Source: Synechococcus sp. RSCCF101
GTDB taxonomy: Bacteria; Cyanobacteriota; Cyanobacteriia; PCC-6307; Cyanobiaceae
Length of the DNA stretch: 64,000 bases
Assembly (NCBI RefSeq): GCF_008807075.1
Contig: NZ_CP035632.1
Location: forward strand, 682,001 to 746,000
Reading direction: 5' to 3'
Made by a program: the position numbers and the translations under genes. The notes beneath the pieces are model-generated. The model saw nothing but the letters and a program-made list of their open reading frames with translations. It made no database searches and had not been told where the DNA came from. The stretch's first letter is position 1, and each line of letters begins with the position of its first letter. Positions 1 through 64,000 of this stretch are shown here, piece after piece.

Positions 1-81
1 CGACAAACTCAGCCGGTTCGGAACAGCACATCGGCACCGCGCAGCTGATACGCAGCCGCGCATCATTTGTGCAGCAACGGT

Positions 82-1890
82 TCAGTGCGGCTGCTGTCCG
101 GTCGCCGGTCCCGTCTCCGAAGTGGCGCTGCCCGCCAGCAGGGCACTGAGCAGCACCAGCAGGGTGCTGCCGTTGTGGAGGAGCGAGGCCTGCACCGGCG
201 TGAGACCGCCCAGGGCCGCACTGATGAGCAGGCCGGTGTTGACCACCACCGTGGCTTCCGCGTTGCGCTGCACACGGCCCATGGCACAGCCGGCCAGCTC
301 CATCGCCTCGGCCACACAGCCGATGTCGTCCTCCAGGAGGGTGATGTCGGCCGAGAGCTGGGCGATGTCGGCGCCGCGCTGCATCGCCAGCCCCACATCG
401 GCGGCCGCCAGGGCGGGGGCGTCGTTGATGCCATCGCCCACGAACAGCACGGTCCGGCCGTCGCGGCAGAGCGCCCGCACGATCTCGGCCTTCTGTTCGG
501 GAAGCAGCTCGGCCAGGCTCCGGTCGAGGCCGCAGTGGGCCGCGATCCGCTCGGCCACATCGCGCTGATCGCCGCTGAGCATCAGCACCTCCTTCACGCC
601 GAGGGAGCGGAGCCGCGCCACCGTGGCGGCGCTGCCGGCCCGCACCTGGTCCTCCAGGGCGAGCACTCCGATCAGACGGCGGCCACGGCCGATGTAGAGG
701 AGGCTCTTGCCCTGGCGCCACAGCGCCTCGATCGCGGCGCGATGGGGGGTGTCGTCCACCCCCTCGTCCTCCACCACGAAGTGGCGCGAGCCCACCACGA
801 CCCGCTCCCCCTGGATGGTGGCGGCCACACCGTGGGCCACGATGAACTCCACCTCGCTGTGGCGGAAGTGGTGGTAGCCCCGGCCGCAGGCCGCCTCCAC
901 CACAGCCAGGGCCAGCGGGTGGACGCTGTGCTCCTCGATCGAGGCCGCCAGGCTGAGCAGGTCGTCGGCGCTGGTGCCGCCGTCGAAGGAGAGGCTGTCG
1001 GTCACCGCGAGACGACCGGTGGTGAGGGTTCCGGTCTTGTCGAACACCACCGTGTCCACGGCGGCGAGGCGTTCCAGCGCGGCGGCTCCCTTGATCAGGC
1101 AGCCGCGCCGGCCGGCCCGGGCCATGGCCGCCTTGAAGGCCACGGGGATCGCCAGCTTGAGGGCGCAGCAGTAGTCGGCCTGGAGCACGGCGGCGGTGCG
1201 CGTCCAGTCACCGCTGGCCAGCTGGGTGAGCAGCGCCAGGCCGAACACCGCCGGCACCAGGCGGTCGGCCAGGGCGGAGGCCTGCAGCTGCACCTCCCCC
1301 TTGGAAGTGAGCGCCGTCTCCACCAGGGCGCCGATGCGGGAGGCCGCCGTCTGGGCGCCGACCCGCTCGGCGTAGATGATCAGCCGCCCCTCGAGCACCG
1401 CGGTGCCGGACATGACCCGGTCGCCCCGCCGGCGGGTCACCGGCAGGCTCTCGCCGGTCATGGCGGCTTCATCGACGCTGGCCTCACCGCTGAGCACGGT
1501 GCCATCGACCGGAATCACGCTGCCATGCTCCACCACCACGCTCTCGCCGCCGCGGAGTGCCTCGAGCGGGCAGCGCTGCTGATGGCCATCGACCAGCAGG
1601 TCCACGTGATCGTCCAGCGGGCGCAGCAGGGCGAGCAGCAGGGCATCGGAGCGACGCCGGATGCCGGCCTCCAGGTGTTCGCCCAGCAGCAGCAGGGCCG
1701 TGGTGGTGTTGGCGGCACCGCGGTCGCCGCGCAGCAGCGACACCAGCACCGCTGAGGCCTCCAGCAGGTGGGAGCCGAGATGCAGCCGGCCCAGCTCCTG
1801 CCAGGCCTGGCCCCAGACGGGCAGGGCGGTGAGGGCGGCCGCCGGCGTCTGCAGCTTCTGCGGCAGCAGCGGATTGAGCAGCAGGTTCAG
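82..1890 (-). CDS. P1B-type heavy-metal ATPase, catalytic part (downstream frame of a frameshifted gene)
   Basis: Membrane pump core coupling ATP hydrolysis to transition-metal transport. Seen: actuator motif TGES, phosphorylation motif DKTGT (codons near 1030-1041), the HP pair in the nucleotide-binding domain (SVHPLAL), hinge GDGINDAP, and the membrane ion-site motif DYCCALKL in place of the usual CPC. That motif resembles the SCA-type site reported for the P1B-6 group, whose members include the ferrosome ATPase FezB. The frame is open upstream of the first possible GTG (1749) to at least 1890 and encodes LNLLLNPLLPQ and a membrane-like stretch that this family has between its HMA-like domain and the first helices. 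The true N-terminus is therefore the open frame at 1887-2249, one base out of register. It reads leftward behind the small membrane protein at 2212-2694. Metal specificity is inferred only. Confidence 0.82.
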   Translation of the reverse strand: MNLLLNPLLPQKLQTPAAALTALPVWGQAWQELGRLHLGSHLLEASAVLVSLLRGDRGAANTTTALLLLGEHLEAGIRRRSDALLLALLRPLDDHVDLLVDGHQQRCPLEALRGGESVVVEHGSVIPVDGTVLSGEASVDEAAMTGESLPVTRRRGDRVMSGTAVLEGRLIIYAERVGAQTAASRIGALVETALTSKGEVQLQASALADRLVPAVFGLALLTQLASGDWTRTAAVLQADYCCALKLAIPVAFKAAMARAGRRGCLIKGAAALERLAAVDTVVFDKTGTLTTGRLAVTDSLSFDGGTSADDLLSLAASIEEHSVHPLALAVVEAACGRGYHHFRHSEVEFIVAHGVAATIQGERVVVGSRHFVVEDEGVDDTPHRAAIEALWRQGKSLLYIGRGRRLIGVLALEDQVRAGSAATVARLRSLGVKEVLMLSGDQRDVAERIAAHCGLDRSLAELLPEQKAEIVRALCRDGRTVLFVGDGINDAPALAAADVGLAMQRGADIAQLSADITLLEDDIGCVAEAMELAGCAMGRVQRNAEATVVVNTGLLISAALGGLTPVQASLLHNGSTLLVLLSALLAGSATSETGPATGQQPH

Positions 1891-1899
1891 CCCCCCCAG
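1886..1899 (-). other. G7 slippery run at the ATPase frameshift
   Basis: On the coding strand the sequence reads TGG GGG GGC TGA in the upstream frame. The P-site GGG and A-site GGC can both re-pair after a one-base slip back, giving GGG GGG CTG AAC and entry into the ATPase frame. This fits the X XXY YYZ form of -1 slippery sites. A homopolymer of this length is also the commonest place for sequencing or replication indels. Confidence 0.45.
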
Positions 1900-2249
1900 C
1901 GCCGCGGCGCGGTCGCTGCCGTCGCTCGGGGGGCAGCGAGGCGGGGCCGCAGGGGCAGGGGCTCCTCCAGCAGCAGTCGTTCGAGGCGCTCGCGATCCAG
2001 CGCGGCGGGGTCGAAGCGGATGCCGAGGGAATGGATCGCCGGGCTGAGGGTCACCTCGTGGATGCCGGGCTGCTCCAGCAGCCGGCGCCGCAGGCGGGCG
2101 GCATCGAGCTCCTGCCCGTCGCCGCTAAGGGGCAGGTCGTAGCGCCAGCGCAGCCGACCGGGCAGGGCGTGCAGCAGCGTCAGCCCGGAGAAGCCGGCGC
2201 CGGCGAGGCGCTCAGGAGGCGCTGCTGTTGCTGCTGGCGTGACCGGCAT
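1887..2249 (-). CDS. HMA-like N-terminal domain of the P1B ATPase, ending at a frameshift
   Basis: A 120-residue frame with the pattern LLHALPGRLRWRY followed by a beta-alpha-beta ferredoxin-like segment, as in the HMA_2-type domains at the N-termini of some P1B ATPases. It has no CxxC metal site. It stops with TGA just after a G7 run (complement of 1891-1897). The next frame (82-1890) continues the family's usual sequence at once, so a -1 shift or one extra G would join them into a protein of about 720 residues. The ATG at 2249 overlaps the end of the upstream gene by 38 bases, which suggests translational coupling. It could be a separately made small metal-handling protein, the N-terminal part of the ATPase, or half of a broken gene. 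Confidence 0.7.
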   Translation of the reverse strand: MPVTPAATAAPPERLAGAGFSGLTLLHALPGRLRWRYDLPLSGDGQELDAARLRRRLLEQPGIHEVTLSPAIHSLGIRFDPAALDRERLERLLLEEPLPLRPRLAAPRATAATAPRRWGG

Positions 2250-2694
2250 CGACCTCGGCCTTCATATCGGACACGGTGGCCTTCATCTCCTCGAAGCCCA
2301 CCACCACATCGGAGTAGAGCTTCATCATCTGGCGGAGCAGCTTGTCGCGGATCTCCCGGTCGCTGAGGATGTAGGCGATGGCGGCCCCGATCGCCAGCCA
2401 GATCAGGGCCTGCTGCATCGTGGAGGTGGGCTGGGGCGCAGCTGGTGGGGCCTGCCTGGGCGGGTCGGCCCAGCCGGCCGAGCTGCCGTTGCCATTGGCC
2501 GCCTGCCAGCTGCCCGTGCCGTTGGCGGGCTGCCAGCCGTTGCTGGCGTAGGGGGTCTGGGGAGCGGCGCCGTTGGTGGCAGGGCCAGCCGCCTGGGCTC
2601 CGCTCGCGCCCAGCAGCACCCTCAGGGCCGCCTGCAGCAGATCCTTGTCGTCCATGGGCGCCTCGTTGTGGTCGGATCCCATCAGCCGCTCCAT
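2212..2694 (-). CDS. Small single-span membrane protein upstream of the P1B ATPase
   Basis: About 160 residues. An N-terminal half rich in Gly, Asn, Ala, Pro and Gln with low complexity is followed by one membrane helix (ALIWLAIGAAIAYIL), then a charged amphipathic tail (REIRDKLLRQMMKLYSDVV) ending in a likely coiled coil. The architecture resembles YtxH or DUF5132-like proteins found beside HMA_2-containing P-type ATPases; that assignment is by resemblance only. Its stop lies inside the start of the next gene, so the two are very probably co-transcribed. Starts at 2694 and at an internal Met (MDDKDLLQ) are both possible. It may organise or anchor the ATPase. Confidence 0.6.
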   Translation of the reverse strand: MERLMGSDHNEAPMDDKDLLQAALRVLLGASGAQAAGPATNGAAPQTPYASNGWQPANGTGSWQAANGNGSSAGWADPPRQAPPAAPQPTSTMQQALIWLAIGAAIAYILSDREIRDKLLRQMMKLYSDVVVGFEEMKATVSDMKAEVDAGHASSNSSAS

Positions 2695-2742
2695 GGGTCA
2701 TCGCCGGCCTGGCCGCCAGAGGCTGCTCCGGCCGATGGCCCG

Positions 2743-2748
2743 ACGCTA
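2743..2748 (-). promoter_or_regulatory. Possible -10 element TAGCGT for the small membrane protein/ATPase pair
   Basis: The complement of 2743-2748 reads TAGCGT, a TAnnnT element about 50 bases upstream of the ATG at 2694, in the divergent gap 2695-2875. No clear -35 is visible, which is usual for this kind of genome. Confidence 0.25.
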
Positions 2749-2875
2749 GAAATCGGCTGCCCGGCTGTCCTCGGGCCGGTCACAAAGCGTCGCAGCGCTC
2801 CGGTGAGGGCCCGGCGCAGATGACAACCAGCCCTGTCGGGATGCCGCTGATGAGCGGCGTTGTCATCGTGACGCC

Positions 2876-6997
<4,122 letters not shown>

Positions 6998-7006
6998 GCC
7001 CCTGCC

Positions 7007-7012
7007 TACGCT
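7007..7012 (+). promoter_or_regulatory. Possible -10 element TACGCT for mntCAB
   Basis: TACGCT matches TAnnnT and lies 18 bases before the mntC ATG, in the 32-base gap after the giant ATPase gene. It could give mntCAB its own promoter in addition to read-through. Confidence 0.3.
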
Positions 7013-7029
7013 GAGACCCAATCACCGCA

Positions 7030-7992
7030 ATGGTCTTGCGCGTTGGACCCGGCCTGGGGCTCGCCCTCGGCCTCGCCGCCCTCAGCCTCAGCAGCGCCTG
7101 CAGCCGGCCGTCGCCGGACCCGAGCAGCGAGGCCCCCGCAGCGGCACCGCAGGAGGAGCGCCCCCTGGTGCTCACCACCTTCACCGTGCTGGCCGACATG
7201 GCCCGCAACGTGGCCGGTGACCAGCTCGAGGTGCGCTCGATCACGAAGCAGGGAGCGGAGATTCACGGCTATCAGCCCACCCCCAGCGACGTGGAGCAGG
7301 CCAGCGGAGCCGATCTGATCCTGGAGAACGGCCTGGGTCTGGAGCTGTGGGCGCGGAAGTTCACCGCGGCCGCCGGCGATGTGCCCACCGTGACCCTGAG
7401 CGAGGGCATGGAGCCGCTACTCATCGCCGATGACGCCTACGCCGGCAAGCCCAACCCCCACGCCTGGATGTCGCCGCGCCGGGCGATGGCCTATGTGGAC
7501 CGGATGGTGGAGGCCTTCTCGGAGCTCGATCCGGCCGGTGCCGAGGCCTTCGCCGCCAACGGCGCGACCTACAAGAAGCAGCTGCAGGACCTGGACGATG
7601 AACTGCGCGAATCGCTGGCGCAGCTGCCGGAATCCCGGCGGGTGCTGGTGAGCTGCGAGGGGGCCTTCACCTACCTCACCACCGACTACGGAATGGAGGA
7701 GGCCTACCTCTGGCCGGTGAACGCCGAGAGCCAGGTCACGCCGCAACGGATGGCCCGGCTGATCGATCTGGTGCGGGAGCGGCAGCTGCCGGCGGTGTTC
7801 TGCGAGAGCACGGTGAGCTCCGAGGCCCAGGAGGAGGTGGCCCGGGCCAGCGGGTCCCGTTTCGCGGGAACGTTTTATGTCGATTCTCTTTCGGAGTCCG
7901 ATGGCCCCGCCCCCACACTGCTCGACTTGCAACGCCACAACGTGCGTCTGATCCAGCAGGGACTGATGCCCGGAGCCGCTCAGGACTCGTGA
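7030..7992 (+). CDS. mntC: Manganese/zinc ABC transporter substrate-binding lipoprotein
   Basis: Periplasmic metal-binding protein of the cluster A-I family (ZnuA/MntC/PsaA). A hydrophobic signal ends in LSSAC with Cys24 as the predicted lipid anchor. The four family ligands are visible: His79 (IHGYQ), His144 (PHAWMSP), Glu210 (SCEGAF) and Asp285 (YVDSLS). His-His-Glu-Asp and the absence of a His-rich loop favour Mn over Zn. The order binding protein, ATPase, permease is that of Synechocystis mntCAB. Its TGA overlaps the ATG of the ATPase gene by one base. In this genus-group MntC supplies Mn for photosystem II; specificity here is inferred. Confidence 0.85.
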   Translation: MVLRVGPGLGLALGLAALSLSSACSRPSPDPSSEAPAAAPQEERPLVLTTFTVLADMARNVAGDQLEVRSITKQGAEIHGYQPTPSDVEQASGADLILENGLGLELWARKFTAAAGDVPTVTLSEGMEPLLIADDAYAGKPNPHAWMSPRRAMAYVDRMVEAFSELDPAGAEAFAANGATYKKQLQDLDDELRESLAQLPESRRVLVSCEGAFTYLTTDYGMEEAYLWPVNAESQVTPQRMARLIDLVRERQLPAVFCESTVSSEAQEEVARASGSRFAGTFYVDSLSESDGPAPTLLDLQRHNVRLIQQGLMPGAAQDS

Positions 7993-8786
7993 TGCCCATC
8001 GCACCGCCCCCCCGGGGTGAGGCCCGCTTCCGCATCGAGGCCGATCAGGTGTGCGTGGAGTACCACGGCACGGTGGCGTTGCACGATGCCTCGCTGCGGC
8101 TGGAGCCCGGCTGCATCTGCGGCCTGGTGGGCATGAACGGCGCCGGCAAGACGACCCTGTTCAAGGCGCTGATGGGGTTCCTGCGGCCCAGCAGCGGCCG
8201 GATCCGCATCAACGGACTCGACTTGCGCCGGGCCCAGCGGGAGCAGGCCGTGGCCTATGTGCCCCAGAACGAGGGCATCGACACCGACTTCCCGATCAAC
8301 GTCTGGGATCTGGTGATGATGGGCCGCTACGGCGCCATGAATCTGCTGCGGATCCCGCGGCGTTCCGACCGGCTGGCAGTGCAGGAGGCCCTGCAGAGGG
8401 TGGATCTGGCGGAGCTGCGGCAGCGGCCGATCGCGGCCCTCTCCGGCGGCCAGCGCAAGCGGGCCTTTCTGGCCCGGGCGATCGCCCAGGGCGCCTCGGT
8501 GCTGCTGCTGGATGAACCCTTCAACGGCGTGGATGTGCGCACCGAGAAGCTGATGGCGGGGCTGTTCGAGCAGTTCCGGGCCGAGGGGCGCTCGATGCTG
8601 ATCTCCACCCACGATCTGAGCCACGTGCGCAGCTTCTGCGACCGGGTGGTGCTGATCAACAAGACCGTTCTGGCCTACGGCGAAACCTCCGAGGTGTTCA
8701 CGCCGGAGAACCTGGCCCTCACCTTCGGCGGGCTGCCGCCCGATCTGCTGCAGGGGCCTGCACCGAGCCCGGAGGGGCGGCCGTGA
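7992..8786 (+). CDS. mntA: Manganese ABC transporter ATP-binding protein
   Basis: ABC ATPase energising the metal importer on the cytoplasmic face. Seen: Walker A GMNGAGKT, Q-loop region (VPQNEGID), signature LSGGQ, Walker B VLLLDEP and the switch His in ISTHDLSH. About 264 residues, normal for the family. The ATG overlaps the mntC stop (TGATG), and the gene ends inside the start of the permease gene (GTGA overlap). The three genes therefore form one tightly coupled operon. Confidence 0.87.
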   Translation: MPIAPPPRGEARFRIEADQVCVEYHGTVALHDASLRLEPGCICGLVGMNGAGKTTLFKALMGFLRPSSGRIRINGLDLRRAQREQAVAYVPQNEGIDTDFPINVWDLVMMGRYGAMNLLRIPRRSDRLAVQEALQRVDLAELRQRPIAALSGGQRKRAFLARAIAQGASVLLLDEPFNGVDVRTEKLMAGLFEQFRAEGRSMLISTHDLSHVRSFCDRVVLINKTVLAYGETSEVFTPENLALTFGGLPPDLLQGPAPSPEGRP

Positions 8787-9616
8787 GCGAGCTGCTGCTG
8801 GACCCCCTGAGCCATGCCTTCATGGTGCGGGCCCTGCTGGTGAGCGCCCTGGTGGGGGGCGTGTGCGGCCTGCTCTCCTGCTACATGACCCTGAAGGGCT
8901 GGGCCCTGATGGGGGATGCGGTGTCGCACGCGGTGATGCCGGGCGTGGTGGTGGCCTATGCGCTGGGGCTGCCGTTCGCGCTGGGCGCGTTCGTGTTCGG
9001 TGTGGGATCGGTGGCGCTGATCGGCTACGTGAAGCAGATGTCGCGCGTGAAGGAGGACACGGTGATCGGCCTGGTCTTCACCGGCTTCTTCGCCTTCGGG
9101 CTGGTGCTGGTGTCGAAGGTGCGCAGCAACATCGACCTCACCCACATTCTCTTCGGCAATGTGCTGGGCATCTCGCCACAGGACATCCAGCAGACCCTGC
9201 TGATCAGCGGCCTGGTGCTGGCGGTGCTGCTGGTGCTGCGGCGCGATTTCATGCTGTTCTGCTTCGATCCCACCCACGCCCGCTCGATCGGCATCAACAC
9301 CGGCGTGCTGCATTACCTGCTGCTCTCGGTGCTGTCGCTGGCGGCGGTGGCCGGGCTGCAGACGGTGGGGATCATCCTGGTGGTAGCGATGCTGGTGACC
9401 CCCGGTGCCACGGCTTACCTGCTGACCGACCGCTTCGACCGGATGACCTGGCTGGCGGTGGCCAGCGCGATCCTCTCCAGCCTGCTGGGCGTGTACATCA
9501 GCTACTGGACCGACAGCTCCACCGCCGGCTGCATCGTGGTGGTGCAGACCCTTCTGTTCCTGCTGGCCTTCCTGCTCGCGCCACGGCACGGGATTCTCAG
9601 CCGGGTGTTCGGCTGA
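8783..9616 (+). CDS. mntB: Manganese ABC transporter permease
   Basis: 277-residue inner-membrane protein of the ABC-3 (ZnuB/MntB) family with about eight hydrophobic segments and the family pattern MGDAVSHAVMPGVVVAY in the second helix region. The GTG start overlaps the ATPase stop by four bases. It forms the metal channel of the importer with MntA. A weak hairpin (AGAGGC/GCCTCT, 9642-9659) follows the stop but lacks a T-tract. Confidence 0.85.
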   Translation: MSELLLDPLSHAFMVRALLVSALVGGVCGLLSCYMTLKGWALMGDAVSHAVMPGVVVAYALGLPFALGAFVFGVGSVALIGYVKQMSRVKEDTVIGLVFTGFFAFGLVLVSKVRSNIDLTHILFGNVLGISPQDIQQTLLISGLVLAVLLVLRRDFMLFCFDPTHARSIGINTGVLHYLLLSVLSLAAVAGLQTVGIILVVAMLVTPGATAYLLTDRFDRMTWLAVASAILSSLLGVYISYWTDSSTAGCIVVVQTLLFLLAFLLAPRHGILSRVFG

Positions 9617-9705
9617 GCCGCCACCATTGCGATCAGAGAAGAGAGGCGACGCTGCCTCTGCAGCAGTTCGTACTGTTGAAGTACTGAGAACGCTGTGTCC
9701 AGAGC

Positions 9706-11280
9706 ATGGAGCGGCAGAGAACGTTCGGGCCCTATGGGCCCGGGATGCAGATCGCCCGCGATGGCGTCGGTGTTGACAGGGATCGGCCGGGCCTGGGCCG
9801 TGTCTTCCACCAGGCCCTGATCGCCAGCGGCATTGATCTCAACAGCAGCGACGACTGGTTCTCGTTTCAGAGCTATCTCGATGCGATCTGGGAGATCCGC
9901 GACCGTTTCGGCGATGCAACGGTCTTCTGTCTTGGCTGCGGGATCGCCAGCGAGGCGCGCTGGCCCGAAGAGATCAACAGTGTGTGGGCCGCCCTTGAAT
10001 CGCTGAACGACGTCTACCATCACCATCATCGCGGCGATGGCGACATCGGCTGTTACACCGCCGAGCGTCTGTCGGAGTCCCGATACTCACTCACATGCAC
10101 CACACCCCATCCGCCTGATCAGGATCTCGGGATCGTCAGAGGACTCTGCAACCGATTCGGCGACACGGCAGAGAACTGGATGATCCAGCCTCAGAGGGAG
10201 GCCCAGGCAGAGACCAGCACGGTGATGGTTGACGTCCTCCGCCTGGATCGATTGCAGAGCCAGCCAGCCCCGCAGGACTGGATGAACAACGACGCCGCTC
10301 TGCTGAGAACAGTGCTGAAGGAAGTCTGCGATGTGGTGGGCGATGTCACAGACGAGCTGGATCAGAAGACTCAGCAGATTCAGGCCTCCAAAGACAGGCT
10401 GCAGCAGCTCATCGACAACCTGGGCGAGAGGCATGCCGTGTTCAGCCGAAGCAACGAGGAAGGAACCCTGCAATTCCTGAGTCACGGCTTCGAGGCGATC
10501 TTCGGCGTCGAGGCGTCCCAGGCTCTCTCCAGGCGATTGGAGGACATTGTTGAGTGGACAGACGAGAGCAGGCTGCGCCTCGGGCAGGACTCGCATGCGC
10601 TTCTGTGCGGAGACGCCGATCATTGCCACGGCGAGTACGCGTTCGTTCATCCCGGCGGGCAGACACGCTACGCGGAGATCTCCAGCAGTCGTGCGGTCAG
10701 TGAGAACGAGAGCCTTGCGCTGGAAGGCATGATTCACGACATCACACGCAGGAAGGAGCTGGAGCTTGAACTGAAACGCACAGCCACCCATGACTCGCTC
10801 ACATCTCTGCTCACGCGTCGCGAATTCGAGCGCCGCTACGCCAGGGAACACAGTCGCGCGCTCAGGTACGGACATGAGCTGTCGCTGATCCTGCTGGATC
10901 TCGATCAGTTCAGACGACTCAATGACCGCCACGGCCATCACGCCGGTGATGACGTGCTCAGGGCGATTGCCGCGGTGCTTCTGGCTGAGACGAGGGACTC
11001 GGATCTGTCCGGCCGCTACGGCGGGGAAGAGCTGATCACCGCCCTGCCGGACACCGCCATCAAGGACGCCAACAGCCTTGCCGAACGGATCCGATGCAGA
11101 ATCGAGGAGACGAAGATCAGCACGGGCGGACAGCTCCTGACCATCACAGCCAGTCTGGGCGTCGCCACCTTCGCCAACTATCACTGCACCGCCGAGCAAC
11201 TGATTTCACATGCCGATCAGGCTCTCGCTCGCTCCAAGTCGCTGGGACGCAACCGTACGACGATCTACAACCAGGGGTGA
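9706..11280 (+). CDS. PAS-GGDEF diguanylate cyclase with an unknown N-terminal domain
   Basis: 524 residues. Residues 1-190 match no domain I recognise and include an HHHH stretch and several Cys (FCLGCG). Residues about 205-245 look like a coiled coil (TDELDQKTQQIQASKDRL), about 245-350 a PAS domain ending in the usual MIHDITRRKELE linker, and 360-520 a GGDEF domain. The active-site loop is GGEEL (439-443) and an inhibitory I-site RDSD sits exactly five residues before the loop (430-433), so it is predicted to make c-di-GMP with product inhibition. No EAL domain. Codon use is less GC-biased than in the flanking core genes, which fits acquired DNA. A diguanylate cyclase in a strain with a large EPS locus may link c-di-GMP to surface polysaccharide, but nothing here shows that. 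Confidence 0.85.
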   Translation: MERQRTFGPYGPGMQIARDGVGVDRDRPGLGRVFHQALIASGIDLNSSDDWFSFQSYLDAIWEIRDRFGDATVFCLGCGIASEARWPEEINSVWAALESLNDVYHHHHRGDGDIGCYTAERLSESRYSLTCTTPHPPDQDLGIVRGLCNRFGDTAENWMIQPQREAQAETSTVMVDVLRLDRLQSQPAPQDWMNNDAALLRTVLKEVCDVVGDVTDELDQKTQQIQASKDRLQQLIDNLGERHAVFSRSNEEGTLQFLSHGFEAIFGVEASQALSRRLEDIVEWTDESRLRLGQDSHALLCGDADHCHGEYAFVHPGGQTRYAEISSSRAVSENESLALEGMIHDITRRKELELELKRTATHDSLTSLLTRREFERRYAREHSRALRYGHELSLILLDLDQFRRLNDRHGHHAGDDVLRAIAAVLLAETRDSDLSGRYGGEELITALPDTAIKDANSLAERIRCRIEETKISTGGQLLTITASLGVATFANYHCTAEQLISHADQALARSKSLGRNRTTIYNQG

Positions 11281-11466
11281 GCAACAGGGAGGTCGGATCC
11301 AGTCAACTGCACGCAACATCCTTCATCCTGGGGCCGCAGTCCCACATGCAGTAGAACCAGAGAACGCCTCAACCATTGTTCGTTGGTAGTCACCATCCTT
11401 GCGGACGACTGCCACGCCCCCTCGGTGTTGCTACGACTGGAACGGTTCCTGTATCGGCCCCAACCC

Positions 11467-14400
11467 ATGCGCCCGCAGGATCTCACCCCTGGCCTCTATG
11501 ACCACCTACTGAGTGAGTCATGGCACGAAGCTCTTGCTGAGCAGCCAGCAGGGTTGCAGGAGGAGCCTCCTCATCTCGACCCGGCTGAAGCTCCCGCACG
11601 TTTGGCCCGCTATCTGCGTCAGCTCAGCGAGATCGCCTTGGCCGCCTTGCCAGAGAACCAACGTCAGCAGAAGCAACTGGCGCTGGTGAATCAGATCGTG
11701 GCTTTGCTTCAGAAGGAAGCACCCAATGCCATCAGCCGCGCAGACCAGCTGCACCCCAGTGCCCGGCTGCTGCAGGAATGGCGTGCTGCGCCGCTACTAC
11801 CGAACCAAAGCCCACTAACCCGTCCCCTGATCCCCCTCGCCGATGGCACCCTCCTGATCAACGCTCCCAGCGAGCCCAGCATCGGGCAGGCCCTGGAAGC
11901 GGAGTGTCCATCGGCCGATCGCATCGACCTGCTCTGTGCCTTCATCAAGTGGAGCGGTCTGCGCCTGCTCCAGGAGCAGCTGAGCGCCCACCTCAACGCC
12001 GGCCGGCCCCTTCGCGTGCTGACCACCGTCTACATGGGAGCCACTGATCGCAAGGCCCTCGATTGGCTGGTTGAGCGAGGCGCCCAGCTGCGCGTCAGTA
12101 CCGACACCCGCCGTACCCGCCTCCACGCCAAGGCCTGGCTCTTTCACCGTGCCAGTGGCACCAGCACGGCCTACATCGGCTCGTCAAACCTGTCTCATGC
12201 GGCACTGGTGGATGGTCTGGAATGGAACGTGCGCATAGCGGCTCTGGAAACTCCGGCGATGCTGGCCAAGTTCCAAGCCACCTTCGATGCCTACTGGGAG
12301 GAAGGCGAGTTTGAGCCCTACGACGCCACCAAGGATCAGCAGGCCCGACTTGATCACCAGCTCGCTCTGGCTCGTGGCGATGCGGCCAGCACTGTCGACA
12401 CCGCCCTGCCCGTTTGGTTCGATCTACGGCCTTATGCGTATCAGCGGGAGATGCTCGATCAGCTTGCCACCGAGCGCTCCCTCCACCACAACTGGAACAA
12501 CCTGGTGGTTGCCGCCACCGGTACCGGCAAAACCGTGCTCGCCGCCTTCGATCTGGCTCGCTTGCACGCAGACTTCCACGAACACTTCACCTCACCAGAT
12601 CCGCCGTCCCTTCTGCTGATCGCCCATCGCAAGGAGATCCTGCAACAGGCAGTGGCCACCTTCCGTCAGGTGCTGCGCGATCCCTCCTTCGGCGAGCTCT
12701 ACGTGGATGGCGAGGTCCCCAACCAATGGCGCCACGTGTTCGCCTCGGTGCAGTCTCTCGCCCAGCGCGATCTGGGTGAAATACCCGCCGATCGCTTCGA
12801 GGTCGTGATCATTGACGAGTTTCACCACGCGGCTGCCAGCAGCTACCGCCGCTGGCTTGATCACCTTCGTCCCAAGTTGCTACTTGGTCTGACAGCCACC
12901 CCTGAGCGGGCCGATGGGCTCGACATCCTCCAATGGTTCGGCGGCCGCATCGCTGCGGAGCTGCGCCTCTGGTCTGCCCTCGACCAGGGCTTGCTCTGCC
13001 CCTTCCACTATTTCGCCGTTGCAGACGACACCGATCTCTCCGCCTTGGAATGGCGTCGAGGCGGCTATGTGCCGGCCGAGCTCAGCAAGCTCTACACCGG
13101 TGACCACCGACGTGTGGATCTGATCCTGAGTGAGCTGCAGAAGGCCGTAGCCGAGCCGCTGCGGATGCGCGCCCTGGGCTTCTGCGTGAGCGTGGAGCAC
13201 GCCCGTTTCATGGCGGAGCGCTTCCGCGCGACCGGCTTCGCGGCTGAGGCGCTCGATGCCTCTACCCCCTCCGAAGAGCGCCGAGATGCCCTGCGCCGCC
13301 TCCAGGCCGGAGAGCTGCAGATCCTCTTCGCGGTTGACCTGTTCAACGAGGGGCTCGACATCCCTGCCATCGACACCGTGCTGCTGCTTCGGCCCACCGA
13401 GAGCGCCGTGGTGTTTCTGCAGCAGCTGGGTCGAGGTCTGCGCCTCTCCCCCGAAACCGGGAAGAGCTGCCTGACCGTTCTCGATTTCATCGGCCAGCAG
13501 CACCGCCACTTTCGCTTTGATCTGCGCTACCGCACCCTTCTTGGCTGTAGTCACCGCCAGTTGCAGATACAGCTTGAGCAGGGCTTCCCATTCCTGCCGC
13601 CGGGGTGCCGACTGGTGCTCGACCGGGTGGCGAGGGAGCGGGTGCTTACAAACCTGCGCCAATGCCTGCCCAGCCGCGGGCCCCAGTTGCTGGATGAGTT
13701 GAGGGTTTTGGCTGCCGAATCCGTGCTCACAGCGGATAGCGGCCTGGCCAACTGGCTGGAAGCTCTGGCCATGGAGCCGGCCGACTTCTACGGAATCCGT
13801 GGCGCTTCCTTCACCGCCCTTCGGCGCCAGCTGGGCTGGCTCAGCGATGGGCCCCACCCGGAGGAAGACCGCCTTACCCGCGCCATCGCTGCTGGCCTAC
13901 TCCACGGCGACGACCCCGACCGGCTCCGCCTCCTCGCCACCGGCCTGAGTGCTCCCTACCCGCCAAAGCTGGAGGCCCTTGGCGAACGCGAGCAGCGTCA
14001 GTGGTTAATGCTCACCGTGCAGCTCTTCGGGACCGGCCGCCGCTGGCGGTCCCTGCGCGAGGCATTGGACGTGCTCTGGCAAGCCGCTGCCTGGCGCGAC
14101 GAACTTCAGAAGCTGCTGGAGCTGCTGGCCGATCGCGCTGACCACCGTCTCTACTCATTGCCATGGGCACAGCCCATCCCCCTGAGGGTCCACGGGCACT
14201 ACAGCCGTGCCGAGATCGAGGCAGCCTTTGGGATCCTTCACGACGAAGCCCCTTGGATACACCGCGAAGGCGTGCTCTGGCACGAAGCCAGCCAGTGTGA
14301 TCTGCTCTTCGTGACCCTCAAGAAGAGTGAGTCGCTCTTCTCTCCCACCACTCGATACCGAGACCTGGCCATCGGTCCCTCACAGTTCCATTGGGAGAGC

Positions 14401-14655
14401 CAGAGCACCACAACCAAGTCTTCACCGACAGGCCAGCGTTACATCCATCACGCCGAGCGCGGCAGTCGCGTGCTGTTGTTTGTTCGAGAGCACCGCAAGC
14501 TTGATGGCCGGGCGGGGGGTGTCACGCAGCCGTTCCGCTGCCTTGGGTTCGCCAGATATGAAACCCACGAAGGCGAGCGGCCCATGGCGATCCGCTGGCG
14601 GCTCGAACGTGAGATCCCAGCCGCATGGCTACCGGCAATGTCCTTGGCAGTGTGA
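11467..14655 (+). CDS. PLD-nuclease/SF2 helicase/DUF3427 protein
   Basis: About 1062 residues from the ATG at 11467; the frame is open to a TTG at 11383, but the sequence from 11467 (MRPQDLTPGLYDHLL) looks like the family start. Domains: a phospholipase-D-like nuclease with an HKD motif (HAKAW from His220, then GSSN), an SF2 helicase core with Walker A ATGTGKT (Lys355), DEFH box near 450, a helicase C-terminal domain (LFAVDLFNEGLDIP, QQLGRGLR), and a C-terminal DUF3427 region (SQFHWESQS). Proteins with this layout are widespread accessory ATP-dependent nucleases, often suspected of roles in phage defence or DNA repair; none is proven for this protein. The remains of a toxin-antitoxin pair lie directly downstream, which fits a small defence or addiction islet. 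Confidence 0.85.
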   Translation: MRPQDLTPGLYDHLLSESWHEALAEQPAGLQEEPPHLDPAEAPARLARYLRQLSEIALAALPENQRQQKQLALVNQIVALLQKEAPNAISRADQLHPSARLLQEWRAAPLLPNQSPLTRPLIPLADGTLLINAPSEPSIGQALEAECPSADRIDLLCAFIKWSGLRLLQEQLSAHLNAGRPLRVLTTVYMGATDRKALDWLVERGAQLRVSTDTRRTRLHAKAWLFHRASGTSTAYIGSSNLSHAALVDGLEWNVRIAALETPAMLAKFQATFDAYWEEGEFEPYDATKDQQARLDHQLALARGDAASTVDTALPVWFDLRPYAYQREMLDQLATERSLHHNWNNLVVAATGTGKTVLAAFDLARLHADFHEHFTSPDPPSLLLIAHRKEILQQAVATFRQVLRDPSFGELYVDGEVPNQWRHVFASVQSLAQRDLGEIPADRFEVVIIDEFHHAAASSYRRWLDHLRPKLLLGLTATPERADGLDILQWFGGRIAAELRLWSALDQGLLCPFHYFAVADDTDLSALEWRRGGYVPAELSKLYTGDHRRVDLILSELQKAVAEPLRMRALGFCVSVEHARFMAERFRATGFAAEALDASTPSEERRDALRRLQAGELQILFAVDLFNEGLDIPAIDTVLLLRPTESAVVFLQQLGRGLRLSPETGKSCLTVLDFIGQQHRHFRFDLRYRTLLGCSHRQLQIQLEQGFPFLPPGCRLVLDRVARERVLTNLRQCLPSRGPQLLDELRVLAAESVLTADSGLANWLEALAMEPADFYGIRGASFTALRRQLGWLSDGPHPEEDRLTRAIAAGLLHGDDPDRLRLLATGLSAPYPPKLEALGEREQRQWLMLTVQLFGTGRRWRSLREALDVLWQAAAWRDELQKLLELLADRADHRLYSLPWAQPIPLRVHGHYSRAEIEAAFGILHDEAPWIHREGVLWHEASQCDLLFVTLKKSESLFSPTTRYRDLAIGPSQFHWESQSTTTKSSPTGQRYIHHAERGSRVLLFVREHRKLDGRAGGVTQPFRCLGFARYETHEGERPMAIRWRLEREIPAAWLPAMSLAV

Positions 14656-14683
14656 GATCCGCTGCAGCAGCCAACTTGTCGGC

Positions 14684-14904
14684 ATGGCTGATGCCCGCAT
14701 CACTCACAACCCAGGCCAGTGCGCCGGCAAGCTCTCCATCCGAGGGATGCGGGGAACCGCGTGAACGATGGCCTGGATCTGTATGCGTCTGGTCTCACCC
14801 CCGAACAGATCCTCAGTAATCGTCTTGCTCTTGAGCCCGAAGATCGACAGGCACCCCTGAGCCATGTCACCGGAGAGCTGAATCATCCAGTTGTGCTGGT
14901 GTGA
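14684..14904 (+). pseudogene. DUF433-family antitoxin, frameshifted
   Basis: From ATG 14684 the frame reads MADARITHNP then GKLSIRGMRGTA and stops at 14762-14764. One base out of register, from 14761, it continues VNDGLDLYASGLTPEQIL and ends at 14904. Joined, the 73 residues match the DUF433 layout (N-terminal N-P-C-G-K-IRG motif, then a helix-turn-helix segment ASGLTPEQIL followed by an acidic LEPED motif). A single missing base near 14760 explains the break. It lies 28 bases after the helicase stop. Long enough to be a full family member once the frame is restored. Confidence 0.65.
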
Positions 14905-14927
14905 TCCTCTGGCTTGATGCCCAGTGA
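14901..14927 (+). pseudogene. Start of a DUF5615 (PIN-like) toxin gene, truncated
   Basis: A GTG overlapping the antitoxin stop by four bases begins VILWLDAQ and then stops at once. That peptide is the characteristic opening of DUF5615 proteins, the usual partners of DUF433 antitoxins in this order and overlap. The rest (about 100 codons) is absent, because the next gene starts at 15015. The sequence 14928-15014 contains no recognisable remainder beyond a possible and weak C-terminal echo. The toxin appears lost by internal deletion. Confidence 0.5.
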
Positions 14928-15014
14928 TCGCTGGCCCTGGCAAGACAGCAGAGCTCCCGGCCCTAGTGATCGTCTGCGCCGCAAAATGGTGGAAGGCGCG
15001 CACACCGGGGCCGA

Positions 15015-15317
15015 ATGACAAAGAACCTCAGCAACGATCAACTCAACCCCGCCCTGATTCCCGATCCGGAGGGCGACCTGCACGACTGGATCGAGTTTGC
15101 CGCCACCATCAACGGCTACGAGGTGGCCGGATCCTTCGAAGCCTGCGGCGATCTGGCCAACATGGGCACCGCCAGCACGCTGACGGAACTGCGCTGCGCC
15201 CTGTCCTTCGAATACCGGCGTGATCACCACTCCGGCGGCTGGGGCTTCGAGGAGGAGCCGATCCGATCACTCCTGAGGCGCATCCGCGAGAAGGTGGAAG
15301 CCGGCGAGCTCGACTGA
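15015..15317 (+). CDS. Hypothetical protein, 100 residues
   Basis: I do not recognise the family. The protein is soluble and acidic, with no signal or membrane segment, and has a central stretch HDWIEFAATINGYEVAGSFEAC and a C-terminal amphipathic helix (IRSLLRRIREKVEAGEL). Start ATG 15015 sits inside the tail of the decayed toxin region. Codon use is normal for this genome, which supports a real gene. It stands alone in its orientation before the ecotin-like gene 59 bases later. Confidence 0.55.
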   Translation: MTKNLSNDQLNPALIPDPEGDLHDWIEFAATINGYEVAGSFEACGDLANMGTASTLTELRCALSFEYRRDHHSGGWGFEEEPIRSLLRRIREKVEAGELD

Positions 15318-15376
15318 TCCGCGGATGCCGAAACCCACCACCCTGTGAGGATGGCCGCAGCCAAGCAAACGACGCC

Positions 15377-15919
15377 ATGGTCCGGCGCCCGATCCACCGC
15401 AGCCGCCGCGCGGCATCCCTGGCCCTGGGCCTGCCGCTGCTGATGGCTGCAGCCGCTGGCCCCGTCGGAGCGATTCCCCGGCTCGACCTGAAGCCCTATC
15501 CGGCGGCCGCGTCCGGAGAATCGCGTTGGGTGATCCAGCTGTCCGGCCTGCTGGAACCCAGTGAGGACCCGGCCATCTCCGGCGATCCGGCCGACTGGCG
15601 GGTGCAGCTGATCGTGGGACGCGAGATGGAGGTGGACTGCAACCGGCAGATGCTGCAGGGACGGATCGAGCGGGAGAGCGTGCCCGGCTGGGGCTACAGC
15701 ATCTACCGGGTGAGCGGCGGGACACAGGCCATCTCCACCCTCATGGCCTGCCCGCCGGATCAACCGAAGCGCACGGCTTTCGTGCCGCTGGCCGGTGAAC
15801 CGACCCTGCTCCGCTACAACCCCAGCCTGCCGATCGTGGTGTACGCGCCCGAGGGGCTGCAGGTGCGCTGGCGCCTCTGGAAAGCGGAATCCGCCAGCCG
15901 CGAAGCGCAGCAGCTCTGA
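15377..15919 (+). CDS. eco: Ecotin-family secreted serine protease inhibitor
   Basis: 180 residues with an N-terminal signal (LALGLPLLMAAAAGPVGA) and a mature domain that follows ecotin closely: the SRWVIQL strand, LIVGREMEVDCN, the GWGY turn, reactive loop STLMAC, then LRYNPSLPIVVYAPEG and the final RLWKAES strand. Cys88 and Cys125 are 37 residues apart, as are the disulfide Cys of the E. coli protein. By alignment the P1 residue is Leu122 rather than the Met of E. coli, pointing to chymotrypsin- or elastase-like targets. Ecotins are dimeric periplasmic inhibitors that protect against foreign proteases. Unusual in a picocyanobacterium; ecotins are best known from proteobacteria, so transfer is plausible. 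Confidence 0.88.
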   Translation: MVRRPIHRSRRAASLALGLPLLMAAAAGPVGAIPRLDLKPYPAAASGESRWVIQLSGLLEPSEDPAISGDPADWRVQLIVGREMEVDCNRQMLQGRIERESVPGWGYSIYRVSGGTQAISTLMACPPDQPKRTAFVPLAGEPTLLRYNPSLPIVVYAPEGLQVRWRLWKAESASREAQQL

Positions 15920-15937
15920 GGCCACCCCGACCTGCAC

Positions 15938-17152
15938 TCAGGGATCGGCTGTTGGCCCCGGTGCAGGAGCATCGGGAATCGCTGAGCGCTCAACGGCTCG
16001 CTGCAGCAGAACCTCGAAGATGGCCAGCGTGGAGCGATCCTCCACCGTGTACTGCGGGTGGAACTGGAACCCGAACAGGGTCCGGTGCACGAAGGCGTCC
16101 ACGATCACGATGTCCCTGAGCAGGGCCCAGAAGCGGGCGCGCGATGCATCGGTGACCATCGGGTAGCCCTCGATCGGGGTTGTGATCTCCTCCCCGGCTG
16201 TGGATTGCGCGTGCTGACTGAGCGGGTGATACGAGAGCACCTCCACGCCGGAGGGAATCGGTGTGGTCATCGCCAGCGTGTGATTGAAGTCCTTGTTCAC
16301 CAGGCGGCCGTCCCGTCCCTGAGCGAAGGGTTCGGTGAGTGGGTAGGCCACATCGCCGTAGACGCGTGGATCCAGCGGGTCGCGGGAATTGAGCATCCGG
16401 TCCATCCACCAGAACTCGGTCGCTCCGGTGTGGGGATTGCGTCGCGCCACATAGGCCCCGCTGGGCTCCTCCTCCGTGTACGGGAACAGGCGGGTGAGCC
16501 CGCCGCCAAGCAGCATCCAGCCGAGCTGGGCGCCATGGCAGGTGCCGAAGATCGGCTTGCCCTGCTCCAGCGCGGCATCGAGAAGAAACAGGCCATAGAG
16601 GGTGTCCTTCACGTCGTCGATCGACGCATAACCCACCTCGAGCTCCCGCACCGCCGGGTTGTAGAAGATCGGGTGAATCACCGTCTCACCGGTGGATTCC
16701 ACAATCAGGCCATCGTGTCGAGCCATCACCTCGGCCAGTGAACGCTGCAGCGCCGCCAGCGAGGAACGGGGATGCCGGCGGGAATGATCCATCACCGCGT
16801 CCACCAGCGACTGACCGGCCGGCAGACGCTGCCTGAGATCGGACACCACACCCACCACCAGCGGCAGCTGGCTCCGGATCACCTGGTTCGAGAGGCCCAT
16901 CGGTGAAGCGGGCTTCTCATCGGGGATGTGGGGATTGAAGACGCTGAACCGGAGCCGGGGGCGGGTCAGGGCCGGAACGGTGCGCGCGGCGGTGCGGAAG
17001 GCATGGAAGATCTCCGGCTGCATCCGCGCTTCGGCGCGATCGGTCACCACCAGCACGTCGATGCCCCCCTGCGGGCGGGCCTGCGCCACCGGTCCGATCG
17101 CCGCCGTGGCCAGCAGCGTCAACGCGAGCAGGCGGATGAAGCGATGCGACAT
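15938..17152 (-). CDS. Secreted class-I glutamine-amidotransferase-like protein
   Basis: 404 residues beginning with a clear signal peptide (FIRLLALTLLATAAIGPVAQA). The fold signature is a nucleophile elbow GTCHGAQLG with Cys205 and a late His motif FQFHPQ. In active class-I amidotransferases and gamma-glutamyl hydrolases the triplet is usually HPE; here the acidic residue is Gln, so the third member of the triad may be replaced or the activity altered. There is no synthetase partner, so a free periplasmic hydrolase of gamma-glutamyl or similar amide substrates is a better guess than an amidotransferase subunit. It converges with the ecotin-like gene, 18 bases apart. Confidence 0.65.
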   Translation of the reverse strand: MSHRFIRLLALTLLATAAIGPVAQARPQGGIDVLVVTDRAEARMQPEIFHAFRTAARTVPALTRPRLRFSVFNPHIPDEKPASPMGLSNQVIRSQLPLVVGVVSDLRQRLPAGQSLVDAVMDHSRRHPRSSLAALQRSLAEVMARHDGLIVESTGETVIHPIFYNPAVRELEVGYASIDDVKDTLYGLFLLDAALEQGKPIFGTCHGAQLGWMLLGGGLTRLFPYTEEEPSGAYVARRNPHTGATEFWWMDRMLNSRDPLDPRVYGDVAYPLTEPFAQGRDGRLVNKDFNHTLAMTTPIPSGVEVLSYHPLSQHAQSTAGEEITTPIEGYPMVTDASRARFWALLRDIVIVDAFVHRTLFGFQFHPQYTVEDRSTLAIFEVLLQRAVERSAIPDAPAPGPTADP

Positions 17153-17272
17153 AAGTCCCCGGAGCGGTCGCCAGCGACGGGATCGCGGCGCCTTCAGCTC
17201 TCCTCTTCAGTATGGAGTTGGCCAAGGGACGGCGCCTGACCACGCGAAGCCCTTGGAGCAGGACCGGCAGTT

Positions 17273-17288
17273 GGGCCTCGTCAGGCCC
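17273..17288 (-). terminator. Hairpin at the petJ stop codon
   Basis: Read on the minus strand, GGGCCT-GACG-AGGCCC forms a six-pair stem whose loop and arm include the petJ TGA. No T-tract follows, so it is at best a weak terminator or an mRNA 3'-end stabiliser. Confidence 0.25.
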
Positions 17289-17622
17289 AGCCCCTGGCCG
17301 CCTGAGCCTCCACGTAGGCGGCGACATCGGCGATCTCGTCCGCGCTGAGCCTTGTGCCGAAAGCCGCCATGCCGTTCTTGCCGTTGGTCACCTGGTAGGC
17401 AATCGCCTCCTCGTGGCCGTCGCCGTAGTTGGCCAGGTACGCCTGGAGATCCTCCTGCTTCAGGGTCCGCTGGGCGTTCACGACGTTGCCGCCGCCCATG
17501 TGACAGGCCGCACAGTTGGAAGAGAACACCTGTTCGCCATGGGCCACGTCCGCAGCGCTGGCCACAGAGGGTGCGAGCAGACCGATCAGAGCTGCCAGGG
17601 CGAGGGAAAGGACGAGGCGCAC
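17281..17622 (-). CDS. petJ: Cytochrome c6 (soluble c-type cytochrome)
   Basis: 113 residues with a cleavable signal ending ASA, giving a mature lumenal protein of about 89 residues. Haem attachment CAACH at 37-41, with Met85 (NGMAAF) as the distal ligand. The C-terminal helix [17 protein letters not shown] is typical of cytochrome c6. It carries electrons from cytochrome b6f to photosystem I, or to the terminal oxidase, in the thylakoid lumen. Transcribed alone leftward; its upstream region is the gap 17623-17929. Confidence 0.9.
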
Positions 17623-17929
17623 AGCGGGGGAAGGATCTGAGATCGATTCTCACGGGAATGCCCGGAGGCCGCCGACCAGTCGTGACCTTTCTTATGGGCT
17701 CATCACGATGCCGTCAGATTGAGTCATCGTGGCGATCGTGGAGAGCCATCACTTCGCTCGGCGAGCGGCAGACCATTCCCTGCCTTGAGCGAAAGCTGGG
17801 TCTTGAGGCCACCGAAGCGGACTCGGTCCCGGCCCCGATGGCGACGGGATGGCCCCCGTACGATCCGGATCCTTCCAGACCTGCATCGGGAGACGCGCAT
17901 TGGCACCCCTCTCACTCCCCTCGGATCGC
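17623..17929. other. Intergenic region between petJ and the membrane-protein gene
   Basis: About 307 bases carrying the divergent promoters of petJ and the rightward membrane-protein gene. The one structure seen is an inverted repeat CACGATG (17704-17710) / CATCGTG (17725-17731), a candidate operator or hairpin. Short open frames here have no family resemblance. If the rightward gene starts at ATG 17849 instead of GTG 17930, the gap is 226 bases. Confidence 0.4.
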
Positions 17930-18472
17930 GTGTCGGACGTTCCGGAGGCGTGGCAGGCGCTGGCGGCGAGCCGTTGGCTGCCCCTGCTGCTGCTGGGCCT
18001 GGGAACCTGCAGCAGTGCGGTGCATGCCCACGCGCCCCTGGTGGCCTTCGCCGCTATGAGCGGCGTGATGCTGAAGCCGCGCCGGGCTGTGGTGGTGGCC
18101 CTGCTGATCTGGTTGGTGAACCAGGCGATCGGCTTCGGAATCCGTGGCTACCCCCTGAGCGGCATGGCCTTCACCTGGGGCAGCCTGATGGGAGTGGGAA
18201 CACTGCTGGTGGTGAGCCTGGCCAGCATTCGCCCTCCCTTCAGCCGGTCCTCCATGACCGGTCACGCCCTCTGGTGCGTGATCGCGCTGGTGGGCGGCTT
18301 CGTGCTGTATCAGGGACTGATCTCGCTGGCTTACCCCGTGATCCTGGACGGCCATTTCATGGGACTGGACGTGGTGGCCAGCGTGTTCCGCAAGCAGGCG
18401 GTCTGGGCCGGGGGGATGGCACTCGGGCATGGCCTGCTGATGCGCCTGCAGATGGCCCGCAGGCTGGCCTGA
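17930..18472 (+). CDS. Polytopic membrane protein of unknown function
   Basis: From GTG 17930 about 180 residues with five or six hydrophobic segments (for example WLPLLLLGLGTC, ALLIWLVNQAIGFGI, LLVVSLASI, ALWCVIALVGGFVLY). The ATG at 17849 would add 27 polar residues. The NQAIGFGIRGYPLSGMAFTWG stretch recalls small integral proteins such as ECF-transporter S components, but I cannot assign it. It is followed six bases later by a 2Fe-2S ferredoxin-domain gene in the same direction, so the two are probably an operon. Confidence 0.6.
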   Translation: MSDVPEAWQALAASRWLPLLLLGLGTCSSAVHAHAPLVAFAAMSGVMLKPRRAVVVALLIWLVNQAIGFGIRGYPLSGMAFTWGSLMGVGTLLVVSLASIRPPFSRSSMTGHALWCVIALVGGFVLYQGLISLAYPVILDGHFMGLDVVASVFRKQAVWAGGMALGHGLLMRLQMARRLA

Positions 18473-18478
18473 GGGGGC

Positions 18479-18966
18479 ATGATCGATGTCATCGGCCACG
18501 TGTTGCAAGGCAATGTGCTGGAGCTGGAGTTCAGGCAGGCCCCGACAATCTGCCTCCTCTACGACGGCTACCTCACCGTTGTGACCGAAGGCTGGCAAAG
18601 CTGGGCCTGTACGAGGAGCTGCGCCGCATCGATGTGCTCGGGAAGCGCCCGATTCCGTATGACGACAACCCTCTGAAACGCCCCTACATCTCTATCTGCC
18701 GTTCGAGTCGCTGCTATCCCTGCCGCAACTGGCAGCCGATTCATCAGGCGTTGCAGGAGGCGGTTACCGAAGCCGGCCTGGACATCACCGTGCGCACCGC
18801 GGGATGTCTGGAGGTGTGCAAGCTGGGTCCGGTGGTGTTCCATTCCGGCGACCGCACCTGGTACACCCGCGTCACCCCGGAGGTGGCCAGGGAGATTGTT
18901 CAATCCCACATGGTGGAGGGCCGCAAAGTGGAGCGGCATCTCTATCCGCCGCCTGGCCAAAGCTGA
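18479..18966 (+). pseudogene. Thioredoxin-like 2Fe-2S ferredoxin-domain gene with a frameshift
   Basis: The first frame from ATG 18479 reads MIDVIGHVLQGNVLELEF through TVVTEG. The second frame, one base out of register, continues LAKLGLYEELRRIDVLGKRP and ends at 18966. The break lies near 18592 (GAAGGCTGGC) and would be repaired by one added base, for example GGCCTGG. The second part holds the cluster ligands: Cys in CRSSRCYPC and CLEVC before KLGPVV, as in the (2Fe-2S) ferredoxin-domain family. Without repair the N-terminal frame ends after 65 residues without any cluster. Either a real lesion or an assembly error. Confidence 0.65.
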
Positions 18967-19008
18967 GGCTGCGGCAGGGGATCGGGATCCCGGCGCTGGA
19001 GTCGATCC

Positions 19009-20301
19009 TCAGTCTCCAGAGGAAGGCCTCTGCCACCGCATCAGGCCGAGGCGACGGGCGAGGCCCTGAAACGGCTCCAGCAGCCCGCCCTCATGCGGCA
19101 AGCCTCGCAGCATGCGGTTCCAGTAGATCCAGGGGAAGGCAAAACGCTCCAGCAGCCAGCCCAACCAGCGTTCCTTCACTGGATTCACCAGGAAGCTGCT
19201 GACTGGTTGATGGGTGTAGTCGAACTCCAGCAGCATCACGGAATGATCACTGGTGATCAGTGGACAGGCGCTGTACCCCTGATACCACTGCAGCAGGGGA
19301 TTCTTGTCCAACACGGCGATCACATGGTCCGCCACAACAGGAGCCTGCAGGCGCACTGCGGCTGCGGTTTTCGCTGTTGGGAAGGAGCCCACATCACCAA
19401 TGGCGAACACGTTGGCAAAGTGCCGATGCTGCGCAGTGTTCGGATCCACAGCCACCCATCCCGGATCAGGGGCATCAACCAATGGGCTTCGCGCCACCAC
19501 CGATGGAGCCGTCATCGGTGGCACGACGTGAAGCATGTCAAAGGGAATGATCTCCTCACGCGGTCGCGAGCCGGGTTCGTCAACTCGGAACGTGGCCAAT
19601 CGCTCCGGCCCATTCACGCCCACCAGATCCCGATGGTAGCGAACGTCTTCGCCCCGTTCATCCGCAATGAGAACCATCTTGTCGCTGTAGGCCGCCACTG
19701 GGAAAAGTGCTGGCTGAGCGGTGCAGAACAGCAGCCTGGAGCGCACGCCCACACCGCTGCGTGACTGGAACTGCTGTTGCGCGAGGTGCATGATCTTCTG
19801 TGGAGCACCACCACACTTAATCGCCGTTTTCGGGTGGGTGAAGATCGCTGTGCCCCCCCGAAACTGACTCAGACAGTCTCGTGTGTACATGGCCAACTCA
19901 CGCCGGTAGATGCTGGTGATGCCATGGCGCCCAAGACTCTCAGGCAGACCCTTCACCGACTCCCACCTGAGCTGCAGGCCCAGGGCCACAACGAGGACGT
20001 CGTAACCGATCCAGTCGCCGTCACTCAGCTGCACCCGGTTGCCGAACGGGTCGAACCGATCCACAGCGGCTCGGATCCAGCGCACTCCGGCCGGCATCAC
20101 GCTCGCTTCCGAACGGCGGGTGCTGCTGAGCTCGATGAAGCCCCCAGCCACCAGGACCCATCCGGACTGGTAGTCGTGGGCTTCTGAGGGCTCGATCACG
20201 GCCACGTCGAGATCGGGCCGCAGACGCCGGAGCCAGCTGGCCAGGGTGATGCCGCCTGTTCCACCACCGGCGATCAGCACCGTGGCATGAGCCTCAGCCA
20301 T
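19009..20301 (-). CDS. sqr: Type-II sulfide:quinone oxidoreductase
   Basis: 430-residue FAD enzyme that oxidises sulfide to sulfane sulfur and passes electrons to the quinone pool at the membrane. N-terminal Rossmann motif VLIAGGGTGG; second FAD motif NVFAIGDVGSFPT near residue 298. Conserved Cys163 (IKCGGAPQK) and Cys346 (YSACPLI) are the redox pair; the third Cys of type-I enzymes is not in its usual place, and the KCGGAPQK form is that of type-II (mitochondrial/HMT2-like) SQRs. A C-terminal region with aromatic residues (FAFPWIYWNRML) fits membrane association. The start overlaps the end of the haem-protein gene by eight bases, so they share a message. Confidence 0.85.
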   Translation of the reverse strand: MAEAHATVLIAGGGTGGITLASWLRRLRPDLDVAVIEPSEAHDYQSGWVLVAGGFIELSSTRRSEASVMPAGVRWIRAAVDRFDPFGNRVQLSDGDWIGYDVLVVALGLQLRWESVKGLPESLGRHGITSIYRRELAMYTRDCLSQFRGGTAIFTHPKTAIKCGGAPQKIMHLAQQQFQSRSGVGVRSRLLFCTAQPALFPVAAYSDKMVLIADERGEDVRYHRDLVGVNGPERLATFRVDEPGSRPREEIIPFDMLHVVPPMTAPSVVARSPLVDAPDPGWVAVDPNTAQHRHFANVFAIGDVGSFPTAKTAAAVRLQAPVVADHVIAVLDKNPLLQWYQGYSACPLITSDHSVMLLEFDYTHQPVSSFLVNPVKERWLGWLLERFAFPWIYWNRMLRGLPHEGGLLEPFQGLARRLGLMRWQRPSSGD

Positions 20302-21004
20302 GGGAGGTGCTCTCCATCACCTCCAGCACCTCGGGGATGAACACGGCGTACATCCCACGGAGATCACCGGACTTGAAGTCGAAGGCTCTGTCATCCGGGT
20401 AGCGCTCTCTTACAAACGCAGGGCGGTTGTCCTTGCTGCCATGACAGGCCAGGCAGCCCGGCTGCACATCGATCCGCCGGTAGTAGCGGAGCCCCTTGGC
20501 CTGGTCGGGCCTGGAGGACTCCCAGAGGCCGGTGACCTCCGGGTGCCTGGCCAACAGATCGAGCACGTCTTCCTCCTGGGAGTCGGCGGGCGCATGGTTC
20601 GGGTTCCGGTACTGCGTGGCCACCTGACGCACGGTCCAGCCGTTCTCCCTTCCAATCGCGATGATCCGCTGGCCGACGGGCATGCAGACCTCCCGCATCG
20701 TCTCCAGCGTGGGTTCCTCAGCCAGGCCTTCAAGCATCGTGACCCGACTGGCACGCATTCGGTCGACCTGCTCCATCTCGCTCACGGCACGGGCCAGAAC
20801 AGCTGGGTCCACCGGCGCCTCAGAACCAGCGGCCGAGGCCGGCTGGGGCCAGAGCGCGAGGAGCACCAACAGACCGATGGCTGCCAGCACTTGTCGCCAG
20901 GACTGGCTTGGCAGAAGCTCAGGCGTGTTCGGCAGGGCCCGACTGGTACCGACCCGGCAGGTCCTCCGGAGACCGGAATCCAACACAGAACGCGAAAGGA
21001 ACAT
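20294..21004 (-). CDS. Tll0287-like (DUF3365) c-type haem protein
   Basis: About 236 residues from ATG 21004 (a GTG lies one codon upstream). A hydrophobic N-terminal segment (VLAAIGLLVLLALW) ending PASAA is a signal or anchor. The extracytoplasmic domain carries one haem-c motif, CLACH, in the position seen in Tll0287-like proteins, plus the terminal DLRGMYAVFIPE strand. The cyanobacterial Tll0287 protein has a PAS-like fold and binds haem c with a Cys ligand. Sitting upstream of and overlapping sqr, it may sense redox or sulfide, or accept electrons; this is inferred from context only. Confidence 0.75.
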   Translation of the reverse strand: MFLSRSVLDSGLRRTCRVGTSRALPNTPELLPSQSWRQVLAAIGLLVLLALWPQPASAAGSEAPVDPAVLARAVSEMEQVDRMRASRVTMLEGLAEEPTLETMREVCMPVGQRIIAIGRENGWTVRQVATQYRNPNHAPADSQEEDVLDLLARHPEVTGLWESSRPDQAKGLRYYRRIDVQPGCLACHGSKDNRPAFVRERYPDDRAFDFKSGDLRGMYAVFIPEVLEVMESTSHG

Positions 21005-21103
21005 CACCGTGGACTGAGCGAACAGAAGGCGAAGGCCGCGCCTCAGCCGGCCGGCCCATCAGGCAACACGGTAGCGTGATGTCGTTATTGCTGGCCCGGT
21101 CCA

Positions 21104-21628
21104 ATGCGCTGCTCCCTCCCTTCGCTCGTCTGGGCCCGGCACTGGCTCTGCGAGCTCAGGTGCTGGCTGGTCGGACTGATCGCGGCGCTCTGGTTGGTCG
21201 CTGGACCGGCAGCGGCTGTTGCTGAGGCGGATTCGGGTCCCTTCTCGGTTCAGGACAGCCATGGCAGCAGCTACCAGCTGCGCATCTTCCGCCAGCCGGA
21301 TCCTGACCATGCCGGCGGCTGGCGGTTGCGGCTCACCAACCTTGATCCGCAGGCCGCGGTCTCCCACAGCCTCCCCCTGGAGATCCGGGAGAGCCCGACC
21401 CGGCGCTGGTCCCTGGCGAACGTCAGCAGCGAGCTGGTGCCGCAGGGGGAGACGGTGCTTCCGCCGCAGTCCGCGCAGTTCGATCTGGGCGAACTGGAAC
21501 CCAGACCGGCAGGCTTCCTGCCTCTCCAGGCGCGTCTGGCTCCGGCGTCCGGAAGCGATGAGCCGATGGCTTCGCTGCTGCTGGGAGCGGAGCCGGCGGC
21601 GCTGCTGCACGAGCTGCCCGAGTCCTGA
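21104..21628 (+). CDS. DUF3122-like exported protein
   Basis: 174 residues, N-terminal hydrophobic signal (LVGLIAALWLVAGPAAAVAEA), then a domain starting SVQDSHGSSYQLRIFRQ and LRLTNLDPQAAVSH, which fits the cyanobacterial DUF3122 family of unknown function. The end is Leu- and Ala-rich. It faces away from the sqr pair with about 100 bases between them, so it has its own promoter in that gap. Confidence 0.6.
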   Translation: MRCSLPSLVWARHWLCELRCWLVGLIAALWLVAGPAAAVAEADSGPFSVQDSHGSSYQLRIFRQPDPDHAGGWRLRLTNLDPQAAVSHSLPLEIRESPTRRWSLANVSSELVPQGETVLPPQSAQFDLGELEPRPAGFLPLQARLAPASGSDEPMASLLLGAEPAALLHELPES

Positions 21629-21655
21629 TGCGCCAGAGCGCAGGCTCGGCATGGA

Positions 21656-21672
21656 CTTAGTCATGGACTAAG
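21656..21672. promoter_or_regulatory. Perfect palindrome upstream of the Phd/VapC pair, probable operator
   Basis: CTTAGTC-ATG-GACTAAG, two 7-base arms around a 3-base centre, ends 28 bases before the ATG at 21701. Phd-type antitoxins repress their own operons by binding palindromes in this position, so it is the obvious autoregulatory site. Confidence 0.6.
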
Positions 21673-21700
21673 CTAACTAAATCGACCTGTGGCCCCTGTC

Positions 21701-21970
21701 ATGCGGATGGTCAACGTCCATGAAGCCAAGACCCACCTCTCCCGCCTGATCGATGAGGCCCATGCCGGCAGCACGATCCTGCTTGCCAAGGCCGGCAAAC
21801 CCTGGGCCCGACTGATGCCGCTGGAGCCTGCACAGCCTCGCCGCGTTCCTGGCCGCCTCCGCGACCTGGGCCCCCTGAGCAAGCCCGACGCTCTGCTGGA
21901 GCCGATGACCGACAGCGAACGGGCCCTTTGGGACGGCGCTGCTGTGGAACCTGAGAGGTCTGGGCCGTGA
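21701..21970 (+). CDS. Phd/YefM-type antitoxin
   Basis: About 90 residues. The N-terminus MRMVNVHEAKTHLSRLID is the DNA-binding Phd/YefM fold signature; the rest (LLAKAGKPWARLMPLEP) completes the domain, followed by a toxin-binding tail. ATG 21701 or 21707 fit better than the upstream GTG at 21689. It should neutralise the PIN toxin encoded next, with which it overlaps by four bases, and repress the operon at the palindrome just upstream. Confidence 0.82.
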   Translation: MRMVNVHEAKTHLSRLIDEAHAGSTILLAKAGKPWARLMPLEPAQPRRVPGRLRDLGPLSKPDALLEPMTDSERALWDGAAVEPERSGP

Positions 21971-22368
21971 ACACCACCCCTGGAGCCGTCCTGCTCGATA
22001 GCCACGTATTGCTGTGGTGGTGGTTTGAACCCCAGCGCCTGTCCACTGGGGCGATGGCCCGGATGAGCGATCCCGGAACCCCCGTGCATGTCAGTGCCGC
22101 AACGGTGTGGGAACTCAGCCTCAAGCACCACCAGGGCAAGCTCCCCGAACTGACCGGCGCGATCGGAGATCTGGCGCAGCTGCTGCAGGCTGACGGTTTC
22201 AGCTCTCTGCCGATCTCGATCGAGCATGGGTTGCATGCCGGCGCCTACAGGCAGGCGCACAGAGATCCGTTCGACAGGATGCTGGCTGCACAGGCCGAAC
22301 TGGAACAGCTGCTGCTGATCACCGCCGATCCTCAGCTCTCCGGCTTTCCCTGTCGGACGCTGTGGTGA
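21967..22368 (+). CDS. PIN-domain toxin (VapC-like RNase)
   Basis: 133 residues. The acidic active-site set of PIN ribonucleases is intact: Asp11 (LLDSHVLL), Glu49 (TVWELS), Asp100 and Asp103 (HRDPFDRML) and Asp121 (ITADPQL). The HRDPFDRMLAAQA motif is typical of the VapC group paired with Phd-type antitoxins in cyanobacteria. GTG start overlaps the antitoxin stop (GTGA). Expected to cleave tRNA or rRNA when free of antitoxin. Confidence 0.85.
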   Translation: MNTTPGAVLLDSHVLLWWWFEPQRLSTGAMARMSDPGTPVHVSAATVWELSLKHHQGKLPELTGAIGDLAQLLQADGFSSLPISIEHGLHAGAYRQAHRDPFDRMLAAQAELEQLLLITADPQLSGFPCRTLW

Positions 22369-22376
22369 TGCAACCC

Positions 22377-23486
22377 TCACGGCCAGCGCCAGGCGCCGCG
22401 CTCCAGGGTGGTCTGGCCGTGAACACGGGTCGCCCCCAGCTCGCGCTCCAGTTGCACGTGGCGGCAGATGGCAAGCCCGGCGAGCGCATCGATCAACGCC
22501 GGGGCATGGGCGATCACCCACACCTGGGTGCGATCGGCGGCTGAACCGATCAGACGGGCCAGGGGCGGCAGCAGATCCGGATGCAGGCTGCTCTCCGGCT
22601 CGTTGAGCACCAGCAGGGGCGGCAGCCGCGGGCTGAACAGCGCCACCGTCAGCAGCACGTAGCGCAGCGTGCCGTCGGAGAGTTCCGACGCCTCCAGCGG
22701 CCTGAGCAGGCCGGGCTGATGGAGGTTTAACCGGAACACTCCCGCGTCCGTGCTCACGCTCAGGCGGCAGCCGGGGAAGGCGTCGGCGATCGCCTCCTGC
22801 AGGCCCTTGCCGTCGCCGCTCTCGAGGATCGTCTGCACGGCCGCCGGCAGGTCGCCGCCGTCACCCGCCAGGGCGAAGCAGCGTGTGCCTACCCGGGGCT
22901 GGCGTGCCGGGGCGGCGCTGTCGGTGCGGAAGCTGTCGTAGAAGCGCCAGGCCAGGATCTCCTCCCGCAGCGCATGCACCTCGGGCTGCTGCTGGGGGTC
23001 GGCGCCGCTCTGGAACAGGCTCCGGTCGGGATCGCACTGCCCGCGCGACTGACTGAGCACAGCCCGGGGATGGAAGCGGCCGCCCGCCCAGATCCATTCC
23101 CCCTTCAGGGCCGGATCGAGCGCGAAGGCCGACTGCGGATCCTGCGTGTAGCCCAGCTCGATCGCATAGGAGAAGGGATCGGCCGCCAGGCCCAGCCGCA
23201 GGCGGACCGGCTGTTGGCGGGGGCCGCCCTGAACCGGCCGCTCGCCCTGCCGCATCTCGCGGCTCAGCCGCTCCGGCCCCGCCCACATCACCGCCGGCAG
23301 CCCGCCCTCGCGGGCCAGAACCCCCACCAGGTCACCGCGGGCGGCAGCGAGGATCAGGCGCAGCGCCCGGTACAGGTTCGACTTGCCGCTGCCGTTGACG
23401 CCGCTCACGAGCGTCAGCTGATCCAGCGGAAGAACCACATCCTGCAGGGAGCGGTAGCCGCTCACGGCCAGCAGCCGGATCCCCAT
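22377..23486 (-). CDS. RecF/SMC-like AAA ATPase (COG4637 type)
   Basis: 369 residues with a split ABC-like ATPase: Walker A GVNGSGKSN near residue 30, signature-like ELSDGTLR, Walker B LLVLNEPESSLHP, and a switch-like AHAPALID. No nuclease (TOPRIM) or coiled-coil arm is seen. Such predicted ATPases are common single genes in bacteria, sometimes linked to DNA repair or defence. It converges with the Phd/VapC operon, so the accessory segment may extend to here. Confidence 0.75.
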   Translation of the reverse strand: MGIRLLAVSGYRSLQDVVLPLDQLTLVSGVNGSGKSNLYRALRLILAAARGDLVGVLAREGGLPAVMWAGPERLSREMRQGERPVQGGPRQQPVRLRLGLAADPFSYAIELGYTQDPQSAFALDPALKGEWIWAGGRFHPRAVLSQSRGQCDPDRSLFQSGADPQQQPEVHALREEILAWRFYDSFRTDSAAPARQPRVGTRCFALAGDGGDLPAAVQTILESGDGKGLQEAIADAFPGCRLSVSTDAGVFRLNLHQPGLLRPLEASELSDGTLRYVLLTVALFSPRLPPLLVLNEPESSLHPDLLPPLARLIGSAADRTQVWVIAHAPALIDALAGLAICRHVQLERELGATRVHGQTTLERGAWRWP

Positions 23487-23582
23487 CAGCGCTCAGGCAG
23501 GGGCAGGGGTGGGTGCATCCGCACGGGCCGGCCCTCCGGTGGAGCAGTCACCCCCAGTCAACGCTGTGGGGATACTGGAGCC

Positions 23583-24779
23583 ATGGCCAGCGATCTCAGC
23601 GCCGCGAACAGCGTCCCGGCTGCCGAGCAGCAGTGGCCCTGGTGGCCGTTGCTGCCCCTCTATCCCTACGGCAGGCGCCGCAGCCTGGTGCGCTGCCTGA
23701 TCCCCGGACAGATCTGGTCGGTGGAGCAGCTGCAGGGGGTGTACTACGTGGCCGTGCCGATCCGCATGAGCGTGGTGCGAATCCGCCACGGGCTGATGCT
23801 CTATGCACCGGTGGCCCCCACCCGGGAGGTGCGACAGGCCATCGCCGAGCTCGAGCGGGAGCACGGTCCGGTGCGCACGATCGTGCTTCCCACCACCTCC
23901 GGGCTGGAGCACAAGCTGCCGCTGCCGCCCCTGGCCCGCGCCTTCCCGGAGGCCGAGGTGTGGATCAGCCCGGGGCAATGGAGTTTCCCGCTGCCGCTGC
24001 CCGAGGCCTGGCAGGGGATTCCGCGCCAGCGGACCCGGGTGCTCGGGGAGGAGGGATGGCCCCATCCGGACGAACTGACCTGGTGCGATCTGGGGCCCCT
24101 GCAGCTGGGGCTGGGCCGCTTTCATGAGTGCAGCTGCCTGCACCGGGACAGCGGCGCCCTGCTGCTGGTGGATGGGCTGGTGGGTCTGGAGGCCACACCG
24201 CCGCAGCTGTTCGATCTCGACCCCACACCGCTGCTGTTCCATGCCCGCGAACGGGGTGAGCAGCCCCTGCAGGACGGAGTCGAGCAGCGGCGCCGCGGCT
24301 GGGCACGGCTGGTGCTGTTCGCCAATTACCTCCGCCCCGCCCCGCTGGACGTGCGGGGTGCGGCGGGCGTGCTGGCCGGCAGCTTCCGCAGGGGGGTGCG
24401 GCGTGCCGAGGCCCACTTCGGCCTCTATCCCTTCGCCTGGCAGGAGGGATGGCAGATCGAGGCCGAGGCCCTGATGGGTGGCGACGCGCCGAGGCTGCAG
24501 GTGGCTCCGGTGCTGGAGCGGCTCGTGTTCCCGCGGGCCCGGCGCACCTATCTGCGCTGGCTGGAGGAGCTCGAACGGCTGCCCGGGCTGCGCTGGCTGG
24601 TGCCCGCCCACTACAGCGCGCCGATCGCCTGCAGCAGCGAGATGCTCGCCGGATTCCGGCAGCGACTGGAGGGCCGCACCTGGGCGCCGAGCGACGGCTC
24701 CTGGGCGTTCCTCGCTGGCCTGGATCAGGGCCTGCTCAATCTCGGCCTGGTGCCGAAGGATCCGGAGCCGGCGGGCTGA
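23583..24779 (+). CDS. DUF4336 family protein
   Basis: 398 residues from ATG 23583. Contains the pattern IWSVEQLQGVYYVAVPIRMSVV near the start and a late LVPAHYSAPI segment, as in the cyanobacterial/plastid DUF4336 family. Related proteins have a metallo-beta-lactamase-like outline, but the full His/Asp metal set is not evident. No signal peptide. Function unknown; divergently oriented from the ATPase at 22377. Confidence 0.7.
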   Translation: MASDLSAANSVPAAEQQWPWWPLLPLYPYGRRRSLVRCLIPGQIWSVEQLQGVYYVAVPIRMSVVRIRHGLMLYAPVAPTREVRQAIAELEREHGPVRTIVLPTTSGLEHKLPLPPLARAFPEAEVWISPGQWSFPLPLPEAWQGIPRQRTRVLGEEGWPHPDELTWCDLGPLQLGLGRFHECSCLHRDSGALLLVDGLVGLEATPPQLFDLDPTPLLFHARERGEQPLQDGVEQRRRGWARLVLFANYLRPAPLDVRGAAGVLAGSFRRGVRRAEAHFGLYPFAWQEGWQIEAEALMGGDAPRLQVAPVLERLVFPRARRTYLRWLEELERLPGLRWLVPAHYSAPIACSSEMLAGFRQRLEGRTWAPSDGSWAFLAGLDQGLLNLGLVPKDPEPAG

Positions 24780-24801
24780 ACAGCTGCCGGCGGAACCACA
24801 G

Positions 24802-25149
24802 TCAGAGCGTGAGCTCGTCGGGGTTCACGGCCATTTCCTCGTCGGCCATCAGAGTGGCCTCCATCTCCATGCGCTGCTCCATCTGGCGCAGGAAATAGCC
24901 GGTCATCATCGCCGAGGCGAGCAGGCCGGCCAGATGATCGCGGGAGGTCTGGATCTTCACCTCGAACTGTTCGCCCGGCAGCATGCCGAGCAACCCCTGG
25001 ACGTTGTGGCGGATGATGTCCTGAATGTCGCCGCTGGCGCTCCTGGCGACCCTCTGGAGCACATCGGGCGACTGGCCCTGCAGGTACTGAATCAGAGCAT
25101 TCCGGGAGTTGGGGTCCTGATCAGTGGTCAGGAACTCCGGGTTGAACAT
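24802..25149 (-). CDS. DUF760 family protein
   Basis: About 115 residues from ATG 25149 (an upstream TTG at 25176 is less likely). The middle holds LQGQSPDVLQRVARSASGDIQDII and GLLGMLPGEQFEV, and the end FLRQMEQRMEMEATL, all characteristic of DUF760, a small family of cyanobacteria and chloroplasts. No membrane segment. Its own promoter appears to lie at 25177-25182. Confidence 0.8.
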   Translation of the reverse strand: MFNPEFLTTDQDPNSRNALIQYLQGQSPDVLQRVARSASGDIQDIIRHNVQGLLGMLPGEQFEVKIQTSRDHLAGLLASAMMTGYFLRQMEQRMEMEATLMADEEMAVNPDELTL

Positions 25150-25176
25150 GCCCGTGTGCTCTGTGTTACTGGCCAA

Positions 25177-25182
25177 ACCCTA
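25177..25182 (-). promoter_or_regulatory. Possible -10 element TAGGGT for the DUF760 gene
   Basis: The complement of 25177-25182 reads TAGGGT, 27 bases before the ATG at 25149. It lies in an unusually AT-richer patch between lepB and this gene. Confidence 0.3.
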
Positions 25183-25208
25183 CAACACGTTTTCTTTCGC
25201 AGGCCTCT

Positions 25209-25805
25209 TCAGGACGCCGCAGGGCAACCGTCCCGCACGGCGACAGGCCCGAACCGACGGAGTGGCCAGTAGCGCCAGATGGCCCGGCCGATGATCCGCT
25301 GGCTCGGCAGAGGCCCCCAGAGGTGGGAATCGAGGCTGGCGTTGCGGTTGTCACCGAGCACCAGGATGTTGCCCTCCGGAATGATCACGGGAGCCAGCTC
25401 GTAGCGCATCGGTTCCTGCAGCCAGGCTTCAGCGCAGATCGTGCCGTTGCGCACCAGGGCCCCGTCCCTCACCGCCACCTCGTCGCCGGCCACCGCCACC
25501 ACACGCTTGATCAGGGCGCTCGTCGGGTCGTAGCCCGCGTCCACCAGGGCATCCGGTGGCCGGAACACCACCACGCTGCCGGGGGGCGGGGGACGTGAGC
25601 GGTGCGGGCTCAGCTTCTCCACCAGCACCCGGTCCTGCAGGTTCAGGCTCGGCAGCATCGAGCCGGAGGGAATCCAGCGCGGCTCCAGCACCTGCCAGCG
25701 CAGCAGCAGCGCCAGGCCGAGCCAGAGCAGCAGGGACCTGAGCCAGGCCAGCACGCCCGGGCGACCGTCCTCCTCCGGCGTCGCCTCTCCGTCCGGCCCG
25801 GCCAT
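25209..25805 (-). CDS. lepB: Signal peptidase I
   Basis: 198 residues from ATG 25805. One N-terminal membrane span (SLLLWLGLALLLRW), catalytic Ser49 in IPSGSMLPS, general base Lys100 in LIKRVVAVAGD, and the terminal boxes LVLGDNRNASLDSH and IIGRAIWRYWP. Cleaves signal peptides of exported and lumenal proteins. Divergent from menD with a 49-base gap. Confidence 0.92.
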   Translation of the reverse strand: MAGPDGEATPEEDGRPGVLAWLRSLLLWLGLALLLRWQVLEPRWIPSGSMLPSLNLQDRVLVEKLSPHRSRPPPPGSVVVFRPPDALVDAGYDPTSALIKRVVAVAGDEVAVRDGALVRNGTICAEAWLQEPMRYELAPVIIPEGNILVLGDNRNASLDSHLWGPLPSQRIIGRAIWRYWPLRRFGPVAVRDGCPAAS

Positions 25806-25854
25806 CACCCCTCGCAGCTGTGCCTCAGGATCGTGGCAGCCACCCCGCGGGCCT

Positions 25855-27651
25855 GTGTCGCTGGCCACGGACAACCTGCGCAGCGCCCGCGGGCTGCTGG
25901 CGGCGCTGGTGACCCGCGGCCTGCGGGATGCGGTGATCTGCCCGGGCAGCCGCTCCGGCCCCCTCACCAGTGCCGCCCACCAACTGGAGCAGCGCGGGCA
26001 GCTGCGACTTCACCCCTGCATCGATGAGCGATCGGCGGCCTTTCACGCCCTGGGCATGGCCCGCGGCGCCGGCCGGGCCACCGCCGTGATCACCACCTCG
26101 GGCACCGCCGTGGCCAACCTGCTGCCGGCCGCCGTGGAGGCCCACCACAGCGGCCTGCCCCTGCTGCTGCTCACGGCCGACCGGCCCCGCCGCCTGAAGC
26201 ACTGCGGCGCCAATCAGACGGTGGACCAGGAGCGCTTCCTCGAGCCCTGCTGCCGCTGGCTGGAGCCGGGCCCGGAGGCCGGACTGGCCATGGCGTCGCC
26301 GGCGGATCTCACCGCGATGGCCGGCCGCCTCTGGCAGCACGCCCACGGCCGGCCCGCCGGCCCGGTGCACGGCAATCTGCCCTTCGAGGAACCCCTGCAC
26401 CCCGGCGCCGAGGCCCTCCAGGATCTGGATGCCGCAGCGGCGGACCCGGCTGAACGGCCGCTGTCGGTCGGGGACGTGGACCGACCGGCCCCAACCGGAA
26501 CCGCCCCGCCGGCCGATCCCCTCGATCTGAGCGAGCCGGGCGTGATCGTGGCCGGCCCCTGGCGGGGCCGGCCGCAGGACCACCCCGCCTGGCTGGAGCA
26601 GCTGGGCCGGATCAGCCGGCGGCTGGCCTGGCCGGTGCTGGCCGATCCCCTCAGCGGCGTGCGGGGTGCTCCGGGCATCGACACCGTGCTCAGCCACGAG
26701 TTGGTGCTGGCCGAGCCACCGGCCTTCACGGCCGCCAGCCAGGTGCTGCGGCTCGGACCGATGCCCGCCAGCCGCCCCCTCCAGAGGTGGCTGAGCAGCC
26801 TCCAGACCGCCCAGCTGCTGCTGATGGAAGGTGACGCGCGCCCGCACGATCCGCTGCGACGCGCCCTGCAGCGCAGCGATGGACTGCTCTCCTGGTGGCG
26901 CGACAGGGAAGCCGGCGCGCCACCGGAGCCGATGGCCGGCAACCAACGGCACAGCCAGGACTGGCTGGCGGCCGAGGCGGCCGCCCAGGCTGTGCTCGAA
27001 GCGGCTCTGCCCCTGCAGGGCCCGATCAGCGAACCGGCGCTGGCCCGCTGGCTGCCGCGGCTTCTGCCGGAGGCCTGGCCGGTGATGCTGGCCAGCAGCA
27101 GCCCGGTGCGCGACTGGCTGCGCTACGGCCCGGGGGATGCCCCGCAGCGCTGGATCGACGGCTTCCGCGGGGCCTCGGGCATCGATGGGACCCTCTCGCT
27201 GGCGATGGGGCTGGCCCGCAGCCTCGGGCGACTGGTGCTGGTCTGCGGCGATCTGGCCCTGCTGCACGACAGCAACGGCTGGCTCTGGGGCCGGGAGCTC
27301 GGCGCCGCGCTGACCGTTCTGCTGATCGACAATGGGGGTGGTGGCATCTTCGAGCAGCTGCCGATCCGTCTGGAGCAGGACACCGGCGAGGACGAACGGT
27401 TCGAGCGGCTGTTCGCGATGCCGCAGAGCGTGAACCCACGCACCCTGGCGGCCGCCCATGGGGTGCCCTCCCGGGTGCTGCAGCGCCTGGAGGATCTGCC
27501 AGCGGCACTGGAGTGGAGCCTGGCGCAGCCCCTGGCTCTGCTGCATCTGCCCACCCACCGCCGGGCCGATGCCGCCCGGCGCCGCAGCCTTGCGCAGACG
27601 GTGAGCGTCAGGATGAAGGCCCAGAGCGCGGCACAACAGCCCGGCCCATGA
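25855..27651 (+). CDS. menD: 2-succinyl-5-enolpyruvyl-6-hydroxy-3-cyclohexene-1-carboxylate synthase
   Basis: 598-residue thiamine-diphosphate enzyme of phylloquinone synthesis, joining isochorismate with 2-oxoglutarate. N-terminal [10 protein letters not shown], the conserved Glu in [25 protein letters not shown]-like segment, and C-terminal ThDP/Mg motif ([11 protein letters not shown] and [13 protein letters not shown]). GTG start at 25855. Overlaps menB by four bases, so the two act as an operon supplying the photosystem I quinone. Confidence 0.93.
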
Positions 27652-28559
27652 GCGACATCGACGGCGTCTCCGCGCCCCTGCCGGCAAGCCCTGTAGCCGC
27701 CGCCGCGGTGCTGCCGGGACCGGTGAGCGCCGACTGGCAACCGTGGGGTCAGTACAGCGACATCCGCCTCGATCGCTGCGACGAGGGCTTCGCCCGCATC
27801 GCCATCAACCGGCCCCGGCGGCGCAATGCCTTCCGGCCGGAAACGGTGCAGGAACTCTGCGATGCCTTCGCCCGCGTACGCGACGATCCGGCTCTGGGTG
27901 TGGTGCTGTTCACCGGGGTGGGCCCGGCAGCCGACGGCGGCTACGCCTTCTGCGCCGGCGGCGACCAGAGCGTTCGGGGAGACGGTGGGTACCTGAGCGA
28001 GAACGGTCTGCCGCGGCTGAACGTGCTCGATCTGCAGCGGCAGATCCGCAGCCTGCCCAAGGTGGTGATCGCCCTGGTGGCCGGCTACGCCATCGGCGGC
28101 GGACAAGTGCTGCATCTGCTCTGTGATCTCAGCCTGGCGGCGGAGAACGCGGTGTTCGGCCAGACCGGACCGCGGGTGGGCAGCTTCGACGGCGGCTTCG
28201 GGGCCGGCTACCTGGCCCGGGTGGTGGGGCAGCGCAAGGCCCGTGAGATCTGGTTTCTCTGCCGCCGCTACGACGCCCGCCAAGCGCTCGGGATGGGCCT
28301 GGTGAATGCGGTGGTGCCCCTGGAGCAGCTGGAGAGCGAAGGGGTGCGCTGGGCCCGCGAGGTGATGCGCCACAGCCCTACGGCGATCCGTTGCCTCAAG
28401 GCGGCCTTCAACGCCGAGACCGACGGTCTGGCGGGCCTGCAGGAACTGGCCGGTCAGGCCACCCACCTCTTCTACCGGACCGCCGAGGGCCAGGAGGGGC
28501 GCAATGCCTTCCTCGAGAAGCGGGAGCCTGACTTTTCTGACGCCGACTGGCTGCCGTGA
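27648..28559 (+). CDS. menB: 1,4-dihydroxy-2-naphthoyl-CoA synthase
   Basis: 303 residues, crotonase fold. A 35-residue N-terminal extension precedes the core. Family features: [24 protein letters not shown], the oxyanion-hole loop, [16 protein letters not shown] and the [15 protein letters not shown] segment that separates MenB from other crotonases. Closes the second naphthoquinone ring in phylloquinone synthesis. ATG overlaps the menD TGA. Confidence 0.93.
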
Positions 28560-28621
28560 CCCCGGCTGGCAACGGCCGGCCCCGACAGACTGGCTCCGCC
28601 CGATTCAGCCTCCGCCCGGTC

Positions 28622-29257
28622 ATGCGACCCGCCTTCCGTCCCCTGCTGGCCGCTCTGGCGGGCGCATCGGTTCTGCTGGCACCGGCGGCCGGCCGCGCGG
28701 CCGCCGGACCCGCCGGCGAGCCGGAACCGTCCACCACAGCGCCGGCACCCGCCGGTGACGCGGCGGAACCCGGCGGAACCCGCGCCCTGGCCCTGCTGCC
28801 GACGGATCTGCGGCAGAGGAACGGCCGTCATCTCGTGCTCGACCGGCAGCGGCGGCGCCTGTACGTGCTCGAGAGCGGCAGCCTGCTGCGGCTCTTCCCG
28901 GTGGCGGTGGGGATGCCCGGCTGGGAGACGCCCACCGGTCGCTTCGAGGTGATCGAGATGACGCCGCACCCGATCTGGGAGCACCCGGAGACCGGCCGGC
29001 GCGTGCCCGCCGGCCCCGCCAACCCGCTCGGCAGCCGCTGGATCGGCTTCCATCAGGACTGCCTCGGCCGGGAGGCCCACAACGGCGAGCGTGTGCTCTC
29101 GATCGATGGCTGCGTCTCGGCCGGCTTCCATGGCACTCCGCACCGCTGGACCGTGGGCCGCGCCGTCTCCCATGGCTGCGTGCGCCTCTACGACGAGGAT
29201 GTGAGAGCCCTCTACGACATCGTCGAGATGGGCATGCCGGTCACCGTGCTGCCCTGA
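28622..29257 (+). CDS. L,D-transpeptidase (YkuD domain), exported
   Basis: About 211 residues from ATG 28622. N-terminal signal ([21 protein letters not shown]), a Pro/Ala-rich linker, then the YkuD domain with [15 protein letters not shown], the metal-free core PTGRFEV, and the catalytic motif [20 protein letters not shown] with Cys186. Cross-links or modifies peptidoglycan in the periplasm. A GTG at 28556 overlapping menB by four bases is an alternative start, but would put 22 polar residues before the signal. Confidence 0.85.
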
Positions 29258-29287
29258 GCGGCGCCGAGGACGGGAAAACAACACCCG

Positions 29288-29293
29288 TAAAGT
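29288..29293 (+). promoter_or_regulatory. Possible -10 element TAAAGT for glgA
   Basis: TAAAGT lies 23 bases before the glgA ATG in the 59-base gap after the transpeptidase gene, in a locally AT-rich patch (GAAAACAACA upstream). Confidence 0.35.
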
Positions 29294-29316
29294 CGGAGCC
29301 CTTTGACGGGGTCCCG

Positions 29317-30918
29317 ATGCGGGTGCTGTTCGCCGCTGCCGAATGTGCCCCCATGATCAAGGTGGGTGGCATGGGTGATGTGGTGGGGTCCCTCCCTCCC
29401 GCCCTCGCCCGCCTCGGACACGATGTGCGGGTCATCCTTCCGGGCTACGGCAAGCTCTGGAGCCAGCTCGATGTGCCGGAGGAGCCGATCTGGCGTGCCG
29501 ACACGATGGGCACCGGCTTCGCGGTGTACGAGACCCGTCACCCCAGAAACGGACTGACCCTCTATCTGGTGGGCCATCCCGTGTTCGATCCGGAGCGGAT
29601 CTACGGCGGCGAGGATGAGGACTGGCGCTTCACCTTCTTCGCCAGCGCAGCGGCGGAATTCGCCTGGAACGTGTGGAAGCCGCAGGTGCTCCATTGCCAC
29701 GACTGGCACACCGGCATGATCCCGGTCTGGATGCACCAGGACCCGGAGATCAGCACGGTCTTCACCATCCACAACCTCCGCTATCAGGGCCCCTGGCGCT
29801 GGAAGCTCGACCGCATGACCTGGTGCCCCTGGTACATGCAGGGGGACCACACCATGGCGGCGGCGCTCCTGTATGCGGACCGGGTGAATGCGGTCTCGCC
29901 CACCTATGCACGGGAGATCTGCACGAGTGAGTACGGAGAACGCCTCGAGGGGCTGCTCAGCTTCATTCAGGGCAAGCTGCGCGGCATCCTCAACGGCATC
30001 GATGTCAGCAGCTGGGACCCGTCGAGCGATCCCAGCCTCCCGGCCCGGTTCAGCGCCGAGGACCTCTCCGGCCGGGCGATCAACAAGCAGGCCCTGCAGG
30101 AGCGGATGGGCCTCACCCCCTCCCCGTCCACTTATCTGATGGGGATGGTGAGCCGCCTGGTGGATCAGAAGGGTGTGGACCTGCTCCTTCAGGTGGCCGA
30201 CCGGCTGCTGGCCTTCACCGACAGCCAGATCGTGGTGCTGGGAACCGGTGAGCGGGGTCTGGAGTCGGGCCTCTGGCAGATGGCGGCCCGCCATCCCGGC
30301 CGCTTCGCGGTGTTCCTCACCTACGACGACGCTCTCTCCCGCCTGATCTACGGCGGCTGCGACGCCTTCCTGATGCCCAGCCGCTTCGAGCCCTGCGGCA
30401 TCAGCCAGATGCTGGCCATGCGCTACGGCTGCATTCCCGTGGTGCGCAAGGTGGGTGGGCTGGTGGACACCGTGCCACCCCACGATCCCGCCGCGGGGTC
30501 GGGCACGGGCTTCTGCTTCGACCGCTACGAGCCGATCGACTTCTACACCTCCCTGGTGCGCTCCTGGGAGGCATACCGCCATCGCGACAGCTGGCAGGCC
30601 CTGCAGCGCCGGGCCATGGCCCAGGACTTCAGCTGGACCCGCTCCGCTCTGGCCTACGACGCCATGTACCGGGAGGTGTGCGGCAGCAAGGAGCCGGCTC
30701 CGGATGCCGCCGCCGTGGAGGAGCTGCTGGCCAGCTCGCCCCAGATGGCCGGCCACCGGGCCGAGCGGCAGCAGGCCCAGGACCGGGATGCCGCAGGCCA
30801 GTCGACCGATGACGCTGCTGCCGCTGCGGCCAGCCCTCCGGCGGCACCGGGAACCAACGGCGGCAACGGCAACCGGCGCGGACCGCTCTCCCTGCTGCGT
30901 CGGCGGACCAGGGGCTGA
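29317..30918 (+). CDS. glgA: Glycogen synthase (ADP-glucose type)
   Basis: 533 residues, GT5 family. N-terminal KVGG motif with Lys15 that binds ADP-glucose, [13 protein letters not shown], and C-terminal [11 protein letters not shown] and [17 protein letters not shown]. The last 60 residues are a Gln/Ala/Pro/Gly-rich tail beyond the enzymatic domain, which is seen in picocyanobacterial versions but not in short bacterial GlgA. Elongates glycogen chains. Confidence 0.93.
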
Positions 30919-30944
30919 AGGACCAGGGGCGGACGGAGGACCGG

Positions 30945-31769
30945 GTGCGGAACGAGCTGCCGGCTCCGTACCGCAGCCCCTGGAACCGGCTGGCCGGAGA
31001 CCTCCAGGCCGTCGGAGCCGACATCGCCCTGCGGCTGCGGCGCCTCTGGCGCCTGAACCGGGAGGGCCAGCTGCCGCATCCACGCGGCTGGCCGGAGAGC
31101 CTGAGCAGCCTGTTCTGGCCGCTGCTGCTGGTGGGCGTGCTGAGCCTGCTGGCACTTCTCGGGAGCGTCCTCTGGCGCGGGAGCGAGCCGACAGCGGACG
31201 GGACAGCCACCGGGCCCGGGTCGACCGTGACAGCCGTGCCGGATGCATCCGAACCCCGTCAGGTCGATCCGGAGGTGGCGGGCCGCATCGACCTCCCGGC
31301 GACGGTTCCTGAGCCGACATCGCCCCTGACGCCATCCATCGCCGACCGGGAGGCCGAGGAACCGACCGCCGTTGCACCGGAGCCCATCCGCCCGGCGGCA
31401 CCGGAGCCGACCGCGTCGACCGGTGCGGCGACCCGGGCCCAGACCCAGGCCAAGGCCCAATCACCGCTGGCCGTGCCTCCGAGTGCTCCGGTGCCGCCGG
31501 TCGGCTCGAGCCTCTGCCCGGAGCCACTGGAGCCGGACGCCGTCTCCCTGAGCGACCGGCGCGGGCTGATCGAGGCGGTCTGCTTCAGCGACGCTTCGCA
31601 GGCCCTGCTGCTGCAGCTGCGGGCGAGACCGCAGGCGGAGGAGGCCGAGGCGTGGCTGAACAGCGCGCGGGAGCAGGGCATCGATGGGCTCGAGCTGCGC
31701 CTCGTCGACGGCCGCCTGATCGGCCGTCAGGCCTTGATCGGGGACGGCATGATCCTGGGGAATCTGTGA
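30945..31769 (+). CDS. Hypothetical single-span membrane protein
   Basis: About 274 residues from GTG 30945. A cytoplasmic basic N-terminus (IALRLRRLWRLNREGQ), one membrane helix (LFWPLLLVGVLSLLALLGSVLW), a long Pro/Thr/Ala/Glu-rich linker, and a C-terminal globular part of about 75 residues (CPEPLEPDAVSLSDRRGLIEAV...GDGMILGNL). Not recognised. It lies between glgA and murF, with its stop overlapping the murF GTG by four bases, a position conserved in picocyanobacteria as far as I recall. An envelope role is possible. Confidence 0.6.
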   Translation: MRNELPAPYRSPWNRLAGDLQAVGADIALRLRRLWRLNREGQLPHPRGWPESLSSLFWPLLLVGVLSLLALLGSVLWRGSEPTADGTATGPGSTVTAVPDASEPRQVDPEVAGRIDLPATVPEPTSPLTPSIADREAEEPTAVAPEPIRPAAPEPTASTGAATRAQTQAKAQSPLAVPPSAPVPPVGSSLCPEPLEPDAVSLSDRRGLIEAVCFSDASQALLLQLRARPQAEEAEAWLNSAREQGIDGLELRLVDGRLIGRQALIGDGMILGNL

Positions 31770-33175
31770 GCGAGGCAGGGATGGCCCTCAGCAGCGACGA
31801 TCTCCGGCGCCTCTGGGGAGAGCCGCTCGGGGAGGGAGCGCCGCCACCGGGAACCCGTCTCGGCCCGCTCGTCACCGACAGCCGGCAGCTGCAGGCGGGT
31901 GATGTGTTCGTGGCTCTGGAGGGCGAACGCTTCGATGGCCACGCCTTCCTGGAGCAGGCCCGGGAGCGGGGAGCTCAGCTGGCCCTCATCTCCCGCACTC
32001 AGCAGCGGCGGCTGCCGCCGGGTCTGCCGGGCTGGGCCGTGGACGACACCCTGGCGGGCTACCAGACCCTCGCCCTGCTGCATCGCCGCAGCCTGGCGGC
32101 CCCGGTGGTGGCCGTGACCGGGTCGGCCGGCAAGACCACGACCCGCGAGCTGATCCGGACCCTGCTCTCCGCCCTCGGACCCGTGGTGGCCAGCGTCGGC
32201 AACGAGAACAACGACATCGGTGTGCCCCGGACCCTGCTGCGGGCCGGTGAGGCGGAGGCGGCGCTGGTGGTGGAGATGGGCATGCGGGGACTGCACGAGA
32301 TCGAGCGGCTCTCCAACTGCAGCGAGCCCGATGTGGCGGTGATCACCAACATCGGCACCGCCCACATCGGGCGGCTCGGCAGCCGCGAAGCGATCGCCAC
32401 GGCGAAGTGCGAGATCACGGCGGCCCTGCGCCCTGCTGGGCTGGTGGTGATCCCGGCCGGGGATCCCCTGCTGGAGGAGGCCCTGGGCCGCGTCTGGAAC
32501 GGGCGGGTGCGGCGGGTGGCCCTCGAGGGCGATGAGCACCGGGGCGGACCGGCCGCGGACTGCATCGCTGCCCTCGGCCGCAATGAGCAGGGCCCGAGCC
32601 TGGAGCTGGAGGGGGTGAGCCTGCCGCTGCCGCTGGACGGGCGTCACAACGCCCGCAATCTGCTGCTGGCCGTGGCCGTGGCCCGCGAGCTGGGCCTGCC
32701 CGACAGCCGCCTCGATCTCAGCCGGCTGGACCTGCCGGACGGGCGCAGCCAGCGCCGCGTGCAGGGGGGCCTGACCCTGCTCGATCAGACCTACAACGCC
32801 TCGCCCGAGGCGGTGATCGCCTCGCTGGAGCAGCTGGCCAGCGAGCCGGGACGGCGCTTCGCCGTGCTCGGCACCATGCTCGAACTGGGCGATCGCAGTG
32901 TGGAACTGCACCGGCGCGTGGCCGCCCGCGCCGCGGAGCTGCGTCTCGATGGCCTGCTGGTGCTGGACGGAGGCCCGGAGGGTGACGCGATGCTCGAGGC
33001 GGCGGCCCCCCTGGCCCGCCTGCAGCGGGCGCCGGAGCTGGAGGGCGCCGCCGCGGTGCTGACGGACTGGCTTCAGCCGGGCGACACGGTGCTGCTCAAG
33101 GCCAGCCGGGGTGTGGCGCTCGAGCGCCTCATTCCGCTGCTGCCGAGCTGGGACCCGGCCAGTCCGCCTTGTTGA
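31766..33175 (+). CDS. murF: UDP-N-acetylmuramoyl-tripeptide--D-alanyl-D-alanine ligase
   Basis: About 469 residues from GTG 31766 (ATG 31781 is an alternative). ATP site [12 protein letters not shown], conserved [10 protein letters not shown], the NIGTAHIG and [13 protein letters not shown] segments, and [11 protein letters not shown]. Adds D-Ala-D-Ala to the UDP-MurNAc-tripeptide in the cytoplasm. The start overlaps the upstream stop (GTGA). Its last 47 bases overlap the convergent glmU. Confidence 0.92.
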
Positions 33176-34493
33176 TCTGACGGGCCCGACCCAGGGCGAG
33201 CGATCCGGCGGGGACGTCCTCGGTGAGGGTGGATCCGGCCGCCACGGTGACGCCGTCGCCCAGTCGGATCGGGGCCACCAGGGTGGAGTTGGCGCCCGTC
33301 TTGCAGGCGCTGCCGATCACGGTGCGGTGCTTGCGCTGTCCGTCGTAGTTGGCCGTGATCGTGCCGGCCCCCACGTTGACGCGCGCGCCCAGGTCGCTGT
33401 CGCCGATGTAGCTGAGGTGATTGATCTTGCAGCCGGGCTCGACGCGGCTGTTCTTCACCTCCACGAAATTGCCGACCCGGCAGCCCTCACCCAGCTCGGA
33501 GCCCGGGCGGATGTGGGCGAAGGGCCCCACCTCCACCCCCGCCGCCAGGTGGCAGTCGCGCACCACCGAGTGCAGCACCCGCACATCGCGCTCCAGCTGG
33601 GCGTTCTCCAGCAGCGTTCCCGGCCCCAGGCGGCAGCCGTCGCCGATGCGGCAGGCGCCTCGCAGATGGGTCTGGGGTTCGATCACCACATCCCGACCCA
33701 GCTGGCAGCCATCGCTGAGGGTGCAGCTGGCCGGGTCGATGAAGCTGACGCCCTGGGTCATCCAGTGGCTGCGCAGCCGCTCCTGCAGGGTGGCCTCACA
33801 GGCGGCCAGCTGACGGCGATCGTTGATGCCGGCGATCTCATCGGCATCCGCCACCACGATGTGACGCGCCGGGTTCAGCTGGGCGACCGTGTCGGTCAGG
33901 TAGAGCTCCCCCTGGTCGTTGTCGCTGGAGAGCAGCGGCAGAACGGAGGCGAGCCGGGGCCAGTGGAAGCAGTAGATGCCGGCATTGATCAGGGGGTTGC
34001 TGCGCTGGGCATCGGTGCAGTCGCGGTGCTCCACGATCGCCTGCACCACACCGTCGGCATCGACGAACACCCGGCCGTAGCCGGTGGGATCGGCCAGTTC
34101 GGCCGTGAGCAGGGTCACCGCTGAACCGCCGCTGCGGTGTTCGGCCACCAGAGCCTCCAGCGTCTCGCTGCGCAGGAGCGGCACATCCCCGTTGAGCACC
34201 AGCAGATCCCCCTCGAAACCCTCCAGGGCCGGCAGCAGCTGCTGCACGGCATGACCCGTGCCGTTCTGGGGTTGCTGCAGCACGAAGTCGAGGTCGGAGC
34301 GATGGCTGAGCTGGCCCCTCACCCGCTCGGCCTGGTGGCCCACGATCAGCAGCGTGCGCTCCGGCGCGAGGGGACCGCAGCTGGCCAGCACCCGTTCCAC
34401 CAGGGTGGCTCCGGCGATCGGTTGCAGCACCTTCGGCAGGTCGCTGCGCATGCGGGTGCCCTTCCCGGCGGCGAGGATGGCGACGGCGAGCAT
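33129..34493 (-). CDS. glmU: Bifunctional UDP-N-acetylglucosamine pyrophosphorylase / glucosamine-1-phosphate acetyltransferase
   Basis: 454 residues. N-terminal nucleotidyltransferase with [12 protein letters not shown] and Lys in [11 protein letters not shown]-terminal left-handed beta-helix of hexapeptide repeats ending in the acetyltransferase loop ([13 protein letters not shown]). Supplies UDP-GlcNAc for peptidoglycan and for the EPS locus further right. Its C-terminal codons overlap the end of murF on the other strand. Confidence 0.93.
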
Positions 34494-34519
34494 CGACGGC
34501 AGGGCGGCTGGCGCGGAAT

Positions 34520-35518
34520 CTACGTGGGGTCCTTGTTGCCGCCCCAGCGCTCCCTCGGCCAGCGCCGCTGCCAGGCACCGGTGCTCTCCAGGGCGCTGCG
34601 GGCCTGGTCCTGCTGCCGCCGCCGGATCAGCTCGGCGGCCGTGCCGGTGCCCTCCGGATCGCGGTAGGGAATGGCCGCCCGGCAGCGCAGGTGCTCCTCC
34701 TCCATCGGACTCAGCGGGCTCCAGTGGTCGGTGCTGGTCGGTGGCTCCGGCAGCGTGGCCCCCGCGCCACCGGCCGGCTTCACCGCCATCGTGCCGCCGC
34801 TCCAGTCGGCGCGCTGCCCCGGAGCGGGCCGGAGCGAGTGGAGCTGCAGGCCCGCATCCCGCAGCACCGCCCGCACCGCGGCCGCCCGGCTGTAGGTGAG
34901 CAGACGTCCCCCCGGCCGCAGCAGCCGCGCCAGCCGGCCGAGGAACTCGGCACTCCAGAGCTGGGGGCAGCGGCGCGGCGAAAAGGGGTCCAGCAGGATC
35001 AGATCGAAACCCTGCGCGGTGTCCGGCGATGCGTCATCGCAGCCCAGCCGTTGCACTTCGCGCCGGGCATCGCCCCAGAGCAGGGCGCCGTCGCTGCCAC
35101 CCTCGCGCCAGCCACCGCTCCGGCGCAACGCCTCCAGGCGCCGCAGCGTGCGCGGCGACCAGCAGGCGCGGAAGGAGGGATCCGCCAGCGCCAGGTCCAG
35201 GGGCCGGGGATCGTTCTCCAGGCCGCGCCAGTGCAGCGGCAGCTCCGCCGCCGCCGGACTGTCCATCAGGCAGGCGCTGTTGTAGCCGAGCCCCACACAG
35301 ACATCGAGCACCCGCAGGGGGGTGCCGGGGGCCAGCCGGCTCAGCCCGGCCGGGGCCACGTATTTCCATCGGGCCTCCGCCATGGCGCCGCAGAGGCTGT
35401 GGAACGGCTCGCCGGCGCTGCCGCTGATCAGGGTGGGGCTGCCGTCCGCCGTGAGCCGGCGGTGCAGCTCGCCGGGCCCCGGCCCATCGCCCGGCGCGTC
35501 AGCAGAGCAGGCGATCAA
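34520..35518 (-). CDS. MnmC/MnmD-like SAM-dependent methyltransferase
   Basis: 332 residues. The SAM-binding region [17 protein letters not shown] and the DUF752-type motif [17 protein letters not shown] identify the methyltransferase half of MnmC (tRNA wobble uridine modification); the oxidase half is absent. TTG start at 35518 overlaps the aroA stop by 20 bases; no ATG or GTG fits better because the conserved LTADGSPTL segment lies close to it. The C-terminal 70 residues are a polar extension. Confidence 0.75.
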
Positions 35519-36821
35519 GGTCGGTCCAGAAGCCGGGGTACGACACCGCCGCTGCCTCGCTGCGCTCCAACCGGCTCTCGCCGCTGGCCACCAGCGCCGC
35601 CACGGCCAGGCTCATGGCCACGCGGTGGTCGGTCTCACTGTCGAGGCCGGCGCCCCGGAGGGGAACTCCGCCCTCGATCAGCAGGCCATCGGGACGCTCC
35701 TCCACCCGCGCGCCGAGGCGCTCCAGCTGCCGGCTCATGACCGCCAGCCGGTCGGTCTCCTTCACCCGCAGCTCCGCGGCCCCCTCAATGCGGCTCTGAC
35801 CGCGGGCGCAGCAGGCGGCCACGGCCAGTACGGGGATCTCATCCACCAGGCTCGGGATCAGATCGGAGCCGATGCGGCAGGCCTCCAGGGGCGCATGGCG
35901 CACCAGCAGATCCGCCACCGGCTCGCCGGCCACCAGCCGCTCCCTCTGAACGGTGATGTCGGCACCCATGGCGCGCAGCACCTGCAACACGCCCATGCGG
36001 GTGGGATTGAGGCCCACGTTCTCCACCACCAGTTCCGATCCCGGCAGGACCGAGCCGGCCACCAGCCAGAACGCCGCCGAGCTGATGTCGCCGGGCACCA
36101 CCACCTCCTGCCCCCGCAGGGCCGGCCCGGGGCTGAGGTGCACGTGGCGCCCCAGTTCGCCCCGCACCTCCAGGTCGGCGCCGAAGGCGCGCAGCATGCG
36201 CTCGCTGTGGTCGCGGGAGCGGGAGGGCTCGATCACCGTGGTGGTGCCCTCGGCGGTGAGGCCGGCCAGCAGGATCGCCGACTTGACCTGGGCCGAGGCG
36301 ACCGGTGTGCCGATCACCCCGCCCCGCAGGGGGCGTCCCTCGATGGCCAGCGGCGCGAGATTGGCCCGGTCGCGCCCGCCGATGCAGGCGCCCATCGTCT
36401 CGAGCGGCTGCCCGACCCGGCGCATGGGCCGGCCCCGCAGGGAGGCATCGCCGGTGAGCACGAAATGCCGCCCGACCCTCCCGGCCAGCAGGCCCAGCAT
36501 CAGGCGCATGGTGGTGCCGGAGTTGCCGCAGTCGAGCACGTTGTTCGGCTCCTGCAGACCATCCAGACCGACCCCCTCGACCCGCACCGTCAGCCCGACC
36601 TCGATCGGGCTGACGGTCACCCCCATGGCCCGCAGGCAGGCGGCGGTGCTGAGAGGATCCTCCGCCGGCAGCAGTCCCTCGATGGTGGTGGTGCCCTCGG
36701 CGATGGCGCCCAGCAGCAGCGCCCGGTGGGAAATGGACTTGTCGCCGGGCACCCGCACCCGGCCCCGGAGGCGGCCGCCGCTGCTCAGCGGTCGCGAGGT
36801 CACGGCGGCGCTGGCGGTCAC
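35499..36821 (-). CDS. aroA: 3-phosphoshikimate 1-carboxyvinyltransferase (EPSP synthase)
   Basis: 440 residues, GTG start. PEP/shikimate site [34 protein letters not shown], and the C-terminal [18 protein letters not shown] motif. Makes EPSP in the shikimate pathway, feeding chorismate to aromatic amino acids and to phylloquinone via menD. Leftward operon with the MnmC-like gene. Confidence 0.93.
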
Positions 36822-36847
36822 GGTCTCAGGGCGTGGGGCGGAACCGG

Positions 36848-36853
36848 ATCCTA
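36848..36853 (-). promoter_or_regulatory. -10 element TAGGAT for aroA, containing the upstream gene's stop codon
   Basis: The complement reads TAGGAT, 26 bases before the aroA GTG. Its first three bases (complement of 36851-36853) are the TAG stop of the UbiD gene. The same arrangement occurs at murI/sds. Confidence 0.4.
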
Positions 36854-38422
36854 TGGAGCCGCCTTGCTGCCCCTGAGCCGATCGAGCACCTGCTCGATGG
36901 CATAGCCGAAGAGGGTGGGGTCGGCCGGGCGATCCTCGAGGCCGGCCAGACCGAGCTCCTCCCAGCGGTCGCTGACCCTGGCCTCCAGATCAGCCGGGCG
37001 GCTGAGGGACTCGCCCCAGTCGTGGCGCTTCTCCGGTCCCAGCTTGGTGGTGGCGTCGATGGCGAGGCGGCCGCCGAGGCCGAGCCGCTCACTGGCGAAA
37101 TCGAGGCTGTCGAAGGGGGTGTCCTCCAGAACGAACAGATCGCGCTGGGGATCCACCTGAGCGGCGATCGCCCACACCACCTGGCGCGGGTCGCGCACAT
37201 TGATCGCGGCATCCACCACCACCACGAACTTGGTGTAGGTGAACTGGGGCAGCGCGCTCCAGAACGCCATCGCAGCCCGCTTGGCCTGGCCCGGGTAGGC
37301 CTTGTCGATGCTGATCACGGCCAGCTTGTAGCTGAGCGCCTCCATCGGCAGGAAGAAATCCACGATCTCGCTCACCTGCTGGCGCAGGATCGGGGTGTAG
37401 ATGCGGTTGAGGGCGATCGCGAGCATCGCCTCCTCCTTCGGGGGACGGCCGCTGAAGGTGGTGAGGAAGGTGGGATCGCGTCGCTGGGTCAGGCAGTGGA
37501 AGCGCACCAGGGGCGAGGGCTCGGCCACGCCGTAGAAGCCCATGTGGTCGCCGAAGGGGCCGTCGGTGAGGGTCTCGCCGGGAGTGATCGTTCCCTCCAG
37601 AACCACCTCGCTGTGGGAGGGCACCTCCAGATCCACGGTCTTGCAGCGGGCCAGGCGCACGCCCTCGCCCGCATAGAGCCCGGCGAACAGCCACTCGCTC
37701 AGCTGCACCGGAATCGGCGTGGCGGCCGCCATCACCAGCAGGGGGTGCACCCCGATGGCCACGGCCACCTCCAGCTTGCGGCCCATGGCCGCCGCCTTGC
37801 GCAGATGGCGGGCACCGCCGCGCACGCTGAGCCAGTGCACCGTCATGGAGGTGGCGGACTGGCGCTGCAGCCGGTACACCCCAACGTTGGGTGTGCCGGT
37901 CTCCGGGTCCTTGGTGATGACCAGGCCGAGGGTGATCACGCCGCCGGCATCGCCCGGCCAGGGCCGCAGCAGCGGCAGGGCATCGAGATTCACCGCATCA
38001 CCGCGGATCACCTCCTGCTGGCAGGGCGGGAAGAGATCGAGATCGGTGCGGGCCTTGATCAGGTCCCAGGCCACCGACGCGAAGCGCCGGGCCTCCTGCA
38101 GGCCCTTGGGCGGTCGGGGCTGCTGCAGCAGGGCCAGGCGACTGCCGAGATCCTCCAGCTGCTCGGCCCGCTCCAGCCCCATGCTCCAGACCACCCGCTC
38201 GACGGTGCCGAGCACGTTCACCGCCACGGGCATCGAGGAGCCGATCACGTTCTCGAACAGAAGCGCCGGCCCCCCACGGGCCAGAACGCGGTCGGCGATG
38301 GCCGCCAGCTCCAGATCCGGGTCCACCGGAGCGCTGATCCGGTGCAGCTGCCCCCGGTCCTCGAGCAGGGTGAGAAAACCGCGCAGATCCCGTACGGCGG
38401 CTCGGGTCATGGCGGCGGGCAT
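36851..38422 (-). CDS. UbiD-family decarboxylase
   Basis: About 523 residues from ATG 38422 (the frame extends to a GTG at 38464; ATG 38410 is also possible). Family features: [18 protein letters not shown] at the N-terminus, NVGVYRLQ, the prenylated-FMN/Mn site region with [23 protein letters not shown], and a C-terminal [15 protein letters not shown]. In cyanobacteria the UbiD enzyme is the likely 4-hydroxybenzoate decarboxylase of plastoquinone synthesis, using prenyl-FMN. Together with the solanesyl synthase nearby this fits the quinone pathway. Confidence 0.88.
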
Positions 38423-38524
38423 CGCTGGTGTCAAGGGTGGTGATGTGTACTGTGACGCACCCAACCGGGCGATCGCGCCCCCGGGGTTGAGGCCCTAGCC
38501 CGGATCCATGCAGAGGTGATCGGG

Positions 38525-39268
38525 ATGCAGTTGTTCGTCTTCCACGCGGCCGGCGATGTGCCCGGCGATCCGCAGGCTCCCCAGGCCGATGCGGGGGTGG
38601 TGATCGACGTGCTCCGGGCCACCACCACCATCGCCTGGGCGCTCCACAACGGCGCCGGCAGCGTGGCGGCGTTCGCCGATCTCGGCAGCCTGGCGGAGGC
38701 CTGGAGCGCCTGGCCCGAGGACCGGCGCCTGCGGCTGGGAGAGCGGGGCGGCCAGCGCCTGGAGGGCTTCGACCTGGGCAATTCACCCCTGGCCGTGAGC
38801 GCCGACGTGGTGGCCGGCAAGCGGCTGTTCATGAGCACCACCAACGGCACCCGCGCCCTGAACCGGCTGCAGGCGGTGCCGCTTCTCCTCACCGCCTGCC
38901 TGCCGAACCGGGCCGCCGTGGTGAAGCGCCTGCTGCAGGCGAACCCGGACCGGCTCTGGCTGCTGGGCAGCGGCTGGGAGGGCGCCTTTTCGCTGGAGGA
39001 CACCCTGGCGGCCGGAGCGGTGATCGAGGGGCTGCTGGCCGGTGCACCGGCAGGCTCGCTCGAGTGGGGCAATGATGAGGCGCTAGCGGCGCTGGCGCTC
39101 TGGCAGCAGTGGCGTGAGCGGCCGGAGGAGGCTCTGCGGCAGGCCAGCCACGGCCGCCGTCTGCAGCGCCTCGGCGATCACGATGCCGATTTCCGCTGCT
39201 GCAGCCAGGTGGACGGATTGGATGTGGTGCCGGTCCAGACCGAACCCGGGGTGCTGGGCCTGGCCTGA
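38525..39268 (+). CDS. 2-phosphosulfolactate phosphatase family protein (ComB-like)
   Basis: About 247 residues from ATG 38525. Contains [33 protein letters not shown] and [11 protein letters not shown], the three conserved segments of the ComB family. ComB itself acts in coenzyme M synthesis, which cyanobacteria lack, so the real substrate is unknown; family members are nevertheless usual in picocyanobacteria next to ubiD. Confidence 0.82.
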
Positions 39269-39281
39269 CACCGAGCACCAC

Positions 39282-39287
39282 TACAGT
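39282..39287 (+). promoter_or_regulatory. Possible -10 element TACAGT for the nitrilase-family gene
   Basis: TACAGT lies 24 bases before the GTG at 39311 in the 42-base gap after the ComB-like gene. Confidence 0.3.
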
Positions 39288-39310
39288 TCGCCAGCCCTTC
39301 GATCGCGCCC

Positions 39311-40129
39311 GTGTCCAGCTTTCTGGCGGCGGCTCTGCAGCTCACCAGCACCCCGGATCCGGAAGCTAATCTCCGCGCGGCCGAGGAGCAGATCGAGCTG
39401 GCCGCACGCCGCGGGGCCGAACTGGTGGGACTGCCCGAGAACTTCGCCTTCATGGGTGAGGACAGCCAGCGGCTGGCCCTGGCCCCCGAGCTGGGGGAAC
39501 GCTGCTCCCGCTTCCTGGTCACCATGGCCCGCCGCTACCAGGTGGTGCTGCTCGGTGGCGGCTTCCCGGTGCCGGCCGGGGAAGGGCAGACCTTCAACCG
39601 CTCGGAGCTGGTGGGCCGCGACGGCCAGATCCTGGCCCGCTACGACAAGATCCACCTCTTCGATGTGGACCTGCCCGACGGCATCACCTACCGGGAATCC
39701 GAGAGCGTGCGGCGGGGGCAGGAGCCACCTCCGGTGGTGGATGTGCCAGGGCTCTGCCGCGTGGGACTGTCCATCTGCTACGACGTGCGCTTCCCTGAGC
39801 TCTACCGCCACCTTGTCGGCGCCGGCGCCGAGCTGCTCATGATCCCCGCCGCCTTCACCGCCTTCACCGGCAAGGACCACTGGCAGGTGCTGCTCCAGGC
39901 CCGCGCGATCGAGAACACCGCCTATGTGGTGGCCCCCGCTCAGACCGGCCTGCACTACGACCGGCGCCAGACCCACGGCCACGCCCTGGTGATCGACCCC
40001 TGGGGCACGGTGCTCTCCGATGCAGGCCTGGTGCCCGGGGCGGCGATCGCCCCCATCGCCATCGGCCACCTGGAGCGGGTGCGCGACCAGATGCCCAGCC
40101 TGCGCCACCAGCAGCCCGCTCTCTTCTGA
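39311..40129 (+). CDS. Nitrilase-superfamily amidohydrolase (Nit1/Nit2-like)
   Basis: 272 residues. The catalytic triad is visible: Glu in LPENFAF, Lys in RYDKIHLFDVDLPDG, Cys in SICYDVRFPELY. The sequences around Lys and Cys are those of the Nit1 branch, which hydrolyses deaminated glutathione as a repair reaction. Cytoplasmic. GTG start at 39311. The amidase gene starts 14 bases later, giving a likely operon. Confidence 0.87.
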   Translation: MSSFLAAALQLTSTPDPEANLRAAEEQIELAARRGAELVGLPENFAFMGEDSQRLALAPELGERCSRFLVTMARRYQVVLLGGGFPVPAGEGQTFNRSELVGRDGQILARYDKIHLFDVDLPDGITYRESESVRRGQEPPPVVDVPGLCRVGLSICYDVRFPELYRHLVGAGAELLMIPAAFTAFTGKDHWQVLLQARAIENTAYVVAPAQTGLHYDRRQTHGHALVIDPWGTVLSDAGLVPGAAIAPIAIGHLERVRDQMPSLRHQQPALF

Positions 40130-40143
40130 GGGGGCCTTCCGCG

Positions 40144-41238
40144 TTGACGCCGGTGACTCTCCGCCGTTCCCTGCCGCTGCTTGGCCCCCTTCTGGCGCTG
40201 CTGCTCCAGGGTGTGCTCGTGCTCCCCGCCCGGGCGGCCAGTGCCCTGGCGGCATGGCGCATCAGCAGCCAGGGCGAACTGCTGCTGCGCACCTCCGCCG
40301 GTGCTCGGCTCGGCGCCTTCTTCGAGGACGGCGAGGCGGGGCGGGGCCCGAGGGTCTGGATCGACTTCCCCGGTGAACTGAGCCGCCCCCGAACGCTGCC
40401 GGGATCGGGACCCATCCGTGAGATCCGGCTGGGCAAGCCCACCCCCGGCAACACCCGCCTGGTGGTGGAGTTCGACCCCGGCGTGGAACTCGACCCGGCG
40501 GACCTCAGGCTCGTGGGCACGGCCAGCAACCGCTGGAAGATGGAGTTCAAGGGCCTCTCCACCCGGGGCCTGAGGGCCATCGGGGAGGGTGATCTCAACC
40601 GCCCCTCGGTCGCCTGGCGTCCACCGACAACCTTCCGGCCCACCACGACCCCGGTCTCCCCGGAAGGGCTGCCGACGGTGCCCCGCGGGCGCTACCGGGT
40701 GGTGATCGACCCCGGGCACGGCGGTCCCGATCCCGGCGCGGTGGGCATCGGCGGCCTCAGGGAGACCGACATCGTTCTCGATGTGAGCCTGCAGGTGGCG
40801 AGGCTGCTTCAGGCCCGGGGCGTGCAGGTCACCATGACCCGAACATCGGAGGTGGATGTGGATCTTCCCCCCCGGGTCAGCCTGGCCAATCGCGTGGGTG
40901 CCACTGCCTTCGTGAGCATTCACGCCAATGCGATCAGTATGTCCAGGCCGGATGTGAACGGGATCGAGACCTTCTATTTCAGTGATCCACGTTCCGCACG
41001 CCTGGCCACAGCGATTCAGAGACAGGTGCTCAACGTGTCGCCCGGCAGTCCCAACCGGGGTGTCAAACGCGGGCGCTTCTACGTGATCCGCCGCACCCGC
41101 ATGCCTTCGGTGCTCGTGGAGACCGGCTTTGTGACCGGCAACCTCGACTCGCGCCGGCTGGCCACGCCGGCCCACCGGCAGCGGCTTTCGTACGCCATCG
41201 CCACGGGCATCCTCAACTACCTCCGCGGCGGCTCATGA
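40144..41238 (+). CDS. N-acetylmuramoyl-L-alanine amidase with AMIN domain
   Basis: About 364 residues from TTG 40144 (GTG 40153 is possible). Signal peptide (LLGPLLALLLQGVLVLPARA), an N-terminal AMIN-type beta domain (IREIRLGKPTPGNTRLVVEF), then amidase_3 with zinc ligands in IDPGHGGPDPGA, Glu in GLRETDI, His in SIHAN, and the catalytic Glu in VLVETGFVTG. Cuts the peptide from peptidoglycan glycan strands at division. ATG of murI overlaps its stop. Confidence 0.9.
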   Translation: MTPVTLRRSLPLLGPLLALLLQGVLVLPARAASALAAWRISSQGELLLRTSAGARLGAFFEDGEAGRGPRVWIDFPGELSRPRTLPGSGPIREIRLGKPTPGNTRLVVEFDPGVELDPADLRLVGTASNRWKMEFKGLSTRGLRAIGEGDLNRPSVAWRPPTTFRPTTTPVSPEGLPTVPRGRYRVVIDPGHGGPDPGAVGIGGLRETDIVLDVSLQVARLLQARGVQVTMTRTSEVDVDLPPRVSLANRVGATAFVSIHANAISMSRPDVNGIETFYFSDPRSARLATAIQRQVLNVSPGSPNRGVKRGRFYVIRRTRMPSVLVETGFVTGNLDSRRLATPAHRQRLSYAIATGILNYLRGGS

Positions 41239-42056
41239 ACGGGCTCCGCATCGGCCTGTTTGACAGCGGCGTGGGTGGGCTCACCGTGCTGCGGCGTCTG
41301 CTGGAGCGCCACCCCGGACAGCCCTGCCTTTATCTGGCCGACAGCGCCCGGGTGCCCTACGGCGGCCGCAGCCCGCTGCAGATCCGCAGCATCGCGGCAG
41401 AGGTGATCAGCTGGCTGATCGAGCAGCGGATCGATGCGGTGGTGATGGCCTGCAACACCACCAACGCCCTCGCCTACGACGTAGCCACAAGCGTGGCCAA
41501 TGTTCCGGTCTACGGGCTGATCGACAGCGTGGCCCGGACGATCCGCTGGCAGCGCGTCGGTGTGCTGGCCACCGCCGCCACGGCCCGCAGCGGTGCCTAC
41601 GCCGACCAGATCCGTCGCTACCGGCCCCACGCCCAGGTGCACGAGCAGGGCTGCCCCCAGTTCGTGCCGATGATCGAAGCGGGTCGGCTCGAGGACCCGA
41701 TGCTGCGGCGGGAGGCCCAGCGCTATCTCTCTCCCCTGCTGGCCTCGCGGGTGGAGGCCGTGCTGCTCGGTTGCACCCACTACCCCCTGCTGGAACCGCT
41801 GCTGTGCGAGCTGCTGCCGGACTCGGTGGCTCTGGTGGATCCCGCCCAGGCCCTCACCGAACGGCTCGACTCCCTGCTCGGCCGGCCGGAGGTGCCCCTG
41901 CATCTCTCCACCCGGCCGCGTCCCCTGGATCTCAGCGGCTGCCGGTTCTGCGTCACCGGATCGCCGGAGGCCTTCGCCCGGGCGGCCGAACCCTGGCTGG
42001 GAACCCGGCCGATGGTGGAGTCGGTCACCCTGCGGGCCGAGGCCCGCGCCTCCTAG
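41235..42056 (+). CDS. murI: Glutamate racemase
   Basis: 273 residues. Asp10 in LFDSGVGG, catalytic Cys73 in MACNTTNA and Cys180 in LLGCTHYP. Makes D-glutamate for peptidoglycan. ATG overlaps the amidase stop by four bases. Its TAG stop is the start of a TAGGAT promoter element for sds. Confidence 0.93.
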   Translation: MNGLRIGLFDSGVGGLTVLRRLLERHPGQPCLYLADSARVPYGGRSPLQIRSIAAEVISWLIEQRIDAVVMACNTTNALAYDVATSVANVPVYGLIDSVARTIRWQRVGVLATAATARSGAYADQIRRYRPHAQVHEQGCPQFVPMIEAGRLEDPMLRREAQRYLSPLLASRVEAVLLGCTHYPLLEPLLCELLPDSVALVDPAQALTERLDSLLGRPEVPLHLSTRPRPLDLSGCRFCVTGSPEAFARAAEPWLGTRPMVESVTLRAEARAS

Positions 42057-42059
42057 GAT
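42054..42059 (+). promoter_or_regulatory. -10 element TAGGAT for the polyprenyl diphosphate synthase gene, containing the murI stop
   Basis: TAGGAT covers the murI TAG and precedes the next ATG by 20 bases. A strong ribosome site (GAGGAGAGGAG, 42067-42077) follows it directly before ATG 42080. Confidence 0.4.
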
Positions 42060-42079
42060 CGCCTCTGAGGAGAGGAGTC

Positions 42080-43051
42080 ATGGAAACGGTTGCGGAGCTG
42101 CTCCAACCCGTTGAAGACGATCTTGAGACTCTTCTCAGCGATCTGCGCAGCCTGATCGGCGCCGGTCACCCGATTCTTCAGGCGGCGGCCGAACACCTGT
42201 TCACGGCCGGAGGCAAACGCATCCGCCCGGGAATCGTGCTGCTTCTGGCACGCTCGCTCGCGCAGGACGGTGAACTCAGCCCCCGCCATCGGCGGCTGGC
42301 GGAGATCACCGAGATGATCCACACCGCCTCCCTCGTCCATGACGATGTGGTTGATGAAGCAGCCACCCGCCGTGGCGTGGCCACGGTGCACAGTCGCTTC
42401 AACCACCGGGTGGCGGTGCTCGCCGGCGATTTCCTCTTCGCCCAGGCCAGCTGGCACCTCGCCAATCTCGACGATCTGGTGGTGGTGAAGCTGCTCTCGC
42501 GCGTGATCATGGATCTCGCCGACGGCGAGGTGCGCCAGGGCCTGTTCCGCTACGACACCGGCCAGACCTTCGAGACCTACCTGGAGAAGAGCTACTGCAA
42601 GACCGCCTCGCTGATCGCCAACAGCGCCCGCGCCGCCGGTGTGCTCAGTGGCCTTCCCGAGGAGCGGCTCGAGGCCCTCACAACCTTCGGCCGTCAGCTC
42701 GGCCTGGCCTTCCAGGTGGTGGACGACATCCTCGATTTCACCGGCAGCGACCAGCAGCTCGGCAAACCGGCCGCCAGCGACCTGGCCTCGGGCTACCTCA
42801 CGGCACCCGCCCTCTACGCCCTGGAGGAGCGGCCGGCGCTCGGCGGCCTGATCGAGCGTGAGTTCTCCGAGGAGCACGATCTCGAGCAGGCCCTCGAGCT
42901 GGTGCGCGGGTCCGACGCTATCGCCCGGTCCCGGGCCCTGGCCGAGGGCTTCGCCTCCGATGCCCGCCGGGCCATCGCCTGGCTGCGGCCCTGCGCCTCC
43001 ACCTCAGCTCTGCTGGCCCTGCCGGACGTGGTGCTCAGCCGCCTGTCCTGA
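42080..43051 (+). CDS. sds: Long-chain polyprenyl (solanesyl-type) diphosphate synthase
   Basis: 323 residues. First aspartate-rich motif DDVVD at 88-92 (HDDVVDEA), second DDILDF, and [12 protein letters not shown] at 44-55. The residues before the first motif are small (Ala, Ser, Leu), as in long-chain enzymes. It makes the C45 (solanesyl) tail of plastoquinone in this lineage; exact chain length is inferred. ATG 42080 is chosen for the strong upstream purine-rich ribosome site. Confidence 0.88.
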
Positions 43052-43775
43052 GGGCGGCAGAGGGATCGCACGGGGCGGGCCAGTCGGCCAGCACCTCCTC
43101 CAGGTGGCGCACCCGGCGGCAGCCGGGTGGAAAACCATCCGGCTCCACCGCCTCAGCCACCAGCACGATCACCGTGCAGCCGGCGGCTGCCGCCGAACGG
43201 GCACCGGCCAGCGAGTCCTCGAACGCCCAGCAGCGATCGGGCGGCACACCGAGCCTCAGAGCACCCAGGAGGTAGGGGTCGGGCTCGGGCTTGCCCGCCC
43301 GCAGATCGGGGTCATCGCCATGGACCCGAACGGGAAGCAGGGCCTCCAGCCACGGGTGCGGCGACAGCTTCAGGGCCGCCGCCGCCGCGGTGCTGCTGGT
43401 GACCATGGCGGCCGGAAGGCCCAGGTCGCGGCAGTGCTCCAGCAGCCGGCGGGCCCCGGGGATCGGCCGGGCCGCCGGCAGCAGGGCGCGCACGACGGGC
43501 TGCTGCACCGCCAGCAGGGCCTCATCGGAGACGGTGAGTCCGGCATCGCGTTGCAGCCAGCCGCGCACCGCGGCCGCGCAGTCGAGACGGCGGCGGCCCC
43601 GCAGCTGCAGCAGCCGGGCCTCGCTGAGCTCCACCCCGAAGTGTCGGGCCGCCTCGCGCCAGGCCCGGCCATGCAGGGGCTCGGTGTCCAGCAGCAGGCC
43701 ATCGAGATCGAACAGACAGGCCGCGGGCGGCTGTTGAACAACCGTGTCACCGGCCCGACCGCCGTGGCTGCCCAT
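43035..43775 (-). CDS. HAD-superfamily phosphatase
   Basis: About 246 residues from ATG 43775. Motif [15 protein letters not shown], motif II VTSS, motif III Lys in [12 protein letters not shown], motif [13 protein letters not shown], that is, a complete beta-phosphoglucomutase-like/CbbY-type subfamily I hydrolase. Substrate unknown. It converges with sds (17-base overlap) and is divergent from acs with almost no gap, so one of the two starts is probably further inside. Confidence 0.82.
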
Positions 43776-43820
43776 GGCTTGAATGCAATGCGGCGTGAGC
43801 CTTCTTCTACTCCCGCAGAC

Positions 43821-45779
43821 GTGACGATCGAATCGGTGCTGCATGAGCAGCGTGTGTTCTCCCCTCCGGCCGATCTGGCGGCCTCGGCCCGGATCGGCAG
43901 CATGGAGGCCTATCAGGCCATGGCCCGGGAGGCCCTCGAGGACCCGGAGCGGTTCTGGGGCGAGGCGGCGCGCCGCGAACTGCACTGGTTCGAGCCCTTC
44001 CACACCGTTCTCGACTGGAGTGCGCCGCCCACGGCCCGCTGGTTCGAGGGAGGTCGCACCAACCTCTCCACCAACTGCCTCGATCGCCACCTCAAAGGAC
44101 CCCGCGCCGACAAGTGCGCCCTGATCTGGGAGGGGGAGCCGGGTGATGTGCGCCGCTTCACCTACCGGGAGCTGCACACCGAGGTCTGCCGTGCCGCCAA
44201 CGCGCTGCGCGGCCTGGGCATCGGAAAGGGCGACCTGGTGGCCCTCTACATGCCGATGATTCCGGAGGCCGCCATCGCGATGCTGGCCTGCGCCCGCATC
44301 GGCGCGCCCCACTCCGTCGTCTTCGGTGGCTTCTCGGCTGAAGCCCTGCGGGACCGGCTCGTCGATGGCCAGGCCAGGGCTGTGATCACCGCCGATGGCG
44401 GCTTCCGCAAGGACAAGGCCGTGGCCCTCAAGCCGGCCGTGGACGCGGCCCTGGCCGATGGTGCCTGTCCCTCGGTGGAGCACGTGCTGGTGGTGCAGCG
44501 CACCAAGGAGCCCGTGGCCATGCAGGAGGGGCGTGACCTCTGGTGGCACGACCGGGTGCCCGGGGCGGGCGACACCTGCGCGGCCGAGCCGATGGAGAGC
44601 GAGGACCGGCTCTTCGTGCTCTACACCTCCGGCTCGACCGGCAAGCCGAAAGGGGTGGTGCACACCACCGCCGGCTACAACCTCTGGGCCCATCTCACCT
44701 TCCAGTGGATCTTCGACATCCGCGAGGACGACATCTACTGGTGCACGGCCGACGTGGGCTGGATCACCGGCCACAGCTACATCGTCTACGGCCCCCTCTC
44801 GAACGGAGCCACCACGGTGATGTACGAGGGCGCGCCGAGACCGTCGAAGCCGGGTGCCTTCTGGGAGCTGATCGAGAAGCACCGGATCACCATCTTCTAC
44901 ACCGCGCCCACGGCGATCCGGGCCTTCATGAAGAGCGGCCGCGAGGTGCCCGATCAATCGGATCTCTCCAGCCTGCGTCTGCTGGGAACGGTGGGTGAGC
45001 CGATCAATCCCGAGGCCTGGATGTGGTATCGGGAGGTGATCGGGGGCGACCGCTGCCCGGTGATCGACACCTGGTGGCAGACGGAGACGGGTGGAGTGAT
45101 GATCAGCCCGCTGCCGGGCGCCACACCCACCAAACCGGGATCGGCCACCCTGCCCCTGCCCGGCATCGACGCGGACGTGGTGGATCTCGATGGTCACCGG
45201 GCCGGCACCGACGAGGGGGGCTTCCTGGTGGTGCGCCGCCCCTGGCCGGGGATGATGCGCACGGTGCACGGCAACGAGAAGCGGTTCCGGGAGAGCTACT
45301 GGGAACACATCCGTCCCGAGGACGGCAGCCACATCTATTTCGCCGGCGATGGCGCCCGCCGCGACGGCGACGGCTACTTCTGGGTGATGGGCCGGGTGGA
45401 TGACGTGATCAACGTCTCCGGGCACCGGCTGGGCACGATGGAGATCGAATCGGCCCTGGTCAGCCATCCGGCGGTGGCCGAGGCGGCCGTGGTGGGCCGT
45501 CCGGACGACCTCAAGGGTGAGGCGGTGGTGGCCTTCGTGATGCTGGAGGCCGGCCGCGAGGGCAGCGATGCCCTGGCCCGCGAGCTGCGCGGCCACGTGG
45601 GTGAGGAGATCGGCCCCATCGCCCGGCCCGACGAGGTGCGCTTCAGCGACGGCCTTCCCAAGACCCGCAGCGGCAAGATCATGCGCCGCATCCTGCGGGC
45701 CCTGGCGGCGGGTCAGGAGGTGCAGGGCGACACCAGCACCCTGGAGGACCGGAGCGTGCTGGAGCGGCTGCGCGGCTGA
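43821..45779 (+). CDS. acs: Acetyl-CoA synthetase
   Basis: About 652 residues from GTG 43821, where the sequence ([15 protein letters not shown]) begins to match family members; ATG 43788 is an alternative. ATP site [25 protein letters not shown], and the C-terminal [14 protein letters not shown] with the regulatory acetylation Lys. Converts acetate to acetyl-CoA via acetyl-AMP. Confidence 0.92.
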
Positions 45780-45784
45780 GCCGC

Positions 45785-46558
45785 TCAGCCGACGGTGCTG
45801 GGCTGGGGCCGGCCGATCCAGGCCAGCGCCGTCTGCGAGATGGTGGCGGCCAGCTGGCGCAGGCTGCGGCCCCGGGCCGGATCATCCGCCCAGGCCCCGA
45901 GCACCTGCCGCCTGAAGCCGGCACTGGCCGGAGAGAGATGGTCGCCCGGCAGTTGCAGCAGCCGGCTGGCGTCGTCGGGCCTGTCCTGCAGACAATCGAG
46001 CAGGGCCGGGCTCTGATCGAGGGCGTCCTCGCCGAAGCGGATCAGCAGGTTGCGGGGACAGAGGTGGCTCTGACGGATCAGGCGCAGCGTCTCCTGCGGG
46101 CCGGGGCTGAACTCGGTTGTGAACTGCAGGCGCGGAGCCAGCTCACCGAGCAGGGGGATGGAGCGATCGGCGGAGAAGTTGTTGAAGCTCATGGCCACCA
46201 CACCACAGCAGGCCCGGCCACCGTCCGGGGCGAGCAGATGCAGCTTGCAGCCGAGGCTGTGGCCCAGCCGGAGCACGGGCAGATCGGCCGGCAGCCGGCC
46301 GCGATCCCGGTCCTGGGCCCGCTGGCGCCGGAAACTGCGCCAGGCATCGGTGGCCTGGGCCTGATGATCGAAGCCCGGCACGTAGCTCCAGGCCCGCACG
46401 GCCCAGTCCTGCTCAGCCAGCGCCTCCAGCAGGCGCCGGTAGCTCAGATGGGGCGTGGCGGCCAGGTAGCTGCCACCGATCATCTCCACCACGCCGACGG
46501 CGCGGTTCGGGGTGAGGCACCAGAGCGTGCCGCGCTGTCGCCAGTCCGGGGCGCTCAT
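45785..46558 (-). CDS. DUF1350 family alpha/beta-hydrolase-like protein
   Basis: 257 residues. Contains PNRAVGVVEMIGGSYLAATPHLSYRRLL and a GHSLGCKLH nucleophile elbow, as in DUF1350, a cyanobacterial and chloroplast family. A lipase or esterase activity is possible but unproven. The ATG overlaps the PrxQ stop by four bases, so the two are co-translated. Confidence 0.82.
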   Translation of the reverse strand: MSAPDWRQRGTLWCLTPNRAVGVVEMIGGSYLAATPHLSYRRLLEALAEQDWAVRAWSYVPGFDHQAQATDAWRSFRRQRAQDRDRGRLPADLPVLRLGHSLGCKLHLLAPDGGRACCGVVAMSFNNFSADRSIPLLGELAPRLQFTTEFSPGPQETLRLIRQSHLCPRNLLIRFGEDALDQSPALLDCLQDRPDDASRLLQLPGDHLSPASAGFRRQVLGAWADDPARGRSLRQLAATISQTALAWIGRPQPSTVG

Positions 46559-47028
46559 CCGGGCGAGGCGGAGGTCAGAGCCTCCAGGGCGGTGCGGGCT
46601 TCGCGCACGTGGGCGGCCGCATCGAGCAGGTTCTCGAAGACATGACGGATCACCCCCGAGCCATCGATCACATAGGTGACGCGACCCGGCAGCACGAACA
46701 GGGCATTGGGAACGCCAAAGGCACGGCGCAGCTGGTTGCCCCTGTCCGCCAGGAGGGGAAAGGGAAGGCTGTGGCGATCGCTGAAGCGCCGGTGGCTGGC
46801 GGCATCGTCTCCGCTCACGCCCCAGACCTCGGCGCCCAGGTCCGTCAGGCTGGCGTGGTTGTCACGGAAGGCGCAGACCTCCATCGTGCAGCCCGGGGTG
46901 TCGTCCTTGGGGTAGAAGAAGAGCACGAGCGGGCGACCCTCCAGCTGATCGCTGCGGCGTTCGACCCCGTTCTGATCGGTGAGGGCGATCAGGGGAGCAT
47001 GGTCACCGGGAGCGAGCGAGGCAGCCAC
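46555..47028 (-). CDS. prxQ: Bcp/PrxQ-type thiol peroxidase
   Basis: 157 residues. Peroxidatic Cys47 and resolving Cys52 in TPGCTMEVCAFRD, thioredoxin fold, VLFFYPKDDTPG. Reduces peroxides with thioredoxin. Divergent from the exonuclease gene. Confidence 0.92.
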   Translation of the reverse strand: MAASLAPGDHAPLIALTDQNGVERRSDQLEGRPLVLFFYPKDDTPGCTMEVCAFRDNHASLTDLGAEVWGVSGDDAASHRRFSDRHSLPFPLLADRGNQLRRAFGVPNALFVLPGRVTYVIDGSGVIRHVFENLLDAAAHVREARTALEALTSASPG

Positions 47029-47093
47029 GTGCAGGGCGGAGTCAGGGCCGACACGCTATCGAGACGGTGCCGGCCGGCGGAGGTGCAGCGGTG

Positions 47094-47978
47094 GTGAACG
47101 AGGACCCCGCGGCCTGGAGCCAGCCCAGCCTGCTGGAGCTGGAGGCCGGCGCCCCTCCCTCAGGAGCGCCGCCGGAGCCCGCTTCGGCCCCCGGACCCGC
47201 ACCCCGCGACTCCCGCTCCGCGGCAGGGGCTGAATGCACCGCGGCCGGGAGCCTGCCGGAGCGGCTGCTGATCATCGACACCGAGACCACCCACCTCGAC
47301 CCCGACGAGGGGCGCTGCATCGAGCTCGGGGCGATCCTCTTCCACCTGCCCGCCCGGGCCGTGCTGGCCCAGCTCTCCACCCTTCTGCCCTGCCCCGAGA
47401 ATCCGGCGGAGCCGGTGAACGGCATCCCGGCGGCCGTGAGCCGGCTGCCCATGCCCTGGCGGGAGGGGCTGCAGGCCTTCGCCGCCCTGCTGGACAGCGC
47501 CCAGCTGGTGGTGGCCCACAACGCGGCCTTCGATCGCCGCTGGTTCGGGCGTCCGCCGCTGCCGGCGGTTCCGCACCGCTGGCTCTGCACCATGGAGGAC
47601 ATCAGCTGGCCGGGGACTCTCGGTCTGAAGCCGCGCCCATCGGTGCGGGACCTGGCGCTGGCTCACGGGATACCGGTCTGGGCCGCCCACCGGGCCCTGA
47701 CCGACTGCACCTACCTGGCCCAGGTGTTCGAGCGCTGCGACAACCTCGATCAGCTCGTGCGCGAGGGCCTCGAGCCCCGGCATCTGTACCGCGCCTGCAT
47801 CAGCTACGAGGACCGCCAGCTGGCGCGCCAGGCCGGATTCCGCTGGAACGATGCGGTGCCCGGGGCCTGGAGCCGGCGCCTGTCCGAGCGGCAGCGGCAG
47901 GGCCTGAGCTTTCCCGTCGTCGCGGTGGATGAGAACGCAAGCTTTGTTTCAGCAAAGCGAAGGGAGATGGGGGGTTGA
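47094..47978 (+). CDS. DnaQ-like 3'-5' exonuclease
   Basis: About 294 residues from GTG 47094 (GTG 47067 is possible). A Pro-rich N-terminal stretch is followed by a DEDDh exonuclease: LIIDTETTHLDP, ELGAILF, AHNAAFDRRWF, and AHRALTDCTYL. The C-terminal 80 residues carry a second region (YRACISYEDRQLARQAGFRW) typical of the bacterial Pol III epsilon-like exonucleases of cyanobacteria. Role in DNA or RNA end-trimming. Confidence 0.82.
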   Translation: MNEDPAAWSQPSLLELEAGAPPSGAPPEPASAPGPAPRDSRSAAGAECTAAGSLPERLLIIDTETTHLDPDEGRCIELGAILFHLPARAVLAQLSTLLPCPENPAEPVNGIPAAVSRLPMPWREGLQAFAALLDSAQLVVAHNAAFDRRWFGRPPLPAVPHRWLCTMEDISWPGTLGLKPRPSVRDLALAHGIPVWAAHRALTDCTYLAQVFERCDNLDQLVREGLEPRHLYRACISYEDRQLARQAGFRWNDAVPGAWSRRLSERQRQGLSFPVVAVDENASFVSAKRREMGG

Positions 47979-48013
47979 CCTGAGCAGCAGGCGGGGCGCA
48001 ACAGGCTGTGCCC

Positions 48014-48262
48014 ATGGCTCCTCTGCACGGACAACTCAGCCGCTGGCAGCAGGCCCGCACCTGGGCCCGGCTGATCCGTGAGGCGGAAGCCCTCTGGCAT
48101 GTGGATGTGCGCGACCTGCGCCGCATCGGCGCCCTCGAACTGGCCCAGCTGCTGCAGGAGGTGCCGCCGGCGATGCGGTGGCGGGTGAACCGCTGGCTCG
48201 CGGGCTACAGCGCCTCCACACGCTTCGAGCTCTCGGGAGCGGCAATCGACCAGCGGGCCTGA
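48014..48262 (+). CDS. Small hypothetical protein
   Basis: 82 residues from ATG 48014. Trp-rich helical protein (LSRWQQARTWARLIREAEALWHV, MRWRVNRWLAGY). No signal. Not recognised, though small Trp-rich proteins in this position occur in related genomes. The reading frame, codon use and spacing support a gene. Confidence 0.5.
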   Translation: MAPLHGQLSRWQQARTWARLIREAEALWHVDVRDLRRIGALELAQLLQEVPPAMRWRVNRWLAGYSASTRFELSGAAIDQRA

Positions 48263-48292
48263 GGGCGGTTGCCGGCGGAGGTCCCTCCCGGC

Positions 48293-49330
48293 TCATGCCG
48301 CGGCGGCGCATTCCCGCGCCATGCGGCGGCGCTGGCTGCGGCCGGTGAACGCCATCGCCGTGGCCTCCAGGCGCCGATAGAGGGCGCGGGGCAGCACCAG
48401 CAGGGAGAGCACCGCTCCGGCGGTCACCAGGGTGCGGAGGGGATCCTGCAGCAGGATCAGGGGCGAGGTGCGCAGGGCCTGAACGAGGAAGTGCAGGGCC
48501 GTGCGGCGATTGCCCTGGGAGGTGGCGCGTCGGGCCAGGTAGCGCAGGTAGTAGCCGCGGGCCCTGCGGATGTGGGTGCGGATGAAATCGGGGGCGTAGG
48601 TGGCGGTCTTCTCCACATACCGCTCCCAGGAGCTGTACTGCTTGATCAGGTTGGCCGAGAGGCCGCCGGCATTGACCCGGTAGAGGGTGAGGGGTTCGGG
48701 CAGACCTTCGAACTGCCAGGAGGTGGTGAGGGCGATGCGGAGCCAGCACTCCACATCCTCCGACTGGCGGAAGCTCTCATCGAAGTAGAAGGCTTCCGGT
48801 TCCTCATAAAGGGTGGCCACGGTGGCGATCTCGTCGAGCATGCGCTTGCGCAGCACGATGCTGGAGCCGTTGCCGACGGGATTGCGCAGGAAGATGTCGC
48901 GGGCCGTGATCCCCTCGAGCTTGCCCATCTGGTAAAGGCCGAGGCTGCGGCCCGATTCATCGATGAATTCGGAGTTGGAGAAACTCACCCCCACACTCTC
49001 GCGAGCTTCAAGGTGAGCCACGTGCCGTTCCACCTTGGTCTCACGCCAGATGTCGTCGCTGTCGAGCAGGGCGACGAAACAGCCTCGGGAATGGCGGATG
49101 CCAGTGTTGCGTGCACCGGCCAGTCCGCGATTGCTCTGATGCAGGATCCGGATCCGCGCATCATCGAATCCCCGGCAGATGGCGATGCTCTTGTCCTGAC
49201 TGCCGTCATCCACGATCAGAATCTCGAGATTCCGGTACGTCTGAGCGAGCACGGATTCCAGTGTCGCCGCCACAAACGGCGCGCTGTTGTACACCGGAAT
49301 CACAACTGAAACCAGAGGGGTCTCCGCCAC
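48293..49330 (-). CDS. Family 2 glycosyltransferase
   Basis: About 345 residues from GTG 49330 (no ATG fits; the frame is open much further but that part is composition noise). GT-A nucleotide-binding start LVSVVIPVYNSAPFV, VDDGSQDKS, ARNTGI and DXD-like LLDSDDIWR. The end has YYLRYLARRA and a hydrophobic stretch. It is a paralogue of the GT2 at 61114-62070, which shares the same C-terminal pattern. Likely transfers a sugar in EPS assembly at the cytoplasmic membrane. Confidence 0.82.
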   Translation of the reverse strand: MAETPLVSVVIPVYNSAPFVAATLESVLAQTYRNLEILIVDDGSQDKSIAICRGFDDARIRILHQSNRGLAGARNTGIRHSRGCFVALLDSDDIWRETKVERHVAHLEARESVGVSFSNSEFIDESGRSLGLYQMGKLEGITARDIFLRNPVGNGSSIVLRKRMLDEIATVATLYEEPEAFYFDESFRQSEDVECWLRIALTTSWQFEGLPEPLTLYRVNAGGLSANLIKQYSSWERYVEKTATYAPDFIRTHIRRARGYYLRYLARRATSQGNRRTALHFLVQALRTSPLILLQDPLRTLVTAGAVLSLLVLPRALYRRLEATAMAFTGRSQRRRMARECAAAA

Positions 49331-49404
49331 GGCTGCAGCCTGTTCTGGCGTCAGCTTGGCAGCCTCGGGCGGATGGGCACAATGAAGCAGTGCCCCTCCG
49401 CACC

Positions 49405-50214
49405 ATGGCCGACCGCCCGACCGAACCCTCCCCCACGCCGGAATCCGGGGATCGCGGTGGCGGCTTCCTGTTCTCTGGGCTGCGGTATCAGCGCACCAGC
49501 CAGTCCGGTGCCGTGAAACAGATCGCGGCACGCCTGGACGCCGGCCACCGGACCCTGGTGGCGACGCCGAACGTGAACCACGTGATGCGGGCCCGCCGGA
49601 CGCCGGCCTATCTGCAGGCCCTGCAACGTTTCGATCTGCTCTACGCCGATGGCATGCCCATCGTGCTGGCCTCCCGGCTGATGGGCTCCCCTCTGCCCGA
49701 ACGGGTGACCGGGGCGGATCTCCTGCCGGCCCTCTGCGCGGAGGCGGAACGGCGGGGCGAGGCGGTGCTTCTGGCCGGCGGCGACACACCGGCGGTGCTG
49801 GAGGCGGCCTGCGAAGCCCTGCGGAGCACTCACCCAACGCTTGCTGTGTTCGGCCACTACCCGGAGTACGGCTTCGAGCGGGATCCCGCCATGAGCGACG
49901 CCCTGCTCGAAGCGATCCGCAGCTCCGGAGCCAGCGTGGTGTTCCTGGGGGTGGGCAGCCCCAAGCAGGAGGACTGGTTGCTGGCCCACAGAGCGGAGCT
50001 GCCGGTGGCGGCTTATCTGGCCTGCGGCATGGCGATCGGCTTCGCGGCGGGATCGGTGCGCCGCGCGCCGCGCTGGGTCCAGCAGGCGGGTGCGGAGTGG
50101 ATCTGGAGGCTGCTGCAGGAGCCCGGTCGACTCTGGCGGCGCTACCTGGGCGATCTGCGCTTTCTGGGCGTGATCCTGCAGGAATGGTGGGCCGGGCGCG
50201 GCGGCCGCGCCTGA
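49405..50214 (+). CDS. WecG/TagA/CpsF family glycosyltransferase
   Basis: 269 residues, ATG 49405. Contains LVATPNVNHVMRARR, LYADGMPIVLASRLMG, and VFLGVGSPKQEDW, the three signatures of GT26, which transfer ManNAc(A)-type sugars to a lipid-linked acceptor. A C-terminal amphipathic stretch mediates membrane contact. Leads the EPS export genes. Confidence 0.87.
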   Translation: MADRPTEPSPTPESGDRGGGFLFSGLRYQRTSQSGAVKQIAARLDAGHRTLVATPNVNHVMRARRTPAYLQALQRFDLLYADGMPIVLASRLMGSPLPERVTGADLLPALCAEAERRGEAVLLAGGDTPAVLEAACEALRSTHPTLAVFGHYPEYGFERDPAMSDALLEAIRSSGASVVFLGVGSPKQEDWLLAHRAELPVAAYLACGMAIGFAAGSVRRAPRWVQQAGAEWIWRLLQEPGRLWRRYLGDLRFLGVILQEWWAGRGGRA

Positions 50215-50316
50215 ATCGGCCTGCGCCACAGGCGACGCCCCCGCTTGACAGGCCAGGGGGGGCCGCCAACATCACGGTTGCTTTGGCAGGGTTGTCGCGC
50301 GCCTGATCCCACACCG

Positions 50317-51429
50317 ATGGAGGAGCTCCGCCGCCCGCAGCCCACAGCAACCGGAGTGCGGCGCATCGGTTGGCTGGCCCGCGCTGCGGCCGGTCTGGCC
50401 CTGCTGGTGGCACTGCCGGTGGAGAGCTCCGCCCTGCCCCTGTCCCGCGGCGACCGGGTGCGGCTGGACGTGCTCGACGGCGACGAGCAGTTCACCGGCA
50501 CCTACCAGATCGATCTCAACGGCTCCCTGCCGATCCCCCACCTCAGGCCGATTCAGCTGGAGGGCCTCGAGCCCCACGAAGCGGAGGCCGCCATCGAACG
50601 GGCCCTCGTGGATCAGGGATTCGTGCAGCCCGCCTATGCGGATGTGGGGCTGGAGGTGCAGCTGTGGGCGCCGGTGGATGTGTTCGTCAAGGGCCAGGTG
50701 TTCGACCCCGGCCGGGTCACGATCAATGCCATCGACCCGGAACAGCAGTTCAGCGACGTGCCCCAGCGCAGCGGCGATTCAGCCCCGGGCCGCTTTCTGA
50801 CCACGGCGATCCGAAACGCCGGTGGGGTGCGGCCGGACGCGGACCTGACGGCGGTGGAGCTGATCCGCAGCGGTCGCCGCTCCCTGCATGACGTGAGCGG
50901 TGTGTTCTCGGGTGAACCGTTCCGGGATGTGCCCCTGCTGGCAGGGGACCAGGTCATCGTTCCGGTGTCGGCCAACCCCAATCCCGACATCATGCGCACC
51001 TCCCAGATCTCTCCGCCGGGGGTGAAGGTGTACCTGTCCAACCTCACCGAACCCACTCAGAGCAATGCTCTGTCCGGATCCAAGGAAGCCACCGGTTTCT
51101 CCTACGGATCCCGGCTGGTGCAGGCCATCACCAGTGCCGCCTGCGTGGGGGGCTCGAATGTGAACAAGGACCGCTTCGTGGTGCACGGCCGGGCCAACCG
51201 CGCCACGGGGGAGGTGTACTGGATGCGCCGACCGATCGAGGATGTGCTGAAGGGCACCACGGCGGCGAATGGGGAGACCAACAACCCGCTGCTGATGAAC
51301 AACGATGTGGTGGCCTGTTACGACAGCCGCTTCATCAGCCTGCGTGAGGTGGGCCGCGCCGTGAGCCTGATTCTCTCACCGGTGAATCTGATGCGGGGCT
51401 CCTTCTTCTGGCCGCGCTTTCAGCAATGA
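50317..51429 (+). CDS. Wza-like polysaccharide export protein
   Basis: About 370 residues from ATG 50317. N-terminal signal-like segment (AAAGLALLVALPVESSALP), then the Poly_export domain (LSRGDRVRLDVLDGDEQFTGTYQIDLNG and IPHLRPIQLEGL), SLBB-like repeats (VFVKGQVFDPGRV), and a C-terminal part. No lipobox Cys is apparent. Forms the outer-membrane EPS channel. Overlaps the next gene by four bases. Confidence 0.82.
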   Translation: MEELRRPQPTATGVRRIGWLARAAAGLALLVALPVESSALPLSRGDRVRLDVLDGDEQFTGTYQIDLNGSLPIPHLRPIQLEGLEPHEAEAAIERALVDQGFVQPAYADVGLEVQLWAPVDVFVKGQVFDPGRVTINAIDPEQQFSDVPQRSGDSAPGRFLTTAIRNAGGVRPDADLTAVELIRSGRRSLHDVSGVFSGEPFRDVPLLAGDQVIVPVSANPNPDIMRTSQISPPGVKVYLSNLTEPTQSNALSGSKEATGFSYGSRLVQAITSAACVGGSNVNKDRFVVHGRANRATGEVYWMRRPIEDVLKGTTAANGETNNPLLMNNDVVACYDSRFISLREVGRAVSLILSPVNLMRGSFFWPRFQQ

Positions 51430-53432
51430 GCCTCCGGGTTCTTGTTGCCGACCGGGATGAGGACCATTCCGCCCTGGCGGCACGCGTCCTGGCCGGGGAG
51501 CGCCGCGTGTCGCGCTATGGCTTCGCCGCCAGCGCCGAACGCCTGATCGCCAAGCTCGCCAAGGGCTGGGATCTGATCCTGCTCGATGAACAGCTGCCGG
51601 GGTTGGAGCTGGCGGAACTGGGCCGCCAGATGGGCCGCCTGCCGCTCGCTCCGGCCGTGCTGCTGCTGGTCGATGGGGAGGAAACCCCCGGAACGGGTGA
51701 GCGCGTCGCGGACGCCCGACGCTGCGGCCTGCGCTGCCTGGGAACCCTCAGCCGGCCCCTGAACAGTGCCTTCGTTGATGCACTGAGCGAACAGCTCCTG
51801 GCAGCGCCGCCGGCGGAGGTCGTGTCTGCAGCCGCGCCGGAGAAGGGCGCATCAGCAGCCGCGCCGAAGACCCCACCTCCGCCGCCGCAGCCCCCCGAGA
51901 CGCCGGCTGCGCCCGGGTCGCCGGAGCAGACCACGCCCGAGGGAGCCACCGGATCCACCTGGTCGCCCGCAGCGCTCGGTCCTGCGGGGGTGGCCCTGAA
52001 ACGGCTGCTGCGCACCACGGTGATCGTTCCGCGCCGCGCCCTCGGGCCGGTGCTCTTCCGCCTCCGCAATCTGCCCCTGGCGCGCCTGCGCTGGAATCGC
52101 TACGCCATCCTCGCGATCGGAATCAACAGCTTCATCTGGATCACCAGCATCGCCGTGATCCGGCACGCACCGCGCACCTATGTGTCGGAGTGGATCATCA
52201 ACCTGCCCGTGGGCAAGAGCGCATCCAAGGTGTCCCTGCCGGACATCGGCATCGCGGACACCAGCTACGCCGCTGCAGCCGCGACGAGCACCTACGACCC
52301 GCGCGAGAACTTCAAACTGATCTACTTCACCCCCACGGTGCTGGAAGGCGCGGCTGCACTGATGGATTGGGAACCGGATGCGGTGGAGAAACCGATCATC
52401 ACCCTGGTGGAGAACACCACCGCGATGGAACTCTCGGTGTCGGCCAACGATGCCAAAACCGCCCAGCTGCTGGCGAAAGCCGTGCAGCAATCGTTCAACC
52501 GCCGTCTCAACCAGCTGCGCGATGGTGAGGTGGAAGCCAAGGAGCGTCCCAACCGCTCGATCGCCGATTCGGCCCAGTTGAAGCTGCAGCGGGCCCAGTC
52601 GGACGTGGCGCGCTTCAAGAAGGAGGCCGGTCTCACCTATCCCGACATGCTGCAGGAGCTGAACCTCAACATCGAGAAACTGCGGCAGCAGGCGGTGAGC
52701 GTGCAGGCCGCCTCCCAGCGTTCGGCCGAGGAGGCGGCTGCCCTGGGCTCCTATTTCGGTCTCTCCCCCGGCCAGGCCGCCGAAGCGTTCGAACTCCAGA
52801 ACGACACGGTGTTCCAGGCCGCCTTCAAGGAGTACGGGGCCGCCTCGGCCGAGCTGGGAACGCTTCAGGAGACCCTCGGCCCGAACCATCCGAAGGTGAA
52901 GGCCGCTTTCGCTCGCCAGCAGGGCGCCTTCAACAAGGCCAGCACGAGAGCGGAGGCACTCATCGGGCAGCGCCTCGATGGCGTGAGCCTCAGTCGTCTC
53001 TCGGTGCGTGAAGGCCCCACCGGACGCGGCAATCTGCTGGAGACCCTGGTGCAGCAATCGGCGGAGGCCCGCTCACGCCTGCAGGAGTACACCACCCTGG
53101 AGGAGCGCATCAGCGAGCTGGAAGGCCGCCTCACCGATGGAGCCGAAACCCTGGCGGAACTGGAGGTGCTGCAGCGGGATGTGGAAATCGCCGAGGCGAT
53201 CTTCGCCTCCACCCTCGCCAAGATCGACCTGGGTCAGGCCGAACGCTTCGCCGCCTATCCGATCGTTCAGGTGATCGAGCCGCCCAACCTGCCGCGCAAG
53301 GCCGCCTCTCCCAAGCCCGCCCTGGTGCTGGCCGGCTCGATGATGGCCACCATCCTCAGCTCGGTCGCCCTCTGGCTGCTCTGGTCGCGCAAGCCCTGGT
53401 TGCGCAGCCTGTCCCGGTGGGTGGACACCTGA
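51426..53432 (+). CDS. Wzz/Wzc-type polysaccharide co-polymerase with an N-terminal pseudo-receiver domain
   Basis: 668 residues. Residues 1-125 look like a response-regulator receiver (RVLVADRDED, acceptor-like Asp54 in LLDEQLPG, and a LSRPL segment where the family has K-P). The second acidic residue is Arg10 and the conserved Lys is Arg110, so normal phosphorylation is doubtful. Residues 130-190 form a Pro-rich linker; a first membrane helix near 225-245 (ILAIGINSFIWITSIAVI); a long periplasmic part with coiled coils (about 370-590); and a second helix near the end (LAGSMMATILSSVALWLLW). There is no tyrosine-kinase domain. It should set chain length and pair with the Wza-like protein, whose stop overlaps its ATG. 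Confidence 0.8.
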   Translation: MSLRVLVADRDEDHSALAARVLAGERRVSRYGFAASAERLIAKLAKGWDLILLDEQLPGLELAELGRQMGRLPLAPAVLLLVDGEETPGTGERVADARRCGLRCLGTLSRPLNSAFVDALSEQLLAAPPAEVVSAAAPEKGASAAAPKTPPPPPQPPETPAAPGSPEQTTPEGATGSTWSPAALGPAGVALKRLLRTTVIVPRRALGPVLFRLRNLPLARLRWNRYAILAIGINSFIWITSIAVIRHAPRTYVSEWIINLPVGKSASKVSLPDIGIADTSYAAAAATSTYDPRENFKLIYFTPTVLEGAAALMDWEPDAVEKPIITLVENTTAMELSVSANDAKTAQLLAKAVQQSFNRRLNQLRDGEVEAKERPNRSIADSAQLKLQRAQSDVARFKKEAGLTYPDMLQELNLNIEKLRQQAVSVQAASQRSAEEAAALGSYFGLSPGQAAEAFELQNDTVFQAAFKEYGAASAELGTLQETLGPNHPKVKAAFARQQGAFNKASTRAEALIGQRLDGVSLSRLSVREGPTGRGNLLETLVQQSAEARSRLQEYTTLEERISELEGRLTDGAETLAELEVLQRDVEIAEAIFASTLAKIDLGQAERFAAYPIVQVIEPPNLPRKAASPKPALVLAGSMMATILSSVALWLLWSRKPWLRSLSRWVDT

Positions 53433-53437
53433 CGCCC

Positions 53438-54808
53438 TCAGGCTGCGGCAGGACGACCGGCGGCCGGCTCCAGCAGCCCGGGCCCGGGGGGTTGCGGCGG
53501 GGACGCCCTGGGCTGAGCCGGCTCGTTGAGGGCGATGCCCAGCAGGATGGCGCCGGGCCAGTAGAGATAGATCAGCGTCTCCATGTTCTCGGCAAAGGTG
53601 TAGAGCAGCACCATCACCATGATTCCGATGCCGGCGGAGGCATGCTCATGGCGCTGATCCCAGGCCTTCTGCAGCAGCACGCCCAGCGTCACGATCACCG
53701 GCACGAGGAAGGCCAGAAAGCCCACGATTCCCTTGGCGAACAGCAGGCCGGCCCAGGTGTGATGGGAGCCGATCGGCATGTGCTCCACCAGCTTGGGCCC
53801 ACGCTCCACGGTGCCGTGGCCCCAGATCGGCGCCTCCTTGTACCAGCGGTAGAAGGCGATCTCCTTCAGGGCTGCACGCACCGCTGAACTGCCCGCCCTC
53901 TGGCCCTTGAAATCGCGGTAGAAGTTCTCGAGGGCGGTCTTGAGCGTGGGGAACACGAACCCCATCACATAACTCACGCCGCTCAGGCCGAACAGCATCC
54001 AGGGGCGGCTGGCGCGGCTGAGGAAGAAGGTGATCGGAGGGATCACAAGATAGCCGAGCTGGCCCAGGCGGCTCTTGGTGCCGACCGCGATCAGGAAGGT
54101 CCCCAGCAGACCGAGCAGCTTCCAGGACAGCTTGCGTTCCCGGATCGCCATCACCAGATAGGTGTTGGCCACCATGCCGCCGGCCGGAGCCCAGGGCGCG
54201 AAGAAGCGGAAGCGGGAGGCACCGCTTTCCGGATCGATCTCATACATGGTGAGCTGGAAGAAGCTCTCACCACTGCCACCGAGCGCCTTGAGGGGCGACA
54301 CATACACAAGACCCTCGCCACCGGAGGGTGGGGGGATCTTGAGAGCGAAGGCCACCGTGCAGAGCACGAACCAGAAGATCGAATGCATCGCGAAGATGCA
54401 ACCGGCTCGGTAGAGCAGCTGCGGCCGGATGCGCAGACAACCGGCGAGGGGATAGAGGGCAAGAGCCGCCCAGCCCTTGGCCCAGCCGATGCTGCTCTTG
54501 ATGATCTGAGCGGTGCCGAAGTTGAAGTTGGTGTGCCCCACCAGCAGGGCCACTTCCATCACCAGCATGGCCACGATCCACACCCACAGACTCCAGTGGA
54601 TGCTGGGACGCTCCTGGGCATTCTCGGTGCCGAGGATCTTGATCAGCAGGATCAGCAGCAGCAGCCAGGAGAGCACCGAGCCGACGATGTACAACCCACC
54701 GATGATGTAGATCGGGTAGGTGAGAACAATCGACCACCAGATCAGGCGTTCGGCCAGATTCTCGGGCGCGATGTCCTTGCAGCCTTTCAGGAAGAAGATC
54801 GGCGTCAT
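53438..54808 (-). CDS. O-antigen ligase/polymerase-like membrane protein
   Basis: 456 residues with about eleven hydrophobic segments and a large extracytoplasmic loop containing PIWGHGTVERGP and HMPIGSHHTWAGLLFAKGI, typical of Wzy/WaaL-family proteins. It polymerises or ligates EPS repeat units on the periplasmic face. Convergent with the Wzz-like gene (five-base gap), and divergent from wzx. Confidence 0.8.
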   Translation of the reverse strand: MTPIFFLKGCKDIAPENLAERLIWWSIVLTYPIYIIGGLYIVGSVLSWLLLLILLIKILGTENAQERPSIHWSLWVWIVAMLVMEVALLVGHTNFNFGTAQIIKSSIGWAKGWAALALYPLAGCLRIRPQLLYRAGCIFAMHSIFWFVLCTVAFALKIPPPSGGEGLVYVSPLKALGGSGESFFQLTMYEIDPESGASRFRFFAPWAPAGGMVANTYLVMAIRERKLSWKLLGLLGTFLIAVGTKSRLGQLGYLVIPPITFFLSRASRPWMLFGLSGVSYVMGFVFPTLKTALENFYRDFKGQRAGSSAVRAALKEIAFYRWYKEAPIWGHGTVERGPKLVEHMPIGSHHTWAGLLFAKGIVGFLAFLVPVIVTLGVLLQKAWDQRHEHASAGIGIMVMVLLYTFAENMETLIYLYWPGAILLGIALNEPAQPRASPPQPPGPGLLEPAAGRPAAA

Positions 54809-54904
54809 GGGAACTCGGGCATCGGCCAGGCCTCAGATCGCTTGAAGGGCTGGCGGAATCCGGCAGAATCCGGGCAGTGTGGCAGAGCCGGGACCGGACA
54901 CGAC

Positions 54905-56140
54905 ATGCAGCGCAATTATCTGCGAAACATCAGCTGGACCGGAGCGGCCGAGATCGGCGTGCGCGTCACCCGCCTCTTCGCCACGGCCGTGCTGGCACGC
55001 TTCCTCACCGAAAATGACTACGGCCTGGCGGCTCTGGTGCTGTCGGTCAATGAGCTGCTGGTGGTGTTCACGCGCAACGGCATTGTGGATCGCCTCGTGC
55101 AGCTGCGCAATCCCCGCCAGGTGGATGAGCTGATCCCCACAGCCTTCTCCCTCAGTCTGGTGCTGTCGCTGCTGCTCTGCCTCGGCAGCGTGGTGGCGGC
55201 AGCGGTGATGGTGCGCGTCTATCAGCAGGAGGCCCTGTTCTGGCCGATCGTCTGCATCAGCGTGGGCTACCTGTTCATTCCCTTCAGCGTGGTGCCCACC
55301 TCGCTGATCATGATCGACAACCAGCTCAAGCCCCTCAGCCTCACGGTGCTGGTGAGCATCGGCACGGACAACATGCTCAGCGCGCTGTTGGCGTATCAGG
55401 GATTCGGGCTGTGGGCCATCGTGCTGCCGAAGATTCTGATCACGCCGATCTGGCCGTTGATGCTCTATCGCTTCCGCCCCTGGCCGATTCCAAAGCGGTT
55501 GTCCTTCACCAATTCCCGCATTCTGATCGGATTCAGCAGCAAGATTCTCGGCAGCGAGCTGCTCACCACCTTCCAGTCGAATCTGGATTACCTGCTCATC
55601 GGGCTGCTGCTCTCCACCGCCCAGCTGGGCCTCTATTACTTCGCCTTCAACGCCGGTCTCGGCTTCTCACTGGCCCTGATCAGCACCCTGATGCCGGCGT
55701 TCTACACCGACCTCTGTGAAGCGCGTCAGGGAGGGCAGGACATGGCCCATGTGTTCCGCCGCAATCTCCGCATCGTGATGAAGATCTTCATCCCCTTCGT
55801 GCTGCTGCAGGTGGTGGTGGCACCGCTGTACGTGCCGATCCTGTTCGGTCAGCGCTGGGTCGAGGATGGGGCGGTGCCGGTGCTGCAGCTGATCTGCCTC
55901 TCCGCCCTCTCCCGTCCCTTCGCCGTGGCCGTCACCTCCCTGGTGCGCGCGATCGACCGGCCCCGCCTGGATCTCCAGTACCAGGTGGTGCTCACCGTGG
56001 TGCTGGTGATCGGGGTGCTGGCTGGAGCGCGTTACGGCATCCTCGGCGTCGCCGCCGCGGTCTGCGCGGCCCACTGGCTGGTGCAGGGGATCTACTACCT
56101 CTGGGCCAGCCGGCGCCTGCTGGCGGCACCGGCGTCATGA
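54905..56140 (+). CDS. Wzx-type polysaccharide flippase
   Basis: 411 residues, ATG 54905, ten to twelve membrane helices, MATE/PST fold. Starts with ISWTGAAEIGVRVTRLFATAVLARFLT, the usual N-terminus of lipopolysaccharide-type flippases, and has the NQLKPLSLTVL and FSSKILGSELLTTF segments. Moves the lipid-linked repeat unit across the membrane. Confidence 0.87.
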   Translation: MQRNYLRNISWTGAAEIGVRVTRLFATAVLARFLTENDYGLAALVLSVNELLVVFTRNGIVDRLVQLRNPRQVDELIPTAFSLSLVLSLLLCLGSVVAAAVMVRVYQQEALFWPIVCISVGYLFIPFSVVPTSLIMIDNQLKPLSLTVLVSIGTDNMLSALLAYQGFGLWAIVLPKILITPIWPLMLYRFRPWPIPKRLSFTNSRILIGFSSKILGSELLTTFQSNLDYLLIGLLLSTAQLGLYYFAFNAGLGFSLALISTLMPAFYTDLCEARQGGQDMAHVFRRNLRIVMKIFIPFVLLQVVVAPLYVPILFGQRWVEDGAVPVLQLICLSALSRPFAVAVTSLVRAIDRPRLDLQYQVVLTVVLVIGVLAGARYGILGVAAAVCAAHWLVQGIYYLWASRRLLAAPAS

Positions 56141-56194
56141 CGCCGCCCAGCCGCCCCTTGTCGCAGCCCGCCTGATCCTTCGCCCGGTTCCGCG

Positions 56195-57220
56195 ATGGCC
56201 CTCACCGTTCTCTTCGCCGACAACACCCAGAAGGAGGCCTGGGCCAGCGGCATCCGCTGGACGATCGATGCCCTGATCGCCGCCACCCCGCCGCAGCGTC
56301 ACCGGCTGGAGGTCTGCCGGCACGATCAGCTGGCCGAGCGGCTGCCGCAGCTCAAGCCCGATGTGCTGGTGGTGAACGCGCCGTCCTCCTGGCGATCACT
56401 GCTGAGTTTCCGGCGGCTGAAGGCGCCGATCCGGCTGCTGGTGGAGCACCACTACTGCGAGGGCTTTGCCCTCCACATGCAGCACCGATACGGCAAGCCG
56501 CTGGCCCGACTGGAATGGATGCTGCGGCTGAGCTACCGGAGTTTCGACCGCGTGGTGGCCGTGAGCCGGGGCCAGGCCGAGTGGATGCGACGGCGCAGCC
56601 TGGTGAAGGCCGAACGGCTGGCGACGGTGTGCACGTCGCGCGAGGTGCACGAGTTCGAAGCCCTGGCCCTGCCCGAACCCCATGCAGGCCCACTGGTGCT
56701 CGGTGCCCTGGGACGCTTCAGCGAGCAGAAGGGGTTTGACCTGCTGCTGGAGGCCATGCGCCGGCTCGATCCGGCCCAGGTGCAGCTGCGCCTCGGTGGC
56801 GGTGGCGATGAGGAGGAGGCCCTGCGCCGGGCGGCCGCCGACCTGCCCCATGTGAGCTTCAGCGGAGTCATCACCGATCTGCCCGCCTTCTTCGCCGGAA
56901 TCGATGCACTGGTGGTCCCATCGCGCTGGGAGCCCTTCGGCAATGTCGCCCTGGAGGCGAAGGCCAGCGGCCGGCCGGTGCTGGTCACCCAGGTGGATGG
57001 CCTGACGGAACAGGCCTCAGGCTGCGGACTGATCGCCACGGCCGGGCCCGGAGAGCTCGCCGGCGCCATCGCCCAGCTGATCCGCTGCGGGCCCGAGCAG
57101 CGACGGGCCTGGGGCGAGGAGGGGCGCCGCCAGGCGGGGCTGGCCTGGCCGACCTATGTGGAGACCTGGCTGCAGCTGCTGGATGATCTCGAAGCCGGGA
57201 GGAGCGGGATGAAGCAGTGA
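56195..57220 (+). CDS. Family 4 glycosyltransferase
   Basis: 341 residues, GT-B fold. C-terminal domain: LGALGRFSEQKGFDLLLEAMRRL, the SGVITDLPAFFAGIDALVVPSRWEPFG segment and the EX7E-like EPFGNVALEA. Its last 32 codons recur, nearly identical, at 58244-58342. Part of the EPS cluster. Confidence 0.87.
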   Translation: MALTVLFADNTQKEAWASGIRWTIDALIAATPPQRHRLEVCRHDQLAERLPQLKPDVLVVNAPSSWRSLLSFRRLKAPIRLLVEHHYCEGFALHMQHRYGKPLARLEWMLRLSYRSFDRVVAVSRGQAEWMRRRSLVKAERLATVCTSREVHEFEALALPEPHAGPLVLGALGRFSEQKGFDLLLEAMRRLDPAQVQLRLGGGGDEEEALRRAAADLPHVSFSGVITDLPAFFAGIDALVVPSRWEPFGNVALEAKASGRPVLVTQVDGLTEQASGCGLIATAGPGELAGAIAQLIRCGPEQRRAWGEEGRRQAGLAWPTYVETWLQLLDDLEAGRSGMKQ

Positions 57221-57222
57221 TG
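57124..57222 (+). repeat. Direct repeat, copy 1 (3' end of the GT4 gene)
   Basis: Identical to 58244-58317 over its first 74 bases, then about 6 of 25 bases differ. It encodes the GT4 C-terminus (RRQAGLAWPTYVETWLQLLD...) including its stop. The two copies are 1120 bases apart and flank the membrane-protein gene at 57258-58160. Confidence 0.85.
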
Positions 57223-57257
57223 GCCCGGGAGACTCTGGACAACAGCTAGGGGATCCA

Positions 57258-58160
57258 TCAGGAGGGAATCAGCGACTCCGGCAACATCAACAGCGAACCG
57301 ATCAGAAATCCCATCGCCCCCACTGCGGTGTAGACGAGGGAGAGGCTGGCATCGGCCTGTGCATGGGTGGACGGCAGGATGGTGCCATTGATCGCCGCAA
57401 GCATGAAGCCGATGCAACCGATCAGGTTGATCAGTGTGACCCACCAGGAGAGATGGCCGGGCTTCCAGGACCAGTAGGCGTGGCCCGCTTCCATGAAGGC
57501 CAGGGCTCCCGAGAGGAGAAACAGAACCGAGCCCAGGACATCGGGAATCCAGATCAGCACCTCCTGCTGGGTCCAGCCGAGTCCTGCGCGCATGCCGTTG
57601 AAGGTGTTGATGTTGAACAGCAGGGTGCCGGGGAACTGCAGAGCACAACTCAACCAGCCGATGTCGGCTGGTTTCCAGCCGAACCAATGGAAGCGTGCTG
57701 GTTCAGCGCGGAGTCGACCTGCGGGGAGGCGCTCACGAGGACGCTGTCGCAGTGACTCGATGCTGCCGCTGTTGGCCGCCTGCAGCAGTTGCAGATAGGC
57801 GGCGGTGGTGAAAGGGATGGAGCCGATGAAGAAGATGGCATTGAGATCGGCAGTTGCCAGCCCGAAGCGCATCGACACGGGCGGGGAGAGGCTGAGCAGG
57901 CTGCCGATCAGAAAGCAGAGGGAACCAAGGGCGAACACCACACCGATCCACCAGTTCAGTTCGGCTGGCATCCACAGGCAACGGAGCAGGTTGATCGGCG
58001 GCCGTGCACTCACACCCCGGGGGCGGATCGGCAGGCGCTTGCGGTGATGCCGAGAGCGCCAGACGATGAGGTCCTGATCCAGACCCTGGAAGACCCTCCA
58101 CGTGATGAACGGCCAGGGACCGCGGCTGCGACGGAGTTGCACGGTCTGGGCTTGGGGCAC
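57258..58160 (-). CDS. Hypothetical multi-span membrane protein inside the GT4-repeat interval
   Basis: 300 residues from GTG 58160. A basic N-terminus (VQLRRSRGPWPFITWRVFQG, WRSRHHRKRLP) and six hydrophobic segments (for example NWWIGVVFALGSLCFLIGSLL, LNAIFFIGSIPFTTAAYL, LINLIGCIGFMLAAI). Not assigned to a function. It runs against its neighbours, sits between the two copies of the GT4 gene end, and its codon use looks less biased than the flanking EPS genes. An inserted or translocated gene is the simplest reading. Confidence 0.65.
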   Translation of the reverse strand: MPQAQTVQLRRSRGPWPFITWRVFQGLDQDLIVWRSRHHRKRLPIRPRGVSARPPINLLRCLWMPAELNWWIGVVFALGSLCFLIGSLLSLSPPVSMRFGLATADLNAIFFIGSIPFTTAAYLQLLQAANSGSIESLRQRPRERLPAGRLRAEPARFHWFGWKPADIGWLSCALQFPGTLLFNINTFNGMRAGLGWTQQEVLIWIPDVLGSVLFLLSGALAFMEAGHAYWSWKPGHLSWWVTLINLIGCIGFMLAAINGTILPSTHAQADASLSLVYTAVGAMGFLIGSLLMLPESLIPS

Positions 58161-58198
58161 GTTCGGAGGGTCTGGGCGCTCAGGGCGCTGGGTCAGGG

Positions 58199-58219
58199 CC
58201 CTGGTGATGAAAACCAGGG
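58199..58219 (+). other. Hairpin CCCTGGT/ACCAGGG
   Basis: A seven-pair perfect stem with a loop GATGAAA lies just before the second repeat copy. No T-tract follows. Its role is unknown; it may be part of the inserted segment. Confidence 0.35.
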
Positions 58220-58243
58220 GCTTGGACGCGGCTGAGCATCAGC

Positions 58244-58342
58244 GCGCCGCCAGGCGGGGCTGGCCTGGCCGACCTATGTGGAGACCTGGCTGCAGCTGCT
58301 GGATGATCTCGAAGCCGAAAGGGGCGGGTTGAAGCAATGATG
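58244..58342 (+). repeat. Direct repeat, copy 2 (orphan copy of the GT4 3' end)
   Basis: Encodes the same C-terminal peptide as 57124-57220 (last residues ERGGLKQ instead of GRSGMKQ) and its stop, but is preceded by a stop codon only four codons upstream, so no gene body remains. A fossil of the site where the GT4 gene once met the pstS promoter. Confidence 0.85.
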
Positions 58343-58349
58343 ACCAGAC

Positions 58350-58368
58350 CTTAACTGACATCTAACGT
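58350..58368 (+). promoter_or_regulatory. Pho-box-like repeat upstream of pstS
   Basis: CTTAACTG-ACA-TCTAACGT: two 8-base units with a 3-base spacer, matching the cyanobacterial PhoB-box form of CTTAACCT-like repeats at 11-base intervals. A candidate -10 (TATCAA, 58389-58394) lies 20 bases beyond it, and the ATG follows at 58421. Confidence 0.65.
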
Positions 58369-58420
58369 CAGCACCCCCGGCACGCGGGTATCAACGGATG
58401 GTCACACTTTGTGTCCGGAC

Positions 58421-59398
58421 ATGACTCTCGCCAGGACGGCCCTCGCCCTCGGCTCCATCGTCGCCCTCGCGGGCGGCGTCACAGCGACCGCAGCTCCCCG
58501 CATCAACGGAGCCGGCGCCTCCTTCCCCGCTCCGATCTACCAGCGCTGGTTCGCCGATCTGGCCAGAAAAGGTGGTCCTCAGGTCAACTATCAGTCCGTG
58601 GGGTCCGGATCCGGTCGCCGGCAGTTCATCGCCGGCACCGTGAACTTCGGCGCCAGCGATGATCCGATGAAGTCGGCCGACATGGCCAAGGTCAAGCGCG
58701 GCGTGGTGCAGATCCCGATGGTGGGAGGAACCATTGCCATCGCCTACAACAAACCCGGCTGCAACCTCAGGCTGACCCAGAAGCAGGTGGCCGACATCTT
58801 CCTCGGCAAGATCAGCGACTGGAAGAGCCTCGGCTGCGGCAGCGGCAAGATCACCGTGGTGCACCGCTCGGACGGCTCCGGCACCACCAAGGCCTTCTCC
58901 CAGTCTCTGTCGGCCTTCTCTCCCGAATGGAAGAGCAAGGTGGGCACAGGCAAGTCGCTCAAGTGGCCCGTCGGCGTCGGCGGCAAGGGCAACGAGGGGG
59001 TGGCTGGTGTGATCAAGAGCAAGCCCGGCTCCCTCGGTTACGTCAACCAGGCCTTCGTCAAGGGGGTGATCAAGGCCGCTGCCGTGCAGAACAAGGCCGG
59101 CAAGTACGTCAAGCCCAGCTTCACGAGTGGTGCTGCGGCACTCAACAATGTGAAGCTCGACAGCAACCTCGCCGGCTCCGACCCCAACCCCGCCGGAGCA
59201 GGCAGCTATCCCATCGCCACCCTCACCTGGGTGCTGGCCTACAAGACCGGTAACGGCGACAAGGCCAAGACGATCCGGGAAACCCTCAACTACATGCTGA
59301 GCCCCGCAGCTCAGGATCTGGCGGACAATCTCGGCTACGTGCCGCTGAAGGGATCGATCCTGGCCAAGGCCAAGGCCGCGGTGAACCAGATCAAGTGA
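58421..59398 (+). CDS. pstS: Periplasmic phosphate-binding protein
   Basis: 325 residues from ATG 58421. Signal peptide (LALGSIVALAGGVTATAA), then the phosphate-binding loops: GAGASFPAPIYQRW, SVGSGSGRRQF, DGSGTTKAFSQ and the late LGYVPL. It belongs to the PstS/SphX family. No pstCAB follows; the transporter is elsewhere. It sits behind a Pho-box-like site and before ptrA, which fits marine Synechococcus, where pstS and ptrA are neighbours. Confidence 0.93.
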   Translation: MTLARTALALGSIVALAGGVTATAAPRINGAGASFPAPIYQRWFADLARKGGPQVNYQSVGSGSGRRQFIAGTVNFGASDDPMKSADMAKVKRGVVQIPMVGGTIAIAYNKPGCNLRLTQKQVADIFLGKISDWKSLGCGSGKITVVHRSDGSGTTKAFSQSLSAFSPEWKSKVGTGKSLKWPVGVGGKGNEGVAGVIKSKPGSLGYVNQAFVKGVIKAAAVQNKAGKYVKPSFTSGAAALNNVKLDSNLAGSDPNPAGAGSYPIATLTWVLAYKTGNGDKAKTIRETLNYMLSPAAQDLADNLGYVPLKGSILAKAKAAVNQIK

Positions 59399-59502
59399 TC
59401 CTCCGCTGACGCGAGGCGGGCATGAGGGCGCTCTCGTTCAGGTGCTGACGTTGGTCTGACACCTGAAGCTGGGCATTCCATGCCCTCAACTGGAAACGAC
59501 GA

Positions 59503-59532
59503 GGGAGAAAGGCGATGCCTTTCTCCCTTTTT
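59503..59532 (+). terminator. Rho-independent terminator after pstS
   Basis: GGGAGAAAGGC - GAT - GCCTTTCTCCC followed by TTTTT: an eleven-pair perfect stem, three-base loop and T-tract, about 105 bases after the pstS stop. It separates pstS from ptrA. Confidence 0.92.
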
Positions 59533-59548
59533 GCAGTCTTGAGGATCT

Positions 59549-59589
59549 CTTAGAGCAGCCTTAATCAGCTTCTGATCTTGTCTTGGTTG
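59549..59589 (+). promoter_or_regulatory. Pho-box-like repeats upstream of ptrA
   Basis: CTTAGAGC-AGC-CTTAATCA-GCT-TCTGATCT-TGT-CTTGGTTG: four units at 11-base spacing, the first two closest to CTTAACCT-like boxes. The last unit ends 20 bases before a candidate -10 (TACATT, 59610-59615), the same distance as at pstS. Confidence 0.55.
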
Positions 59590-59641
59590 GACAACGATGT
59601 GGCGCTTCATACATTGAACCCGTATCCAGCGCTGCAGGCTC

Positions 59642-60280
59642 ATGGTCTCCGTTCCCTACCGCCACAACGCTCGCCAGCAGGCCGTCCTTGACCTGCTCGA
59701 ACGCAACTACCGGCAGCGCTCCCTGGTGCATGTGGGTGCGGGCAATGCCGTGCCCCTCCTGAAGGACAGCCTCTGGCTGGTGGTGCGCGGCATGGTGAAA
59801 CTGGCTGCCCTGTCCGTGCACGGAGACGAACTGCTGCTCGGTCTGGCCGGTCCGAACGAACCCTTCGGGGAACCCCTGAGCACCGTGGAGGCCTACGAGG
59901 CGGTGGCGCTGACCGACAGCGATCTGCTCTGCCTTCCCTGCGCGGACATCGAGAACAGCCCCCATCTGGCGCTCGCCCTCTGGAAGGCCACATCCGCCCG
60001 TTACCGGCAGTCGGAAGCGCTGCTGGCCCTGCTCGGCCTGAGGCGGGTGGAGGAACGGGTGCGGGGCTTTCTGCAGTTGCTGGCGCGGGATTACGGCACG
60101 CCCTGCCAGGGAGGGCTGAGGCTCACGATGCGGCTCACCCACCAGGACATCGCCGGCGCCCTCTCCACCACCCGGGTGACCGTGACCCGGGTGATCGGGA
60201 TCCTCAGGGACCAGAACGTGATCGCCTTCGACAACGAGCGTCACCTGATCGTGCTCCAGCCCCAGCGGCGCGCCCGCTGA
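59642..60280 (+). CDS. ptrA: Crp/Fnr-family regulator, PtrA
   Basis: 212 residues: N-terminal cyclic-nucleotide-binding-like beta-roll without the cAMP-contacting residues, dimer helix, C-terminal helix-turn-helix (LTHQDIAGALSTTRVTVTRVIGIL). In marine Synechococcus the Crp-type regulator next to pstS is PtrA, a second-tier activator of the phosphate-stress response under PhoB control. The gene order and the Pho-box-like sites support this assignment. Confidence 0.78.
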   Translation: MVSVPYRHNARQQAVLDLLERNYRQRSLVHVGAGNAVPLLKDSLWLVVRGMVKLAALSVHGDELLLGLAGPNEPFGEPLSTVEAYEAVALTDSDLLCLPCADIENSPHLALALWKATSARYRQSEALLALLGLRRVEERVRGFLQLLARDYGTPCQGGLRLTMRLTHQDIAGALSTTRVTVTRVIGILRDQNVIAFDNERHLIVLQPQRRAR

Positions 60281-60282
60281 GC

Positions 60283-61017
60283 TCAGGGGAAATGCAGGGT
60301 CAGCAGGGAGACGTCGTCGTCGAATCCCGCCCGGCCCATCCGCCCCTCCACCTCCTGCATCAGGGCTGATGGGTCGGCCGGCCTGCCGCCGCGGGCCGCC
60401 TCACCGTCGCGCTCGCGCAGCAGATCCACCAGGGCGGTGAGGTTCCAGTCGTCAGGCGCATCCGCGCACTCATAGAGCCCGTCACTGAACAGGTACAACC
60501 GGCTGCCGTGATGAACGGCCACATCGGCGCCGCGGAAGCGCAGGTCCGGCACCATGCCGATGGCCGGGGTGCGGCAGCTCAGGGCGCGGGCCGTCAGGCT
60601 CTCGCGGGCCGGGCGGGAGCGTTCCCAGAAGCGCAACCCCACGCTGCGGCGCACCGGCTCCATCAGGTAGGCGGGGGGATGGCCGGCGCTGGAGTAGCGC
60701 AGGATGCGGCGTTCGCTGTCGAACACGGCGAACCAGATGGCGAAGGTGCTCAGGCCATGGCCGCGGGAGCAGAGGTCCTGGTTCATGCACTGCAGCAGCG
60801 CCTCGGGCGGAAGGGGTGAGACCCCCGTGCAGAGCACGGCCCGCATGTAGGCCCGGATCAGGGGGCAGAACCCCTGCACCGCGTCGCCGTGGCCGGTGAC
60901 GTCCACCAGGTAGAAGGCGAGCAGGTGCGGTGAGAGGGGAACCACCTCGGCGAAATCGCCGCCACCGAGGGAACCCGAATAATGAAAGGCACAGCGCAGG
61001 TCAACGCTGTTGCCCAT
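60283..61017 (-). CDS. PP2C/SpoIIE-type serine phosphatase
   Basis: About 244 residues from ATG 61017 (TTG 61044 possible). Catalytic domain only: GGGDFAEV near the start, LVDVTGHGDAVQGF, LYLFSDGLYE, and GFDDDVSLLTL, which supply the Asp residues of the metal centre. There is no sensor, receiver or HAMP part. Such phosphatases (RsbU/SpoIIE/IcfG) dephosphorylate STAS-domain proteins; a STAS domain is encoded 2 kb away (63141). Ends two bases from ptrA on the opposite strand. Confidence 0.85.
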   Translation of the reverse strand: MGNSVDLRCAFHYSGSLGGGDFAEVVPLSPHLLAFYLVDVTGHGDAVQGFCPLIRAYMRAVLCTGVSPLPPEALLQCMNQDLCSRGHGLSTFAIWFAVFDSERRILRYSSAGHPPAYLMEPVRRSVGLRFWERSRPARESLTARALSCRTPAIGMVPDLRFRGADVAVHHGSRLYLFSDGLYECADAPDDWNLTALVDLLRERDGEAARGGRPADPSALMQEVEGRMGRAGFDDDVSLLTLHFP

Positions 61018-61113
61018 CCAGGCGGGAACGCGGCCCAACAACACAGCCGGAGGAGCCGCCGTGGCGGCGCAGGAGCGATACCGCCATCCTGCAGGCGGAG
61101 TGGGAGCACGCCC

Positions 61114-62070
61114 ATGGCCCAGGTCGCGGTGGTGATCCCGGCCTACAACGCGGCCGCCACGCTCGAGGGGACCCTGGCCAGCGTGCGCGACCAGACCCTG
61201 ACGGACTGGGAACTGGTGGTGGTGGACGACGGCTCCATCGATGGGACGGCCGAGCTGGTGCGCGGCTGGAGCGACAGGGATCCGCGCATTCAGCTGCTGC
61301 AGTGTTCCAACGGTGGCGTCTCGCGGGCCCGCAACACCGGCGTGGCCGCCACCTCAGCCCCGCTGATCGCGTTTCTCGACGCGGACGATCTGTGGAGACC
61401 CGCCAAGCTGGCCGCCCACGTGGCTCAGTTCGCGGCTCACACCCAGCTCGGAGTGGCCTTCAGCCGGGTCGCCTTTCTCAGGGCCGATGGCCAGCCCACG
61501 GGCGTGATCTCCAGCGCCCGGCTGCACCGGCTGCGTCCGCAGCACTTCCTTGAGGAGAACCCCACCTGCACCACCTCGAGCTGGGTGGTGCGGCGCTGCG
61601 TGTTCAACAGCGTCGGCGGCTTCACCGTGGGCATGCAGTACAGCGAGGATCTCGAGTGGCTCTTCCGCGCCAGCCTCCAGCCCGGCTGGGAGATCGAGGG
61701 TCTGAAGGCCCCCCTCACCGGCTACCGCACCCAGGAGGGGGGCCTCTCCGCTGATCTGGAGCGGATGGAGGACGGCTGGCAGGCCCTGATGGATCGGGCC
61801 CGCACGATCGCGCCCGATGTGGTGGCCCGCCACGGAGCTCACGCCGAAGCGGTGCATCTGCGCTACCTCGCCCGACGCGCGATCCGGCTGCAGCAGCCGG
61901 CCCGGCGCGTCTGGGGCTTTCTCTCCCGCAGCCTGCGCTGCAGCCCCTGGCTGCCGCTGCAGGAGCCCCGCCGCACCCTGCTCACGATCGCGGCGGCCCT
62001 GCTGGTGAGCCTGCGCGAGCGGCTGACACGCCTGAGGCGCGGCGTTGCCGGCCCCAGACTCCGTTCGTAG
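61114..62070 (+). CDS. Family 2 glycosyltransferase
   Basis: 318 residues, ATG 61114. VAVVIPAYNAAATLEGTL, VDDGSIDGT, ARNTGV and FLDADDLWR form the GT-A core; C-terminal LRYLARRA and a hydrophobic tail. It is a paralogue of the GT2 at 48293-49330 with the same domain layout; the two bracket the EPS locus in opposite directions. Starts 96 bases from the divergent phosphatase gene. Confidence 0.85.
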   Translation: MAQVAVVIPAYNAAATLEGTLASVRDQTLTDWELVVVDDGSIDGTAELVRGWSDRDPRIQLLQCSNGGVSRARNTGVAATSAPLIAFLDADDLWRPAKLAAHVAQFAAHTQLGVAFSRVAFLRADGQPTGVISSARLHRLRPQHFLEENPTCTTSSWVVRRCVFNSVGGFTVGMQYSEDLEWLFRASLQPGWEIEGLKAPLTGYRTQEGGLSADLERMEDGWQALMDRARTIAPDVVARHGAHAEAVHLRYLARRAIRLQQPARRVWGFLSRSLRCSPWLPLQEPRRTLLTIAAALLVSLRERLTRLRRGVAGPRLRS

Positions 62071-62166
62071 CCTGCGGCCAGAGGAGAGGAGAGCATCCTT
62101 GAACCGCAGCGATAGGGCCACCGAAGGGGCCTGCGGACCCTCAAAACGCCTCTGCCCGGATCAGCC

Positions 62167-62610
62167 ATGAAGCTGCTGCTGGTCTGCTCGGCGGGAGGAC
62201 AGTTCCGGGCGCTGCATCAGCTGACCGACTTCTGGTCGCAGCACGAGCGGGTCTGGGTGACGCTGCCGACGGACGTGACCCGCCATCAGCTCGACGGCGA
62301 AACGGTGGTGTGGGCCCACGGCCCCACGCACCGCAACATCCCCAACCTGCTGCGGAACCTCGGCCTGGCCTTCAAGGTGCTGCTACGGGAGCGCCCCGAT
62401 CTGGTGATCAGCACCGGAACGGCAGTGGCGGTGCCGTTCATCGGCCTGGCCCGCGTGCTGGGCAGCCGCACGGTGTTCATCGAATCGATCACCCGCACCC
62501 GGTCGCTCTCGCTCTCGGCACGCCTCTGCCTGCCCTTTCTCTCCAGGCTCTACGTGCACTGGCCCCAGCTGCAGGCGCTGCACCCCCGCAGCATCCTGAT
62601 CGAACACTGA
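62167..62610 (+). CDS. Alg14-like glycosyltransferase subunit (PssD/CpsF type)
   Basis: 147 residues. LLLVCSAGGQFRALHQL is the hallmark N-terminus, with RPDLVISTGTAVAVPFIGLARVLG and FIESITRTRSLSLSARL. Membrane-anchoring part of a two-component sugar transferase whose partner is the next gene, as Alg14-Alg13. Confidence 0.88.
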   Translation: MKLLLVCSAGGQFRALHQLTDFWSQHERVWVTLPTDVTRHQLDGETVVWAHGPTHRNIPNLLRNLGLAFKVLLRERPDLVISTGTAVAVPFIGLARVLGSRTVFIESITRTRSLSLSARLCLPFLSRLYVHWPQLQALHPRSILIEH

Positions 62611-62658
62611 GGTGAACCGGCCCATGAACGGCACTGCACAACCGGAGGCGACGGTCCG

Positions 62659-63144
62659 ATGATTCTCGTGGCGGCGGGCAACGACCCCTATCCCTTCGAT
62701 CGGCTGATGGAGTGGGTCGGCCTGATCATCCAGCGTCAGCTGTTCGGCAGTGAGGTGGTGATCCAGATCGGCCGCTGCGGCGTGATTCCCGAGGGAGCCC
62801 GCATCTACCGGGACGTGGACAGTTACCACTTCGACCGCCTGCTGGAGGAGGCGGAGCTGGTGATCAGTCACTGCGGCGAGGATGTGCTCGGCCTGCTGGA
62901 GCAGCGGAGCATGCCCTTCGTGCTGGTGCCCCGCGCGGCCCGCTACGGCGAGCAGGTGGACGACCACCAGGTGGAGCTGGGCCGCGCCCTGCAGGAGCTC
63001 GGGGTGCCGGTGGCCTGGAGCCCCACCGACCTGCTGCGCTTCCTGAGCGAGCCCAGGCGCTCCGCCCTCGAGGATCTGCCCAGCCGGTCCTCCGCCTTCC
63101 TGTGCCGCAGCCTCGAGCAGTACGCCGGCCGGATCGAACGATGA
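62659..63144 (+). CDS. Alg13-like glycosyltransferase subunit (PssE type)
   Basis: 161 residues. Family start MILVAAGNDPYPFDRL and the UDP-sugar-binding ISHCGEDVLGLLEQ (usual HAG becomes HCG). Forms the catalytic unit with the Alg14-like protein, transferring a sugar to the lipid-linked primer. The next ATG overlaps its stop by four bases. Confidence 0.87.
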   Translation: MILVAAGNDPYPFDRLMEWVGLIIQRQLFGSEVVIQIGRCGVIPEGARIYRDVDSYHFDRLLEEAELVISHCGEDVLGLLEQRSMPFVLVPRAARYGEQVDDHQVELGRALQELGVPVAWSPTDLLRFLSEPRRSALEDLPSRSSAFLCRSLEQYAGRIER

Positions 63145-64000
63145 GCCTGATCCCCGACCATCCCTACCTGGTGAGCGAGGCCGGCGGCAGCCTCATCATC
63201 ACCGTGCCTCAGCTGCTCACCGTCAATGAGGCCGATGCCTTCCGCTCCTTCCTGGAGGAACGACTGAACGGCGCGGAGGGGCTGAAACGCCTGATCCTGG
63301 ATTGCGCCCAGACCCGCATGATCGACAGCAGCGGCGTCGGCTCCCTGGTGATGCTGCTGCGGCGATGCAATCAGGCCGGCCTCGCCATGGAGCTCTGGAG
63401 CGTGAATGACCAGCTGAAGCTGGCACTCTCCCTGGCCGGGCTGGACCAGATGCTGACCCTGGTGGACGGCTCCGATGCCATCACTCAGAGCACGCTGGAC
63501 GCGGTGCCGGAGCGGGGCTCGCTCACCCACCCCTCGGTTCGCTGCTGGCCCAAACGGGTGATCGACGTGGTGGGGTCGGGCATCGGCCTGGTGATCACGG
63601 CTCTGCTGTTCATTCCGATCGCCATCGCCATCCGCTCCGAGGGCAAGGGCCCGATCCTGTTCAGCCAGACCCGCTGCGGGCTGATGGGGCGCCGCTTCCG
63701 GCTGTGGAAGTTCCGCTCGATGGTCACCGATGCCGAGGCGCTGAAGCACACGGTGACCAATCAGGCCAGCGGCGCGATCTTCAAGAACGAGAACGATCCC
63801 CGCATCACCCGGGTCGGGCGGTTTCTGCGCCGCACCAGCCTCGATGAGCTGCCCCAGTTCTGGAATGTCTTCATCGGCGACATGAGCCTGATCGGGACCC
63901 GGCCGCCCACACCCGATGAGGTGGAGATCTACAACGTGCCCGAATGGCGGCGGTTTGATGTGCGGCCCGGCCTCTCCGGTGAGTGGCAGGTGTACGGGCG
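63141..64000 (+). CDS. STAS domain fused to a polyprenyl-phosphate sugar transferase (partial)
   Basis: The frame is open to the end of the window (286 codons seen). Residues 1-115 are a STAS domain with the phosphorylatable Ser63 in MIDSSGVGSLV, the anti-anti-sigma signature. A membrane helix follows (about 139-163), then the initiating sugar transferase: LWKFRSM, NDPRITRVGRFLRRTSLDELPQFWNV, GDMSLIGTRPPTP and RPGLSG. This enzyme starts EPS repeat-unit assembly. A STAS domain with an intact DSSG on a glycosyltransferase is unusual and suggests control by Ser phosphorylation. The last codons (after WQVYG) lie outside the window. Confidence 0.88.
   Translation, partial: MSLIPDHPYLVSEAGGSLIITVPQLLTVNEADAFRSFLEERLNGAEGLKRLILDCAQTRMIDSSGVGSLVMLLRRCNQAGLAMELWSVNDQLKLALSLAGLDQMLTLVDGSDAITQSTLDAVPERGSLTHPSVRCWPKRVIDVVGSGIGLVITALLFIPIAIAIRSEGKGPILFSQTRCGLMGRRFRLWKFRSMVTDAEALKHTVTNQASGAIFKNENDPRITRVGRFLRRTSLDELPQFWNVFIGDMSLIGTRPPTPDEVEIYNVPEWRRFDVRPGLSGEWQVYG

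Follow-up and report, generated by a model that had tools for sequence, protein, structure and literature searches.

A STAS domain fused to the initiating phosphoglycosyl transferase of a cyanobacterial exopolysaccharide locus and a linked, putative partner-switching module

The post-translational on/off control of bacterial surface-polysaccharide assembly is poorly understood, and an exopolysaccharide (EPS) locus of Synechococcus sp. RSCCF101 raises the question of whether such control might act directly on the enzyme that initiates assembly. In the 64,000-nucleotide stretch of contig NZ_CP035632.1 that we analyzed (positions 682,001 to 746,000; the window), this enzyme is fused to a STAS domain. 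The initial annotation proposed that the fusion and a phosphatase encoded nearby form a partner switch whose output is the glycosyltransferase itself rather than a sigma factor. We investigated this proposal by profile searches, comparison of gene neighborhoods, and phylogenetic analysis; the features of the locus are collected in Table 1.

Table 1. Features of the EPS locus in window coordinates (positions beyond 64000 are window equivalents)
Feature	Coordinates	Strand	Basis
Poly_export (Wza-like) gene	50245..51429	+	PF02563 E 1.7e-8; synteny
Wzz-like chain-length protein, weak degenerate receiver-like N terminus	51426..53432	+	PF13807 E 2.3e-4, PF00072 E 0.0045-0.018, both below cut-off
Stand-alone SpoIIE-type PP2C Ser phosphatase, 253 aa	60283..61044	-	PF07228 E 2.6e-26
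GT2 glycosyltransferase	61117..62070	+	PF00535 E 1.8e-33; order upstream of fusion kept in relatives
Alg14-like glycosyltransferase subunit	62167..62610	+	PF08660 E 1.1e-12; synteny
Alg13/GT28-C-like glycosyltransferase subunit	62659..63144	+	PF04101 E 1.4e-4, just over cut-off
STAS-PGT fusion, 331 aa	63141..64000 in window, ends at 64136 (L005:7141-8136)	+	PF01740 and PF02397
STAS domain of fusion, residues 13-107	63177..63461	+	PF01740 E 3.8e-12
Codon of Ser63, predicted phosphorylation site (D-S-S-G)	63327..63329	+	Alignment of fusions
Monotopic phosphoglycosyl transferase (PGT) domain, residues 138-324	63552..64000 (window part)	+	PF02397 E 1.5e-63
RsbW-type kinase-like protein	64136-64621	+	HATPase_c_2 PF13581 E 1.3e-10, over cut-off
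Membrane protein without assigned family, 496 aa	64618-66108	+	Gene following kinase
Lone STAS protein, DSRG motif	66113-66430	-	Lies 2 kb downstream

The annotation's account of the fusion, an intact STAS domain with a DSSG motif on the first enzyme of EPS assembly, was borne out. Its PGT domain is complete (positions 1 to 178 of the 179 in PF02397 are covered) and is accompanied by a hydrophobic segment that peaks at residue 146; this combination of a complete Bac_transf domain and a membrane segment identifies the protein as a monotopic PGT, i.e., an initiating sugar transferase. In PDB searches, the PGT part matched WbaP (2e-51) and bacillosamine-phosphate transferases (2e-39), and a profile of the STAS part built from 17 fusions recovered TM1442 (4e-14) and SpoIIAA (6e-12). 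The latter part thus combines the STAS fold with the Ser in a DS[SC][GA] motif that marks anti-sigma antagonists. Of the two Ser residues in D62-S63-S64-G65, Ser63 comes first; D62 and S63 are invariant in all 17 aligned fusions, and DS[SC][GA] is kept in 68/68 intact fusions. Because the DSSG motif also occurs in STAS domains generally, for structural reasons, the invariance of Ser63 is no proof of phosphorylation. The HEP-island protein HepC was rejected as the identity of the fusion, whose match to the HepC model lies far below the cut-off of that model; a literature search on HepC found nothing about a STAS domain. Immediately upstream, the stop codon of the Alg13-like gene overlaps the ATG of the fusion at 63141. 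The annotation had also described a receiver-Wzz fusion in the locus; this description stands on less firm ground, with its best receiver match (E 0.0045) short of the cut-off and the Wzz matches of relatives beginning at about residue 200.

The annotation held that the kinase of such a switch would have to be encoded elsewhere, but an RsbW-type protein is encoded by the very next gene, just outside the window, whose ATG overlaps the TGA of the fusion. A profile of these kinases matched RsbW in the PDB at 2.6e-9. The window protein retains the Glu and Asn of the GHKL N-box (TEIFSNIARHG) but lacks the Asp-x-Gly of the G1 box, having S-H-D where the other 38 of 39 proteins have [DN]-x-G; hence, we class it as kinase-like and its relatives as kinases. 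It also forms the longest terminal branch of the kinase tree. The broken ATP-binding motif makes phosphorylation by this protein doubtful in this organism: lacking the ATP-binding Asp, the protein may work solely through binding, or the STAS domain may be phosphorylated by a different kinase, such as the product of an intact RsbW-like gene elsewhere in the genome (G000:C1:882104). The 496-aa membrane protein that follows matches nothing in Pfam, even at E 10, or in NCBIfam at E 0.01, and it has no relatives at the other fusion loci compared; by eye alone, it gives the impression of a MASE1-like N terminus and a degenerate GGDEF-like C terminus.

The phosphatase is indeed a stand-alone PP2C/SpoIIE protein with all four metal-Asp motifs of the SpoIIE/RsbU class, namely, GGDF (28), DVTGHG (48), SDGLYE (187), and DDDV (242), and its gene was measured at 2.1 kb from the fusion, as against the 2 kb originally estimated. 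Its closest PDB sequences are the response regulators 3es2 and 3eq2. Orthology with the SpoIIE protein linked to the fusion in Cyanobiaceae relatives can be ruled out, as the two are only about 28% identical and the window protein has no receiver. A receiver-SpoIIE protein with 47% identity to that of the relatives is encoded at about 219 kb of the same genome, some 525 kb from the locus, where it is paired with a STAS gene (about 219 to 220 kb). Given this difference and the distant counterpart, the window phosphatase is a candidate partner rather than an established one. The idea that the phosphatase of the locus toggles the STAS domain of the fusion gains from the recurrence of SpoIIE genes at fusion loci and loses from the fact that this particular enzyme is not that of the relatives.

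To determine how general the arrangement is, we surveyed 386 genomes of the phylum, in which the annotation's proposed search for further fusions recovered 97 of them in 87 genomes. An RsbW-type kinase gene lies within 1 kb of 40 of the 97 fusions, in 39 of the 40 cases downstream and on the same strand, whereas none was found within 1 kb, or even within 20 kb, of the 51 STAS-less PGTs recovered by the same search. No kinase of this type is listed within 3 kb for 56 of the 97 fusions, including the second copies in family f7. Among the Cyanobiaceae relatives, which are not independent samples, the fusion is followed by the kinase in 12/12, and all 12 encode a SpoIIE protein of about 400 aa on the same contig (5 to 17 kb away in 11). 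This SpoIIE gene and a lone STAS gene are convergently oriented in all 11 relatives examined, and an N-terminal receiver was confirmed by Pfam in the four proteins checked. In other families, fusion, kinase, lone STAS, and SpoIIE genes all fall within about 3 kb, namely, at loci L206-L209, L211, and, in a rearranged order, L235. Genes for a kinase, a putative STAS substrate, and a phosphatase, the set expected of a partner-switching system, are linked. The trees of fusion and kinase correlate with r = 0.81 (38 pairs), a mirror-tree value inflated by shared species history. The PGT-only control and the conservation rule out a chance clustering of the kinase with the fusion, and their association is old and specific. 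Outside the cyanobacteria, 31 of 63 loci chosen by PGT similarity alone encode a SpoIIE protein less than 1 kb upstream of the PGT, and 24 of these 31 have a STAS gene downstream; the upstream protein is a receiver-SpoIIE-HATPase in the four checked with Pfam. The Verrucomicrobiota-type order is a receiver-SpoIIE-kinase protein, followed by a similar PGT and then a lone STAS gene. No cognate sigma factor was seen among the genes examined beside the fusion or in the compared loci.

Taken together, these contextual linkages point, with moderate confidence on our part, to a partner-switching module that has the initiating EPS enzyme as its output in place of a sigma factor. The RsbW-type kinase encoded by the next gene would bind the membrane-bound PGT at the STAS domain and phosphorylate Ser63, thereby setting the activity of the PGT or its position in the assembly complex. 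Dephosphorylation of the STAS domain of the PGT, of the lone STAS protein, or of both would fall to a SpoIIE phosphatase, receiver controlled in the relatives and stand-alone in the window, while the lone STAS protein would compete for this kinase. As with SypA (see below), the unphosphorylated form would probably be the "on" state. We infer binding, phosphorylation, the direction of control, and the effect on EPS from comparative genomics. The original proposal of partner switching with a glycosyltransferase output is therefore strengthened by the conserved coupled kinase, the recurring SpoIIE and lone STAS genes, and the invariant Ser63 and qualified by the broken G1 box of the window kinase.

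The same components could be wired differently. The lone STAS protein, as an RsbV-like protein, might be the real substrate of the kinase and the STAS domain of the PGT only a docking site, with Ser63 not the switch; the kinase would then inhibit the PGT until the dephosphorylated lone STAS protein removes it. Lone STAS genes recur next to either the SpoIIE gene or the kinase gene, which reproduces the RsbU-RsbV-RsbW layout with the fusion in the place of the sigma factor, and a window kinase apparently unable to use ATP would fit such binding-only control. Against this stand the invariance of the fusion's own Ser and the lack of a lone STAS gene inside the stretch compared at many loci that do have the kinase. 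We regard this alternative as unlikely. Still less probable is a switch that controls transcription through a sigma factor encoded elsewhere, with the fused STAS domain as a scaffold or localizer and the clustering reflecting co-expression with the EPS genes. Sigma factors are the output of the classical partner switches, the STAS fold can be structural (e.g., in anion transporters), and a review lists an Anabaena fusion merely as a multidomain protein (PMC8256260); this reading nevertheless conflicts with the restriction of the kinase to STAS-bearing PGTs (40/97 versus 0/51) and with kinase frames that often overlap or nearly touch that of the fusion.

A further alternative concerns the window organism, in which the module might be decaying, i.e., left with a pseudokinase, with its phosphatase and the accompanying STAS protein displaced by about 525 kb and with the nearby stand-alone phosphatase unrelated. 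The broken G1 motif on the longest kinase branch and the location of the receiver-SpoIIE and STAS pair favor decay; the intact frame, N-box, and domain of the kinase (PF13581 over the cut-off), the overlap of its start with the stop of the fusion, and the DSRG-bearing lone STAS gene 2 kb downstream speak against it, leaving it a low probability in our estimation. Under the preferred reading of a switch acting on the PGT, the natural joining of a STAS domain to the first committed enzyme, in genetic linkage with a kinase, a phosphatase, and a putatively competing STAS protein, would name the target of post-translational control and make the question directly testable in culturable cyanobacteria.

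The fusion itself is already known. As cited in a review (PMC8256260), work from 2007 found that Anabaena all4160, a cyanobacterial protein described with the same STAS-then-glycosyltransferase architecture, is needed for a polysaccharide, and all4160 is listed among the heterocyst envelope polysaccharide genes (PMC4390870). Unlike the fusion of the window, all4160 is not credited with a kinase, phosphatase, or switch in the relevant passages of that review and of the expression paper; judged by its description, it presumably belongs to the f7 copies without an adjacent kinase. Our literature search found no report of a fusion-linked kinase, phosphatase, and lone STAS protein. The classical RsbU/RsbV/RsbW and SpoIIE/SpoIIAA/SpoIIAB systems comprise the same three activities, and our kinase and STAS profiles match RsbW and SpoIIAA, respectively; here, however, the conserved neighbor is an EPS enzyme, with no linked sigma factor in the stretches examined. 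In SiaABC-SiaD, HsbA-HsbD, and BgrV-BgrR, phosphorylation of a STAS or STAS-like protein likewise controls an enzyme and not a sigma factor, but the enzyme controlled there is a diguanylate cyclase, and its STAS partner is a protein of its own, in contrast to the fused initiating PGT (PMC8457831). HmpU/V/W of Nostoc punctiforme (Riley et al. 2018, as summarized in PMC8256260) is a cyanobacterial partner switch tied to motility and polysaccharide; in that summary, HmpV consists of a STAS domain only, its target is given as unknown, and no PGT fusion is described.

The closest parallel is SypA/SypE of Vibrio fischeri, in which a STAS protein of a polysaccharide locus is toggled on Ser by kinase and phosphatase activities, acts below transcription, is active when unphosphorylated, and has a target described as unknown (PMC10120452, PMC4517449). 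SypA is a separate protein, whereas the cyanobacterial STAS domain and the first enzyme share one polypeptide; among arrangements with separate genes, the Verrucomicrobiota-type operon (receiver-SpoIIE-HATPase, PGT, STAS) comes nearest to syp. We tentatively raise the possibility, which we hold to be somewhat doubtful, that partner switching directly on the initiating PGT might be a general and ancient post-translational gate of surface-polysaccharide assembly, with a STAS protein that is fused to the enzyme in cyanobacteria but has its own gene in Verrucomicrobiota-type operons. If this is true, SypA-like STAS regulators would have as their target the initiating PGT encoded at the same locus.

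Sequence and domain analysis of the 2.98-Mb, single-contig genome (window, G000:C1:682001-746000) bore out the initial annotation in that the stand-alone SpoIIE phosphatase and the fusion of a STAS domain to an initiating sugar-phosphate transferase (PGT) are both real and both intact. The ATG of the fusion overlaps the stop codon of an Alg13-like gene upstream, and its reading frame extends 136 bases past the window end. The predicted kinase, which had been expected to be encoded elsewhere, is instead specified just past the window end by an RsbW-type HATPase_c_2 gene whose start overlaps the end of the fusion. Start and stop codons overlap again between this gene and that of a 496-aa membrane protein, which has no match in Pfam or NCBIfam and no counterpart at the other loci; coupled to the kinase, it is possibly a sensor. 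Elsewhere in the window, a CRP-family regulator gene is convergent with the SpoIIE phosphatase gene, 2 bases apart, and a Wzz-like protein has a weak receiver-like N-terminus outside the span of its relatives' Wzz matches.

Features of the fusion locus and of related loci (numbers above 64000 continue the window numbering)
Feature	Location	Strand	Remark
Wzz-like protein	51426-53432		
CRP-family regulator	59642-60280		
SpoIIE phosphatase	60283-61044	-	stand-alone
STAS-PGT fusion	63141-64136	+	331 aa
RsbW-type kinase	64136-64621	+	HATPase_c_2
Membrane protein	64618-66108	+	L005:8618-10108
Lone STAS	66113-66430	-	
Lone STAS	L240:10591-10938		30 bases downstream of a fusion
WecG glycosyltransferase-STAS-PGT	L054:7610-9463	-	Symploca triple fusion

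A profile built from 17 fusions, run against 386 cyanobacterial genomes, recovered 97 fusion matches in 87 of them (96 full or nearly full length, 1 partial). With a profile of 12 kinases, which matched an RsbW structure in PDB at 2.6e-9, a kinase was found within 1 kb of at least 40 of the 97 fusions, a lower bound counted among the kinase matches listed, and at least 39 of these lie downstream on the same strand. None of the 51 STAS-less PGTs from the same search has a kinase within 1 kb, or within 20 kb (Fisher p = 2e-9, for counts drawn from related genomes and uncorrected for relatedness). For over half of the fusions, the matches listed include no kinase gene nearby; these proteins thus either rely on a kinase encoded elsewhere in the genome or use their STAS domain in some other way. 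STAS-PGT copies of the cyanobacterial family f7 (L225-L231 and similar ones) have an intact DSSG motif with neither kinase nor phosphatase within about 9 kb, and the neighbors of those in L225 and L228, judged by eye, are unlike EPS genes. The locus with a lone STAS gene just downstream of its fusion (L240) also has no kinase, and the Symploca triple fusion adjoins a second STAS-PGT gene.

Comparison within the genome collection showed that the window locus is shared with Synechococcus sp. RedBA-s, which points to a probable Cyanobiaceae origin of the window. The order GT2-GT2-Alg14-Alg13-fusion-kinase is found in all 12 fusion-bearing Cyanobiaceae relatives, mostly with Wzx upstream; in two of them (L136 and L144), one fusion is frameshifted and the other has an in-frame TAG, the adjoining kinases being intact. 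All 12 also encode a SpoIIE protein of ~400 aa on the same contig (5 to 17 kb away in 11, 42 kb in G051), convergent with a lone STAS gene in 11/11 examined and with a receiver domain confirmed by Pfam in L143, L246, L249, and L254. All four genes (fusion, kinase, lone STAS, and SpoIIE) fit into about 3 kb in L211 and in L206-L209 of f7; the full set is also present, in rearranged order, in L235, and L205 has kinase and SpoIIE.

The predicted phosphoserine (Ser63) is retained in 68/68 intact fusions (56 DSSG, 11 DSCG, 1 DSSA), as are the N-box Glu and Asn in 39/39 kinases. The G1 [DN]-x-G is kept in 38 of the 39, the sole exception being the window kinase (S-H-D), and GHKL proteins without the G1 Asp would be expected to bind ATP less well. 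This kinase has the longest terminal branch in its tree (1.65 versus a median of 0.30), and the window fusion is long-branched too (0.54 versus 0.12); a second RsbW-like gene in the genome has intact motifs. Among the four SpoIIE genes of the window genome, the closest to the relatives' module phosphatases (47% identity over 383 aa) encodes a receiver-SpoIIE and has a convergent STAS neighbor; its position at about 219-220 kb places it some 525 kb away from the fusion. The window's stand-alone SpoIIE has about 28% identity to that group. The switch could use one of these two phosphatases or the two together.

Outside cyanobacteria, among 63 loci selected solely by PGT similarity, 31 have a SpoIIE protein <1 kb upstream of the PGT, and in 24 of these 31 a STAS gene follows the PGT, in most cases about 2 kb further on. 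The upstream protein is a receiver-SpoIIE-HATPase_c_2 in all four loci checked with Pfam, with an intervening Hpt gene confirmed in one case. Those with an organism name come from Kiritimatiellae, Lentisphaerae, Victivallales, or Verrucomicrobia, and several others are from rumen MAGs; being essentially one lineage, they count as one further association, not 31. The Verrucomicrobiota-type loci L078-L128 show an operon of receiver-SpoIIE-HATPase, Hpt, PGT, and STAS, a separate-gene version of the cyanobacterial module; in L108, the next gene encodes a sensor hybrid kinase.

We infer the functions of all module members from sequence and gene linkage. Since the STAS phosphoacceptor is always kept, and one EPS locus brings together the kinase coupled to the fusion, a phosphatase, and a second, competing STAS, partner switching acting on the PGT is the simplest account. 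Unphosphorylated STAS would turn the PGT on, a direction taken by analogy from SypA, a regulator that works downstream of transcription and whose target is described as unknown (PMC10120452). In the open-access literature, we found no PGT- or glycosyltransferase-directed switch beyond the cases of SypA, diguanylate cyclases, and all4160. The last, from Anabaena, is an already known case of the fusion alone (PMC8256260; PMC4390870), and diguanylate cyclases are known enzyme outputs of partner switches (PMC8457831).
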